This document shows, one piece after another, positions 1 through 47,140 of a stretch of DNA of 47,140 nucleotides. Origin of the DNA: Ignisphaera sp. (lineage in GTDB: Archaea > Thermoproteota > Thermoprotei_A > Sulfolobales > Ignisphaeraceae); assembly GCA_025058535.1 (NCBI GenBank), contig JANXEL010000099.1, positions 1-47,140 of the forward strand, read 5' to 3'. How positions within the stretch are numbered: the stretch's first letter is position 1; the number at the start of each line of letters is the position of its first letter. A model generated the notes under the pieces. It searched no databases and had not been told where the DNA came from. It saw nothing but the letters and a program-made list of their open reading frames with translations. Both the position numbers and the translations under genes were made by a program.

Positions 1-42
1 ATAAGATCGAAATTCGTCTGCCTAGACAAGGTGATGGTTTAG
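1..42 (+). CDS. C-terminal tail of an upstream gene (partial)
   Basis: An open frame enters from the left edge in frame 1 and ends at TAG 40-42, encoding only 13 residues ending CLDKVMV. Its stop shares a base with the GTG start of the next gene, so the two are probably co-transcribed and translationally coupled. The tail is too short to identify the protein. Confidence 0.45.
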   Translation: MRSKFVCLDKVMV

Positions 43-227
43 TGTGCAATGATATAGTGAGCAAAGATGTGCTTCTAGAGCTTCTTAAAAGATTCGATGT
101 AAGCATTGTTTCCTGTAGGTGTAAGGACGACCACTGTGCTCTTTATCATTGCAAGATTTTTATAGAACTTAATGGAAAGAGAAGCGAATTTGCAAAGAGA
201 TTTCCAAACATTAAATGTACAGAATAG
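42..227 (+). CDS. Small Cys/His-rich protein of unknown function
   Basis: Sixty-one residues with GTG start at 42; a GGTGAT ribosome binding site at 30-35 sits six bases upstream, inside the end of the previous gene, which supports translation. Residues 24-39 carry a dense C-x-C-x4-H-C-x4-H-C pattern, as in a small zinc-binding knuckle, followed by a lysine-rich tail with a last Cys. I do not recognise the family. It lies just upstream of pcna and priS, a place where many archaea keep a transcription or replication accessory gene, but this protein is too short and lacks the motifs of TFS. A zinc role is inference from cysteine spacing only. Confidence 0.55.
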   Translation: MCNDIVSKDVLLELLKRFDVSIVSCRCKDDHCALYHCKIFIELNGKRSEFAKRFPNIKCTE

Positions 228-272
228 AATATAGTTTCAAGAGCGCCAGATCACTATTAATGAAATTTATGA

Positions 273-280
273 TTTAAATT
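273..280 (+). promoter_or_regulatory. Probable TATA box of pcna
   Basis: TTTAAATT about 48 bases before the pcna start. Transcription would start near 300-305, leaving a short leader with a GGTGG ribosome binding site before ATG 321. Confidence 0.4.
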
Positions 281-320
281 TCTAGAGGTATTAACAGTAT
301 ACAAGGGTGGTGCAGAGCAA

Positions 321-1082
321 ATGAGTATAAAATCCATCTTCATAGATGCCAGGATATGGAGATATGTACTGAGAAGTCTTGCTGACTACATAGAAACCAT
401 AGGTATATTAATCCACCCTAGTGAAGGTATGAAAATTAAAGCCATGGATCCCACCCACGTGATGCTTATTGATTTTCACGTCCCCGTGTCAGCATTTGAG
501 GAGTACTCCGTTGAGAGAGAAACTACACTATTTGTTAATCTTGAGAATGCTTCAAAAATCTTAAGGAGAGCATCAAAGTTGGATAAGCTCATGATTTCGA
601 GCGACGGATCGAAGCTGACGCTGGGCTTTGTATCTAAGAGTGGAGCGCTACGATCCTTTATTCTACCACTTCTCTCCGGCAGCCATGAAGAGGTGCCAGA
701 ACTTTCACTTGAATTTCAAGTTCAGGCAAAGATTCTGGGTGCAACACTATCCTCAGCACTGTCTGTGCTCGAGGATGTAGGAGAGATTTTAAAGTTTAAA
801 GTGAGCAGGGAAGGTATTTCACTTATAGCCACATCAGATCTTGGTGAGGTTGAATTTGTATTCAGCATAATGACAGGCACCTTAATAGATTATCAAGTTT
901 CTGAGAACTTTAGCGAATTCACAAACATCTACTCTATGAGGTATATATCGCTTCTAACAATATTAGCTAAACTCTCCGAAGTTGCTACGGTGAGATTGGG
1001 TCAAGATATGCCTTGTGAGATAGAATTGGAGATGCTCGGTGGAGCAAGGCTAAAGCTATATGTGGCTCCTAGGGTTGAGTGA
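321..1082 (+). CDS. pcn: Sliding clamp PCNA
   Basis: The 253-residue product is a DNA polymerase sliding clamp that tethers polymerase, ligase, Fen1 and other factors to DNA. It shows the two-domain clamp pattern: an early MKIKAMDPTHVMLIDF strand set, an interdomain connecting loop near residues 115-132 rich in acidic and proline residues, and the typical C-terminal KLYVAPRVE strand. Length is close to the family's usual 245-250. ATG 321 follows a GGGTGGTG ribosome binding site. Crenarchaea often carry two or three PCNA paralogues forming a heterotrimer; which subunit this is cannot be decided here. It abuts priS directly (TGA 1080-1082, next ATG 1083). Confidence 0.95.
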   Translation: MSIKSIFIDARIWRYVLRSLADYIETIGILIHPSEGMKIKAMDPTHVMLIDFHVPVSAFEEYSVERETTLFVNLENASKILRRASKLDKLMISSDGSKLTLGFVSKSGALRSFILPLLSGSHEEVPELSLEFQVQAKILGATLSSALSVLEDVGEILKFKVSREGISLIATSDLGEVEFVFSIMTGTLIDYQVSENFSEFTNIYSMRYISLLTILAKLSEVATVRLGQDMPCEIELEMLGGARLKLYVAPRVE

Positions 1083-2288
1083 ATGGGTAACTCCACTTCC
1101 TCGCAGAGCTGGCTTGAGGTATATGAAGAGATTTTTAGGAGGTACTATAGTAGGGCAGATCTACTCCTTCCTAACGATTTCTATGTCCGTGAAATTGCTC
1201 TGCAAACACTATATGGCGAGAATTACATTAGACATTTATCGTTCTCAACCATTTCAGAGCTTCGTAGAGCAATTACTGAAAGAATACCGCGTCACCTATT
1301 CTACTCGTCAGCGAAATACAGGGAGCCTGCCAATACCTCCATGGATGAAAAGCAGTGGATGGGAAGCGATCTAGTGTTTGATATTGACGCAAACGATGTA
1401 GAGGAGTGCACTTTAGAGAGGGGTGTAACTACGTTTAGATTCTGTAAAATTTGTGGGTACACAGCATCTGAAAACATAAAACAGTGCCCAAAATGCGGTT
1501 CTTTACTTCTAAAATTTGAACACGTTGATAATAGGTGCATTCGGAAAGCGCTACTCTATTTGGATAAGCTTATAGACGTAGTTTTAAGTGATTTAAACTT
1601 CAATGTGTTAAAAGCTTCATTCTCTGGTCACAGAGGATTCCACTTGATAGTGGAGTTGGATCAACCATTCGACAAAATGAATCAAGAAACCAGACGTGCA
1701 ATTGTTTCATACATCAAATTGGATGAATCAGCAGCCACATACATTAAAACACACCTACTGAAACTTGATAAAGGGAGAGCCGTTCCACTGCCTCCAAAAA
1801 TTAGCGATGGAGGTATTCGGAGGCGTATAGCTAAGGAACTGCAGAGCATGCCTATAGATGAAGTGGTCAGAAAGTACGTAGCGGGTCAGCTGAGCAAGCT
1901 CAGCTTCTCAGATGCATTAAGAATGTACAAGGTGTTGGAAACCCATATTGACGATGTGATCAAAAGGGTGTCCATACCTATAGATCCAAAAGTTACCATA
2001 GACACCACACACCTTGTTAGAGTACCAAACAGCATAAATGGAAAGACTGGGTGGATTGCCTATAATATAAAAAAGCTCGACATCAGTGAATTTTCCATGG
2101 ATCACTCATTGCTCTCTCCTGAGGAGGGTGTAAAGCTCAAGATTCGTATCGATATAGATTTACCTAGATTAGAGATAATCGACACTACCTTCTCCTTCAC
2201 CCGTGGTGAAGAAGCTGTGCTAGACTACGTCTATGCATCCTATCTAGTATTTAAGGGTGTAGCTACACTTACTGATGTGAAGAGTTGA
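1083..2288 (+). CDS. priS: DNA primase catalytic small subunit PriS
   Basis: The 401-residue AEP-superfamily primase subunit synthesises primers with PriL. Visible motifs are the metal-binding pair D100 and D102 in VFDIDAND, a zinc knuckle C121-x2-C124 and C135-x2-C138, the SGHRGFH motif at 181-187, and a DTTHLVRVPNS block near 309 that carries a further conserved acid and Arg. The start abuts the pcna stop with no gap, so translation is coupled. The gene then runs into the GINS-like gene with a few bases of overlap. Length is slightly longer than the usual 330-360 residues, mostly at the C terminus. Confidence 0.95.
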   Translation: MGNSTSSQSWLEVYEEIFRRYYSRADLLLPNDFYVREIALQTLYGENYIRHLSFSTISELRRAITERIPRHLFYSSAKYREPANTSMDEKQWMGSDLVFDIDANDVEECTLERGVTTFRFCKICGYTASENIKQCPKCGSLLLKFEHVDNRCIRKALLYLDKLIDVVLSDLNFNVLKASFSGHRGFHLIVELDQPFDKMNQETRRAIVSYIKLDESAATYIKTHLLKLDKGRAVPLPPKISDGGIRRRIAKELQSMPIDEVVRKYVAGQLSKLSFSDALRMYKVLETHIDDVIKRVSIPIDPKVTIDTTHLVRVPNSINGKTGWIAYNIKKLDISEFSMDHSLLSPEEGVKLKIRIDIDLPRLEIIDTTFSFTRGEEAVLDYVYASYLVFKGVATLTDVKS

Positions 2289-2293
2289 CAGTA

Positions 2294-2791
2294 ATGTCAT
2301 CACCAAATGTGCTAGATAACCTCGTAAAGATGCTAAGCTCTCTACTTCTCGATGATAAGGTATCCACAACACAAATGACAAAAATTTTCGATGAGATAAA
2401 CAAGCTAAGTATCACGATGGATAGCTGGTGTAGTAGCGCCTCCTCAGACTCTACCATCCAAGGTATCTGCAGCAAGTTTAACGAAATCATGAATAAGATT
2501 ATTGAGTTGACTTTGAAAAACGTAGTTGTAAGAACCATGAATAGAGAAGTAGCATTCGAACAGGACATTCTAGGAAAGATCCTTACAATACTCATCAAGA
2601 TTTTAGATAGTTTTAGGCACACAATTCTGAAATCCATTATAGTACATGACAATAAAATTCTGTGTAGAGTGAAAAAATCTTTTCACAGCCAATACAGTGT
2701 TGTACTTCCTGGGTACGTAATACTGGTACCTATCGAAGATGCTGTAATGCTGGCCTCTCTAGGCTATATTGATATAATTGATGTTCACTAG
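2294..2791 (+). CDS. GINS complex subunit, probably Gins15/51-like
   Basis: From TTG 2285 this reads 168 residues; ATG 2294 (165 residues) is better spaced from GTGAAG at 2278-2283. The first 115 residues are helical with little sequence signal. The last 45 read as the small beta B-domain of GINS proteins: a KILCRV strand, an aromatic and charged turn, then LPGYVILVPIEDAVMLASLGYIDII, matching the family pattern of G-[DY]-hydrophobics-P-x2-x-A-x2-L-x3-G. (The longer stretch lies at residues 141-165.) A B-domain at the C terminus fits Gins15/51 rather than Gins23. GINS joins MCM and RecJ/Cdc45 in the replicative helicase, and a place after pcna-priS fits. Sequence similarity is weak. Confidence 0.6.
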   Translation: MSSPNVLDNLVKMLSSLLLDDKVSTTQMTKIFDEINKLSITMDSWCSSASSDSTIQGICSKFNEIMNKIIELTLKNVVVRTMNREVAFEQDILGKILTILIKILDSFRHTILKSIIVHDNKILCRVKKSFHSQYSVVLPGYVILVPIEDAVMLASLGYIDIIDVH

Positions 2792-3121
2792 TACTGTGAC
2801 AATTATTAACTTGAACACAACTTTATTTCGTGAATGGAAGAGGAATACTCTTAAAATTTGGAGCTCTTTATTTTTACTGTAGAGAAAGTGCACCATTTAA
2901 CACACATAGAATATGTGAAGAACGGAAATCCGTAAATGACGTGTAACTGTGTCCTAAGGGTGTAATCTTCATAGAAATACAGTCAATACATCATTCTGAT
3001 TAGTGCTGCGGTGAGTCAATCCTTTAATTTGATTGAGCTCAATGAAGTATGGGAGAGTATGAGCTTATAAAACTCTATAGGGCGGTGTTAACTAGATAAT
3101 TGCAGACGAGGGTGAGCATTT
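2792..3121. other. Non-coding spacer with promoter for the eL42 operon
   Basis: No convincing open frame, tRNA or guide RNA was seen in these 330 bases. The only clear signal is a TATA-like CTTATAAAAC at 3064-3073, some 50 bases before the eL42 start. Confidence 0.5.
3064..3073 (+). promoter_or_regulatory. Probable TATA box of the eL42-eS27-aIF2alpha-nop10 operon
   Basis: CTTATAAAAC preceded by purine-rich sequence that could serve as BRE. Expected start of transcription is about 3095, upstream of a GGGTGA ribosome binding site at 3111-3116. Confidence 0.5.
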
Positions 3122-3406
3122 TTGAAGATACCAAGAAGTATTGTTACACACTGTCCGAGGTGCAGAACTCACACAGAGCAGAGTATTGTTATATATAAGC
3201 ATGGAAAGAGGAGAACTTTGGCTGAAGGTCAGCGCAGATACTTAAGGAAACAGGAGGGCTATGGATCTAAGCGTAAACCTGAGCAAAAAAGATTTGCAAA
3301 AGTAACTAAGAAAACTGTACTTAAGTTGAAGTGCAGTAAATGTGGGTATGTTCAGCATAGAAAAGGAATAAGAATTAAAAAACCGGAGCTTATAGAGAAG
3401 ACGTAG
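3122..3406 (+). CDS. rpl44e: Ribosomal protein eL42 (L44e)
   Basis: Ninety-four basic residues of the 50S protein near the E site. The zinc ribbon is complete: C11-x2-C14 near the N terminus and C71-x2-C74 near the C terminus, separated by the conserved [16 protein letters not shown] and GYGSKRKP segments. Start is TTG 3122 preceded by GGGTGA. Followed by eS27 after 35 bases, the usual archaeal pairing. Confidence 0.95.
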
Positions 3407-3441
3407 ACTAGGACCGAGATGTATGCTGAGGTGAAGCCACT

Positions 3442-3645
3442 TTGGCCAAAAAGAGAAAGATCTTAATCCCAGAGCCCAGAAGTAGATTCATCAGAGTAAA
3501 ATGCAACGTTTGTGGCAATGAACAGCCCGTTTTTGATCATGCAACATTTCCAACAAGATGTCTAGTCTGTGGAACTATAATTCTACAGCCCACTGGGGGT
3601 AAGGCAAAGCTTATTAATGCTGAAGTGGTTAAGGTTCTCGGCTAG
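3442..3645 (+). CDS. rps27e: Ribosomal protein eS27
   Basis: Sixty-seven residues of the small-subunit zinc protein. Four zinc ligands are present as C21-x2-C24 and C40-x2-C43, with the family ending [18 protein letters not shown] 3442 is used, with GAGGTGAA upstream. The order eL42-eS27-aIF2alpha-nop10 is a common archaeal translation operon. Confidence 0.95.
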
Positions 3646-3707
3646 TCAATTGCTAAACATCCTTAAGTGCAGAGACCTGCAGAGTGAGAAGGGTATAGGG
3701 GGGTTTT

Positions 3708-4526
3708 ATGAGTATTCCATTTAGAAAACGTGGCTCTCCCGAGGTTGGAGAACTTGTAGTTGCCCAAGTGAAGAAGGTGTTTGACTACGGTGCCTATGCC
3801 GATCTCCTAGAGTATGAAAATCTAGAAGCGTTTATTCCATGGAGTGAAGTGAGCACTAGATATGTAAAGGATATTAGAGACGTAATTAGGGAGAATCACG
3901 TTGTGGTGGGAAAGGTAATCAGAGTAGAAAAAAAGCTCGGTAAAGTTCAGGTAGACATATCTATTAAAAGAGTTCTGGAGGGGGAGAAAAGAGCAAAGAT
4001 TTTGAGATGGAAGAGAATCCAGAGGGCTCAGAAAATAGTAGAGCTTTCGGCTAAAAATGTCAATAAGAGTCTGGAGGAAGCTTACAGATGTGTCTGGTCA
4101 GTATTGGAGAAGGAACCTGACCCCCTATCAATATTGGAGGAGGCTGTATTGAGGGGGCCACAGATACTTGCACAGCGCGGCATACCTGAAGACTGGGCAA
4201 GTGCTGTTTTTAGTGAATCGCAGAGACACATATCAATAAAAACTGTAAAGATCAGAGCCATAGCTGAACTAGTGTGTTATAAAAGTGATGGTATTGAAAG
4301 AATAAAGAAAATTTTGAGTGATGTAAGCAATACAAACTATGGAAGCAATACTAAGGTCGTGGTGTATACTATTGGTGCTCCCAGGTATAGAATTGAAATT
4401 GAAGCCGTAGACTATAAAGTAGCTGAGGATATCTACAATAAGATAAGCAGGTTTCTAGAAGTACAGGCTAGAAACCTTGAAATAGATCGCTTTAAGCTGA
4501 TCCATGAAGAAGTTGAAAAGGGATAG
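3708..4526 (+). CDS. eif2a: Translation initiation factor aIF2 alpha subunit
   Basis: The 272-residue alpha subunit of aIF2, which with beta and gamma brings initiator Met-tRNA to the 30S subunit. Residues 13-88 form an S1/OB domain (VGELVVAQVKKVFDYGAY, then the EAFIPWSEVS loop). The helical domain follows (KILRWKRIQRAQKI) and the C-terminal alpha-beta domain ends near residue 265. Length matches the family (about 265-275). A GGGGGG-rich ribosome binding site precedes ATG 3708. Two bases separate its stop from nop10. Confidence 0.95.
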   Translation: MSIPFRKRGSPEVGELVVAQVKKVFDYGAYADLLEYENLEAFIPWSEVSTRYVKDIRDVIRENHVVVGKVIRVEKKLGKVQVDISIKRVLEGEKRAKILRWKRIQRAQKIVELSAKNVNKSLEEAYRCVWSVLEKEPDPLSILEEAVLRGPQILAQRGIPEDWASAVFSESQRHISIKTVKIRAIAELVCYKSDGIERIKKILSDVSNTNYGSNTKVVVYTIGAPRYRIEIEAVDYKVAEDIYNKISRFLEVQARNLEIDRFKLIHEEVEKG

Positions 4527-4528
4527 CA

Positions 4529-4702
4529 ATGAGATGGAGGTTAAGGAAGTGCCCCGTATGTAAAACATATACTCTAAGAGAAATATGTGCAAACTGTAAC
4601 ACAAAAACCTTGGTACCTCATCCCCATAGATTCTCACCTGAAGATAGGTATGTTGCCTACAGAGTTCTGAGCAAGTACCCACGCCTAGTAAGTAGAGGCT
4701 AG
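4529..4702 (+). CDS. nop10: H/ACA RNP component Nop10
   Basis: A 57-residue protein starting MRWRLRKCPVCKTYTL. Its zinc ribbon (C8-x2-C11, C20-x2-C23), the HPHRFSPEDRY block and basic tail are diagnostic of archaeal Nop10. Nop10 binds Cbf5 beside the active site in the H/ACA particle that makes pseudouridine in rRNA. Both the partner cbf5 (21000-22075) and an H/ACA guide RNA (6304-6376) lie in this window. It is the last gene of the operon and nearly touches aIF2alpha, so translation is coupled. Confidence 0.95.
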   Translation: MRWRLRKCPVCKTYTLREICANCNTKTLVPHPHRFSPEDRYVAYRVLSKYPRLVSRG

Positions 4703-4768
4703 GAAATGCTCTCCCAGACTACTGAAAAATATTGACTGCTGCTATGGAGTGTATTAATGAACACTAAA

Positions 4769-5386
4769 TTATGTCTCCGTCAACCATTTAATTCCATTTC
4801 CAGTCACTAAAAACTTGAACTTCAAGTCAATAGGAGGCTTCACAAAGCGTAGCAACCTAGTACGATTGCTAGATTTCTCGATAACAGCTATGCACTCTGC
4901 CCACATTGAAAGATACTCATAACCAGCCACTATCTCACCATACTCGTCCGCTTTTACTTGCGCTGAAGCAATTACATATGTACTTTTATAGCTGATTACA
5001 TCGAGAAGAGCCAGTATGTTTAAAAACATTCTAATGTTCCGCTGATCTACAGATTCAACTCTGTAGAAGTGGTTTATGCTATCAATAAATACTGCCTGCG
5101 GACTCCTGCCCATCGCAATGATATCTATAATTAGATGAGCCAAGTGGTCTTGATCTAGTGCTATTGAAAACAGTATGTTTTCTGACGATATTCCGAGGCT
5201 CAACACCCTGTTTAGAAAAATAGAGCCCTCTGTGCTGATGTAGTACAAACTATTGATAGGCTTTGAGCATAGCAACATATTGAGCATGATATTGGTCTTC
5301 CCGCTACCTGCTTCACCGTAAATTACCATCTTTTTACATCTAGAAAGTACAATTTGATCCAATTTATCATTACATAGTGACAGCAT
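4769..5386 (-). CDS. RecA/RadB-like P-loop ATPase
   Basis: A 205-residue RecA-superfamily ATPase consisting of little more than the core. Walker A is GEAGSGKT at residues 24-31 and Walker B is AVFIDS at 98-103. A glutamate follows at position 53 (STEG), as in RecA-type proteins, and ASAQVKAD at about 144-151 resembles the loop after the RecA sensor strand. The N-terminal domain of RadA is absent, so it resembles RadB or the short archaeal RadA paralogues (aRadC/KaiC-like) that modulate recombination. The exact subfamily cannot be set by eye. The stop lies 66 bases from nop10's, convergent; the phosphoribosyltransferase lies upstream on the same strand with a 50-base gap. Confidence 0.75.
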   Translation of the reverse strand: MLSLCNDKLDQIVLSRCKKMVIYGEAGSGKTNIMLNMLLCSKPINSLYYISTEGSIFLNRVLSLGISSENILFSIALDQDHLAHLIIDIIAMGRSPQAVFIDSINHFYRVESVDQRNIRMFLNILALLDVISYKSTYVIASAQVKADEYGEIVAGYEYLSMWAECIAVIEKSSNRTRLLRFVKPPIDLKFKFLVTGNGIKWLTET

Positions 5387-5436
5387 TAATTCATTGCCTT
5401 ACAGATATCTAGCTTTCAACCATATATTGGATTGTA

Positions 5437-6135
5437 CTACATGGTAGTTGCTGTATAGATGTAGCTACCATTTATAGCTTTTAGCAGTCCTCGTTTGGCC
5501 AGCACTTCTATAGCCTCTGCAATGTATCTTCCGCCCACAGCAATATCGTACCATTCAATAAACTTCTTGTTAAGATCCTCTAGCGTCCATGAAACCCTAC
5601 CTTCTTCTCTATAAGAAGATTCTATAATTCTCTTTAAAAATTGTGTAACATCCTCTAGACGTGTCCAGGGGTATTGGAACCAAACCCATTCCTTTACCTC
5701 CATATAGTAGAAGTCAGGTTTGATCTTCGCAACACTAGATATCCATTGAAGCGCGGCAATTTTCAGATCCTTGGGCCGCCAGCTGTTTGATATATGCTCT
5801 TTAGCTAGTATCACAGATTCTCCCGTATCTATTATGTCATCCACTAACAGAGCTCTGTATTCAGTGAGGTCTACGCTGTAGTCAAATTTTATTATAGCTC
5901 TTTCACCCTTTTTAGCTGCCTCAGTCCAGTGCTGCGACTGTATTGACAGTAAATTCTCAATACCTAGAAAGTCGCACAGTAGTCTGGCGGGCACATAGCC
6001 ACCCCGAGCAATGGCTATTACAACATCCGGCACATATCCACTTTTTTCTATTACCTTTGCCAATCCCCAACTCCACTCAGTTATCTCTTCCCACGATACA
6101 AGCTTTACTGGGATACGCGGCATAGAGTTAAACAC
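5437..6135 (-). CDS. Purine phosphoribosyltransferase-like protein
   Basis: A 232-residue type I phosphoribosyltransferase. Residues 97-107 give the PRPP-binding loop LLVDDIIDTGE, and RGGYVPAR at 44-51 is the loop that binds pyrophosphate. This arrangement matches archaeal COG2236-type hypoxanthine/xanthine-guanine salvage enzymes, which convert free purine bases to nucleotides. After residue 160 comes a helical extension (KKFIEWYDIAVGGRYIAEAI) that resembles a small winged-helix fold, so binding of regulatory DNA is possible but speculative. Two starts are possible, ATG 6135 and ATG 6123; a minus-strand TATATAT at 6157-6163 favours a nearly leaderless message. Substrate is inferred. Confidence 0.75.
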   Translation of the reverse strand: MFNSMPRIPVKLVSWEEITEWSWGLAKVIEKSGYVPDVVIAIARGGYVPARLLCDFLGIENLLSIQSQHWTEAAKKGERAIIKFDYSVDLTEYRALLVDDIIDTGESVILAKEHISNSWRPKDLKIAALQWISSVAKIKPDFYYMEVKEWVWFQYPWTRLEDVTQFLKRIIESSYREEGRVSWTLEDLNKKFIEWYDIAVGGRYIAEAIEVLAKRGLLKAINGSYIYTATTM

Positions 6136-6303
6136 CGAAAATTAGCATGAAACAGGGATATATAATCTTTTTCTTATTTTAAATAAACTTGGAGATTATA
6201 GTACATTTAGAAGTAATGCATGGATGTTAAGCTGTTTATGCCAATTTTAGCATCACTGCAGTCAATTAATTTGTTTTTAATCTGCTTAGGTACTGTAGTT
6301 TTT

Positions 6304-6376
6304 GGCCTCCGAGGCTGGCCTATGCAATAGATGAGCCGTAGGTGATCATGAGCATAGGTTCTCTGCGGAGGCCATA
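6304..6376 (+). ncRNA. Box H/ACA pseudouridylation guide RNA
   Basis: Two nested perfect stems define it. The lower stem is GGCCTCCG (6304-6311) with CGGAGGCC (6366-6373), and the upper stem is CCTATGC (6319-6325) with GCATAGG (6352-6358). The internal loop between them has 7 bases on each side: AGGCTGG (6312-6318) and TTCTCTG (6359-6365). An ANA box, ATA, directly follows at 6374-6376. The gap from upper stem to ANA is 15 nt, within the 14-16 nt rule for archaeal H/ACA RNAs. The apical part has GGTGATCATGAGC, close to the K-loop that binds L7Ae. The guide rule predicts a target 5'-CAGAGAA-UN-CCAGCCU-3'. A TTTTTAAT at 6274-6281 could be its TATA box. Confidence 0.75.
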
Positions 6377-6383
6377 ATGAAAT

Positions 6384-7847
6384 TCAACCTTTGATGACTG
6401 CCACCGGTATAATTCTCACTACAGGTCTTACTATTCCCGCTCTTGCAGCCACGTCTATAACTTTATCAACATCTTTATACGCCTCCGGGGTCTCCTCAGA
6501 TAACTCCCTCATTGTAGCAGCTCTAACGAGCACCCCCCTCTTTTCAAGAGCTTCAACAACCTCTCTTGGCGATTTTGATCGTATCGCTGCAGCCCTGCTC
6601 ATCCATCTTCCTGCTCCATGGGGAGCTGACCACCACGTCTCTCTAGCCCTTGAACCGGGTAGTAGTACATAGCTCGCCGTGCCCATGCTTCCTGGTATGA
6701 GAACTATTTGTCCAAATTCACGATGATCTGAAGGTATTTCAGGGTGCTGAGGTGGAAAAGCTCTAGTAGCACCTTTTCTATGAACAACAAGTCTGTACCT
6801 CCTATTTTCATACTCGTGCTCCTCAAGCTTAGCTATATTGTGAGCCACGTCATATATCATTTTTATACCTACCTTCTCAGGGTCCAACCCCAAAGCCTTT
6901 GCAAAACTCTCTCGTGCCCAGTGAGTTATTATTTGTCTATTGGCCCATGCATAATTTGCCGCTGCCGCCATAGCTGCAAAATAGTCCTGACCCTCACGAC
7001 TATTAAATGGTACGGCTGCCAACTCCCTATCTGGCACCTCTATACCATATCTTTTCATGGCTCTCTCCATTACAACCAAATAATCGCTGGCCACCTGATG
7101 CCCTAGACCTCTAGAACCTGTGTGCACCATTATGGTTATCTGATCCTCCTCAAATATACCTATCTTCCTAGCTACATCGGGCAGATAGATCTTATCAACA
7201 ACTTGAATTTCTAAGAAGTGATTGCCACTACCAAGTGTGCCCAGTTGAGGAGCTCCTCTCTCCTTTGCCCTCTTACTCACCTTTGAGGCATCAGCCCAGT
7301 CCAAGCTACCTCTCGACTCTGTATGTTCTATATCATACTCCGTTCCAAATCCTTGTCTGTATGCCCATAAAGCCCCCTCCTCTAAAACATTATCCAATTC
7401 TCTTTCACTCAGTCTGAGTCTGCCAGTAGCACCAACACCACTTGGAATATTTCTGAATAGAGTGTCAACGAGCTCCTTTATACGTGACCTTATATCCTTT
7501 AGAGTTAGATCTGTTCTGAGCACCCTTACGCCACAGTTTATGTCATAACCAACTCCACCAGGGCTCACAATACCATTCTCCTCTACAAACCCTGCAACAC
7601 CGCCTATTGGGAATCCATATCCTTGGTGTCCATCTGGTAGTGTGTAACTTGCTCCAACTATACCAGGAAGACACGATACATTCGCCGCCTGCTCTAAAGT
7701 TGCATCCTCCTTCATTTTATTGAGTAGAAATTCATCTGCATAGATTACTGCTGGTACATGCATGCACCTCTTGTACTCCTTAGGTATAATCCATGTAACG
7801 TCATCCAGACGCTTTATTGCTGTGACCAAAAACACCACCATGTCCAA
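6384..7847 (-). CDS. rtcB: tRNA-splicing RNA ligase RtcB
   Basis: A 487-residue ligase that joins 2',3'-cyclic phosphate and 5'-OH RNA ends after intron cleavage by the archaeal splicing endonuclease. The manganese ligands are visible: D102 and C105 (GYDINCG), H210 (GSGNHF), H242 (VHTGSRG) and H336 (VAHNIAK). The guanylylated histidine is H410 in SAPHGAGR. Length is as for stand-alone enzymes, with no intein. The first dozen residues are atypical, and family similarity begins around IKRLDDVTW, so the true start may lie slightly inside. It is the enzyme expected to finish splicing of the tRNAs and of the cbf5 message encoded in this window. The archease partner is not nearby. Confidence 0.95.
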   Translation of the reverse strand: MDMVVFLVTAIKRLDDVTWIIPKEYKRCMHVPAVIYADEFLLNKMKEDATLEQAANVSCLPGIVGASYTLPDGHQGYGFPIGGVAGFVEENGIVSPGGVGYDINCGVRVLRTDLTLKDIRSRIKELVDTLFRNIPSGVGATGRLRLSERELDNVLEEGALWAYRQGFGTEYDIEHTESRGSLDWADASKVSKRAKERGAPQLGTLGSGNHFLEIQVVDKIYLPDVARKIGIFEEDQITIMVHTGSRGLGHQVASDYLVVMERAMKRYGIEVPDRELAAVPFNSREGQDYFAAMAAAANYAWANRQIITHWARESFAKALGLDPEKVGIKMIYDVAHNIAKLEEHEYENRRYRLVVHRKGATRAFPPQHPEIPSDHREFGQIVLIPGSMGTASYVLLPGSRARETWWSAPHGAGRWMSRAAAIRSKSPREVVEALEKRGVLVRAATMRELSEETPEAYKDVDKVIDVAARAGIVRPVVRIIPVAVIKG

Positions 7848-8629
7848 TGAGGAATATTGGTTCAGGATTTAATAAGCTTAATCACTATAAAACAGGCAGA
7901 GCGCTACTTTCTTTAGTTAGATTGCATGGTAGTAAAAGGATCTAGGCGATTTTTGAGTTTCAGAAGCCAATACCATCAACTAAATGGTGGACCTCTATCA
8001 ACTTGTGGATTACTGTATAAACTTTATTAATGCATGAAACATTCAAAGAAGGTTTGAAGAGGCACTCAAGGTCTGAAAGCATGTTGTAGAATATAAAATA
8101 CATACGGAAACTCAGTGAAAGGATCCAAAATGGCTTAGGGACTAAGCTTGCAAGCTAGAAAATTAACCACAGGGTTTAGCTTATATACTGCTTTATTACA
8201 GCTTCGGAGAATCTAAGTAGCCCGAGGATGAACATGAGCAAGAAACTGTTGCTTCGATGAAGTGGTTGCATAGGTTGTGCAGAGAATTTCAAATGCGACC
8301 TTTCTACACTGTATGAATAGAATGGAGGGAGCCAAATAGTATGTGCAGAGTCATAACGAAAATAGTCTTATGCACGTCAAGTTATGGAGGGTGTAAAGGG
8401 GCAGCAGTAATAAAGTACTCTACTACCCGGTCCGCCACAGGTATAAAGGTAAGTAGAGATGTACAGCGTATAGAATTTGTTTCTAGCAAATGCCTAGCCG
8501 TTAGGCTTTTTAGTTTATTTTGTTGAATTCTTATTAAGCTCTCTTACACTTCCAAGATTTCGAACACATTTAACTAAGATGCATACTGTGATTGAGGAAT
8601 ATCTGTTACAACCATGGTGATGAGCGAGC
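7848..8629. other. Long spacer between divergent rtcB and the ribosomal superoperon
   Basis: There are 782 bases with no convincing gene. A TATA-like TTATATAC lies at 8181-8188. Near 8492-8511 a short hairpin (GCCTA-GCCGT-TAGGC) is followed by five Ts, a terminator-like pair that could bound a roughly 300-base transcript of unknown nature. A 61-codon frame at 8341-8526 lacks a ribosome binding site and any family signal. Expected ribosomal genes that often precede uL22 (uL3, uL4, uL23, uL2, uS19) are absent. Confidence 0.5.
8492..8511 (+). terminator. Hairpin plus T-tract, possible terminator
   Basis: GCCTA (8492-8496) pairs with TAGGC (8502-8506) across a five-base loop, followed directly by TTTTT. 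The stem is short for a hyperthermophile, so function is uncertain; archaeal termination needs mainly the T-tract. Confidence 0.35.
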
Positions 8630-9112
8630 ATGCCTATATGGAAGTACCCTAAAATTGAAGGTATAGATGAATCTAGGGTGGCAAAGGCTGTAATAAGGGA
8701 TGCCCCCATATCTTTTAAGGAATCGTATGAAGTATGCAAGCTGCTGAGGGGTATGATGCTAATCGACGCTAAAGATTTTCTAAGGAGAGTAGTCGAACTC
8801 AAGGAGGCTGTACCATACGTAAGATATAAACTGAGTATAGCGCACAGGAGAGGTCTTTCTAAAAGATGGAAAAGGTGGGGCAGCCCAATAGGCAGGTATC
8901 CTGTGAAGGCAGCTAGATACATCCTAGAGCTTCTTGACAATGTTGAAAACAATGCAATTGTAAAAGGTCTTAATGGTGAAAAGCTGAAGATAGTTCATGT
9001 AGCTGCTCACAGAGGGTACTACTTAAAGAGATGGGTGCCTAGAGCATTCGGTAGAGCAACTCCACGATTTAAGACACATACAACTATAGAAGTCATCGTA
9101 GCAGAGGTGTAG
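8630..9112 (+). CDS. rpl22: Ribosomal protein uL22
   Basis: The 160-residue large-subunit protein lining the exit tunnel. Recognised from the early AKAVIRDAPISFKESYEV block, the GRYPVKAARYILELLDN motif and the C-terminal HRGYYLKRWVPRAFGRATP segment, which forms the tunnel hairpin region. ATG 8630 has GGTGATGAG 15 bases upstream. It is here the first gene of the superoperon, unlike many archaea in which uL3-uS19 lead the run. uS3 follows after three bases. Confidence 0.95.
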   Translation: MPIWKYPKIEGIDESRVAKAVIRDAPISFKESYEVCKLLRGMMLIDAKDFLRRVVELKEAVPYVRYKLSIAHRRGLSKRWKRWGSPIGRYPVKAARYILELLDNVENNAIVKGLNGEKLKIVHVAAHRGYYLKRWVPRAFGRATPRFKTHTTIEVIVAEV

Positions 9113-9115
9113 TGA

Positions 9116-9769
9116 TTGGTAAACATCAAGAGGTATTTTATTGAACAAGGTGTAAAGAAGGTTGCTGTTGATGAGTACTTGGCCAGCAAGTTCTGGCGCG
9201 CTGGCTATGCAGGTGTTGATGTCATAAGAACACCGCTAGGTACTAGGGTAATAATATATGCCGCAAGACCTGGCATGATCATCGGCCGAAGGGGACAGAC
9301 TCTACGTACAATACAACTCATTTTGGAAAAGCTATTCAGTATTGAAAATCCGCAGATAACAGTCGTTGAGGTGGAGAATCCTGATTTAAGTGCAAGAGTT
9401 GTGGCATTCAATATCGCATTGGCTCTAGAAAGGGGAATACACTTTAGACGAGCGGCGTTTATAGCTCTAAGAAGGATTCTCGGTGCTGGTGCTATTGGAG
9501 CTGAGATAATTATAAGTGGAAAACTTGTGGCTGAGAGAGCTAGATATGAGAAGATAAAGGCTGGCAAGGTTTATAAATCAGGTGAACAGAGCCTAAAGCT
9601 TGTAGATAGAGCTATAGCTCATGTGCTACTAAAGCCAGGCATCTTCGGCGTAGAAGTGGTAGTGACAAAACCTGGTGTAACCTCTGATTATATTGAAATC
9701 ACCTCGCAGGAGAAAACTGATGCTCAAAAGGTAGAACCCGGAAGGATAGCAGGTGGTCATGTTGAGTGA
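9116..9769 (+). CDS. rps3: Ribosomal protein uS3
   Basis: A 217-residue small-subunit protein at the mRNA entry. The KH domain is clear: GMIIGRRGQTLRTIQ carries the GxxG RNA-binding loop at about residues 54-60. The C-terminal domain contains GAEIIISGKLVAERAR and VEVVVTKPG. The start is TTG 9116, with GAGGTG upstream inside the end of uL22. Its 3' end overlaps the start of uL29 by 11-17 bases depending on the start used there. Confidence 0.95.
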   Translation: MVNIKRYFIEQGVKKVAVDEYLASKFWRAGYAGVDVIRTPLGTRVIIYAARPGMIIGRRGQTLRTIQLILEKLFSIENPQITVVEVENPDLSARVVAFNIALALERGIHFRRAAFIALRRILGAGAIGAEIIISGKLVAERARYEKIKAGKVYKSGEQSLKLVDRAIAHVLLKPGIFGVEVVVTKPGVTSDYIEITSQEKTDAQKVEPGRIAGGHVE

Positions 9770-9971
9770 TAGACCTCTATCTGCCGATGAAATAAGATCC
9801 ATGAATTACAACGACAGACTTCATCTTCTCAGAGAACTTAGACTAGAATTGATAAGATTGAGGACGCAAGCCCAATCCGGTACACTAACTAACACTAGCA
9901 GGATAAAGATGCTGCGCAAAAACATAGCTAGAATCCTCACAGTAATAAATGAGGAGCGGATTAAAAAGTGA
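9753..9971 (+). CDS. rpl29: Ribosomal protein uL29
   Basis: Seventy-two residues from GTG 9753, or 70 from ATG 9759. The two-helix hairpin is clear from NDRLHLLRELRLELIRLRTQAQSGTL and the TSRIKMLRKNIARILTVINE segment in residues 20-68. (Longer string split: first helix about residues 21-45.) The start overlaps uS3, giving tight coupling. Many archaea have eIF1/SUI1 after this gene; here Rpp29 follows at once. Confidence 0.93.
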   Translation: MVMLSDRPLSADEIRSMNYNDRLHLLRELRLELIRLRTQAQSGTLTNTSRIKMLRKNIARILTVINEERIKK

Positions 9972-10249
9972 AGCGCACATTAAAAAACATAGTATATCAT
10001 GAATTGATAGGCTTAAATGTAACAGTACTCTCACATAGTGATAAAGGATTAGTGGGTAGAAGAGGCATCATTGTAGATGAAACAGTGAATACCCTAAAGA
10101 TCCTAGATCAGAGGGGGCGAGAAATCACCGTTCCAAAGCTGTATGGAGTCTTCAGAATAATGCTGCCAGAAAAGAGTTACGCTGATATCGATGGTTCTGT
10201 GATTGTTGGAAGACCCGAGGATAGGCTTAAAAAGATTAAAAAGAGTTAG
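9968..10249 (+). CDS. rnp1: RNase P protein component 1 (Rpp29/Pop4)
   Basis: Ninety-three residues of the RNase P subunit that helps the RNA enzyme remove tRNA 5' leaders. The Sm-like barrel shows as LIGLNVTVLSHSDKGLVGRRG, then IIVDETVNTLKI and ITVPKLYGVFRI. (The first strand set covers residues 14-34.) Start GTG 9968 overlaps the uL29 stop by four bases. Its place between uL29 and uS17 is standard in archaeal ribosomal operons and helps identification. Confidence 0.92.
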   Translation: MKRTLKNIVYHELIGLNVTVLSHSDKGLVGRRGIIVDETVNTLKILDQRGREITVPKLYGVFRIMLPEKSYADIDGSVIVGRPEDRLKKIKKS

Positions 10250-10290
10250 TATAAACTAATGCAGCCTATTCCAGTTATGGTGATAGAGAA

Positions 10291-10644
10291 GTGTCGAAAA
10301 CAACTAGGAATGTGGGCATAGTATATCCGGGGCTGAAACCGCCTGAGAGGAGCTGCAGCGACAAGAAATGTCCTTGGCATGGAAATGTTAGTGTGAGAGG
10401 TGTACTATTCACTTGTAGAGTAGTTAAAGCCAAAATGCACAATACCCTCGTGGTTGAGAGGGAGCATCTAGTGTGGGTCAGAAAATTTAAGAGATATGAA
10501 AGAAAGAGAAGCAGGCTACATGTGCACAATCCTCCGTGCATAAATGCGAAAGAGGGTGACACGGTCTTAATTGGTGAAACTAGACCTCTTGCAAAAAGCG
10601 TTTCTTTTGTTATCCTAGGCATACTTCAACGAAAAAGTGGTTAG
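10291..10644 (+). CDS. rps17: Ribosomal protein uS17
   Basis: The 117-residue OB-fold protein of the small subunit, from GTG 10291. Archaeal features are the N-terminal block KCPWHGNVSVRG, and the family core HTLVVEREHLVWVRKFKRYE is replaced here by NTLVVEREHLVWVRKFKRY; the C-terminal segment PLAKSVSFVILG completes the fold. A GGTGATAGAG stretch upstream may act as ribosome binding site. uL14 follows nine bases later. Confidence 0.94.
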   Translation: MSKTTRNVGIVYPGLKPPERSCSDKKCPWHGNVSVRGVLFTCRVVKAKMHNTLVVEREHLVWVRKFKRYERKRSRLHVHNPPCINAKEGDTVLIGETRPLAKSVSFVILGILQRKSG

Positions 10645-10653
10645 GGGGTAACT

Positions 10654-11079
10654 ATGGGTGCAAAAAGAGCTAAAACAGGTGCTGCATTCCCTAGGAGGAG
10701 AAGAGTTAGCGGAATAATTAATGGGACTCGGCTGGTGGTCGCTGACAATAGTGGAGCTAAGGAGGTCGTGGTCGTCGGAAGTATGGATATTAAGACAAGA
10801 CTTAGAAGAATACCCTTTGCTACAGTTGGTGATATGGTGGTAGTTACCGTTAAGAAAGGCCCGCCAGACATGAGAGGACAAATCATGCGTGCAATAATAG
10901 TTAGACAGAAGAAACCATTCAGAAGACCAGATGGAACGTGGGTAGCTTTTGAGGATAATGCCTGTGTTCTTGTGACTCCTGAAGGAATGCCTAAGGGTAA
11001 GGAGGTAAGAGGACCTGTCGCAAGGGAAGCTGCTGAGAGATGGTCCCAAATAGCAGGTCTTGTATCTATAGTCGTCTAA
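10654..11079 (+). CDS. rpl14: Ribosomal protein uL14
   Basis: A 141-residue subunit-interface protein. Diagnostic blocks are [35 protein letters not shown] and [20 protein letters not shown] 10654 follows AGGGGG. Length matches archaeal uL14 (about 138-144). Confidence 0.96.
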
Positions 11080-11098
11080 TAGACTGGGTGTTATTAGT

Positions 11099-11539
11099 AT
11101 GAAGCTGAAAACTGCCCAACCGAGGAAGCAGAGACGGAGATTATTCAATCTACCCCTACACCTTAGATGGCATCTTTTTGTAGCACCTCTATCTCCGAGC
11201 CTTAGAGAAGAGCTTGGAATCAAAAGGCTACTTATAAGAAGGAATGATGTTGTTAGAATTACCAGAGGGGATTGGAAGGGACATGAGGGTAAAGTTATGG
11301 AGGTCGACCTGAAGAGAGTTAGGATATCTGTTGAAGGTGTCACACTGAAGAAGGCTGACGGTACCGAGGTCTTCTACCCGATTCATCCATCTAAGGTAAT
11401 GATTACGAAGCTTGGCGATGTTGATAATATTCGAAGGAAAATTATTGAAAGAAGGCAAATTACTCGCAATGAGCTTGTTAAGAATGGTAGGGCCAAACCA
11501 TTAAACGATGAACAGAGAAAGATGGTGTCAAGCGAGTAG
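11099..11539 (+). CDS. rpl24: Ribosomal protein uL24
   Basis: A 146-residue protein with an archaeal basic N-terminal extension ([18 protein letters not shown]) and a KOW motif, [20 protein letters not shown], about residues 50-69. The C-terminal charged tail exceeds the shortest homologues but is usual for crenarchaea. It is an early-assembly 50S protein. Sits between uL14 and eS4 as in other archaea. Confidence 0.94.
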
Positions 11540-11553
11540 AGGAGGTGTAAATT

Positions 11554-12315
11554 ATGGCTAAAATGGGTGGTTCACGTCATTTAAAGCGTCTGGCTGCACC
11601 TCCTTTCTGGAGTATCCTAAGAAAGGAGTATAAATGGGTGGTAAAACCCTCTCCGGGGCCGCATCCTATAGACAGAAGCGTTCCACTGCTGCTTCTCATA
11701 AGAGATATGATTGGTATTGCAAGGAGTGCTAGAGAGGCTAAGAGAATCATTTATGATGGAAAGGTGCTCGTTGACAATTACGTGAGAAAGGATTACAAAT
11801 TCCCAATTGGACTTATGGATTTAGTATCAATACCCGAAATCGATCTCCACCTACGGATTGTGCCGTACGTGGGCAAACATCTGTGGTACATAAATATACC
11901 GGCAGAGGAGGCAAAATTAAAACTTGTAAGAATTGAAAATAAAACAACGGTTAAGAATGGTAACATCCAGTTAAATCTACACGATGGTAGAAATATACTA
12001 ATAAAAATTAAGGATCCCAGAAATCCTGTAGAGGCTTCGTCATTTAAAACCCTAGATTCGCTGCTAATTGAGTTACCGTCGCAGAATATTGTGCAGCATA
12101 TACCGCTGAGCACAGGTAAGATGGTTATTGTCATTGATGGAAGGAATGTTGGGCGTATTGGAAAGATAATAAACATTGAGAGCTATGAAGGCAGGAAGAA
12201 ACGGTACTCCCTTGCAACAATTGAAGATCTAGGCGGTCATAGATTTCAAACAGTCTTGGACTATGTTATGGTAATTGGCGAGGATAGACCTATTGTAAAG
12301 GTGTTTGAGGGGTGA
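11554..12315 (+). CDS. rps4e: Ribosomal protein eS4
   Basis: A 253-residue archaeal-eukaryotic small-subunit protein with an MGGSRHLKRLAAP start, an S4 RNA-binding domain around residues 40-95 (RSAREAKRIIYDGKVLVDN), and a KOW-like IDGRNVGRIGKI segment near residue 190. ATG 11554 follows GAGGTG. Length is in the normal 240-255 range. Confidence 0.95.
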   Translation: MAKMGGSRHLKRLAAPPFWSILRKEYKWVVKPSPGPHPIDRSVPLLLLIRDMIGIARSAREAKRIIYDGKVLVDNYVRKDYKFPIGLMDLVSIPEIDLHLRIVPYVGKHLWYINIPAEEAKLKLVRIENKTTVKNGNIQLNLHDGRNILIKIKDPRNPVEASSFKTLDSLLIELPSQNIVQHIPLSTGKMVIVIDGRNVGRIGKIINIESYEGRKKRYSLATIEDLGGHRFQTVLDYVMVIGEDRPIVKVFEG

Positions 12316-12321
12316 TGCCTT

Positions 12322-12957
12322 GTGACCGTAGAAGCTATCATACGTAACAACACCATTATACCTAAATCCATACCGGAGAGATGCGATAGTTCGATTCTGG
12401 AACAGAGTGATGTTAATAAAATCATCAGTCTATGGAAAAGCAATCCGATGCTCGTCCCAAGGATAGCTAGAATTGTTATTAATATATCCATTGGCGGTAG
12501 TAGTGAAAGGCTAGAGAAGGCTGTAAAGCTTCTTAATCAGTTAACGGGTTTAGAGCCATCCATAAGGCGTGCCAAGAAAACTATAAGGGAGTTCGGCATA
12601 AGTAGAAGACAGCCTATAGCTGCCATCGTCACATTGAGAGGAAGTACAGCATATGAATTTTTGAAAAAAGCCCTGTCAGCTGTTAACAATATCCTTAAGG
12701 AGGAATCATTCGACGATTATGGTAATATATCATTTGGTATAAGAGAGCACCTCCTACTACCCGGCGTAAGATATGATCCGGACATAGGTATCTTTGGTAT
12801 GGATGTTGCCATAACGATAGAGAGGCCCGGCTATAGAGTGTTGAGACGCAGGAGGTGTAGAGTAAATAACATTCCAAGAAGGCATAGAGTGACTAAGTAC
12901 GAGAGTATGCTGCTCATGGAGATTTTATTTGGGGTGAAAATTTCACGCAGTAGGTGA
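12322..12957 (+). CDS. rpl5: Ribosomal protein uL5
   Basis: A 211-residue 5S-rRNA-binding protein. The family core begins near residue 40 (NPMLVPRIARIVINISIGG), with the RRAKKTIREFGISRRQPI loop and the GIFGMDVAITIERPGYRV strand. The roughly 38 residues before the core are longer than in most archaeal uL5. GTG 12322 has GGGGTGATG just upstream, so the extension is probably real rather than a start error. Confidence 0.94.
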   Translation: MTVEAIIRNNTIIPKSIPERCDSSILEQSDVNKIISLWKSNPMLVPRIARIVINISIGGSSERLEKAVKLLNQLTGLEPSIRRAKKTIREFGISRRQPIAAIVTLRGSTAYEFLKKALSAVNNILKEESFDDYGNISFGIREHLLLPGVRYDPDIGIFGMDVAITIERPGYRVLRRRRCRVNNIPRRHRVTKYESMLLMEILFGVKISRSR

Positions 12958-12963
12958 CTGTGA

Positions 12964-13128
12964 ATGGCAAAATTTAGAGCTCCAGCAGAAAGAAGATATG
13001 GAAGAGGAGCACAGGTTTGCAGAAGATGTGGAAACAGAGATGCTATAATCCAGAAGTACGGTATTTACCTCTGTAGGCAGTGTTTTAGAGAAGTAGCTGG
13101 GATAATGGGATTTAGGAAATTTAGCTGA
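12964..13128 (+). CDS. rps14: Ribosomal protein uS14
   Basis: A 54-residue zinc form of uS14. It has C19-x2-C22 and C37-x2-C40 (VCRRCGNRDAIIQKYG, LCRQCFREVA) and the ending GFRKFS. It sits six bases after uL5. uS14 binds the head of the small subunit. Reading frame, length and order between uL5 and uS8 all match archaeal operons. Confidence 0.96.
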   Translation: MAKFRAPAERRYGRGAQVCRRCGNRDAIIQKYGIYLCRQCFREVAGIMGFRKFS

Positions 13129-13138
13129 GTGAAAAACC

Positions 13139-13540
13139 ATGGTCATGCTTGATAGTTTATCAAATGCTTTAACCGCGATAACAAATGCCGAAATGAGAAG
13201 AAAAAGTGAGGTAGTGGTATGGCCGGCCTCGAAACTTGTAATACGTGTGCTACGGGTAATGCAGAAGCACGGGTATATAGGAGAGTTTGAATACGTTGAC
13301 GATGGGAGGTGGGGTAAGATAGTAATACAGCTTTTAGGTAGGATAAATAGGGCTGGTGCCATAAAGCCTAGATGGTCCGCTACGTATAGGGAGCTCCTGG
13401 CCTTACCATATTGGATCAGACGGTACCTGCCATCAAGAGATATAGGCATTTTAATAATATCAACGTCACAGGGGGTTGTATCCCATAGAGAGGCTGTAGA
13501 GGCTAAAATAGGAGGAATACTACTAGCATATGTTTACTGA
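13139..13540 (+). CDS. rps8: Ribosomal protein uS8
   Basis: A 133-residue small-subunit protein, primary binder of 16S helix 21. Recognised by [19 protein letters not shown] at the start, [21 protein letters not shown] in the middle (residues 41-61) and the C-terminal [11 protein letters not shown]-like end, here [22 protein letters not shown] 13139 lies ten bases from the uS14 stop and within a GAGTGA context. Confidence 0.95.
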
Positions 13541-13568
13541 AGGAATAGATTTTATGTGGTAGAGAACT

Positions 13569-14120
13569 ATGGCTAAGACAGTTCACATCCGTGAAGAGAT
13601 AATCGTCCCTGAGGGAGTGGAGGTTGTGATCAACGGACTTAATGTTAAGGTGAAGGGACCTAAGGGTGAAGTTCAGAGGAATTTTAATTACGCTAGAGGC
13701 ATTCAAATAATGCTAAAGGACAATAGAGTTATTGTGCTAGAAACATTCTTCGCTGATAGAAAAAGAAGGGCCCAGCTCTATTCAATACTTGCCCATATAG
13801 AGAATATGATTAAGGGCGTTACCAAGGGCTGGAAATATAAGTTAAAGATAGTATCATCACACTTCCCAGTAACAGCGAGGGTTTCCAATGATGAAGTTTT
13901 AATTGATAATTTCCTGGGTGAAAGAGCCCCACGAAGAGCAAAGATTATTAAAAGTGTATCGGTAAGAATTGATGGAAAAGATATAATTGTCGAGGGTATT
14001 GATCTAGAAGCTGTAGCACAGACTGCTGCAAACATAGAGTTAGCGACAAAGATAAGAGATAAAGACAGAAGGGTGTTTGTAGATGGCATTTATGTGTATG
14101 AAAAGGGTGTTGCTGAATGA
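13569..14120 (+). CDS. rpl6: Ribosomal protein uL6
   Basis: A 183-residue protein near the sarcin-ricin loop and stalk base, made of two repeated folds. Blocks seen are the repeat-1 strand VNGLNVKVKGPKGEV-like sequence (here VINGLNVKVKGPKGEVQ), the GVTKGWKYKLKIV hinge, and the repeat-2 region ending KDRRVFVDGIYVYEKG. The stop overlaps the eL32 start in an ATGA arrangement. Confidence 0.95.
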   Translation: MAKTVHIREEIIVPEGVEVVINGLNVKVKGPKGEVQRNFNYARGIQIMLKDNRVIVLETFFADRKRRAQLYSILAHIENMIKGVTKGWKYKLKIVSSHFPVTARVSNDEVLIDNFLGERAPRRAKIIKSVSVRIDGKDIIVEGIDLEAVAQTAANIELATKIRDKDRRVFVDGIYVYEKGVAE

Positions 14121-14554
14121 GCCGAGAAATCTTGGAATTAATAAATAAAAGAAAGGAGATTCTCAAACAGAGAAAAAGTATTAGAGAGGCTGTAAAGCGA
14201 AAGAAGTATAGCGTTAGTAGAAGTAAACCTAGGTTTCTTAGATGGCTTTGGTGGAAGTTTCCAAAATTTGAAAATAATCTCAAGTGGAAGAAACCTAAGG
14301 GTAAGGATAATCCAATGAGACTGCGCTTAAAAGGTTATCCACCTTTGGCCAGTATGGGTTATGGGACTAAGAGTAATTTAAGGTCGCTTCACCCATCAGG
14401 TCTAAAGCCCGTCGTTATTCACAGTGTGAAAGAACTTGAAACACTGGTTCCATCAAGACACATAGTTTATATATCCTCAGCCTTGGGCCTGAAGAAAAGG
14501 CTCGAAATAATTGAGAAGGCAAAGGTGAAAGGTCTGAAAGTGGCTAATCTATAG
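14117..14554 (+). CDS. rpl32e: Ribosomal protein eL32
   Basis: A 145-residue protein with the family segments KPRFLRWLWWKFPKF, GYGTKSNLRSLHPSGLKPV and VYISSALGLKKRLEIIEKA. The ATG overlaps the uL6 stop by four bases, giving coupled translation. Length is at the upper end for archaea because of a basic N-terminal arm. Confidence 0.95.
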   Translation: MSREILELINKRKEILKQRKSIREAVKRKKYSVSRSKPRFLRWLWWKFPKFENNLKWKKPKGKDNPMRLRLKGYPPLASMGYGTKSNLRSLHPSGLKPVVIHSVKELETLVPSRHIVYISSALGLKKRLEIIEKAKVKGLKVANL

Positions 14555-14564
14555 GTGATCTACT

Positions 14565-15023
14565 GTGGATTTGGGCTATCAGAAAAAACTAGCTGCTAAA
14601 ATACTCAGTGTCGGTGAATCGAGAATTAAGTTTGACGATACCCAGATTGACAGGATATCCAGCGCCGTAACTAGAGAGGAGGTTAGGAAACTTATTGAAG
14701 ATGGTGTGATATACACCGTGTATGCCAAGGGAAATAGTCGTGGTAGATGGAGGGAGTTCCACGCTTCTAGAAAAGAAGGCAGACACCGAGGACATGGCAA
14801 AAGAAAGGGTGTTAACAGTGCTAGAATGGATCCAGAGTTAGTGTGGGTCTATAGAGTCAGAAAGCTTAGACTGTACCTCAAGTGGTTAAGAGACCACGGC
14901 ACTATAGATAGAAGAACGTATAGGTTACTATACCGTAAGGTTAAGGGCGGAGCTTTTGATAGTCTTGCTTCACTCAAGAGATACATGAGAGACCACGGTA
15001 TTTTACCCCAAAACATTAGGTGA
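14565..15023 (+). CDS. rpl19e: Ribosomal protein eL19
   Basis: A 152-residue, largely helical and highly basic 50S protein. Diagnostic text: LGYQKKLAAKILSVGESRI, REFHASRKEGRHRGHGKRKG (a basic arm near residues 65-84), and the long C-terminal helix with LRKLRLYLKWLRDHG-like sequence. GTG 14565 is preceded by AGGTGAT. Confidence 0.95.
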   Translation: MDLGYQKKLAAKILSVGESRIKFDDTQIDRISSAVTREEVRKLIEDGVIYTVYAKGNSRGRWREFHASRKEGRHRGHGKRKGVNSARMDPELVWVYRVRKLRLYLKWLRDHGTIDRRTYRLLYRKVKGGAFDSLASLKRYMRDHGILPQNIR

Positions 15024-15029
15024 CGAATT

Positions 15030-15680
15030 ATGGCTCGAGGCGCTAACTATAAGGTTGCTAAAAGAAGGCGCAGGGAGGGTAAGACAAACTACTATAAAAG
15101 GTACACTATGGTTAAAACTAGACAGATAAGAGTTGTTGTAAGAAAGACAAATAAGCACATCTATGTCCAGTTTATATATCCCACCCCCGTAGGTGACTAC
15201 ACCTTAGCTGCTGCCCACAGTAGAGAGCTAGCTAAACTATTTAATTGGAAAGGTGATACAAAAAACACGCCTGCAGCATATCTAACTGGATTGCTGGCTG
15301 GCCTCAGAGCGAAAAAACTTGGAATAGAGAATGCCATTCCGGATATCGGCTTACACAGACCTACTAAGGGGTCTAAAGTATTTGCTGCTATAAAGGGAGT
15401 TATTGATGCCAAAATCAGTGTGCCCTGTTCCAACAACGTTCTACCATCAGATGATAGGATCAGTGGAGCTGCTATAGCTGAATATGCCAAAAAGCTAATT
15501 GAAAGCAATCCTGAGTTATTTGAAAAACAATTCTCAGAACTATTGAGAAAAGAATTTGATCCTAGAAATATTGTTGACCATTTCGAACAAGTAAAGAACC
15601 TTATTATCAAAATATATGAAGGAATTCCAGAAAATACCACTTCGGCTAAAATCATTTCATCACTTACTAAGGGTGTGTAG
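15030..15680 (+). CDS. rpl18: Ribosomal protein uL18
   Basis: A 216-residue 5S-rRNA-binding protein. The N-terminal basic arm ([18 protein letters not shown]) is followed by [40 protein letters not shown], near residues 107-126, is the archaeal-eukaryotic signature. The C-terminal helical extension makes it longer than bacterial uL18, as expected for archaea. Confidence 0.95.
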
Positions 15681-15685
15681 AGTAT

Positions 15686-16321
15686 ATGAGCACATCTGTA
15701 GAGGAATGGGTTCCTAAAACCAAGATTGGCTGGCTAGTCAAAGAGGGGAAGATCACATCAATCGATCAGATATTCTCATTGAATGCTGTAATAATGGAGC
15801 CCGAGATTGTCGATGTACTACTCCCAGGATTAAAACAGGAAATCTTAGATGTTGTCCTGGTGCAGAAGATGACCGACGCTGGCAGAATATCCAGATTTAG
15901 AGTCGTTACAGCACTAGGCAATGAAGATGGTTATGTAGGTTTGGGTATAGGTAAGGCTAGACAGCTTAGAACAGCAATAGAAAAAGCTGTGATAGATGCA
16001 AAACTAAATCTAATTCCTGTTAGAAGAGGCTGTGGTAGCTGGGAATGCAATTGTAGTGATCCACACTCGATACCCTTTAGAGTTGTTGGTAAATCTGGCA
16101 GTGTTGAAGTGAAGCTCATACCAGCACCTCTAGGTGTAGGTCTCGTGGCTGGGGATATAGCTAAGGCTATACTGAGGTTATCAGGTGTTAGAGATGTATG
16201 GGTATTTACAAAGGGTGAGACTAGGACAACACTTAACTTTGCAAAGGCTATCTATAATGCTCTTAAGAATACAAATAGCATTACCACTCCGATTGACTGG
16301 GGTAAGAAAGCATGGGAGTAG
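15686..16321 (+). CDS. rps5: Ribosomal protein uS5
   Basis: A 211-residue protein of the decoding region. The double-stranded RNA-binding-like N domain shows as [19 protein letters not shown], followed by [16 protein letters not shown]. Two Cys pairs in [11 protein letters not shown] are typical of archaeal homologues. The C domain contains [19 protein letters not shown]. Its end overlaps uL30 by ten bases. Confidence 0.95.
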
Positions 16322-16815
16322 CAGAAAGCGTAGAGAAATCTACGCTAGTTGCAATCATAAGACTTAGAGGGGAGGTTGGAACACCGCATGATGTAGAGTA
16401 TTCACTGAGGCTTCTAAGGCTTGTAAAGAAGCACTGCTGCGTTGTCTACCCAATGTCGAAGTCTCTCCAGGGTGTGCTCAACAGAGTAAAAGACTGGGTT
16501 ACATGGGGTGAAATAGATCTTGACACCCTTACAGCTCTGCTAAAGAAACGTGGTAGAGTGGAGGGAGGAAAGCCTCTAACTGATGAATTTGTTAGGAAGA
16601 GTCTTAACATCGAAAGCATTGAAGAACTTGCAAAGGGTGTGTATGAAGGAAGGCTAAAGCTCCATAAGCTTAAAGAATTTGGAGTAAAACCTGTGTTTAG
16701 GCTGCGTCCACCAAAGGGAGGCTTCAAAGGAAGTATAAGGAAGCCTTATAAGGATGGTGGTGAAGTTGGTTATAGAGGCAACAGAATTAATGATCTCCTT
16801 AAGAGGATGATCTAG
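16312..16815 (+). CDS. rpl30: Ribosomal protein uL30
   Basis: A 167-residue archaeal form of uL30, with [20 protein letters not shown] at the N terminus (residues 12-31), then [20 protein letters not shown] and the C-terminal [11 protein letters not shown] loop. Overlaps uS5 by ten bases and is one base from uL15. Confidence 0.95.
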
Positions 16816-16816
16816 A

Positions 16817-17266
16817 ATGACTATTCGCAGAGAAAAAAAGAGTAGAAAAATGCATGGATACAGAAATAGAGGCTGGGGAAGTATAGGACAGCATAGAAAA
16901 TCGGGTTCAAGAGGTGGTAGGGGTGCTGCAGGTATGCACAAGCATAAATGGTCGTGGATAGTAAAGAATTACAGGGACTGGTTTGGAAAGAGGGGATTTA
17001 CTCCAAGAAGTCCGAGCTCTACACCGAAGTTAAACGAGGTAAATGTAAGCCAGGTTGAGGAGATTGTGAATAAGATGGTTAAAATGGGTACCGCGGTGAT
17101 GGAAGGTAATAAAATAGTGGTAGATCTGAGTAGAATGGGGATAAATAAGTTGATTGGATATGGTAAAATAACACGGCCAGTAAAAGTAATCGTATGTAGT
17201 GCCAGCAAGAAAGCCGTAGAAAAAATAGGAGAGATTGGTGGAGAGGTCATCATATTAGAGAAGTAG
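16817..17266 (+). CDS. rpl15: Ribosomal protein uL15
   Basis: A 149-residue protein with the glycine- and arginine-rich tail typical at the N terminus (RKMHGYRNRGWGSIGQHRKS, then GGRGAAGMHKHKW). A C-terminal domain with KLIGYGKITRPVKVIV completes the family. It ends the main ribosomal run; a 299-base spacer and new promoter precede secY. Confidence 0.95.
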   Translation: MTIRREKKSRKMHGYRNRGWGSIGQHRKSGSRGGRGAAGMHKHKWSWIVKNYRDWFGKRGFTPRSPSSTPKLNEVNVSQVEEIVNKMVKMGTAVMEGNKIVVDLSRMGINKLIGYGKITRPVKVIVCSASKKAVEKIGEIGGEVIILEK

Positions 17267-17565
17267 GTATTTCCTCTACCTGTCTCCTGGCTAAAAACCT
17301 CTTTAATGTAGAAGGAGCTCCTCTAAATCAGAGGCGGGGATTCTAGGCTCTGTAACGGTTTATGGATTAATGGCATGCATGAAAATGTGATAGATTTTCA
17401 GAAGTTGGAATGTGAGGTAAAGATTGCCGAGGTTATCACCATGGAACCTGAATATCACATCCTTCTCGGCTAATGCCAACCAGTTAAGGCTAATTTATAA
17501 ACTCATATTTTTAGTAACGATTATAAGCGTGGCTCAAAACATCTTTACCAATGTGGTGCTAGATA
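17267..17565. other. Spacer between uL15 and secY with stem-loops
   Basis: No gene was found. A pyrimidine-rich stretch right after the uL15 stop (17271-17287) could terminate transcription. GCCGAG (17426-17431) and CTCGGC (17465-17470) form arms of an inverted repeat. The secY TATA box is at 17494-17501. Confidence 0.4.
17494..17501 (+). promoter_or_regulatory. Probable TATA box of secY
   Basis: TTTATAAA preceded by GGCTAA. Expected transcription start is near 17527, about 40 bases before the TTG start of secY. Confidence 0.55.
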
Positions 17566-18957
17566 TTGAGTACCATCATTAAGGCTCTGGCTAAAATTGG
17601 TTTAGTGATACCATCTACACCTAAACCTACAAAAAGACCTAGCTTAGGAAAGAGGCTGCTGTACACTGGGCTAGCGGCTATAGCATTTATGTTATTAGGC
17701 TCCACACCTCTATATGGAATTGAGCGAGCTGGAACCCTTCCATTTTCACCTGTGGTATCAATAGTTCTTGCAATGGCGGCCGGAACCTTAGCACAACTCG
17801 GTATCGGCCCTATTGTCACATCCAGCTTGATTCTTCAGATACTTGTTGGAGCTAAAATCATCAACTTAGATCTAAGCGATCCAGAAGCCAGAAGAGACTT
17901 TACTGCTGCCTCTAAGGGCCTCGGCTTAATTCTAGCCATTGTAGAAGCTGCAGGTTTCGTATTTAGCGGCCTCTACTGGAATTATCCTGCGGGCATCAGT
18001 ATATGGGTTAAGCTCATAGTTTTTGCACAGCTCCTATGGGGTTCAATATTGATTGTGATGCTAGATGAGGCTGTACAGAAGGGATGGGGGCTTGGTAGCG
18101 GTGTGAGCCTATTTATATTGATAGGTGTTGCACAGAGGTTCTTTAGTGAACTTTTCACACCGAGTGTTATACAGACATCAGGTCTGCAAGCTGAGGGGGA
18201 GATATATGGGTTGATACCATACATGGTCACATCAATAAGAGATGGCAGATTTGATGCTTACCATGTACTGATTGGCAGACTCGCCATTGGTTATCCAACT
18301 ATTGTTGGCTTTATAACATCTATTGTACTTATAGCCATCCTGACGTATCTCAATGCGGCACACATCAATGTCCCTATAGCCATGAGTAAGTATGGTGGAA
18401 TAAAATCGAGGGTTCCCCTACAGCTACTATATGTCACCAATATACCTGTCCTCCTTACAGGTATACTCATTTCAGACATAATACTTGTTCTAACGCTATT
18501 ACGCAACTATTTAGGAATAGAACTCATTGAGGGCATTAGACCCTACCTATCAGCACCTTCACTCTACAGCTTCATGTACACCACAATACCGTCTATAGTC
18601 TACACCATCATTTTCCTTGCAATGTGCATACTGTTTGGGTTGCTGTGGATTGAAATTGCAGGTCTCAATCCGGAAGCCCAAGCCGATAATCTAATTAAGG
18701 CAGGCTTGGACGTACCCGGTATGCGTAGAAATCCTAGAGTGCTTTCGTCGTATCTCTCAAGGTACATATACCCATTAACAGTATTTAGCTCAATTGTGGT
18801 TGCTGCAATAGCTCTTATAGGCGATATTTTAGGTAGCTATGGAACTGGAACTGGACTTCTATTAGCTGTTGGTATAGTCTATAACTACTACCAGATACTA
18901 GCCTACGAGAGAACCCTAGAAATGTATCCGCTGCTAAGGAGAGTCATTGGTGAATGA
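17566..18957 (+). CDS. secY: Preprotein translocase subunit SecY
   Basis: A 463-residue channel protein of the Sec translocon. About ten membrane segments are visible. The plug region (TPLYGIERAGTLPFSPV) and GIGPIVTSSLILQIL lie in the first 90 residues; PEAQADNLIKAGLDVPGMRR near residue 365 is the cytosolic loop that contacts the ribosome. The start TTG 17566 follows GGTGCTAGA. It overlaps the next membrane gene by four bases. In many archaea adenylate kinase follows secY; that gene is missing here. Confidence 0.96.
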   Translation: MSTIIKALAKIGLVIPSTPKPTKRPSLGKRLLYTGLAAIAFMLLGSTPLYGIERAGTLPFSPVVSIVLAMAAGTLAQLGIGPIVTSSLILQILVGAKIINLDLSDPEARRDFTAASKGLGLILAIVEAAGFVFSGLYWNYPAGISIWVKLIVFAQLLWGSILIVMLDEAVQKGWGLGSGVSLFILIGVAQRFFSELFTPSVIQTSGLQAEGEIYGLIPYMVTSIRDGRFDAYHVLIGRLAIGYPTIVGFITSIVLIAILTYLNAAHINVPIAMSKYGGIKSRVPLQLLYVTNIPVLLTGILISDIILVLTLLRNYLGIELIEGIRPYLSAPSLYSFMYTTIPSIVYTIIFLAMCILFGLLWIEIAGLNPEAQADNLIKAGLDVPGMRRNPRVLSSYLSRYIYPLTVFSSIVVAAIALIGDILGSYGTGTGLLLAVGIVYNYYQILAYERTLEMYPLLRRVIGE

Positions 18958-19436
18958 AGCTAATGCCAAATACTGTAGCAGTGCTTGCTATATCTGTGAG
19001 CCTTGCCATAAATGCGTTTGCCTTTTACGGAATAACAAAGATTATAGCCAGGTATAAGGAGGTGGAAGAGAGTTCCAAAGTTGATAGAGTGGTGAGAAAA
19101 GCTCATATAAGCAGAAAGAAGATGTCTATAGCAACATTGCAAGTCAGAAGAATTAGGAGTAGAGTGTTTAGGTTAAGCATGTTTCAATTTTTGATACCTT
19201 TTACAGCATATGTGGGAACTATATCAATATACCTTCTACTCTCCTTCTTTATTTTCGGTAAATTTATAGAGTATGTTGAACTAAACGATCTTTGCTTAGC
19301 ACCAATACCGCTAGAGATCCCTATCAATGGGGTGTGTAGGGCACCAATCATGTGGATACACTTCCTCATATTCCTACTATTTCTCCCTCTATACGACTAT
19401 TATGCGCGAAGGACGCTCAAATCACTATCCACATAA
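18954..19436 (+). CDS. EMC3/TMCO1-family membrane insertase (DUF106, YidC-like)
   Basis: A 160-residue membrane protein with an N-terminal membrane segment (residues 5-28), a charged cytosolic coiled region (KVDRVVRKAHISRKK to VRRIRSR), and two further segments around 78-100 and 132-150. This is the layout of archaeal DUF106/Ylp1 proteins, distant relatives of YidC, Get1 and EMC3 that help insert membrane proteins. The ATG overlaps the secY stop, fitting a shared job at the translocon. Identification rests on topology and on the conserved secY-DUF106-eL34-cmk order. Confidence 0.8.
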   Translation: MKLMPNTVAVLAISVSLAINAFAFYGITKIIARYKEVEESSKVDRVVRKAHISRKKMSIATLQVRRIRSRVFRLSMFQFLIPFTAYVGTISIYLLLSFFIFGKFIEYVELNDLCLAPIPLEIPINGVCRAPIMWIHFLIFLLFLPLYDYYARRTLKSLST

Positions 19437-19498
19437 ACTATCCAGATTACGCATCTAGATAATCTTAGGAATGCAACAGAAAACCAATTAAGCTAGTA

Positions 19499-19506
19499 CT
19501 TTAAAA
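19499..19506 (+). promoter_or_regulatory. Possible TATA box before eL34
   Basis: CTTTAAAA about 45 bases before the eL34 ATG; a start of transcription near 19530 would leave a leader with GGGG as ribosome binding site. Confidence 0.35.
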
Positions 19507-19549
19507 CTAATTTTCTTACAGAAATCTTCAGCCTGAATGGGGAAAAACT

Positions 19550-19819
19550 ATGGTTAAACCGTCACTACGATCGAGATCTTATAAGAGGATCTCGAAAAAG
19601 ACACCCGGTGGCAGAACTGTTGTCCACTATGAGAGAAGGAAGAGCACACGTATGAGGTGTGCAAGATGTGGCCATGTTCTGAATGGCATTCCGCTAAAGG
19701 ATGTTAGCAGGAGAGGATTGCCAAAGGTTATGAAGAGGCCTGAAAGAATGTTCGGTGGAACTCTGTGCCCTAGATGTCTACGCAACGTGCTAAAGGAGGT
19801 GGTGAGGTCTACTGGATAG
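19550..19819 (+). CDS. rpl34e: Ribosomal protein eL34
   Basis: Eighty-nine basic residues with the zinc pattern C39-x2-C42 and C75-x2-C78 (RCARCGHVLNGIP and LCPRCLRNVL) and the start RSRSYKRISKKTPGGRTVVHY. The 3' end carries GGTGAGG, which appears to serve as ribosome binding site for the overlapping cmk gene. Confidence 0.94.
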   Translation: MVKPSLRSRSYKRISKKTPGGRTVVHYERRKSTRMRCARCGHVLNGIPLKDVSRRGLPKVMKRPERMFGGTLCPRCLRNVLKEVVRSTG

Positions 19820-20360
19820 AAGCAGACTTGTAATAGCTATTGGAGGTCCACCTGGAAGTGGTAAAACAACTATAGCTAAAATGCTTGCAGAAAGGCTCAG
19901 CCTGCGCCATATATCCATAGGTATGCTATTTAGAGATATCGCGATTAAAAGGGGAATATCGTTATTAGAACTCAGCAGGCTTGCACAGCAGGATCCCTCT
20001 ATCGATTATGAATTGGATTCACTGGCAAAAAGAGAGGCAGAAAAGGGTGGTGTTGTAATAGATGGGCATGCTGCTCCATGGCTTTTAAAGGAGCTAGCGC
20101 ATCTAAGGATAGCAGTCACCGCTAGCATAGATACAAGGCTTAGAAGATTGGCTGAACGTGATAGAAAGTCTATAGATGAGGTACTTCACGAGACACTGTC
20201 AAGGGAGCAGATGGAGAGAGAAAGATTTATGAGAATATACGGAATTGATATTTCAAACTATGCTGATTTCGACCTTGTTATAAACAGTGAAAGGTTTTCT
20301 CCTAGTGAAATTGTGAAAATAGTACTACGGGCTGTGGAAATAGTTATAGAGAGGAGCTGA
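19812..20360 (+). CDS. cmk: Cytidylate kinase, probable CTG start
   Basis: A P-loop kinase of about 182 residues converting CMP to CDP. The Walker A loop GGPPGSGKTT lies upstream of the first ATG (19881), so that ATG cannot be the start of an active enzyme. Reading back, the frame is open to a TGA at 19803-19805 and holds no ATG, GTG or TTG. CTG 19812 is the only plausible start codon and has GGTGAGG at 19801-19807, four bases upstream. Further features are the NMP-binding HISIGMLFRD and the lid segment RLRRLAERDRKS. The start overlaps the eL34 end by eight bases. The alternative is a sequencing error upstream. Confidence 0.85.
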   Translation: MDRSRLVIAIGGPPGSGKTTIAKMLAERLSLRHISIGMLFRDIAIKRGISLLELSRLAQQDPSIDYELDSLAKREAEKGGVVIDGHAAPWLLKELAHLRIAVTASIDTRLRRLAERDRKSIDEVLHETLSREQMERERFMRIYGIDISNYADFDLVINSERFSPSEIVKIVLRAVEIVIERS

Positions 20361-20558
20361 ATCAGATAGATAGAGATCATCTAGAACATCAGTTCATTCT
20401 GAACTAATCCTCAGCATCCCATTCTAGATCCATTGGAGAAGTATTTATATTCTACTTAAATTAGAAGATTAGTGCAATCTTTTACATCAAAACAAAAGAC
20501 TATTAGAATTTTAGATGGCTGAATCTGATCTGCAGTGCATCATAAGATTATTCACTGC

Positions 20559-20577
20559 TATAAAAGCCTATAAACCT
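20559..20577 (+). promoter_or_regulatory. Tandem TATA-like boxes before eL14
   Basis: TATAAAAG (20559-20566) and CTATAAACC (20569-20577) stand in tandem, about 60 bases before the eL14 start. Either could position transcription near 20590-20602. Confidence 0.45.
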
Positions 20578-20628
20578 TAGGTTATAGTAGTCTAGAATAT
20601 AGCTAATATATGTTATGGTGATATTAAA

Positions 20629-20931
20629 ATGCCTGCAATTGAAGTTGGAAGAATATGTGTGAAGATCGCTGGACGCGAAGCTGGTAGGAAATGCATTGTG
20701 GTCGATATCATTGATGAAAACTATGTACTGGTGACAGGTCCTAAGAGTCTAACTGGTGTCAAAAGAAGGAGATGCAATATAAACCATATTGAGGTTCTAG
20801 ATAAGAGGGTAGATATTTCCAAAGGAGCTTCTGACGAAGAGGTTTTGAAGGTGTTAGAAACCACAGGGCTTACAAATTTTGTGAGGGAGCGCATAAAGGT
20901 TAGGGTTACCCCAATGTTGCTAAGGAGGTAG
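20629..20931 (+). CDS. rpl14e: Ribosomal protein eL14
   Basis: A 100-residue KOW-type 50S protein. Recognised from [21 protein letters not shown], the [19 protein letters not shown] block and [17 protein letters not shown]-like text (here [20 protein letters not shown]). ATG 20629 follows GGTGAT. Archaea keep it next to cbf5, as here. Confidence 0.94.
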
Positions 20932-20970
20932 CGGCATCCTATACCTTTATTATAGATTTACAGTTTTAGC

Positions 20971-20978
20971 TTTATAAA
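20971..20978 (+). promoter_or_regulatory. Probable TATA box of cbf5
   Basis: TTTATAAA. A transcription start 25-30 bases on would fall at about 21000, so the cbf5 message is probably leaderless or has only a few bases before its GTG/TTG start. Confidence 0.5.
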
Positions 20979-20999
20979 CAAATTAAACTCTCTATAGAG

Positions 21000-22075
21000 T
21001 TGGTGTTTAGCGTGAAGGAGCATGGGCTGGAGTTCGTTAAAAGACTTGATACGGCAGCAAATATCCCTAGTAACTACATTATCAAGTCTGAGGACGATAC
21101 TGATAGTAAATATGGTCATATACCCACAAAAAGACCTGTTGACCTCTATATAAAGTATGGGCTTATAGTTCTTGATAAGCCTCCAGGACCCACAAGCCAC
21201 GAAGTTGTTTCGTGGATAAAGAAGATGCTTGGTATTAGTAGAGCAGGTCATGGGGGTACCCTAGAGCTCAGGCCTTTTAAAGGCCTGGGTGGGGAAACCC
21301 TAAGGTTACGGGAGTGCTGCCTATAGCTCTAGAAAGGGCTACGAGGGTTGTAGGCATACTAATGCACTCATTCAAAGAGTATGTGGGTATCATGGAGCTT
21401 CACGGTGATGTTAGTAAAGAGAGAATTGTAGAAGTTATGAAGATGTTTGTAGGTAAGATATACCAGCGTCCTCCAGTTAGATCATCTGTTAAGAGGGCTC
21501 TTAGAGTAAAGGAGGTGTACTCACTGAACGTGCTAGAGGTTAACAATAGGGAGATTCTTTTCAAAGTTAGATGTGAATCTGGTACCTATGTTCGGAAGCT
21601 GTGTCATGACATAGGGCTTCTGCTTGGTGTTGAAGCGCATATGAGAGAACTTAGAAGAATTGCTGTGGCACACCTCAGAGAGGATCTATTCATCTCAACA
21701 CTGCACGAGGTTTCAGAAGCGCTTTATCTATGGCGAAAGTATAATGAAGATTCAATTCTTCGTAACGTTGTGGTTCCCGGAGAGTTTGCTGTGGCACACC
21801 TGCCAAAGATTCTGATAAAGGATGGAGCCGTTGATGCTGTGGCACACGGAGCACAGCTAGCAGTTCCAGGAATAGCTATGCTTTCAAAGGATATTACTAA
21901 GGGCTGTAGGGTTGCCGTAATGACGCTCAAGGGAGAACTTGTTGCCATAGGCAAGGCTGTCATGGATAGTGATGAGATTAGTAGAAGTGAGAAGGGTATA
22001 GCTGTAGAGATCGAGAGGGTTGTAATGGAACCGAATTTATATCCGAAAATGTGGAAGAGAAAACTGCCTCAGTAG
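21000..22075 (+). CDS. cbf5: H/ACA pseudouridine synthase Cbf5, interrupted by an intron
   Basis: Catalytic subunit of the H/ACA particle. Exon 1 is 21000-21264 and exon 2 is 21297-22075; joined they give 347 residues, normal for the family. Exon 1 has YGLIVLDKPPGPTSHEVVSW and the start of the active-site motif. The join restores GHGGTLDPKVTGVLPIALE, with catalytic Asp89 encoded across the splice junction. The C-terminal PUA domain, about residues 262-340, holds DGAVDAVAHGAQLAVPGI. Unspliced message would stop at 21324-21326 after 108 codons. Start choice (TTG 21000, GTG 21003 or GTG 21012) is open because transcription seems to begin there. Confidence 0.95.
21265..21296 (+). other. 32-nt archaeal (bulge-helix-bulge) mRNA intron in cbf5
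   Basis: The fold fits the splicing-endonuclease motif. A central helix pairs CCCT (21259-21262) with GGGG (21291-21294), flanked by a 5' bulge AGA (21263-21265) and a 3' bulge AAA (21295-21297). The inner helix 21266-21274 with 21282-21290 closes a TTTTAAA loop. Outside, GGGG (21253-21256) can pair with CCCT (21298-21301), with slight irregularity at 21257-21258. Cutting after the second base of each bulge removes 21265-21296 and gives codon GAC (Asp). A one-base shift gives the same product. Ligation would be by RtcB, encoded in this window. Confidence 0.92.
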
Positions 22076-22087
22076 GTAGAGTATGGC

Positions 22088-22684
22088 ATGGTCTATCACT
22101 ACTACACCCGACAAAAAAGGAGAGTCTCACCCTATATGCTCGTATCAGACTTCATTAGGGGCATAACTGTAGAATTTGAGGTTGTCCCTGGATTATTCTC
22201 TTACAGGAAAATTGATGACGGGACAAGACTTCTTTTAGAGTGCGCACAGATACCGGATGGTGGCACTGTACTTGATCTAGGCTGCGGCTATGGGGTTATC
22301 GGTATCGTTATAGCTAAGGTGAACCCAAAACTAAAAGTATACATGACTGATATAAACGAAGAAGCTGTGAGGGTTGCCAATAGAAATCTTAAGAGAAACA
22401 ACCTAAGCGAAGAAAGAGTCGTTGTCCTCCATGGCGATCTATACGAACCTGTTAAGAATCTCAAATTTAAAGCGATATACAGCAACCCACCTCTATCAGC
22501 AGGTTATGAAACAATAGAAAAAATAGTCCTCGAAGCGCCTGACCATCTAGAAGAGGAGGGAACACTTCAAATCGTGGTGAGAAAGGGTATAGAGAAGATC
22601 TATGGATTAATGTCAGACGTATTTGCACACACAGAAATATTAGCTACACACAAAGGCTATAGAGTGATGCTAGCGAGAAAATAG
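22088..22684 (+). CDS. Class I methyltransferase, RsmC/RlmG-like
   Basis: A 198-residue SAM-dependent methyltransferase. Motif I is VLDLGCGYG at residues 61-69, an acidic residue follows in the MTDIN strand (D88), and the catalytic SNPPL tetrad is at 132-136. The NPPL form and the small single-domain size match the MTS family of guanine-N2 rRNA methyltransferases. The N-terminal FEVVPGLFSYRKIDDGTRLLL resembles the FxxxPGVFS block of that family. The gene starts 12 bases after cbf5, in line with a role in rRNA modification. Exact substrate unknown. Confidence 0.82.
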   Translation: MVYHYYTRQKRRVSPYMLVSDFIRGITVEFEVVPGLFSYRKIDDGTRLLLECAQIPDGGTVLDLGCGYGVIGIVIAKVNPKLKVYMTDINEEAVRVANRNLKRNNLSEERVVVLHGDLYEPVKNLKFKAIYSNPPLSAGYETIEKIVLEAPDHLEEEGTLQIVVRKGIEKIYGLMSDVFAHTEILATHKGYRVMLARK

Positions 22685-22712
22685 GGTCCTAATACCAATA
22701 AACTTAATAAAC

Positions 22713-22720
22713 TATATATT
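22713..22720 (+). promoter_or_regulatory. Probable TATA box of tRNA-Ser
   Basis: TATATATT about 30 bases before the mature 5' end of the tRNA. Confidence 0.5.
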
Positions 22721-22747
22721 AAATAAAAAGTACCCTAGTGCGATACA

Positions 22748-22835
22748 GCCGGGGTGCCCGAGTGGTCTAAGGGGCCGGCCTTGAGAGCCGGTGGGGGAAC
22801 ACCCCGCGCGGGTTCAAATCCCGCCCCCGGCGCCA
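22748..22835 (+). tRNA. tRNA-Ser (anticodon TGA)
   Basis: The acceptor stem GCCGGGG (22748-22754) pairs with CCCCGGC (22825-22831), discriminator G at 22832, then an encoded CCA (22833-22835). The anticodon loop CTTGAGA between CCGGC and GCCGG gives TGA. A long GC-rich variable arm (class II) and the T-arm loop TTCAAAT are present. No intron is seen. Confidence 0.96.
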
Positions 22836-23228
22836 AAACACTTTCACCATCCACACACTATACCAGTCTAGAAAGACATCGAGAGTGTTCTTGGGCAAAA
22901 TCCTCTGGGTTATCTTTCGAACCCCTCTGACGTACTGTTAATCGAGACTCTAAATTCTATAGCACCAAAGTCCTAGTAGTGTACTTAGAAAGGCTACTCC
23001 AGAACTAAATCAATTAGTGATGAGCATAAACCGTACAGTCAAAAGTTGCCCAACAAGAAATATCAAATGTAGTTAGATGGCATAGAAGCTCTCCCCTTAA
23101 CCTGTATTTCCTAATTATTCAGAGTCTCACTGAACTCCTTCAATGATGCTTCATATCTACAACAAAACACTAATTAATTAAGTAAAAAAATACTAATTAT
23201 CTGTGTAGATGTGAGATGTAATTAATCT
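22836..23228. other. Spacer after tRNA-Ser, nothing identified
   Basis: There are 393 bases between tRNA-Ser and the 3' end of the next minus-strand gene. A perfect C-box-like GTGATGA at 23019-23025 has no D box at the right distance. I see no gene. Confidence 0.4.
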
Positions 23229-24725
23229 CTACTTCCTAAAATCTCTCCGCTGCGCAGCATCTAGCAACTTCTCTAATACATTGAGCTGATGTTCAGCGGA
23301 ATTGAGTATTCCAAGGGCCTTGGACGCATGAGCTAAGGCTTTTGTGTATATGCCCTCCTCATATAGTTCTTCAGCTTTACTGATTAAGGTTCTAGCTGTA
23401 TCCACTCTCTCCTCTACTAACAATAGAAGCTTCTCTGCATTTCTAACAACCCTACATATTTGAGTTGGCGTAGGCTCAAACTTGCAAACTGTGCTATTCA
23501 TAGCGCTTCTAATCTTTTCAAGCATACCTTCTACCTTCTCCAACTTCTCCTTTGCTACTCTAATTGTCTTATCAGCAAGTTCTGCAATCCTCTTGCCAAG
23601 CTTTCCACTCATGGCTGCTATAGCTCTGTCTATCTCTTTCTCAATAGCTTTTACCGCTCTCTTTATTCGCGCCAGGTCACCTAAGGTTGTATAAACATCT
23701 TTTACAGTAGCCGCCTCTAAAAGTGTACCTCTAATCTCCTCAATACGCATAATCAAATTATCTATTTTTACAACAATCTCTGTTAGGTTTGAATCTACAG
23801 CCTTATCCCTAAGCTGGCTTAGCTCCTCTAAAATCTCATTAACGCTGTTATTAGCCTTTTTTATGAGCACTTCAAGAGATCTATTTACAGCTTCCCTAAC
23901 CCTTTCCCTAATGCGGTCCTGCACCATGGGCGCGACCTCTCTAGATACATCTTCGATTAGCTCCCTGGCTAGCTTCATGTGATCCCTAGCCTCTTCAAGG
24001 GACCCTACGGCACTCTCCGAAATGTTCATAGCTTTAAGCTTCTCTATAGTTATGTTTAGCAGACCGAGGAGGTTATCCAAATTCTTGACAACCTTATATA
24101 GAGCCTTAACCTCACCGTTGATTACCGCAGTTACGTTTATACCCACATGTCTTCTTATAGCCTCAGTAAACCTCTCAGTCCTCCTAACCTCAACTTCTCT
24201 AACAATATTTCTATACATCTTAAGAAGCAGGTTTACATCTCTGGCCTGCGTTGCATTGGTTATAACTTTATCAATATCAATGCTAACGTTATATACCCTT
24301 GCAAGGACTCTAATTCTATTCTCTAAAGCTATTCGTAGGCCGTTTAGATACCTCTCGAGAACAATGCCGACTCTATACCCTCTACTCCCCCTAATTTCGC
24401 TGGCAACTCTAGAGAGCAGGCTAGAGGCGCTTTTAATCCACTCCCTAAGCTCATCTAGAGAAAGGTTGCTGGTATTTACAGCAAGCAGGCTCTCAATTTC
24501 GTTCTTAAGCTTGGCAGAGATGTTCAGTGCCAGGGCATTGGCAAGCATAGCTTCCAACGCTTGTACCTTAGCATAGGTAATCTCAATACTTTTATTGGCA
24601 GTATCCCTGCTACTTTGTGCGACTACGTAATTTGCTGATATCGGTGGCCCTATTGTTATTAGGGGTATGGATGCCAGCACCATTATTACCGTGAGTACTG
24701 CGATCATGCTCTTTGGAGTTTTCAT
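23229..24725 (-). CDS. Exported long helical protein of unknown function
   Basis: A 498-residue protein with a signal peptide at residues 1-36 (positive start, hydrophobic core VLTVIMVLASIPLITIG, cleavage probably near VVAQS). The rest is almost entirely amphipathic helix, rich in Lys, Glu, Arg, Leu and Ile, suggesting coiled coils or helical hairpins. Many Asn-x-Ser/Thr sequons occur, as in glycosylated surface proteins. There are only two cysteines, about 14 residues apart (TVCKF, ICRVV), possibly a disulfide. The C-terminal AEELYEEGIYTKALAHASKA resembles a TPR-like helix pair. No C-terminal membrane anchor is seen. It could be a stalk or S-layer-associated protein; that is inference. A minus-strand TATATAT at 24791-24797 may be its promoter. 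Confidence 0.75.
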   Translation of the reverse strand: MKTPKSMIAVLTVIMVLASIPLITIGPPISANYVVAQSSRDTANKSIEITYAKVQALEAMLANALALNISAKLKNEIESLLAVNTSNLSLDELREWIKSASSLLSRVASEIRGSRGYRVGIVLERYLNGLRIALENRIRVLARVYNVSIDIDKVITNATQARDVNLLLKMYRNIVREVEVRRTERFTEAIRRHVGINVTAVINGEVKALYKVVKNLDNLLGLLNITIEKLKAMNISESAVGSLEEARDHMKLARELIEDVSREVAPMVQDRIRERVREAVNRSLEVLIKKANNSVNEILEELSQLRDKAVDSNLTEIVVKIDNLIMRIEEIRGTLLEAATVKDVYTTLGDLARIKRAVKAIEKEIDRAIAAMSGKLGKRIAELADKTIRVAKEKLEKVEGMLEKIRSAMNSTVCKFEPTPTQICRVVRNAEKLLLLVEERVDTARTLISKAEELYEEGIYTKALAHASKALGILNSAEHQLNVLEKLLDAAQRRDFRK

Positions 24726-25560
24726 TCCATCTCAACCTCAAAGCTGTATACGTTTTAGGAGTTATTTAGATACCCGCTGGAAAAGCGTTTCATATATATT
24801 GAATAGATTATGAATAGGTAAATAAACCGATCCTCTCCACCTTTAGGAAGCCAGGAGTTCTTAGATCAGAATCTATTCATCAGGGATTGGAATGGTCTCC
24901 CTATGATCCCACTTCCCCTAGATAACTCACTAACTAATTGATGAAGTGTCTCACGATAATTCCACGGATTTTCATACAATCAGCACCACACTACACTGTG
25001 TTATAAAGGTAGAACTAACAATTAGTAGCCTAACCTCATCTGATCAAGATCTGCCTTACCTTCATTCAGAAGATCTACCGAGCACTAGGGATTAGGTGCC
25101 TCTTAAATTGATGTTCTACAGTGTTCTTTAGTTGTTAAGCCTATTCGCAATTATCGTGTTCATAGCATAGTTGGTCTAATTCAAAGACATATGTAGCTCT
25201 GATTCCAATTCCTCACTGCATCATCAATTCAACACTTTTAGGTAACGAGTAGGAAAACACTATCTCAACAACTAGCCGAATGTAAGGCATGCAGGTAAAG
25301 ACCGCTCACAGTATTTTAGAGAGATCGCTAGTGAAGGACGTAGCATTAGCAAGTTTGAAAGTAATGGTTTGCTCACTTTTAGTACATCAACTATCAGTAA
25401 TACTGTACCACCCAAATGCGACGAATTTAGTGTGCAGTATTATACAGCATAGAATTTTCAAAGGCCAACAATGCTCTGTTTGCATCAACCATCTGCTATA
25501 GAAACACTTTTTAGGTTAGATCTTCTCACTTGTTATATTTGAAAAAGGTGTCGATGTACA
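24726..25560. other. Long spacer between divergent exported/membrane protein genes
   Basis: There are 835 bases with no credible gene. A 70-codon frame at 25289-25501 lacks a ribosome binding site and has composition unlike the neighbours. TATA-like signals for the two flanking genes lie near 24791 and 25530. Confidence 0.45.
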
Positions 25561-26295
25561 ATGGGCGCTAAGAGTGTAGCTTTATTGGTGGTTGGAATCC
25601 TCCTCTTTGTAACCGGTTGGATTGTTCTGTTGAACGGTATTGAGGTGAAGACCTGTAGCTCTACTCTCTATGTTCCGAGGGAATTTGAAGGTGAGCTTAG
25701 GCTGAGCTATACTGAGTGGATTTACTGGACTAACGTGCCTTTAAACGTGAGTGATTTTTACGTGAGGGAGAACGTTACCAAAACATTTGAATTTACCGTT
25801 AATAAGTCGATCGGCTGGTTAAATCTTGTAATTATTGGTGAACCAGTGAAGGAGAACTATAAAGGCTCCCTCATTATAGCAAATGCTTCAGACCCTTCGC
25901 AAACAGTAGTATCACTATCCCTACACCCTATGCAGAGTATTGGTGGTAGAGGTATGAACATTACATCAATGTTCCTTCAATCGCTGCAACCCGGCACGTA
26001 CCTATTATCAATAACACTCGATACAAATGCGTATATACGCAGAATTTCTATTGCAGGACCAAGTGCAACAGAGACCGAGAAGTTGACACCAAAAATAAAG
26101 TTTACACCATCCACATACGATCAAATATACTTGAGCTATACGTGTGGTATTACATTTTCAAATGCGATTATAGCTGCAATAGTAATGACTGTAGGCATGG
26201 CCATGACAGTGGCTTCAACCATCGCCATGCAACTGCGGGAAAAACTTCATGTCAAGGCTGATATAAGGAGGTTAAAGAAGTTTAGAAAAACTTGA
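25561..26295 (+). CDS. Membrane-anchored extracellular protein, unknown
   Basis: A 244-residue protein with an N-terminal membrane segment (residues 5-25, VALLVVGILLFVTGWIVLL) and a second near 198-222 (AIIAAIVMTVGMAMTVAST) followed by a strongly basic cytosolic tail (KADIRRLKKFRK). The roughly 170 residues between are rich in beta-forming and Asn-x-Ser/Thr sites, hence probably outside the cell. Cysteines at 33 and about 195 flank that domain. I do not recognise a family. Promoter-like TTATATTT lies at about 25533-25540. Confidence 0.7.
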   Translation: MGAKSVALLVVGILLFVTGWIVLLNGIEVKTCSSTLYVPREFEGELRLSYTEWIYWTNVPLNVSDFYVRENVTKTFEFTVNKSIGWLNLVIIGEPVKENYKGSLIIANASDPSQTVVSLSLHPMQSIGGRGMNITSMFLQSLQPGTYLLSITLDTNAYIRRISIAGPSATETEKLTPKIKFTPSTYDQIYLSYTCGITFSNAIIAAIVMTVGMAMTVASTIAMQLREKLHVKADIRRLKKFRKT

Positions 26296-26333
26296 ATTGC
26301 TTATAAGTTATGCTGATTCTCCGTATCTAGGCC

Positions 26334-26618
26334 TCAAGCTTTACACGCCTTTCTTACTTCACCTACAGCCACCCCCCAGTACATTCTTGCAAAGAAGTTT
26401 GCGGGCTCTACTGTGATCTCTATTGCACCATCCCCAGACACAATCTTTATCGGATTTTCAGAGAGTAATCGACACCCACCATGCCTTTCAACAACCTCCA
26501 TTGCCTTTAAAACATCGCTACACCCTAGAATCTCACTACAGATGGCTTCACTGGCTGTTGTTACCATGATTTTTATTAGAGCTCCGCTATAGCTGATAGT
26601 CCTGTCTACACATATCAT
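26334..26618 (-). CDS. Small conserved-looking protein, unknown
   Basis: Ninety-four residues of mixed alpha-beta character: an opening strand, a Cys-containing helix (ASEAICSEILGCSDVLKAMEV), then two strands IKIVSGDGAIEITVEP and a last helix. GGGAGAG precedes ATG 26618. It is compact and acidic-basic balanced like a real protein, but no motif points to a function. It lies convergent to the membrane protein gene, downstream of tRNA-Leu on the same strand. Confidence 0.55.
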   Translation of the reverse strand: MICVDRTISYSGALIKIMVTTASEAICSEILGCSDVLKAMEVVERHGGCRLLSENPIKIVSGDGAIEITVEPANFFARMYWGVAVGEVRKACKA

Positions 26619-26927
26619 CTGCTCTCCCGAGCCTTTACCTTTGGGCTATAGGCTTATAAATTCCTTTCGGTAAGGCAAATAAGATTTTATCTTGCTGCAG
26701 TAATAATTGGGCTCTTGAAACTGATTTAGTGTAGAGGTCTGAGCTTCTAGACGATAGAATAACGAAGAGGACAGTCAATCCATTTATGACTTTTTCGTGA
26801 GAGGCATGTGTATCGTGGTTCATGGGTATGGAGGTGTAGTCCTCTGATGCTGCATATGCAGCAGTAGATTGGTTGATGCAAATAATCTTCCTTGGATCAA
26901 GATTTGCTGCAATGCTAGTATTGGAGG
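26619..26927. other. Spacer between tRNA-Leu and the 94-residue gene
   Basis: A frame runs through here on the minus strand, but it begins inside the tRNA and is not credible. The notable feature is a perfect 16-base palindrome at 26848-26863. Confidence 0.4.
26848..26863. repeat. Perfect 16-base palindrome
   Basis: TGCTGCATATGCAGCA is self-complementary over its whole length. It could be an operator for a dimeric regulator or a small hairpin 65 bases past the tRNA-Leu 3' end on the minus strand. No role can be assigned. Confidence 0.6.
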
Positions 26928-27012
26928 TGCGGGGGGTGGGATTTGAACCCACGCAGGCCTATGCCAGCGGGTCTTAAGCCCGCCCCCTTTGACCTAGCTC
27001 GGGCACCCCCGC
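26928..27012 (-). tRNA. tRNA-Leu (anticodon TAA)
   Basis: On the minus strand the acceptor stem GCGGGGG (27012-27006) pairs with CCCCCGC (26935-26929), with discriminator A at 26928. The anticodon loop CTTAAGA lies between GCGGG and CCCGC, giving TAA. The variable arm is long (class II) and the T-loop reads TTCAAAT. The following bases are CCT, so CCA is not encoded. No intron is seen. Confidence 0.96.
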
Positions 27013-27122
27013 ATTGAATACTGAAGGATTTTTAGCTATAGGGGATATATTGTGTGTTAGGAGTTATAAGCCTTGTTTAGATTTCTCCTACTGTATATGA
27101 TGAGATACGAGCGTGATGATCG

Positions 27123-27665
27123 GTGATTGGTGTCAAGGGTGCTGAGAATCTAAAGCTTATTATCACTACTGATGTTGGTCTCGAGAAATTGCTGTGCAGT
27201 GATGTAGAGAATGTCTTTCTTCTGCAGTCAATCAATATATACTGTATACCATTTGAGAATGTCGGTATCTCCGCTGTAATAGCAGCTGATTCTATAGATC
27301 CCATTCATTTAGCTAGGGTTGCCACCTCTAGGTACATAAGAGGATACTGGGCTATTCCTATACAGAGAGTCTGCAGGGCTTCGTATGAGGACATAGCGAG
27401 AACTTCCATAGATTTGCTGCTTCTTTCAACAGTTAGTAGACCTGTCAAGGCTATTGGCATGTGCAGAAAGAGGGGAAGGTACATAGATTCGTGTACATCA
27501 CTCCTAAGGTATATTGGTAATATTGTTGAATCTCTGGATCTCGTTGATGTAGATTTCCGGAATTATGAATACATTCTTAGAATTGAAGTTGTACAGGACA
27601 TTGCAGGTCTAGCCCTCTATAGAAGGGAAGATGAAGAGTTGTTTAGAATTAGGAGAGCTACTTAG
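27123..27665 (+). CDS. THUMP-domain RNA-binding protein (Tan1/COG1818-like)
   Basis: A 180-residue protein resembling archaeal THUMP proteins related to yeast Tan1, which assists tRNA acetylation. The C-terminal half has the THUMP pattern: a VKAIGMCRKRGRYIDSCTSLL segment (near residues 110-130), a helix IGNIVESLDLVDVDF, and YILRIEVVQDIAGLALYRR. (These blocks are separate parts of residues 110-172.) The N-terminal part has the alpha-beta character of N-terminal ferredoxin-like domains. GTG 27123 is the start used. It is convergent with, and overlaps by eight bases, the PUA protein gene. Confidence 0.65.
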   Translation: MIGVKGAENLKLIITTDVGLEKLLCSDVENVFLLQSINIYCIPFENVGISAVIAADSIDPIHLARVATSRYIRGYWAIPIQRVCRASYEDIARTSIDLLLLSTVSRPVKAIGMCRKRGRYIDSCTSLLRYIGNIVESLDLVDVDFRNYEYILRIEVVQDIAGLALYRREDEELFRIRRAT

Positions 27666-28212
27666 ATAGAGATCTTACAAGCTGTAGCGATGCCTTCCAT
27701 ATATCGTCCTCTAAATGGGATACATTTGCAATACACTTCCCCTTTGAATTTGGTGCTATATCTACAGAGTCTACCAACGCAACACCCACCACTATAAAAT
27801 ACTTCTCTGAGGAGTTCATCACAGCAACTAGTTGACCCTTAAAGAAGTTCGCAATAACCTTTCTAATGCCAGGGATCATAACATCAGCTCCTCTAAGCAA
27901 TGGCTTAATCGCCCCCTCATCAACAACAACTGTAGGGAGAATGTGTACACCTTTTTTAGTATAGAAGTAATTCAAGGCATAGAGGGTCGGTATGTAAGTA
28001 TCATATTCATTTACTCTAAACAACATTGGAGCTGCATCAAAAACTATAATGTTGAAGTCTTTGTCGGAGGCTATTCTGACCTCCTCTGACTGCTTTAAGG
28101 TATCTATAAAGGTTCTATCCACCTCAGTTCTCGATTCAATGCTCTTCAATATATCCTTCATCGATTTTTTAGAAAGGTACTGTATTTTAAGTGACATAAC
28201 TCTGAACCGCAC
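27658..28212 (-). CDS. PUA-domain RNA-binding protein (MCT-1/Tma20-like)
   Basis: A protein of 184 residues from GTG 28212, or 179 from ATG 28197. The C-terminal PUA domain is clear: PTVVVDEGAIKPLLRGADVMIPGI, near residues 94-117, then FFKGQLVAVMNSSEKYFIVVG. (First block spans more than one strand.) The family (COG2016) is related to eukaryotic MCT-1/Tma20, linked to ribosome recycling and re-initiation. The N-terminal domain of about 85 residues matches in length. It may act on tRNA or rRNA. Confidence 0.78.
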   Translation of the reverse strand: MRFRVMSLKIQYLSKKSMKDILKSIESRTEVDRTFIDTLKQSEEVRIASDKDFNIIVFDAAPMLFRVNEYDTYIPTLYALNYFYTKKGVHILPTVVVDEGAIKPLLRGADVMIPGIRKVIANFFKGQLVAVMNSSEKYFIVVGVALVDSVDIAPNSKGKCIANVSHLEDDIWKASLQLVRSLSK

Positions 28213-28271
28213 ATTGATTCATTGATTCAGACATACACATATTATCTTTAGGTAGAGAGAAATATAAGCTG

Positions 28272-29432
28272 ATGGTAATGTACTTCACACTAAATAGATG
28301 CAGGTATGTGATCTCCTCCTATATGCCTCTAACGATACTAGAGGATGCTAATATAGTCGTCGATGGGGGCAAAATTGTATGCATAGGCGAGTGCCACGGA
28401 TACAACAACTATGATAGGATTGATTGTAGAGAAAAAGTAGCAGCTCCGGCATTTGGAAATGCCCATATACACACAGCCTCAATCCTGAAATATGTAGGAG
28501 ACCTTGATCTGCGTAGAGCGATAACCATGGCCATGATCAATATGGCCTCCAATGGAATTGCAGCATTTCAGAGTATGGATGAGGAGTATATTGAAATTAT
28601 AAATGCAGCAAAAAATATTGGACTGAGGGTTAGAGCAGGCCCTGTAATAAAAAGTGAAAAGTGTGAATCTTTTAATATTGAGGGTGTATCGTACAATTTG
28701 TACTCACCCATAATAAGTATAGAAAATCTGCTGGAAATTGATGAAGAAGCACTAAAGAGCTGTATGGAGAACCTACTCAATAAAGAGCTTGATATACAGA
28801 TACCAGTCTCGAGAACAGTTGAGGAGGTTTTAAAATTTAAGCGTAGAAAAGGACTCTTACCAGTGGAGTATCTTGCGAGAAATAATCTTCTGTCAGGTAG
28901 AGTGGTGCTCTCTCACGTAAATTGGATAAGCTCATGGGAGCTGGAGTCCATAGTACACTACAGACCTAGAGTTGCTATATGCCCCTACAGTGACGTATTG
29001 TCCGGTATCAATGGTATTCCTCCAATAAAAACTCTCCTGGAAAAGAATGTAATTGTTGGAATTGGTACGGAAACATTTATACATAGAGGCTCCTCAAACA
29101 TGCTTAAAGATATTTCATCCATAGTTGCTCTATATAGATATAGCAACACTGATATAGAGGTGGAGCAGGTTATGCAACTCGCTACACAAGGAAGCTATAG
29201 CGTAATGAACATCAATGCGGGCACCATAGAAGTTGGTAGGGAAGCCGATATAGCAATATTAAGTGTAAAGAGAATGAAATACAGTGTTCATACCAAACGA
29301 GTACTGCCCCTGATCATTCACGAAAGTTATGTGGATAGCACTATTGTAAATGGCAGTATAGTGTGGTCAGTAGACGAAATGGACAGATACACGAGGCTTC
29401 TTGATAGCTCAAGATACCCTGCATCCATCTAA
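28272..29432 (+). CDS. Amidohydrolase-superfamily protein with altered active site
   Basis: A 386-residue protein with the composite beta-domain plus TIM barrel layout of nucleoside/guanine deaminase-like amidohydrolases. The N-terminal HxH metal site is present (H65, H67 in GNAHIHTA), as is H215 in LSHVNW. Two positions differ: the block that normally reads HxxE gives IPVSRT at 177-182, and the usual GTD is GTE (E267). Metal binding is thus probably changed, so the reaction cannot be predicted and the enzyme may be inactive. The beta sandwich closes with AGTIEVGREADIAIL. A terminator-like hairpin follows at 29445. Confidence 0.75.
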   Translation: MVMYFTLNRCRYVISSYMPLTILEDANIVVDGGKIVCIGECHGYNNYDRIDCREKVAAPAFGNAHIHTASILKYVGDLDLRRAITMAMINMASNGIAAFQSMDEEYIEIINAAKNIGLRVRAGPVIKSEKCESFNIEGVSYNLYSPIISIENLLEIDEEALKSCMENLLNKELDIQIPVSRTVEEVLKFKRRKGLLPVEYLARNNLLSGRVVLSHVNWISSWELESIVHYRPRVAICPYSDVLSGINGIPPIKTLLEKNVIVGIGTETFIHRGSSNMLKDISSIVALYRYSNTDIEVEQVMQLATQGSYSVMNINAGTIEVGREADIAILSVKRMKYSVHTKRVLPLIIHESYVDSTIVNGSIVWSVDEMDRYTRLLDSSRYPASI

Positions 29433-30670
29433 CTTCAATTCGTAATGGGGTACCCTCTCCCCATTTATATATATCGGTTATCGATATTTGCTTGACATCT
29501 CTTACTCCACAGCAGTGAATGCCATGTAACTAGATTTGAATTTCTGTTAATAGATCTAATAATTAATGAATTAATAGCGAGTAGCTCTCTAATCAAGTAA
29601 TGTTGGGTCGGTGACCCACCTCTAGTATCTCTCGTACTAAATTGCTAAAGTACTTACAAGCTTCAGCTGAATGGCTCTTCTCCCTTTAGTTCGCTGAGAG
29701 TGGCTACAGCTCTTTGTCTATGCCTAAAATGGACACTAACTGTTGACCGAGGATATTGCTGCAATATTTGATGAAACATGTAGGACGTCTACTTTAGTGG
29801 AAATGGTGCACTACAGCATCTTTGGACGTGGTAGTCAATCAAATTAACCATCGTCGCACTATCATATCATTCACAATCTACATAACAAAGTTAGAGGTGT
29901 CCTGAATTTGAAGCAAATTGTATTCACACCTCTCGAACATGTGAGCAGTTTTCGTCTATATTCTATTTCAATAATCTATTCGTTCTACGGTAGCCTTGGT
30001 AAACTTCGTAACCTGTGTACAGAACTTCTTATGTATTTAAGTAATTACGTAATGATGTTGTTGACTAACAATATGCAGAGGAATCACCATCACAAACCTT
30101 CTATTAATAATGGTTATAGTCATCATTGAACCGCACACATTTCTACCCTACTTTAAGATTTGATGCATACTTGCATTGCGGCAACTACTAGTTGCATAGA
30201 GTATGATTGCAGTCGCATTCAAGTGAAAAGCGTTAAACTAGCGCTTGATAATTAGAATATCTATATACCATATTCGCATTCTACAGCACATTTATCCAAT
30301 CTCGCTCCTGAATTTATTTAAGTTCTCACGAGTATAGAGCTAGGTATATATTCTGCTAAAGCATAAATCTCCTACAACATAGAAATCCTATGTGAGTTAG
30401 TCAAAAGAAGGCTAGTTTATTTAAAGGATGAGTTACCGTGTTACACAGATTCATCTACTATGTTTAAAGCGGCAACCTCTAATAAAACCATAGCGTGTGA
30501 AGAGCGGATCACCGTTATATCATGAAATTCTATTCTCATTATTGGATCTCTACAAAGCATATGGAAGTGGTGTAGCTGCATAACTCATATAGTCATAACG
30601 CTGTACACCAGAACGTTAAGTAAATAAATTACTGCAGCAGCATACAGTCACTTAGTACACATAGATAGAA
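29433..30670. other. Largest non-coding stretch of the window
   Basis: About 1.24 kb without a credible gene. Besides the hairpin at 29445 there is a compact stem TGGGTC-GGT-GACCCA at 29604-29618. A 73-codon frame at 29908-30129 ends in a His/Asn-rich low-quality tail and has no ribosome binding site. On the minus strand near 30065-30130 a C box (ATGATGA) and a near C' box are spaced well, but D boxes are missing. A TAAATAAATT at 30621-30630 is the probable promoter of the next gene. An origin or decayed gene is possible; I see no direct support. Confidence 0.4.
29445..29464 (+). terminator. Hairpin after the amidohydrolase gene
   Basis: ATGGGG (29445-29450) pairs with CCCCAT (29459-29464) over an eight-base loop. 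It is followed by TTATATATAT and lies 12 bases past the stop codon. Possible terminator. Confidence 0.4.
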
Positions 30671-30682
30671 GTGATTGTAGTT

Positions 30683-31141
30683 ATGTCAGATGTAGAAAAG
30701 GGCACCGGTATTAAGTTTGGTGTCTATATTAGTAAAGACCTTATAGAAGAGTTAGACAAAATTATGCTAAATAGCGGTATTAAAAATAGATCTAAATTAA
30801 TTCAGGAAGCACTAAGGCTATACATTATTGAAAATAAGTGGATTTCGTTAAAAGAGGTTGCAGGTTCTATTTCAATTCTATACAATCATAGTGCTGGCGA
30901 CATTGACGAGAAGCTCACAGATATTCAACATACATTTAGGGATATTATAGTCTCCAGCATGCACATACATTTGGACGAACGAACCTGCATGCTCGTAATA
31001 GCTGTTAAAGGAGAGAGCCAGAGAATTAAAGAATTTCTAATTAATATCCGCAAGTTGAGAGGAGTTCTACTCGTAAGGCACTCCCTCCTTACTGCGCAGA
31101 GTAAGGCAATGGGTATCGAACAGGGTAAGAGCGTCATATAA
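30683..31141 (+). CDS. NikR-like ribbon-helix-helix metal-responsive regulator
   Basis: From ATG 30683 this gives 152 residues; GTG 30671 would add four, but GTGAT there suits as ribosome binding site. The N-terminal ribbon-helix-helix domain (IKFGVYISKDLIEELDKIM, then NRSKLIQEALRLYI) binds DNA as a dimer. The C-terminal ACT-like domain carries NikR-type metal ligand positions: MHIHLDERTC supplies H-x-H and Cys with correct spacing, and an earlier His is in the IQHTFRD segment. NikR represses nickel uptake genes; here the metal may be nickel or another. No transporter gene is beside it. Confidence 0.8.
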   Translation: MSDVEKGTGIKFGVYISKDLIEELDKIMLNSGIKNRSKLIQEALRLYIIENKWISLKEVAGSISILYNHSAGDIDEKLTDIQHTFRDIIVSSMHIHLDERTCMLVIAVKGESQRIKEFLINIRKLRGVLLVRHSLLTAQSKAMGIEQGKSVI

Positions 31142-31150
31142 CAGTAATGC

Positions 31151-31160
31151 TTTTATATAC
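31151..31160 (+). promoter_or_regulatory. Probable TATA box of the 131-residue membrane protein gene
   Basis: TTTTATATAC, 35 bases before ATG 31195. Transcription would start near 31181, at the GGAGTGG ribosome binding site, so the leader is short. Confidence 0.5.
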
Positions 31161-31194
31161 TGCCGTAAGTGTCGGTGATTAGGAGTGGTAAGCA

Positions 31195-31590
31195 ATGAAA
31201 ATGTACGGTGTATTGGTAGTAGTTGTAGTCGTAGCTATAGCTATTGCAACGCTGACCACAGAGAACGCTATTCATGCCTCTTTAGTAGTGAGGAACTACA
31301 CACCTGTAACTACGAATGCTACCAACACAAGTGAGGCTACTATAACTACAGTTACCGTGACAAGCTATACCACGACTACCATTACGTCATACATATTCCA
31401 AACATATACTTCTATTCAGGTCGTAACATTAAATTGGGGTGTAGATCCCAATCTTACCATCACCTTTATAGTGGTTGCAGGGGTGGTAGCACTATCTATC
31501 GGATATTTGCTTGGATATAAAGCAAAGAGAGAGGAGGTGGTCTCAAAACTTAAAGTGGAGAAGCCTGCAGCCAAGCCTCAAAGGAGATAG
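31195..31590 (+). CDS. Thr-rich membrane/surface protein, unknown
   Basis: A 131-residue protein with an N-terminal signal or anchor (GVLVVVVVVAIAIATL, residues 5-20) and a central stretch (residues 33-72) unusually rich in Thr, Ser, Tyr and Val with several Asn-x-Thr sites. A second membrane segment is near 88-107 (FIVVAGVVALSIGYLLGY), followed by a Lys/Arg-rich cytosolic tail. The layout suggests a small glycosylated surface protein. Thr-rich linkers of this kind precede anchors in crenarchaeal S-layer and binding proteins. Function unknown. Confidence 0.7.
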   Translation: MKMYGVLVVVVVVAIAIATLTTENAIHASLVVRNYTPVTTNATNTSEATITTVTVTSYTTTTITSYIFQTYTSIQVVTLNWGVDPNLTITFIVVAGVVALSIGYLLGYKAKREEVVSKLKVEKPAAKPQRR

Positions 31591-31602
31591 AATAGTGGTC
31601 AC

Positions 31603-32199
31603 CTATAGCTTACTGAGGAGATCATACAGAGCTTCGAGGAGCTCTATTGGTTTTAAAGTTCTCCCCTTTTCGGTGCTAAGTTTATCTATGACCTGCATAA
31701 TCATCTTCCATGCTTTGAAACCCGCCCTGCACCAGTATGGAATAATTGGCTGGGGATATCCGTGGCTGGCACCTCTAGTGAGGATATCAATCTGAACCTC
31801 TTCTGAGGCGAATGGATATGAGAGGCAGGCATATGGCTTAACCGTATTAATACTACACATCCAATCCTTCAAAAAAGGGCATGGTCTTGGAAGATAGTAG
31901 CTTCCATTAATTTTTACAAAGTGCTTCAGCATCCCATCACCTAGCACTCTAGTAATGTCCTCCACATCAAATCGGTACACTGGTATATAGCCTCCCTCCT
32001 TACAGCACTTACCACCACACAATCTGCACTCTTCCGAGATATCGAGAAGGTTCATAGCTATCTGAAACACGATTAGGTACGATGAAATATTTGTTGCACT
32101 GATCCTATACTTTTCCAAATACCTCAGAACGGTCTTCGCTTTTCCAATATCCCCTTTAAAGGCTCCTTTAGTTAAGTAGTGAATAGTATTAGGATCCAC
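31603..32199 (-). CDS. YkgJ-family cysteine cluster protein
   Basis: A 198-residue protein whose middle carries the UPF0153/YkgJ pattern: C58-x2-C61-x3-C65-C66 (CRLCGGKCCKEGG), then C107 in RPCPFL, C115 in WMCSIN and C125 in YACLSYPF. The family is thought to bind iron or zinc clusters and is linked in places to methylation or redox tasks, but has no firm function. Its 3' end lies 12 bases from the convergent membrane protein gene. Confidence 0.85.
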   Translation of the reverse strand: MDPNTIHYLTKGAFKGDIGKAKTVLRYLEKYRISATNISSYLIVFQIAMNLLDISEECRLCGGKCCKEGGYIPVYRFDVEDITRVLGDGMLKHFVKINGSYYLPRPCPFLKDWMCSINTVKPYACLSYPFASEEVQIDILTRGASHGYPQPIIPYWCRAGFKAWKMIMQVIDKLSTEKGRTLKPIELLEALYDLLSKL

Positions 32200-32908
32200 T
32201 CTACACCACCTACACTTCTCTATAGATAAGGGGGATATATGCCTACCTTAATACCCTCACTTCTCGATAAAAATTTGTTCAATGTTCCCTGGATAGACTT
32301 CATATGCATGCTCAATAGTAATGCAAATAGCATTGAAGCTGCTGCAGGGAACAATTTTACTCATATTCTGATCAACCTTAACTATGCTGAGAGCTGATGG
32401 AGTCAGAGAGCCAACCAAACTCTGTGAATGATGATATTCGGATTCGCTACTGAGTACAGCTACACGGCTTATTGAATGCAGAAATAGTGCTGACGAGGTT
32501 ATATAATGAGATAGCTGAACTAAAATGTGAGGAGAGGAGTGGAGAAATGATCCAGCTATGCTATCTAACTGCATAGATGCCACTTTCATTGCTGTGCTGG
32601 GAGACGGTGCACCTAAGTTGTTTCCAGACTGTTGAACTGCGTTAACTAAGTACTGCACGTCTAGATGAGCTCACTCAGCTTAATTGTCAGTAACATCATT
32701 GTAATCCTTGCTAGATGATTCACAGTTAGAGTCAGTGAGCCTACACATATACAGCAGTCCATAGCTATGCAAATAGAATCAGTTTGAGCATTTGGGTTAC
32801 TCATCCCGCTTCACACAGTCGTTGGCTGCCCACGTCATCATCGTCTAGCTATACTCTTTCCAAAAGCTAAAAACCTTTGCAGCAGATGTAATCTATCCGG
32901 TGTTGTGA
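32200..32908. other. Spacer before the Lon-like protease, no firm gene
   Basis: There are 709 bases. A 133-codon minus-strand frame (32257-32658) has no family signal, an odd Ser/His/Gln-rich make-up and no clear ribosome binding site, and I did not accept it. A C-box-like ATGATGA at about 32428 is followed by a CTGA at a longer than usual distance; too weak to call a guide RNA. Confidence 0.4.
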
Positions 32909-34606
32909 TTGAGAAGCAGTCTCACAGTGTTTTGCATAGTCCTATTACTCTCCACATCAGTGCCTACAAGTATACCAACTAATACTGTGGATGTGTGGTT
33001 CTTAGGCGTTGAAAGCAGCAATCCTTCTTTGGGCGTCGCTATGAAAGCTCGTGTACAGATCCGTAACTCTTCATCACATAGAATTTCCATTCATAATGTC
33101 AATTTTGATAGAACGGTCTTTTACTCCTTTTTGTTAGCTGGCTATGCTATTAAGTACGTGTGCGGTCTGGATGTGGATAGAATTTTAGTTGATATCCATA
33201 TCAATGATTATAAGCAGGTGAAGGGTGCCAGTGCCTCACTGGCGTACGCAATGGCCGTTCTAAAAGCATTAAATAAAATCAATGTAACTGGTGCTCAATG
33301 GGGAGCGTCTGGCATCACTTCTATAGATGGATTTATAGATGCCGTTGGAGGCCTTCATACAAAAATTAGGACGGCGAAAGAGGTAGGTGTTGAGACGGTG
33401 TACATCCCCATGATCAATGGATTTAGAGATAATTTGAATGGTGAGGCTACCAGGGTCATCCGAGTTGCCTCCTTAGCTGATCTATGTTGGGATCGCTTGT
33501 CCGTCAATAACATCTCCATAGAACCTTCTCTAGAGGAGTTTGCAGTAGTAAATGAGTTCTTTGAGCATAGAGCCATAGAATTTTTATATAGAATTGAAGA
33601 CCTCGTAGGTAGATTCCCAAACGATATGAGGAACTCTCTAGCCCAACTGTATAGAGATCTTTCAATAAATGTGAGTAGGGCGTTGGAGAAAGGCCACGGA
33701 TACACAGCTGCAAATTACGCATTTCTAGGGTATATCCGGCTAATGCGCGAGTATTTAGAGCTGGACACCACAGTATCTGATTATTTGATGAAGGAAAGCG
33801 AAGATGCTGTTAAAAATGCTTTGAGTGTATTCAATAGCTTCAGATATATTCGCACCTCAGCTATCCCACTGCTGGTAGTAATTCTTGATAGAATTGCTGA
33901 AGCACAATTCTATATAAATCTCTATAAAAATCTTACCAGAGCTCCAGTACAATCGCCGCAATCTATTTTGGACACATTAACAAGAGCTCACGCCAGAAGC
34001 CTGACTATAGACATTTGGCTGGATCTTCTAAGACTAGTGAACAGTAGCCTGGTTTCGAATGGTGGGGATGGCCAATTCGTGGCATTTAATAGGGTGTATG
34101 CAACAGCACTAAACACACTAAGGGCTGTGAGTCTCACGATAGAGTGGAGCCAAGAGCTCGCGCCTCTATCCCTCTCGGCAATAGCTGCAACACGCGGTAC
34201 TTTAGCTAAACAGTTAGACAATATATCGCGCTCAAAGGTGACCAACAGTCTTAGAGAGCTATACAGGATTCACAGCAGTCATCTGGATACCAACACCAGG
34301 GTCATCCCCTACATGTACTACATCTACGCCGAGGATCTGCAGCTGGATGGGAGTAGTGACTACATAAACATATTATCGATATCCACACTCATATTGGCTG
34401 TTACAAACATCATTAGAGATGCTCTAGATAGAGGCGACCTAGTGATGTATATGGAGCCAAATTATGTAGGAATTCGGCCGTCATATGATATTAAGACCAT
34501 TGCACTACCTCTGAATATTGTTGTAATGTTACTTCTCCTAGTGCTGTTGCTTCATATAGTTGAAAAGGGTTTTAGGCCTACTTATGCTACCTCCAAAGCT
34601 ATCTAA
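32909..34606 (+). CDS. Exported, membrane-anchored Lon-like (S16) serine protease
   Basis: A 565-residue protein matching the archaeal COG1750 type of Lon-related proteases without an ATPase domain. Signal peptide: residues 1-24. The protease domain covers about 28-180: VKGASASLAYAMAVL gives the catalytic Ser (S108), and VGGLHTKIRTAKEVG the Lys (K152), matching the Ser-Lys dyad of Lon. The long helical middle has unknown role. A C-terminal membrane segment (PLNIVVMLLLLVLLLHIVEKG, about 536-556) anchors it, so the protease faces outward. Start TTG or GTG choices near 32909 are uncertain. The last 69 bases overlap the convergent UDG gene. Confidence 0.85.
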   Translation: MRSSLTVFCIVLLLSTSVPTSIPTNTVDVWFLGVESSNPSLGVAMKARVQIRNSSSHRISIHNVNFDRTVFYSFLLAGYAIKYVCGLDVDRILVDIHINDYKQVKGASASLAYAMAVLKALNKINVTGAQWGASGITSIDGFIDAVGGLHTKIRTAKEVGVETVYIPMINGFRDNLNGEATRVIRVASLADLCWDRLSVNNISIEPSLEEFAVVNEFFEHRAIEFLYRIEDLVGRFPNDMRNSLAQLYRDLSINVSRALEKGHGYTAANYAFLGYIRLMREYLELDTTVSDYLMKESEDAVKNALSVFNSFRYIRTSAIPLLVVILDRIAEAQFYINLYKNLTRAPVQSPQSILDTLTRAHARSLTIDIWLDLLRLVNSSLVSNGGDGQFVAFNRVYATALNTLRAVSLTIEWSQELAPLSLSAIAATRGTLAKQLDNISRSKVTNSLRELYRIHSSHLDTNTRVIPYMYYIYAEDLQLDGSSDYINILSISTLILAVTNIIRDALDRGDLVMYMEPNYVGIRPSYDIKTIALPLNIVVMLLLLVLLLHIVEKGFRPTYATSKAI

Positions 34607-35236
34607 TACACCTTTGATAAGCTCAAAATCGCTTTCAAGGAGCTTTTTAAGCTGTGGATTATATAATGCAGCAGCTGGATGTAGTGTTGGTATAACAACA
34701 GCCTCTAGACCAAGTATATTCATCTTATACACTCTTCCTCTCATCCTACTAATGCCGCTCCACTCCATACCGCCCATAGAGAAGATCTTCCTACCCGCAA
34801 TGTTACCTAACGTAACTATAGCTCTAGGTTTAAGAAGCCTCAATTGGGCCTCCAAGTACACGCTACATAGTGATATTTCATCATCACTGGGCTCTCTGTT
34901 GTTCGGAGGTCTACATTTAACAACATTCGTTATATATACGTTCCAACGTGGAACACCAGCGCTTTCCATAATTACTGTTAAGAGTTTCCCAGCTGCACCA
35001 ACAAATGGTCTGCCCATCTCATCCTCAGTAGAGCCAGGAGCCTCACCAATGAGGATTACCTGAGATTCCCTGCTTCCTTCACCTGGAACCGCATTTCTCC
35101 TAGATCTATGGAGGCTGCACCTCCTGCAGTTTCTAATAGCATTTTCAAGCTCATCCCAAGAGATAAAGGAGGATACAGCGCCCCACCTCCTGAGGCTAGC
35201 ATTAGCACACAGCAAATTAGCTTTTTTACCTCTCAT
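34538..35236 (-). CDS. udg: Family 4 uracil-DNA glycosylase (Fe-S)
   Basis: A 232-residue glycosylase removing uracil arising from cytosine deamination, important at high temperature. The 4Fe-4S ligands C37, C40, C108 and C124 are present (NCRRC, VVKCRPP, LCSVY). Motif 1 is GEAPG at 64-68 and motif 2 is HPAAAL at 186-191. Family similarity begins near residue 27 (WDELENAIRNC), so the first 20 or so residues are an extension or the start is internal, e.g. a TTG. Its 3' end overlaps the Lon-like gene by 69 bases, both coding frames being real. Confidence 0.92.
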   Translation of the reverse strand: MRGKKANLLCANASLRRWGAVSSFISWDELENAIRNCRRCSLHRSRRNAVPGEGSRESQVILIGEAPGSTEDEMGRPFVGAAGKLLTVIMESAGVPRWNVYITNVVKCRPPNNREPSDDEISLCSVYLEAQLRLLKPRAIVTLGNIAGRKIFSMGGMEWSGISRMRGRVYKMNILGLEAVVIPTLHPAAALYNPQLKKLLESDFELIKGVLDSFGGSISRPKTLFNYMKQQH

Positions 35237-35263
35237 AAAAATAGATGCTGTGGTGATAACTTA

Positions 35264-35467
35264 GTGGCCTTAAAACATGGTAAGTACGTGTATATTGAGA
35301 GAAAAGACGGTTATTACATAAAGGCTAGGGTATTTAAAAGCAAGGGCGATGAAGCTGCTAAGTATATTATCGTAGGCCCAAAGCTAAGCAAGCCACCCGC
35401 TAGTGCAACTATAGTAAAGGAGGACCAGCTAACGGGCAACATAAAGGAAAAACTGTACGCAATATAA
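35264..35467 (+). CDS. Small basic protein, unknown
   Basis: Sixty-seven residues from GTG 35264, chosen because GGTGAT at 35252-35257 is ideally spaced and because upstream codons of the same frame lie antisense to the UDG gene. The sequence, starting ALKHGKYVYIERKDGYYIKAR and ending KEDQLTGNIKEKLYAI, alternates strands and turns like a small beta protein. It may bind nucleic acid given its Lys/Tyr content. (The first block spans residues 2-22.) No known family is assigned. Divergent from UDG. Confidence 0.6.
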   Translation: MALKHGKYVYIERKDGYYIKARVFKSKGDEAAKYIIVGPKLSKPPASATIVKEDQLTGNIKEKLYAI

Positions 35468-35634
35468 TTACAGCTGGTGTGCCTATATCTATTTATGTGA
35501 ATTTCGCCATATCTGCACCACAGTGCGTGTCTGCTATTTCTGTTACCAGAGAGTAATGCTGATTATCCTAATTACCAAAGCTGCATAGTGCACTGAAGAG
35601 TAGAAGGGATGATGTGGTCGACGTATACCGATAG

Positions 35635-35679
35635 ATGAGGAGGGGTCGATACCCTGACCAATAGCGAAAGGCCCCTCAT
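35635..35679. other. Imperfect inverted repeat between convergent genes
   Basis: ATGAGG (35635-35640) plus GG pairs with CCCCTCAT (35672-35679) with one bulged A. Inside, GGTC and GACC (35644-35647, 35657-35660) can pair. It ends at the stop codon of the minus-strand methyltransferase and may be a shared terminator or a small structured RNA. Confidence 0.35.
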
Positions 35680-36302
35680 TAGTAGAAGGAAAACTTTCTG
35701 CTACATAGATTTCTCTCTATTGAATTAAGCTCATCCTGATTAACACACTCAATTTTTCTTGCACTTGGATTAGAAATTCCTATAGCGTAGAACCATACCA
35801 GCCTGTCGTGGTCGTTCTCATCAACTAGGCTTTTGACAAAAAATGGGCTCCACCCCCTTACCGCAAAATCAAGTGTAACCACAATTGTGCCTGGATCAAA
35901 CTCTGTCTCTAGTTTATGTGAAAGCTGTTCTAGTGTTGATGGATACAGGAATAGGTATACTATTGTAGGTCTCGGTACAACTCTTCTAAAATCCATAGTG
36001 AAGAAATCTGTGCAATAGATTTTAATTCTATCCCTCACATTCATAGTTTTCGCTGCAATTTCTACAATGTTACATAGAGTTCTATTTAATTCTACGCATA
36101 TACCGAGAGCACCGTACTTACAGAACTCCAGCAGCACTCTACCATCACCACACCCGAGATCTGCCACAACATCGTTTTCCCCAACTCCGAGGGCGTGCAA
36201 TAGATAGTCTATGACAATGCTAGGTGTTGGCACCCAGGGAACGACAGACATGGACCTTACCACAGATAGTGCATCACTCACCTCAAAAGAGTAGGAGAAC
36301 AT
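35679..36302 (-). CDS. Protein lysine methyltransferase-like (aKMT family)
   Basis: A 207-residue SAM methyltransferase. The opening VVPWVPTPSIVIDYLL, motif I VVADLGCGDGRVL (about residues 45-57) and ICVELN match the crenarchaeal aKMT/Dot1-like family, which methylates lysines of chromatin proteins such as Cren7 and many others. VYLFLYPSTLEQL fits the YLL(x) strand after motif IV. Known members are about 160 residues, so the C-terminal 45 are extra. The gene is divergent from LysRS and the C/D RNA. Confidence 0.75.
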   Translation of the reverse strand: MFSYSFEVSDALSVVRSMSVVPWVPTPSIVIDYLLHALGVGENDVVADLGCGDGRVLLEFCKYGALGICVELNRTLCNIVEIAAKTMNVRDRIKIYCTDFFTMDFRRVVPRPTIVYLFLYPSTLEQLSHKLETEFDPGTIVVTLDFAVRGWSPFFVKSLVDENDHDRLVWFYAIGISNPSARKIECVNQDELNSIERNLCSRKFSFY

Positions 36303-36360
36303 ATTCCTATATACACTCTTAAACTTAGAAGAGCCGGCAGGTATTGCAGGCAGTTTTTAA

Positions 36361-36421
36361 ACTAGATGATGAAAGCGCTCTTCGTTGATAAACGTGATGA
36401 AAAGCCATCCGCCTGAATATC
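36361..36421 (+). ncRNA. Box C/D 2'-O-methylation guide RNA
   Basis: All four boxes are in order. C is ATGATGA (36366-36372), D' is TTGA (36385-36388; consensus CTGA), C' is GTGATGA (36394-36400) and D is CTGA (36413-36416). Both guide spacers, AAGCGCTCTTCG and AAAGCCATCCGC, are exactly 12 nt, the archaeal norm, and D' and C' are five bases apart. By the box D plus five rule, the D guide would methylate the A in 5'-GCGGAUGGCUUU-3' and the D' guide the central G in 5'-CGAAGAGCGCUU-3'. The former resembles the conserved GGAUGGCU segment near the 5' end of archaeal 23S rRNA, from memory. A TATATAC at about 36308-36314 could be its promoter. Confidence 0.85.
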
Positions 36422-36607
36422 TGCACTTTTATTGAAGATCGTGAGTTTAACTTCAATCCCTAAACTCCAGGACACTCTTTGGTACTGATGCTCACCTCTG
36501 CACGTATTATAGTACGCTAATCTCTGTGGAATCTCTTAGGATGGTGAATCCTTTAGGTGGAAAGATATTTTAGCTATATCTTTGAGAAGTATACACTCAG
36601 TAGTGTG

Positions 36608-38167
36608 ATGCTGATGGTAGAAAAACATAGGTTTTGGAACCTTATAGCGCTCGGCATAGATCCGTATCTAACTGAGTACGGATATGAAATATCTACAACC
36701 GTACTAGAGATAAGGAGTAGGTATAGCTATCTTAGTAGCGGTGAAGAGGCCAAAGATTTCCACAGCATAGCAGGTAGGATTATGGGTTTACGTAGGCATG
36801 GTAAGATAACATTTGCTGTGCTTGACGATGGTACTGCTACAATACAGCTTGTGTTCAGATACGATCTGCTTGGTGAGAGTCTTTGGAAAATTGTTGAGCT
36901 GCTGAATACTGGCGATATAGTAGGTGTTAAGGGGAGGCCTATGAGAACACTGAGGGGAGAGTTATCCATACTAGTTAGCGAGCTATCCATACTGTCTATC
37001 ACATGGAGGGACTACCCTGAAAAGTGGCATGGTTTAGCAGATACTGATAAGAGGTATAGGCTCAGATATCTTGATATAATGATGAACGAGAGGATTAGAA
37101 AAGCAATTATATCAATGCACAGAATAGAAAAGAGCTTCAGAGACTTCCTAGATTCCAAGGGCTTCATAGAAATTCACACACCCAAGCTTCAGCCAATCTA
37201 TGGAGGTGCGCTAGCAAGACCTTTCACAACAAGAATGCACGCTTTAAACAAAACTGTTTACCTGAGTATAGCACCTGAGACCTACCTTAAGCGGGCAGTT
37301 GTTGCAAATTTGTACAGGGTTTACGAAATAGCTGTTTGCTTCAGAAATGAAGACATAGATGCACAGCACTATCCAGAATTTATTCAAATCGAAATTTACC
37401 AGGCGTTTGCCGATTGGAATGAGATGATGAAGCTGGTTGAGGATATGATAGCCTATAGCATTAAGAATGTTTTTGGTGACTATAAGGTAGAGGTAGAGCA
37501 CAATGGTGATAAGATAGAACTTGATTTCAAGCCACCGTGGAAAAGAATACCGCTCGAGGAAGCTGTTGAAAGCTACGGCGGTATAAAGGTAAAGGGTAAA
37601 AGCTACGAAGAGTTGGTTGAGACGGCCAGGGAACTTGGTATAGAGGTAGACGATTTTAGAAGAGGAAAAATAATTGAAAAAATGTTTGAAAAGTTTGCTG
37701 AACCTAAACTTGTGCAACCAACATACGTAGTACTGTATCCAAGGGACATCTCACCACTTGCAAGACCATATAGAAATGACCCTAGCTACTCTGAGAGATT
37801 CGAATTATTTGTGCGGAGCCTCGAAATTGGTAACGGATATAGTGAGTTGAACAATCCTATAGTTCAGTACTATTTCTTTAAGAAGGAAGAAGATCTAAGG
37901 CTCAAATCGGTGCATAGATTTGCAGGTGAGGTAGAGTACCATCCAATGGATAAGGATTATGTAAGGGCGCTCGAATACGGTATGCCTCCTACGGCAGGTG
38001 TGGGGATAGGCATTTATAGACTCATCATGATCCTCACAGGTCTGCCCAGCATAAAGGATGTAATACCATTTACAATTGTTGAACCAGATGAATTCAAAAC
38101 CATTGCTGAGAATCATGAAGATATTATGAAATATTACATTGAGAACCTGCAATTGAATAAAATATGA
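36608..38167 (+). CDS. lysS: Lysyl-tRNA synthetase, class II
   Basis: About 520 residues from ATG 36608 (or ATG 36614); a GTG at 36557 would add 17 residues that have no family match. The OB-fold anticodon domain is near residues 50-150 (AGRIMGLRRHGKITFAVLDDG). Motif 1 lies near IHTPKLQP, motif 2 is VYEIAVCFRNEDID, and motif 3 is AGVGIGIYRLIM with the conserved Arg. It charges tRNA-Lys. Many archaea use a class I LysRS instead; the class II form here fits crenarchaea. Full length is 536 codons if GTG is used. Confidence 0.93.
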   Translation: MLMVEKHRFWNLIALGIDPYLTEYGYEISTTVLEIRSRYSYLSSGEEAKDFHSIAGRIMGLRRHGKITFAVLDDGTATIQLVFRYDLLGESLWKIVELLNTGDIVGVKGRPMRTLRGELSILVSELSILSITWRDYPEKWHGLADTDKRYRLRYLDIMMNERIRKAIISMHRIEKSFRDFLDSKGFIEIHTPKLQPIYGGALARPFTTRMHALNKTVYLSIAPETYLKRAVVANLYRVYEIAVCFRNEDIDAQHYPEFIQIEIYQAFADWNEMMKLVEDMIAYSIKNVFGDYKVEVEHNGDKIELDFKPPWKRIPLEEAVESYGGIKVKGKSYEELVETARELGIEVDDFRRGKIIEKMFEKFAEPKLVQPTYVVLYPRDISPLARPYRNDPSYSERFELFVRSLEIGNGYSELNNPIVQYYFFKKEEDLRLKSVHRFAGEVEYHPMDKDYVRALEYGMPPTAGVGIGIYRLIMILTGLPSIKDVIPFTIVEPDEFKTIAENHEDIMKYYIENLQLNKI

Positions 38168-38256
38168 TCTTTAAACTGTTACGAATTCTGCCATTCCAAT
38201 GTTTCATGTTAGCTAATATACTCTTGAAAACTTAATAATCTTTGGTGATGTGAGAT

Positions 38257-39075
38257 ATGCTAATGGTCATAGGTCCATTGGAGATTTTTGGAATCCTTCT
38301 ACTGCTAATAATAATAACCACAATACTATCAAGATCTTTAAGAATTGTAAGGGAGTGGGAGAGGATAGTGATACTTCGACTAGGCAAATTTGTAGGTACC
38401 AGAGGACCAGGTCTCATATTCTTAGTCCCATTTGTAGATAGAGGTCTTATCATTGATATGAGGCTTAATACTATTGATGTTCCCAAGCAGGAGGTTATAA
38501 CGAAGGATAATGTTACTATTAAAATAGATGCGGCTGTGTACTACCGTGTTATAGATCCTGAGAAGGCTGTTTTAAGGGTTAGAGACTATAACTATGCGAT
38601 CGCAATGCTAGCGCAAACAACAATGAGGGATGTTATTGGACAGATTGAACTCGACGATGTGCTGGTAAAGAGGGATGAGATAAACAGGAGAATACAGAGC
38701 ATAATAGATGAGATCACAGAACCTTGGGGAATAAAAGTCTCTATGGTTACATTAAAGGCTGTTGAACTTCCAGAGGGGATGATTAGGGCAATGGCGCACC
38801 AGGCTGAAGCTGAAAGGATTAGAAGAGCTAGAATAATTGAGGCTGAAGCTGAAAGAACTGCTGCAAAAATACTATCAGAAGCTGCTTTAACTTACGAGAA
38901 CCACCCGATAGCATTAAGGCTGCGGGAGTTGCAAACTTATGTTGATATAGCCAAAGAAAAGAATGTGATAATAATAACAGAGAGCCTAGGTGCTAAAACC
39001 GCTACAGAAGCTATAGCAACAGCACTTGCTGCTCAAAAAGCCTCCACATCTACTTCACAAGAGCTCTCAAAGTGA
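38257..39075 (+). CDS. Stomatin/prohibitin-family (SPFH) membrane protein
   Basis: A 272-residue slipin. One membrane segment (FGILLLLIIITTILS, residues 10-25) is followed by the SPFH domain (IVREWERIVILRLGKFVG, then VPKQEVITKDNVTIKIDAAVYYRV split over residues 75-98) and the helical AEAERIRRARIIEAEAERTA region that oligomerises. ATG 38257 has GGTGATG six bases upstream. It overlaps the NfeD-protease gene by four bases. In Pyrococcus, the equivalent p-stomatin is cut by its operon partner STOPP, so the two probably work together in membrane quality control. Confidence 0.92.
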   Translation: MLMVIGPLEIFGILLLLIIITTILSRSLRIVREWERIVILRLGKFVGTRGPGLIFLVPFVDRGLIIDMRLNTIDVPKQEVITKDNVTIKIDAAVYYRVIDPEKAVLRVRDYNYAIAMLAQTTMRDVIGQIELDDVLVKRDEINRRIQSIIDEITEPWGIKVSMVTLKAVELPEGMIRAMAHQAEAERIRRARIIEAEAERTAAKILSEAALTYENHPIALRLRELQTYVDIAKEKNVIIITESLGAKTATEAIATALAAQKASTSTSQELSK

Positions 39076-40430
39076 AGGTAGAGATGGTTCTATACGGGCT
39101 ATTCAGAATTAATCTATTTTTTGCAATCATTGTTGTCACAATCTTACTCACACTCTCAGCAGGACCTAGTGTTAACGGTGGTGACAGCAACCCCAAGGCA
39201 ATTATTATGAGAATAGAGGGTGTTATGGGTGCTATAGATTCCCCCACTGAAGAATATGTTAGGCAGGCGCTAACAGTTGCAGAGAGTAGAAAAGCCCCTC
39301 TTCTTGTAGTAATCAATAGTTATGGTGGTTACATAGATCCGACAATCAACATAGCAAATATGATTCTGGAAGCGAGAACACCTGTAATAGGCTTTATAAT
39401 GGATAGGGCATTCAGTGCCGCAAGTATACTTATACAGCCGATGCATATAGTGGCCAGCGTACCATACGGTGTGATAGGTGCAGCTCAACCAATATCAGTG
39501 AACCCTGTCACCGGGCAATACCAACTCATTAACGAAAGCAAAATAATAAATAGTGTTGTTGCAATGGCTGTAAGGTATGCTGAAATAAGAGGGAGAAATA
39601 CCACAGCAGTTGAAATGTTTATTAGAAAGAACCTTGTCCTCAGCGGTTATGAAGCTGTTGCAAATAATGTAGTCGATCTCATTGCTAATAATATAAATGA
39701 ATTGATAAGTGTTGTCAATGGAAGGAGCATAACGTTGACACACGGTGGTGTTAAAGTGAATACTACTATACAAATTTATGGTGTTGAAGAGTTTGCACCA
39801 CCTTACTATCTTCAGGCCTATGCATATTTAAGGGACTCTACAGTAAATTCTATTTTGTGGTTCATAGGCTTCTTCGGTACATTTCTAGCACTACTATCCG
39901 GTAGGCTTGACATCCTACCATTTACATTTGTATTCCTCCTACTGGCCCTAATAGGTGGTGGTATGAATATAAACGTGATCTCCGTAATACTACTGGCACT
40001 AGGAGCCATACTTGTTACAATAGAGATGATCACACCAGGTTATGGTATAATTGGTGTGAGTGGCATAGTTGCGCTGACCTTTGGCTTTCTCTTAATGCCT
40101 ATAAATCCAGCTACATTTATTCACCCTGGCGTATTCGAAACACTGAGAAACTTCGTGCTCATTATCGGTGGAGGACTCTCAGCATTTCTCCTGTTTATCA
40201 TGTACAAAGCAGTTGAAGCTGAGAGAAGGAGGAAAGCCGTAGTATATGCACCTGGAAGTAGGCAAATTATTGGAAGAGCTACCGAACGTATAGAACCTGG
40301 GAAGAGGGGTTTAGTATTTGTTGAAGGTGAGTACTGGTATGCTGAAAGTGAGGAAGTCATAGAGCCTGGGGAAGAGGTTATAGTCTTGGGTAGGAAGGAT
40401 TTTACCTTAATTGTGAAGAAAAAGAAGTAG
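39072..40430 (+). CDS. NfeD membrane serine protease (ClpP-class, STOPP-like)
   Basis: A 452-residue protease. A signal or anchor segment (residues 9-30) precedes the ClpP-like domain. The nucleophile is the Ser in DRAFSAAS (near residue 116) and the general base Lys is in NESKIIN, near 156; both align with the Ser-Lys pair of the Pyrococcus PH1510 protease, and GRNTTAVEMFIRK follows as there. Four or so membrane segments lie at 255-380, then the soluble NfeD OB domain ends the protein. The start overlaps stomatin by four bases. Confidence 0.92.
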   Translation: MKVEMVLYGLFRINLFFAIIVVTILLTLSAGPSVNGGDSNPKAIIMRIEGVMGAIDSPTEEYVRQALTVAESRKAPLLVVINSYGGYIDPTINIANMILEARTPVIGFIMDRAFSAASILIQPMHIVASVPYGVIGAAQPISVNPVTGQYQLINESKIINSVVAMAVRYAEIRGRNTTAVEMFIRKNLVLSGYEAVANNVVDLIANNINELISVVNGRSITLTHGGVKVNTTIQIYGVEEFAPPYYLQAYAYLRDSTVNSILWFIGFFGTFLALLSGRLDILPFTFVFLLLALIGGGMNINVISVILLALGAILVTIEMITPGYGIIGVSGIVALTFGFLLMPINPATFIHPGVFETLRNFVLIIGGGLSAFLLFIMYKAVEAERRRKAVVYAPGSRQIIGRATERIEPGKRGLVFVEGEYWYAESEEVIEPGEEVIVLGRKDFTLIVKKKK

Positions 40431-40483
40431 TTAGCAAATAACTGCCGCGAACTTTCATAGTTAGGATTTGCGATAGATGTTTT

Positions 40484-41260
40484 TCAGCCTTCCTCCTCAA
40501 CCTCCTCATACTTGGGCATAGGCTTCGCAGAGACTCTATCTCTAATTGCATTGATTATTTTTATAGCTTCATCTATGCTCACATGCCTCGCACTTTGGAC
40601 AACTGTGGCAAGAACGTTTTTTAAAACGTCCTCCATGTTGCTGCCTGTTGGTATTTCAAGTCTCACCTTTTCAAATATCGCTGGGGTTGGCTCCACGACA
40701 CCTCCCCTTTTAAGCACGGCTAACGTTTCATTAACTGGGGTGACTATAGCAGCTCCAACATCCCTACCATCTAGAGTTACTGTGAACACTATATCTCCAT
40801 CAAATGTCTCACCAATTTTTATTAAGCTGTACGAAACCGCGGCTACTGCAACTTCCCTTGCTATCGATACCAACTGTTTAACAACAGAGTCCACCTGCTC
40901 TTGTGGAACTCTTCTAAATACTTCAACGTTAATACTGTCCCACTTCCATACAATGTTCTTGGCACTCTCGTCTATTTCATAGTCTATTCTAATCCTGACA
41001 ACGTCTCCCTTATCAATCTTTAGCTGCTCAACAAGTAGTGTATATAGAACTCTGTTTAGCTGAGCCACTGCAAATGCCACCTTTTGTCCCCAGTCCCTAT
41101 TCTTCTTTATATAATCTCTCAGTTGAGCAAATATGGTGCGTCTAATCTTATCTGCATAAGCTCCAGCTATAACTAGACCCGAGCTCAGCCTTGGCATATT
41201 CTCCCCAATTATTCTATCCTTAGCAGAGTAGATAAATCTAACTACGTCAATCTGATACAT
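40484..41260 (-). CDS. DUF2258-like crenarchaeal protein
   Basis: A 258-residue soluble protein with no classical enzyme motif. The N-terminal segment RLSSGLVIAGAYADKIRRTIFAQ recalls the DUF2258 family, a crenarchaeal group of unknown function. (That text covers residues 24-46.) The central part has alternating strands with charged residues (RIRIDYEIDE), and the C terminus ends in an acidic tail (PKYEEVEEEG). Family assignment is from memory of that N-terminal motif and is tentative. It stands alone on the minus strand. Confidence 0.55.
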   Translation of the reverse strand: MYQIDVVRFIYSAKDRIIGENMPRLSSGLVIAGAYADKIRRTIFAQLRDYIKKNRDWGQKVAFAVAQLNRVLYTLLVEQLKIDKGDVVRIRIDYEIDESAKNIVWKWDSINVEVFRRVPQEQVDSVVKQLVSIAREVAVAAVSYSLIKIGETFDGDIVFTVTLDGRDVGAAIVTPVNETLAVLKRGGVVEPTPAIFEKVRLEIPTGSNMEDVLKNVLATVVQSARHVSIDEAIKIINAIRDRVSAKPMPKYEEVEEEG

Positions 41261-41400
41261 TCCTTCTGAAACAATTTATTGCAGCACGGTAATTGGGAAT
41301 CGCTGAAACTCGAAGGGTTCCGTATTTCAAGTAGGGATTCCTCCAAAAGTATCCCACACTACACAGATCACTGCACAAAATATTTAACTAGCTGCACATC

Positions 41401-41415
41401 TTATGTTTAACATAA
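41401..41415. promoter_or_regulatory. Palindromic operator-like site before the aminotransferase
   Basis: TTATGTT-T-AACATAA is a perfect 7-1-7 inverted repeat. It lies 28 bases before the start codon, just after a TATTTAAC box (41380-41387), so it covers or follows the expected transcription start, a position typical of archaeal repressor sites such as those of Lrp-type regulators. Confidence 0.5.
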
Positions 41416-41430
41416 ATAATAATTCAGTAA

Positions 41431-42783
<1,353 letters not shown>

Positions 42784-42796
42784 ATGTGTGTAGAGA

Positions 42797-43006
42797 ATGG
42801 TTATAGAGCTCACACTTGTTGATGTATACAGGTATGAAGGTTTACCGGGTAAGAGATTTAGATTCAGAGTAAAAGGGACTAGAGTATATATTAATGTATT
42901 GGCAGATGAATTGGATGAGGCTGTAAAAAAGGCTGAGGAGATTGTAAAGAGGTTAGAATTGGATAAATATCTAATAGAAAAGGAATCCTCCACAGAAATA
43001 AAATAG
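42797..43006 (+). CDS. Small conserved-looking protein, unknown
   Basis: Sixty-nine residues, 13 bases after the aminotransferase. Three strands (VIELTLVDVYRYE, RFRFRVKGTRVYINV) are followed by an amphipathic helix (LDEAVKKAEEIVKRLEL). It looks like a small ferredoxin-like alpha-beta protein. No motif identifies it. It is probably co-transcribed with the genes on each side. Confidence 0.65.
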   Translation: MVIELTLVDVYRYEGLPGKRFRFRVKGTRVYINVLADELDEAVKKAEEIVKRLELDKYLIEKESSTEIK

Positions 43007-43017
43007 GGATTCGATCA

Positions 43018-43269
43018 ATGGAAAATAGAAAAATTGAATGTCCCGTGTGCGGTCGTATTTTTCACAAAGGCCAAGGTATAAAGATTGCTGTGAGTGGACA
43101 GGAGCTGATATTCCATTCTAAATCCTGTGCAATAAAGTTCTTTAAGAGCCTTGTCCTCTATCTGGATCAGAAAAACCTTGAGGATGCTGCTAGAATGGTT
43201 ATTAAAGAATTTGAAGATAGATTAAACGAAGTAAAAGAGAAAAGAAAAAAGAAGCTCGAAACTTTATAG
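43018..43269 (+). CDS. TRASH-like zinc-finger protein
   Basis: Eighty-three residues: a zinc-binding part with C8-x2-C11 (ECPVCGRIF) and H33-x3-C37 (FHSKSCAIKFFK), followed by a long charged helix (EFEDRLNEVKEKRKKKLE). The pattern is that of TRASH or related treble-clef domains, found in archaeal metal sensors and in eL24-like proteins. It lacks a separate DNA-binding domain. ATG 43018 lies 11 bases past the preceding gene. Confidence 0.6.
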   Translation: MENRKIECPVCGRIFHKGQGIKIAVSGQELIFHSKSCAIKFFKSLVLYLDQKNLEDAARMVIKEFEDRLNEVKEKRKKKLETL

Positions 43270-43278
43270 GTGTAGCTG

Positions 43279-43665
43279 CTATCGATGAATGTGTATAGGG
43301 CACACAGCACCAATAAATGGAAACTTGTCTACTCTAAGTCTGTAGACATTATCCTGCTGAATCACCGCATCTCCTCCAGCTACGCTCTTTAAACTACTGC
43401 TTAGATCCTCGGGTAACCTCCATCCACCACATATACCATTCATATTCATTTTGCATGAACCACATTTCCAGACACCTATTGATTCAAGAACAATTAAAAG
43501 TGCTCTAGTGACACCCACATGTTCTCTGAAAGCAGCGATTTCACTGCCTATTGAATTGACTTTTTCGGCAACATCATTAACTACCTTTCTAACTTCTATA
43601 ACTTCTGGATTGGGAGGAACCTCAGCTGCAATGGTAGCTCGATGAGCCTGTGTTTGCTCAGACAT
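43279..43665 (-). CDS. Cys-motif protein of unknown function
   Basis: A 128-residue protein. The first 60 residues are a helical, partly coiled segment (VRKVVNDVAEKVNSIGSEIA). C68-x2-C71 and C79 (WKCGSCKMNMNGICGGW) together with C122 in AVCPIHIHR could bind zinc or an iron-sulfur cluster, and the final H-x-H may add ligands. Family not recognised. It ends nine bases from the convergent TRASH-like gene. Confidence 0.6.
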   Translation of the reverse strand: MSEQTQAHRATIAAEVPPNPEVIEVRKVVNDVAEKVNSIGSEIAAFREHVGVTRALLIVLESIGVWKCGSCKMNMNGICGGWRLPEDLSSSLKSVAGGDAVIQQDNVYRLRVDKFPFIGAVCPIHIHR

Positions 43666-43766
43666 GTGTTTAACCCATCTATGCTTATCTAGCTCTACGG
43701 ATGAAATAAAGTGTTAGTCCCATCGAACCTTATTCTACTAAGAGGGTGCACTCAGAAGTGCATTGG

Positions 43767-44357
43767 CTATTCACCGTTCTTTTCTATAAATTCAATCACT
43801 TTTTCAATTCTATCATCAGATAGTATTGATAGCCAATCAATTCTATGTCCATAATATGCAGGCCTATCGCCGAACAGAACATCTATAACCTCTCTAGCCA
43901 CATCACTTGTATCCCTACCCGAAACGTCTACTTCAATGACCAAATCTTCACCTAGCTCCTCAACTGCATTAACTGTACACACAGAGAGCAGCTCAGCTTC
44001 AATATTTTCAGCAACTTTCCTACCACTCCAGCCACGCGATAACAGCACATTCAACAGTTCATCAGGAGCTCTCCTTAGTACGAACACTACCTCAAATATC
44101 TCCCGCGGCACTACCTCGACATAGTGACTTTCAATTACCAGAGGCCCTCTGCTTCTATAGAGCTCCAATACACTCTGCCTTAGCCTCTCCTCATCCACTA
44201 TATAACTCTGCGTCGAAGGGTCATATGCAATTACAAGCATATTATTGATGGTATAGTCGCTTAGGTTGATCATGGGTATTTCTAAATACTCTGAAAGCGT
44301 TCTTGCGAGTGATGTCTTTCCTGTTCCAGGAACACCCGATACTCCTATAACCCTCAA
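43767..44357 (-). CDS. AK6/Fap7-type adenylate kinase-like protein
   Basis: A 196-residue P-loop kinase of the COG1936 group. Walker A is GVPGTGKT at residues 8-15. The lid with SRGWSGRKVAENIEAE near 109-124 carries the RGW signature of the AK6/hCINAP/Fap7 family. In eukaryotes and archaea this protein works with uS11 in the final steps of small-subunit assembly. The C-terminal 35 residues extend beyond the usual 170-180. It is divergent from the ESCRT-III gene and may share its regulatory region. Confidence 0.88.
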   Translation of the reverse strand: MRVIGVSGVPGTGKTSLARTLSEYLEIPMINLSDYTINNMLVIAYDPSTQSYIVDEERLRQSVLELYRSRGPLVIESHYVEVVPREIFEVVFVLRRAPDELLNVLLSRGWSGRKVAENIEAELLSVCTVNAVEELGEDLVIEVDVSGRDTSDVAREVIDVLFGDRPAYYGHRIDWLSILSDDRIEKVIEFIEKNGE

Positions 44358-44408
44358 AATATAGTCCCTCTGATGCTAGATAACGATAGGAATTCTTCCT
44401 AACCAATA

Positions 44409-44442
44409 TTTTAAGGGTGCCGGCCCGTAATACCCCTTAAAA
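44409..44442. promoter_or_regulatory. Nine-base inverted repeat in the divergent AK6/ESCRT-III promoter region
   Basis: TTTTAAGGG (44409-44417) and CCCTTAAAA (44434-44442) are perfect reverse complements separated by 16 GC-rich bases. Each arm holds a TTTTAA-like core facing one of the two genes. It could be paired TATA elements or a site for a dimeric regulator. Confidence 0.45.
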
Positions 44443-44539
44443 CAAATGATCTTGCACTGCATCATCTATTTATGTGTAATCCATGGGTCTAACCTTTTAT
44501 ATGTCAACTTCCTTCCAAACCATAGCTACGGGAGTACAG

Positions 44540-45199
44540 ATGGTCTCACTCTCCGACTTTGAAAAGAGATGGGCTGGAGGACCAACGGTAGGTGAAAAGC
44601 TTAAGGATATAATCAAGCGTAAAGAACCTATAAAGCAGAAGCTAGTAATGGCGGACTACAAGATAAGGGCTATGGTTAGCAGACTCGAAGTATTTTTAGA
44701 GAGACTTAGGGAGAGAGATAGAACACTGTTCGAAAGAGTTGTGGATGCCCTAACTCAGGGTGACGAAGTTAGAGCTACAATGTATGCTAACGAAATTGCG
44801 GAAATTAGAAAGATGGTTAAGCAGCTAACAATAACTCAAGTAGCACTTGAGCAGGTTGCCCTAAGACTCGATACCGTTATAACTATGGGAGACATAATGT
44901 CCGGGTTGGTTCCTGTAGTTGGTGTTGTAAAGGAGCTCAGACAGATTATAAAGGGTATAATGCCTGAAATGTCCCTAGAGCTCTCAGAAGTTGAGGAGGG
45001 TCTAAGAGATGTTGTAATATCCGCTGGAGAAGCTCTCGGTATGCCAGCAGGAGACATGTACGCTACACCCGAGGCTAGAAAGATACTTGACGAGGCTAGA
45101 ATAGTAGCTGAGCAGAGAATGAAGGAGAAATTCCCAGAGCTGCCTGTCGTTGGCAGCGTTCAGCAAAAGGCTTCAGCCCCCGCCACTGGTACAGCTTAG
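44540..45199 (+). CDS. ESCRT-III/Snf7-type cell division protein (CdvB paralogue)
   Basis: About 219 residues from ATG 44540, or 238 from ATG 44483. The former is preferred: GGGAG lies six bases upstream, a TTTATATG box at 44494-44501 would start transcription near 44526, and the product then begins VSLSDFEKRWAGG, as in crenarchaeal CdvB paralogues. The helical ESCRT-III core spans most of the protein (basic helix 1 then acidic helices). The C-terminal winged helix of CdvB proper is absent, and a Pro/Ala/Thr tail ends it, so CdvB1/B2 type is likely. These form contractile filaments in cytokinesis. cdvA and cdvC are not in this window. Confidence 0.88.
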   Translation: MVSLSDFEKRWAGGPTVGEKLKDIIKRKEPIKQKLVMADYKIRAMVSRLEVFLERLRERDRTLFERVVDALTQGDEVRATMYANEIAEIRKMVKQLTITQVALEQVALRLDTVITMGDIMSGLVPVVGVVKELRQIIKGIMPEMSLELSEVEEGLRDVVISAGEALGMPAGDMYATPEARKILDEARIVAEQRMKEKFPELPVVGSVQQKASAPATGTA

Positions 45200-45286
45200 C
45201 AGAAGAAGCTATTCTAGCCTTACAGATTTTTAAATACGAGTTAAACTTTTTAAGTCTCTCGTCCGTTTTACTCTATGGTGATTTGA

Positions 45287-45571
45287 GTGACTGCCTCCGA
45301 CCATCACCTAAAGGCTGTAGGAGCTATTGTTAGCTACAGAAGGGGTGGTGCAAGGCAGTATAACGATCATGTGATTGTGAAGGTATTCATAGGTAGAGAG
45401 GGGGTAGGATCTCTGGTTGGCGCAAGGGCCATAGCAACAGATGATTGTGGCAACATGTATCGGGGGCGGGTGTTGAAGGTTCATAGCTATAGAAATTCAA
45501 CTGTTGTTGTTAAGTTTAGACCCAACATCCCTGGTCAACTTCTAGGGGCATCCGTCGAATTTCTTAAGTAA
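45287..45571 (+). CDS. rpl35ae: Ribosomal protein eL33 (L35Ae)
   Basis: A 94-residue protein from GTG 45287 with the eL33 pattern: AVGAIVSYRRGGARQYN, a middle LVGARAIATDDCGNMYRGRV (residues 40-59), then KVHSYRNSTVVVKFRPNIPG and the ending QLLGASVEFLK. eL33 is patchily present in archaea, mainly in crenarchaea and Thermococcales. A GGTGATTTGAG stretch precedes the start. Confidence 0.9.
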   Translation: MTASDHHLKAVGAIVSYRRGGARQYNDHVIVKVFIGREGVGSLVGARAIATDDCGNMYRGRVLKVHSYRNSTVVVKFRPNIPGQLLGASVEFLK

Positions 45572-45573
45572 AT

Positions 45574-45644
45574 GCACTCCCTCAGAGTAACTCTGAACTG
45601 TCATTAGCAAATCCTTCTTGCCGGATTGTCATCATCGGCTGTGC
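45574..45644 (-). ncRNA. Weak candidate box C/D RNA
   Basis: On the minus strand a perfect C box ATGATGA (45635-45629) and a D box CTGA (45585-45582) are 43 nt apart, roughly as in archaeal C/D RNAs. GCAC and GTGC at the ends (45644-45641, 45577-45574) could form a terminal stem. The internal D' and C' boxes are poor, so this may be chance; the D box is also part of the palindrome TCAGAGT-A-ACTCTGA. Confidence 0.25.
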
Positions 45645-45697
45645 GTGCTGCAGAGTATATCTACTCTGAAAACTAATTAACACATTTGGGGTAATAA

Positions 45698-47140
45698 ATG
45701 GAGTTTTCACTAATTGCACAGACTCTTGATATACTTGAAAAGACGAGTAGCAAAATACAGCAGGCTGCGGCACTGTCAATACTATTTAAAAAAACCCCAG
45801 CGAGTGTAATAGACAAGGTTGTGTACATAATTCTCGGTACTCTGTGGCCTGATTGGAAGGGTATGCCAGAGCTGGGAATAGCTGAAAAGGGTATTCAGAA
45901 GGCAATAGCGATGTCAACAGGGGTTCAGGAGGTTGAAGTGGAGAAGCTGTACAAGAGCTTGGGAGACTTTGGTCTAGCGGTAGAGAGGATAAAATCTAGT
46001 AGATCTCTAAGGACTGTGGGGTTGGCGAATTTCATAAAGAGTGGTAGAGCTGAGCAGACAAAAGGTATAACTGTGGATGAGGTTTACAACACCTTTGTGA
46101 AGATAGCGTCGCTGCAGGGAGAAGGGAGTAGGGATATGAAGTTGAGACTTCTATCAGCAGTACTAGCTAAGGCAGATCCTAGAGAAGCAAAATACATTGT
46201 TCGATTCGTAGAGGGTAGGCTTAGGCTAGGTGTTGGAGAGGCAACTGTTATGGATGGCCTCGCATCTGCATTTGGTATTGCTAGAGATGTTATTGAACGT
46301 GCATACAACATATACCCAGATCTTGGAGCAGTAGCTAAAATCATTGCTGAAAAAGGTGCTTCAGAAATCAAGCATCTAAAGCCTACACCTGGAGTTCCAC
46401 TAAGGCCTATGCTAGCTGAGAGAGCTAGTGATCCTAATGAGATACTGGCTAAGGCTGGCTGCCCAGCAGTGGCAGAATTTAAATACGATGGTGAGAGGGC
46501 TCAGATTCACAAGAAAGGGGATAGGATATGGATATTCTCTAGAAGATTAGAGGAGATAACAAATCAGTATCCAGATGTTGTGGAGATGGCGCTCAGACAC
46601 GTCAATGCAGGTGAAGCGATTATAGAGGGTGAGATTATCGCTGTGGATCCTGAGACTGGAGATTTTAGACCATTTCAGGAACTCATGCACAGAAAGAGGA
46701 AAAAGGATATCCATGAAGCTTTGGAGGAGTACCCAGTTATTGTAAAAGTGTTTGACTGTCTCTATGTCGATGGTTATGATCTCACCATAAAACCTCTAGC
46801 TGAAAGAAAAGAAATGCTGAAGAAGATCGTAACTGAATCAGAAAAGTTTAGTTTGGCTGATGGTGCTATTGTCAGCACTCCAAAGGAGCTCGATACGTTT
46901 TTCATGAAAGCTGTCGAGAATGGTTGTGAAGGTCTTGTAGTGAAATCTCTAAATCCCGACTCCATATATCAGGCTGGAGTGAGAGGCTGGCTGTGGATAA
47001 AGTACAAGAGAGATTATAGGAGTGAGATGACGGACTCTGTTGATCTTGTCGTTGTTGGTGCATTTCATGGTAGGGGCAAGAGGGCAGGTACTTTTGGAGC
47101 TCTTCTACTTGCAGCATACGATGCTGAATCAGACAGATTT
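45698..47140 (+). CDS. lig: ATP-dependent DNA ligase (partial, cut by window end)
   Basis: The 481 codons seen run off the right edge; crenarchaeal enzymes have about 600 residues. The N-terminal DNA-binding domain spans about 1-225. The adenylation domain has the lysine that takes AMP, K262, in EFKYDGERAQI, then FSRRLEEITNQYP, EGEIIAVDPETG, EGLVVKS and GWLWIKYKRDY (motif V region). The OB domain starts near DLVVVGAFHGRGKRAG. It seals nicks, notably between Okazaki fragments, with PCNA. ATG 45698 has GGGGT nearby. Confidence 0.96.
   Translation, partial: MEFSLIAQTLDILEKTSSKIQQAAALSILFKKTPASVIDKVVYIILGTLWPDWKGMPELGIAEKGIQKAIAMSTGVQEVEVEKLYKSLGDFGLAVERIKSSRSLRTVGLANFIKSGRAEQTKGITVDEVYNTFVKIASLQGEGSRDMKLRLLSAVLAKADPREAKYIVRFVEGRLRLGVGEATVMDGLASAFGIARDVIERAYNIYPDLGAVAKIIAEKGASEIKHLKPTPGVPLRPMLAERASDPNEILAKAGCPAVAEFKYDGERAQIHKKGDRIWIFSRRLEEITNQYPDVVEMALRHVNAGEAIIEGEIIAVDPETGDFRPFQELMHRKRKKDIHEALEEYPVIVKVFDCLYVDGYDLTIKPLAERKEMLKKIVTESEKFSLADGAIVSTPKELDTFFMKAVENGCEGLVVKSLNPDSIYQAGVRGWLWIKYKRDYRSEMTDSVDLVVVGAFHGRGKRAGTFGALLLAAYDAESDRF

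Follow-up and report, generated by a model that had tools for sequence, protein, structure and literature searches.

In archaea, C/D box small RNAs (sRNAs) are bound by L7Ae, Nop5 and fibrillarin on their C/D and C'/D' motifs, and the ribose at the fifth place of the target is methylated. Members of the class carry the boxes C (RTGATGA), D', C' and D (CTGA) in order, guides of about 12 nt abutting D' and D, complementarity to an rRNA or a tRNA that spans the fifth nucleotide from the box, and counterparts in related genomes. The sRNAs described in PMC4644070 follow an N plus five rule and include double guides, cases in which one guide was replaced by another, and single guides that address two rRNA sites. 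In Pyrobaculum, as recounted in PMC7994747, most rRNA-targeting sRNAs are dual guides for sites within 100 nt. The tRNA-targeting sRNAs that this source takes from Lui et al. 2018 have one guide for a tRNA and another with no target given in that account. The sRNA described here resembles those of both sources in box order, guide length and the fifth-nucleotide rule, as well as in having two close candidate rRNA sites and one guide that is kept while its partner changes. It differs from the sRNAs as these sources present them in that its D' guide also fits a tRNA perfectly.

We analysed a stretch of 47,140 nucleotides from Ignisphaera sp. (contig JANXEL010000099.1), hereafter the window. A first-pass annotation had placed a C/D box guide RNA at 36361..36421 (+), with C, D', C' and D in order, both spacers 12 nt long and one box base off consensus, and exactly this can be read from the letters of the sRNA core at 36366-36416 (+). 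The core consists of a C box (ATGATGA, 36366-36372), a 12-nt D' guide (AAGCGCTCTTCG, 36373-36384), a D' box (TTGA, 36385-36388) whose first base is the single departure from the box consensus (CTGA), a 5-nt spacer (TAAAC, 36389-36393), a C' box (GTGATGA, 36394-36400), a 12-nt D guide (AAAGCCATCCGC, 36401-36412) and a D box (CTGA, 36413-36416), all on the + strand. When both strands of the window were scanned for C, 9-14 nt, D', 2-10 nt, C', 9-14 nt and D, this was the sole arrangement with two or fewer mismatches, and one further arrangement, at 35609, appeared at three. Dinucleotide shuffles (n=60, both strands) contained a mean of 0.0 such arrangements at up to two mismatches and 0.25 at up to three. 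No Rfam family reached its gathering score at the locus, and we rejected membership in a named family on this ground; the best matches, sR17 (RF01144, 18.2 bits against a gathering score of 36) and sR5 (RF01304, 17.6 bits against 40), belong to the same class and align over the boxes but differ in their guides. We found no published name for this sRNA.

Homologues are present across the genus and beyond it. A DNA search of 60 genomes found matches to the sRNA in eight, the genome of origin among them, and a sequence profile built from these eight found matches in 31 of 214 genomes searched in the order and in 8 of 11 of the genus, counts from which search filters drop some weak matches at such small size. 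When a public genome collection was scanned for the C box followed by the D' guide and the D' box, 14 stretches turned up, ten of them in Desulfurococcales or Thermoproteota metagenome-assembled genomes. The other four were bacterial, and we took them as chance because by eye they show no C' and D in order. Gene order is conserved as well: the copies lie upstream of lysS in all seven genus relatives, with lysyl-tRNA synthetase (LysRS) beside each. Boxes, spacing and conservation together support the assignment of 36361-36421 to the archaeal C/D sRNAs.

The first-pass annotation had set the sRNA between an aKMT-like gene and lysS. The right-hand neighbour is indeed lysS (36557..38167, +, the longest open frame), whose product matches PF00152 at 271 bits and whose true start may instead be the ATG at 36611; it is followed by genes for a Band_7 protein and an NfeD-like protein. 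The left-hand name did not find the same backing, as the divergent gene at 35679..36302 (-) matches only Methyltransf_25 in Pfam, at 20.7 bits, under the cut-off of 27, and we call it methyltransferase-like. This gene stands beside the sRNA in six of seven genus relatives, and in G001 it was not found within the 3-kb sRNA locus. Further to the left, a frame for a DUF5622 protein (PF18533, 35108-35467, +) overlaps that of a uracil-DNA glycosylase (34538-35236, -), and both proteins are also encoded near the sRNA in genus relatives.

The arrangement at 35609 is a second, conserved C/D sRNA (35609-35657, +) with three box mismatches. It reads C box ATGATGT, guide GGTCGACGTATA, D' box CCGA, 3 nt, C' box ATGAGGA, guide GGGGTCGATACC and D box CTGA, and counterparts with the same guides in place were observed in G008, G002, G005, G006 and G007, across the methyltransferase-like gene from the first sRNA; G004 has a partial counterpart. 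Its guides fit two places in the genome's own 23S that lie 25 nt from each other and, in G005, correspond to E. coli U2504 and position 2479, close to the peptidyl transferase centre. Because the pairs adjoining the D and D' boxes are missing, this predicted fit is a moderate one.

The first sRNA is probably a double-guide archaeal C/D box sRNA, with the D guide directed to the 23S equivalent of E. coli A28 and the D' guide most likely to the equivalent of G54. The box order with its 12-nt and 12-nt spacing, one base off consensus and unmatched in 60 shuffles, argues for this reading, as do the homologues across genus and order with their fixed LysRS neighbour. The genome's rRNA is divided between two contigs, with 16S and the 5' part of 23S on one (C92) and the remaining 23S on another (C9), and a piece between them is perhaps missing. 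The sequence GGATGGCT, which the first-pass annotation had named as a conserved D target near the 5' end of archaeal 23S, is present near the 5' end of the genome's own 23S gene. There the D guide meets GTGGATGGCTTG in 11 contiguous pairs, beginning at the nucleotide that adjoins the D box, with a single G-U pair at the second position and a mismatch at the twelfth. As good a score was reached by a fraction of 0.0068 of 5,000 shuffled D guides against the genome's own rRNA and by 0.0096 against rRNA or tRNA. The site, GGAUGGCU, is the best match of this guide among the genome's own rRNA pieces and 40 of its own tRNA places, and by pairing the fifth nucleotide is the very adenine for which methylation had been predicted; alignment to the K-12 gene, including that of G005, makes it the equivalent of A28. 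The genome's own 23S carries T where 24 other genomes and G166 carry C, and the genome's own D guide has A opposite. The length of the duplex, its rarity among shuffles and this matched pair point to A28 as the predicted target. Against the genome's own tRNAs the best score of the D guide was 13.0 (shuffle fraction 0.59), and we rejected it as a tRNA guide.

The D' guide, for which the first-pass annotation had named no target, is the more conserved half of the sRNA and presents two candidate targets. Aligning both guides to the genome's own rRNAs and tRNAs, the check that had been proposed with the first-pass annotation, gave a 23S match for D and matches to both tRNA-Ala(GGC) and 23S for D'. 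With its own tRNA-Ala(GGC) the D' guide forms ten Watson-Crick pairs, from G19 to U28 in our own numbering of this tRNA, flanked by one mismatch at either end; ten base pairs is a published upper limit for duplexes of such guides (Yang 2016, as cited in PMC7089733). The fifth place is G22, the predicted 2'-O-methyl site. The genome's Ala(TGC) and Ala(CGC) genes have A instead of G26, which would break the pairing. Of 5,000 shuffled D' guides, a fraction of 0.0134 scored as well against the genome's own tRNAs and 0.049 against tRNA or rRNA. The match to 23S (GGAAGGGCGCGG) is weaker, with nine pairs made up of four, one U-G and a further four, one mismatch before and two after them, and it places the equivalent of E. 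coli G54 at the fifth position, 25 nt from the D site and so within the 100 nt described for double guides. The better fit of the D' guide to tRNA-Ala weakens the double-guide reading, as does the fact that its 23S score was reached anywhere in rRNA by 0.41 of 5,000 shuffles and, taken alone, does not exceed chance. When the search was narrowed to 100 nt around the D site, only 468 of 20,000 shuffled guides reached this score, and this, together with the D guides of family f2, speaks for use of D' on 23S. The D guide shared by f2 members G164, G018, G038 and G166 is unrelated to that of the present sRNA, and it forms 11 Watson-Crick pairs in the 23S of three genomes (G056, G028 and G166 itself), at a place that corresponds to E. 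coli G121 and lies 66 nt away from the D' site. Two other f2 members (G145 and G161) have D guides that make ten pairs with 23S, and G047 and G163 have other D guides. By predicted pairing, the partner D guides of two families thus both point into one stretch of 23S. In G047 (at 418 of L052) and G163 (at 432 of L053), two genomes of another family than the present one, we observed a further C/D-like arrangement with guides AGGCAGGCGTCA and CATACCCCGGA, some 1.1 kb away from the sRNA homologue.

We parsed the guides of 23 of the 31 profile-matching genomes, leaving out G011, G014, G019, G175, G176, G177, G179 and G185, whose matches were partial, carried other guides, lacked a clean order of boxes, or came with no locus or legible sequence. 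In 18 of the 23 homologues the full ten pairs with tRNA-Ala are kept, and each of these 18 genomes has a matching tRNA-Ala-like D arm. Position 2 of the D' guide, which pairs with tRNA-Ala only, is A in 22 of 23. At position 7, 21 of 23 have U, which faces A23 of the tRNA, even though a C there would suit 23S better. The conserved U faces G in 23S and A in tRNA-Ala, and the two pairings are compatible. We therefore entertain, tentatively, a bifunctional D' guide that would serve both 23S GAAGGGCGC (G54 equivalent) and tRNA-Ala GAAGAGCGC (G22). Were this true, one sRNA would couple ribosome and tRNA modification, and the lineages of G001 and G012 would have dropped the tRNA half through a change from U to C: position 7 is C in both, a base that interrupts the tRNA-Ala pairing and makes the 23S pairing complete. 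The tRNA-Ala genes of G001 are unchanged, and our D-arm pattern found no tRNA-Ala in G012. These two genomes and the convergence of two families of D guides on one 23S stretch speak against a mixed guide, in which D would act on 23S and D' solely on tRNA-Ala, with 2'-O-methyl G22 as its product and the 23S match of D' a coincidence. The tRNA pairing and its conservation would fit such a guide well, and one guide complementary to a tRNA arm is what the tRNA-targeting sRNAs of PMC7994747 have; yet the second guide of those sRNAs is described there as targetless, whereas the D guide here has its 23S match, and the mixed guide seems unlikely to us. Separately, the D' guides of G015 (L058), G013 (L059) and G016 (L061) have CTCTGC in place of CTCTTC and are complementary to GCAGAGCGC. 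The change breaks one pair with both tRNA-Ala and 23S, and these genomes may have acquired a different target, perhaps the D arm of another tRNA. We found no paper on Gm22, tRNA-Ala and C/D guides in archaea, nor one on C/D sRNAs in Ignisphaera, in a literature search confined to the text of papers.

The double-guide reading is also weakened by departures of the D guide in five relatives. Among sRNA-bearing genomes, their own 23S was available for G000, G005, G008 and G166 (G003 gave a 23S match but has no sRNA), and the 23S 5' ends of G001, G002, G006, G007 and G010 were not found. Opposite the 23S base that is T in the present genome, the 12-nt D guides of G001, G002, G005, G006 and G010 carry G, with the 23S sequence assumed for all of these but G005. 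Within the 23S duplex, an A of the D guide stands opposite G in G002, G005 and G006, and the D guide of G007 is one base short. In G008 an A faces C where the A of the present guide faces T, and nine Watson-Crick pairs with GGGGATAACTTC, by position probably 16S, score slightly above the 23S site (ten pairs, three of them G-U). For the G005 guide, the best-scoring uninterrupted match in that genome's rRNA stretch and 46 tRNA places has only eight pairs, which suggests either an A28 guide with a mismatch or one whose target was lost. For G012, G013, G015, G047 and G163, the D guides had no clear target in the rRNA and tRNAs (both strands) of other genomes used as stand-ins. The short match in G005, and the split of the present genome's 23S over two contigs with part possibly missing, would suit a D target other than A28, either an mRNA or a stretch of rRNA that the assembly lacks; set against the 11 pairs with the genome's own 23S and its T met by the guide's A, we regard this as improbable.

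The double-guide reading is further weakened by G004, where the gene order is intact but only a box-like remnant of the sRNA was recognized by eye, and by G003 and G009, in which the stretch upstream of lysS differs and holds no such sRNA. This remnant and these losses could also mark a chance or decayed C/D-like stretch from which no working guide is made, but with boxes and one guide kept in eight genomes of the genus amid diverging flanks, and an arrangement unexpected by chance in 60 shuffles, we consider that highly improbable.

From the observed boxes, spacing, conservation, gene order and complementarity, we infer transcription, assembly, methylation and the choice of D' target. As in the rest of the class, L7Ae, Nop5 and fibrillarin would come together on the C/D and C'/D' motifs, the two guides would pair with their targets, and fibrillarin would methylate the ribose at the fifth nucleotide from D or D'. 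The D guide would thereby direct methylation of the 23S adenine equivalent to A28. The D' guide would most likely act 25 nt further on, at the G54 equivalent, in the manner of ordinary rRNA double guides, and its perfect complementarity to the G22 region of tRNA-Ala(GGC) may allow use on the tRNA as well or instead. On this sequence evidence, the sRNA probably acts as a 23S double guide, with a D' half that perhaps also serves tRNA-Ala.

The sRNA looks like a real, conserved and ordinary archaeal C/D sRNA that steers rRNA methylation; the fit of its D' guide to both 23S and tRNA-Ala would be unusual, provided that both serve as targets. With it, a lineage of archaea that are mostly uncultured gains a conserved C/D sRNA whose gene order is fixed. 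The predicted sites at the 5' end of 23S are exact enough to test, and the double fit of the D' guide makes the notion of one guide with two targets testable. The family as a whole appears to keep one guide while the partner guide switches between sites within one stretch of 23S.
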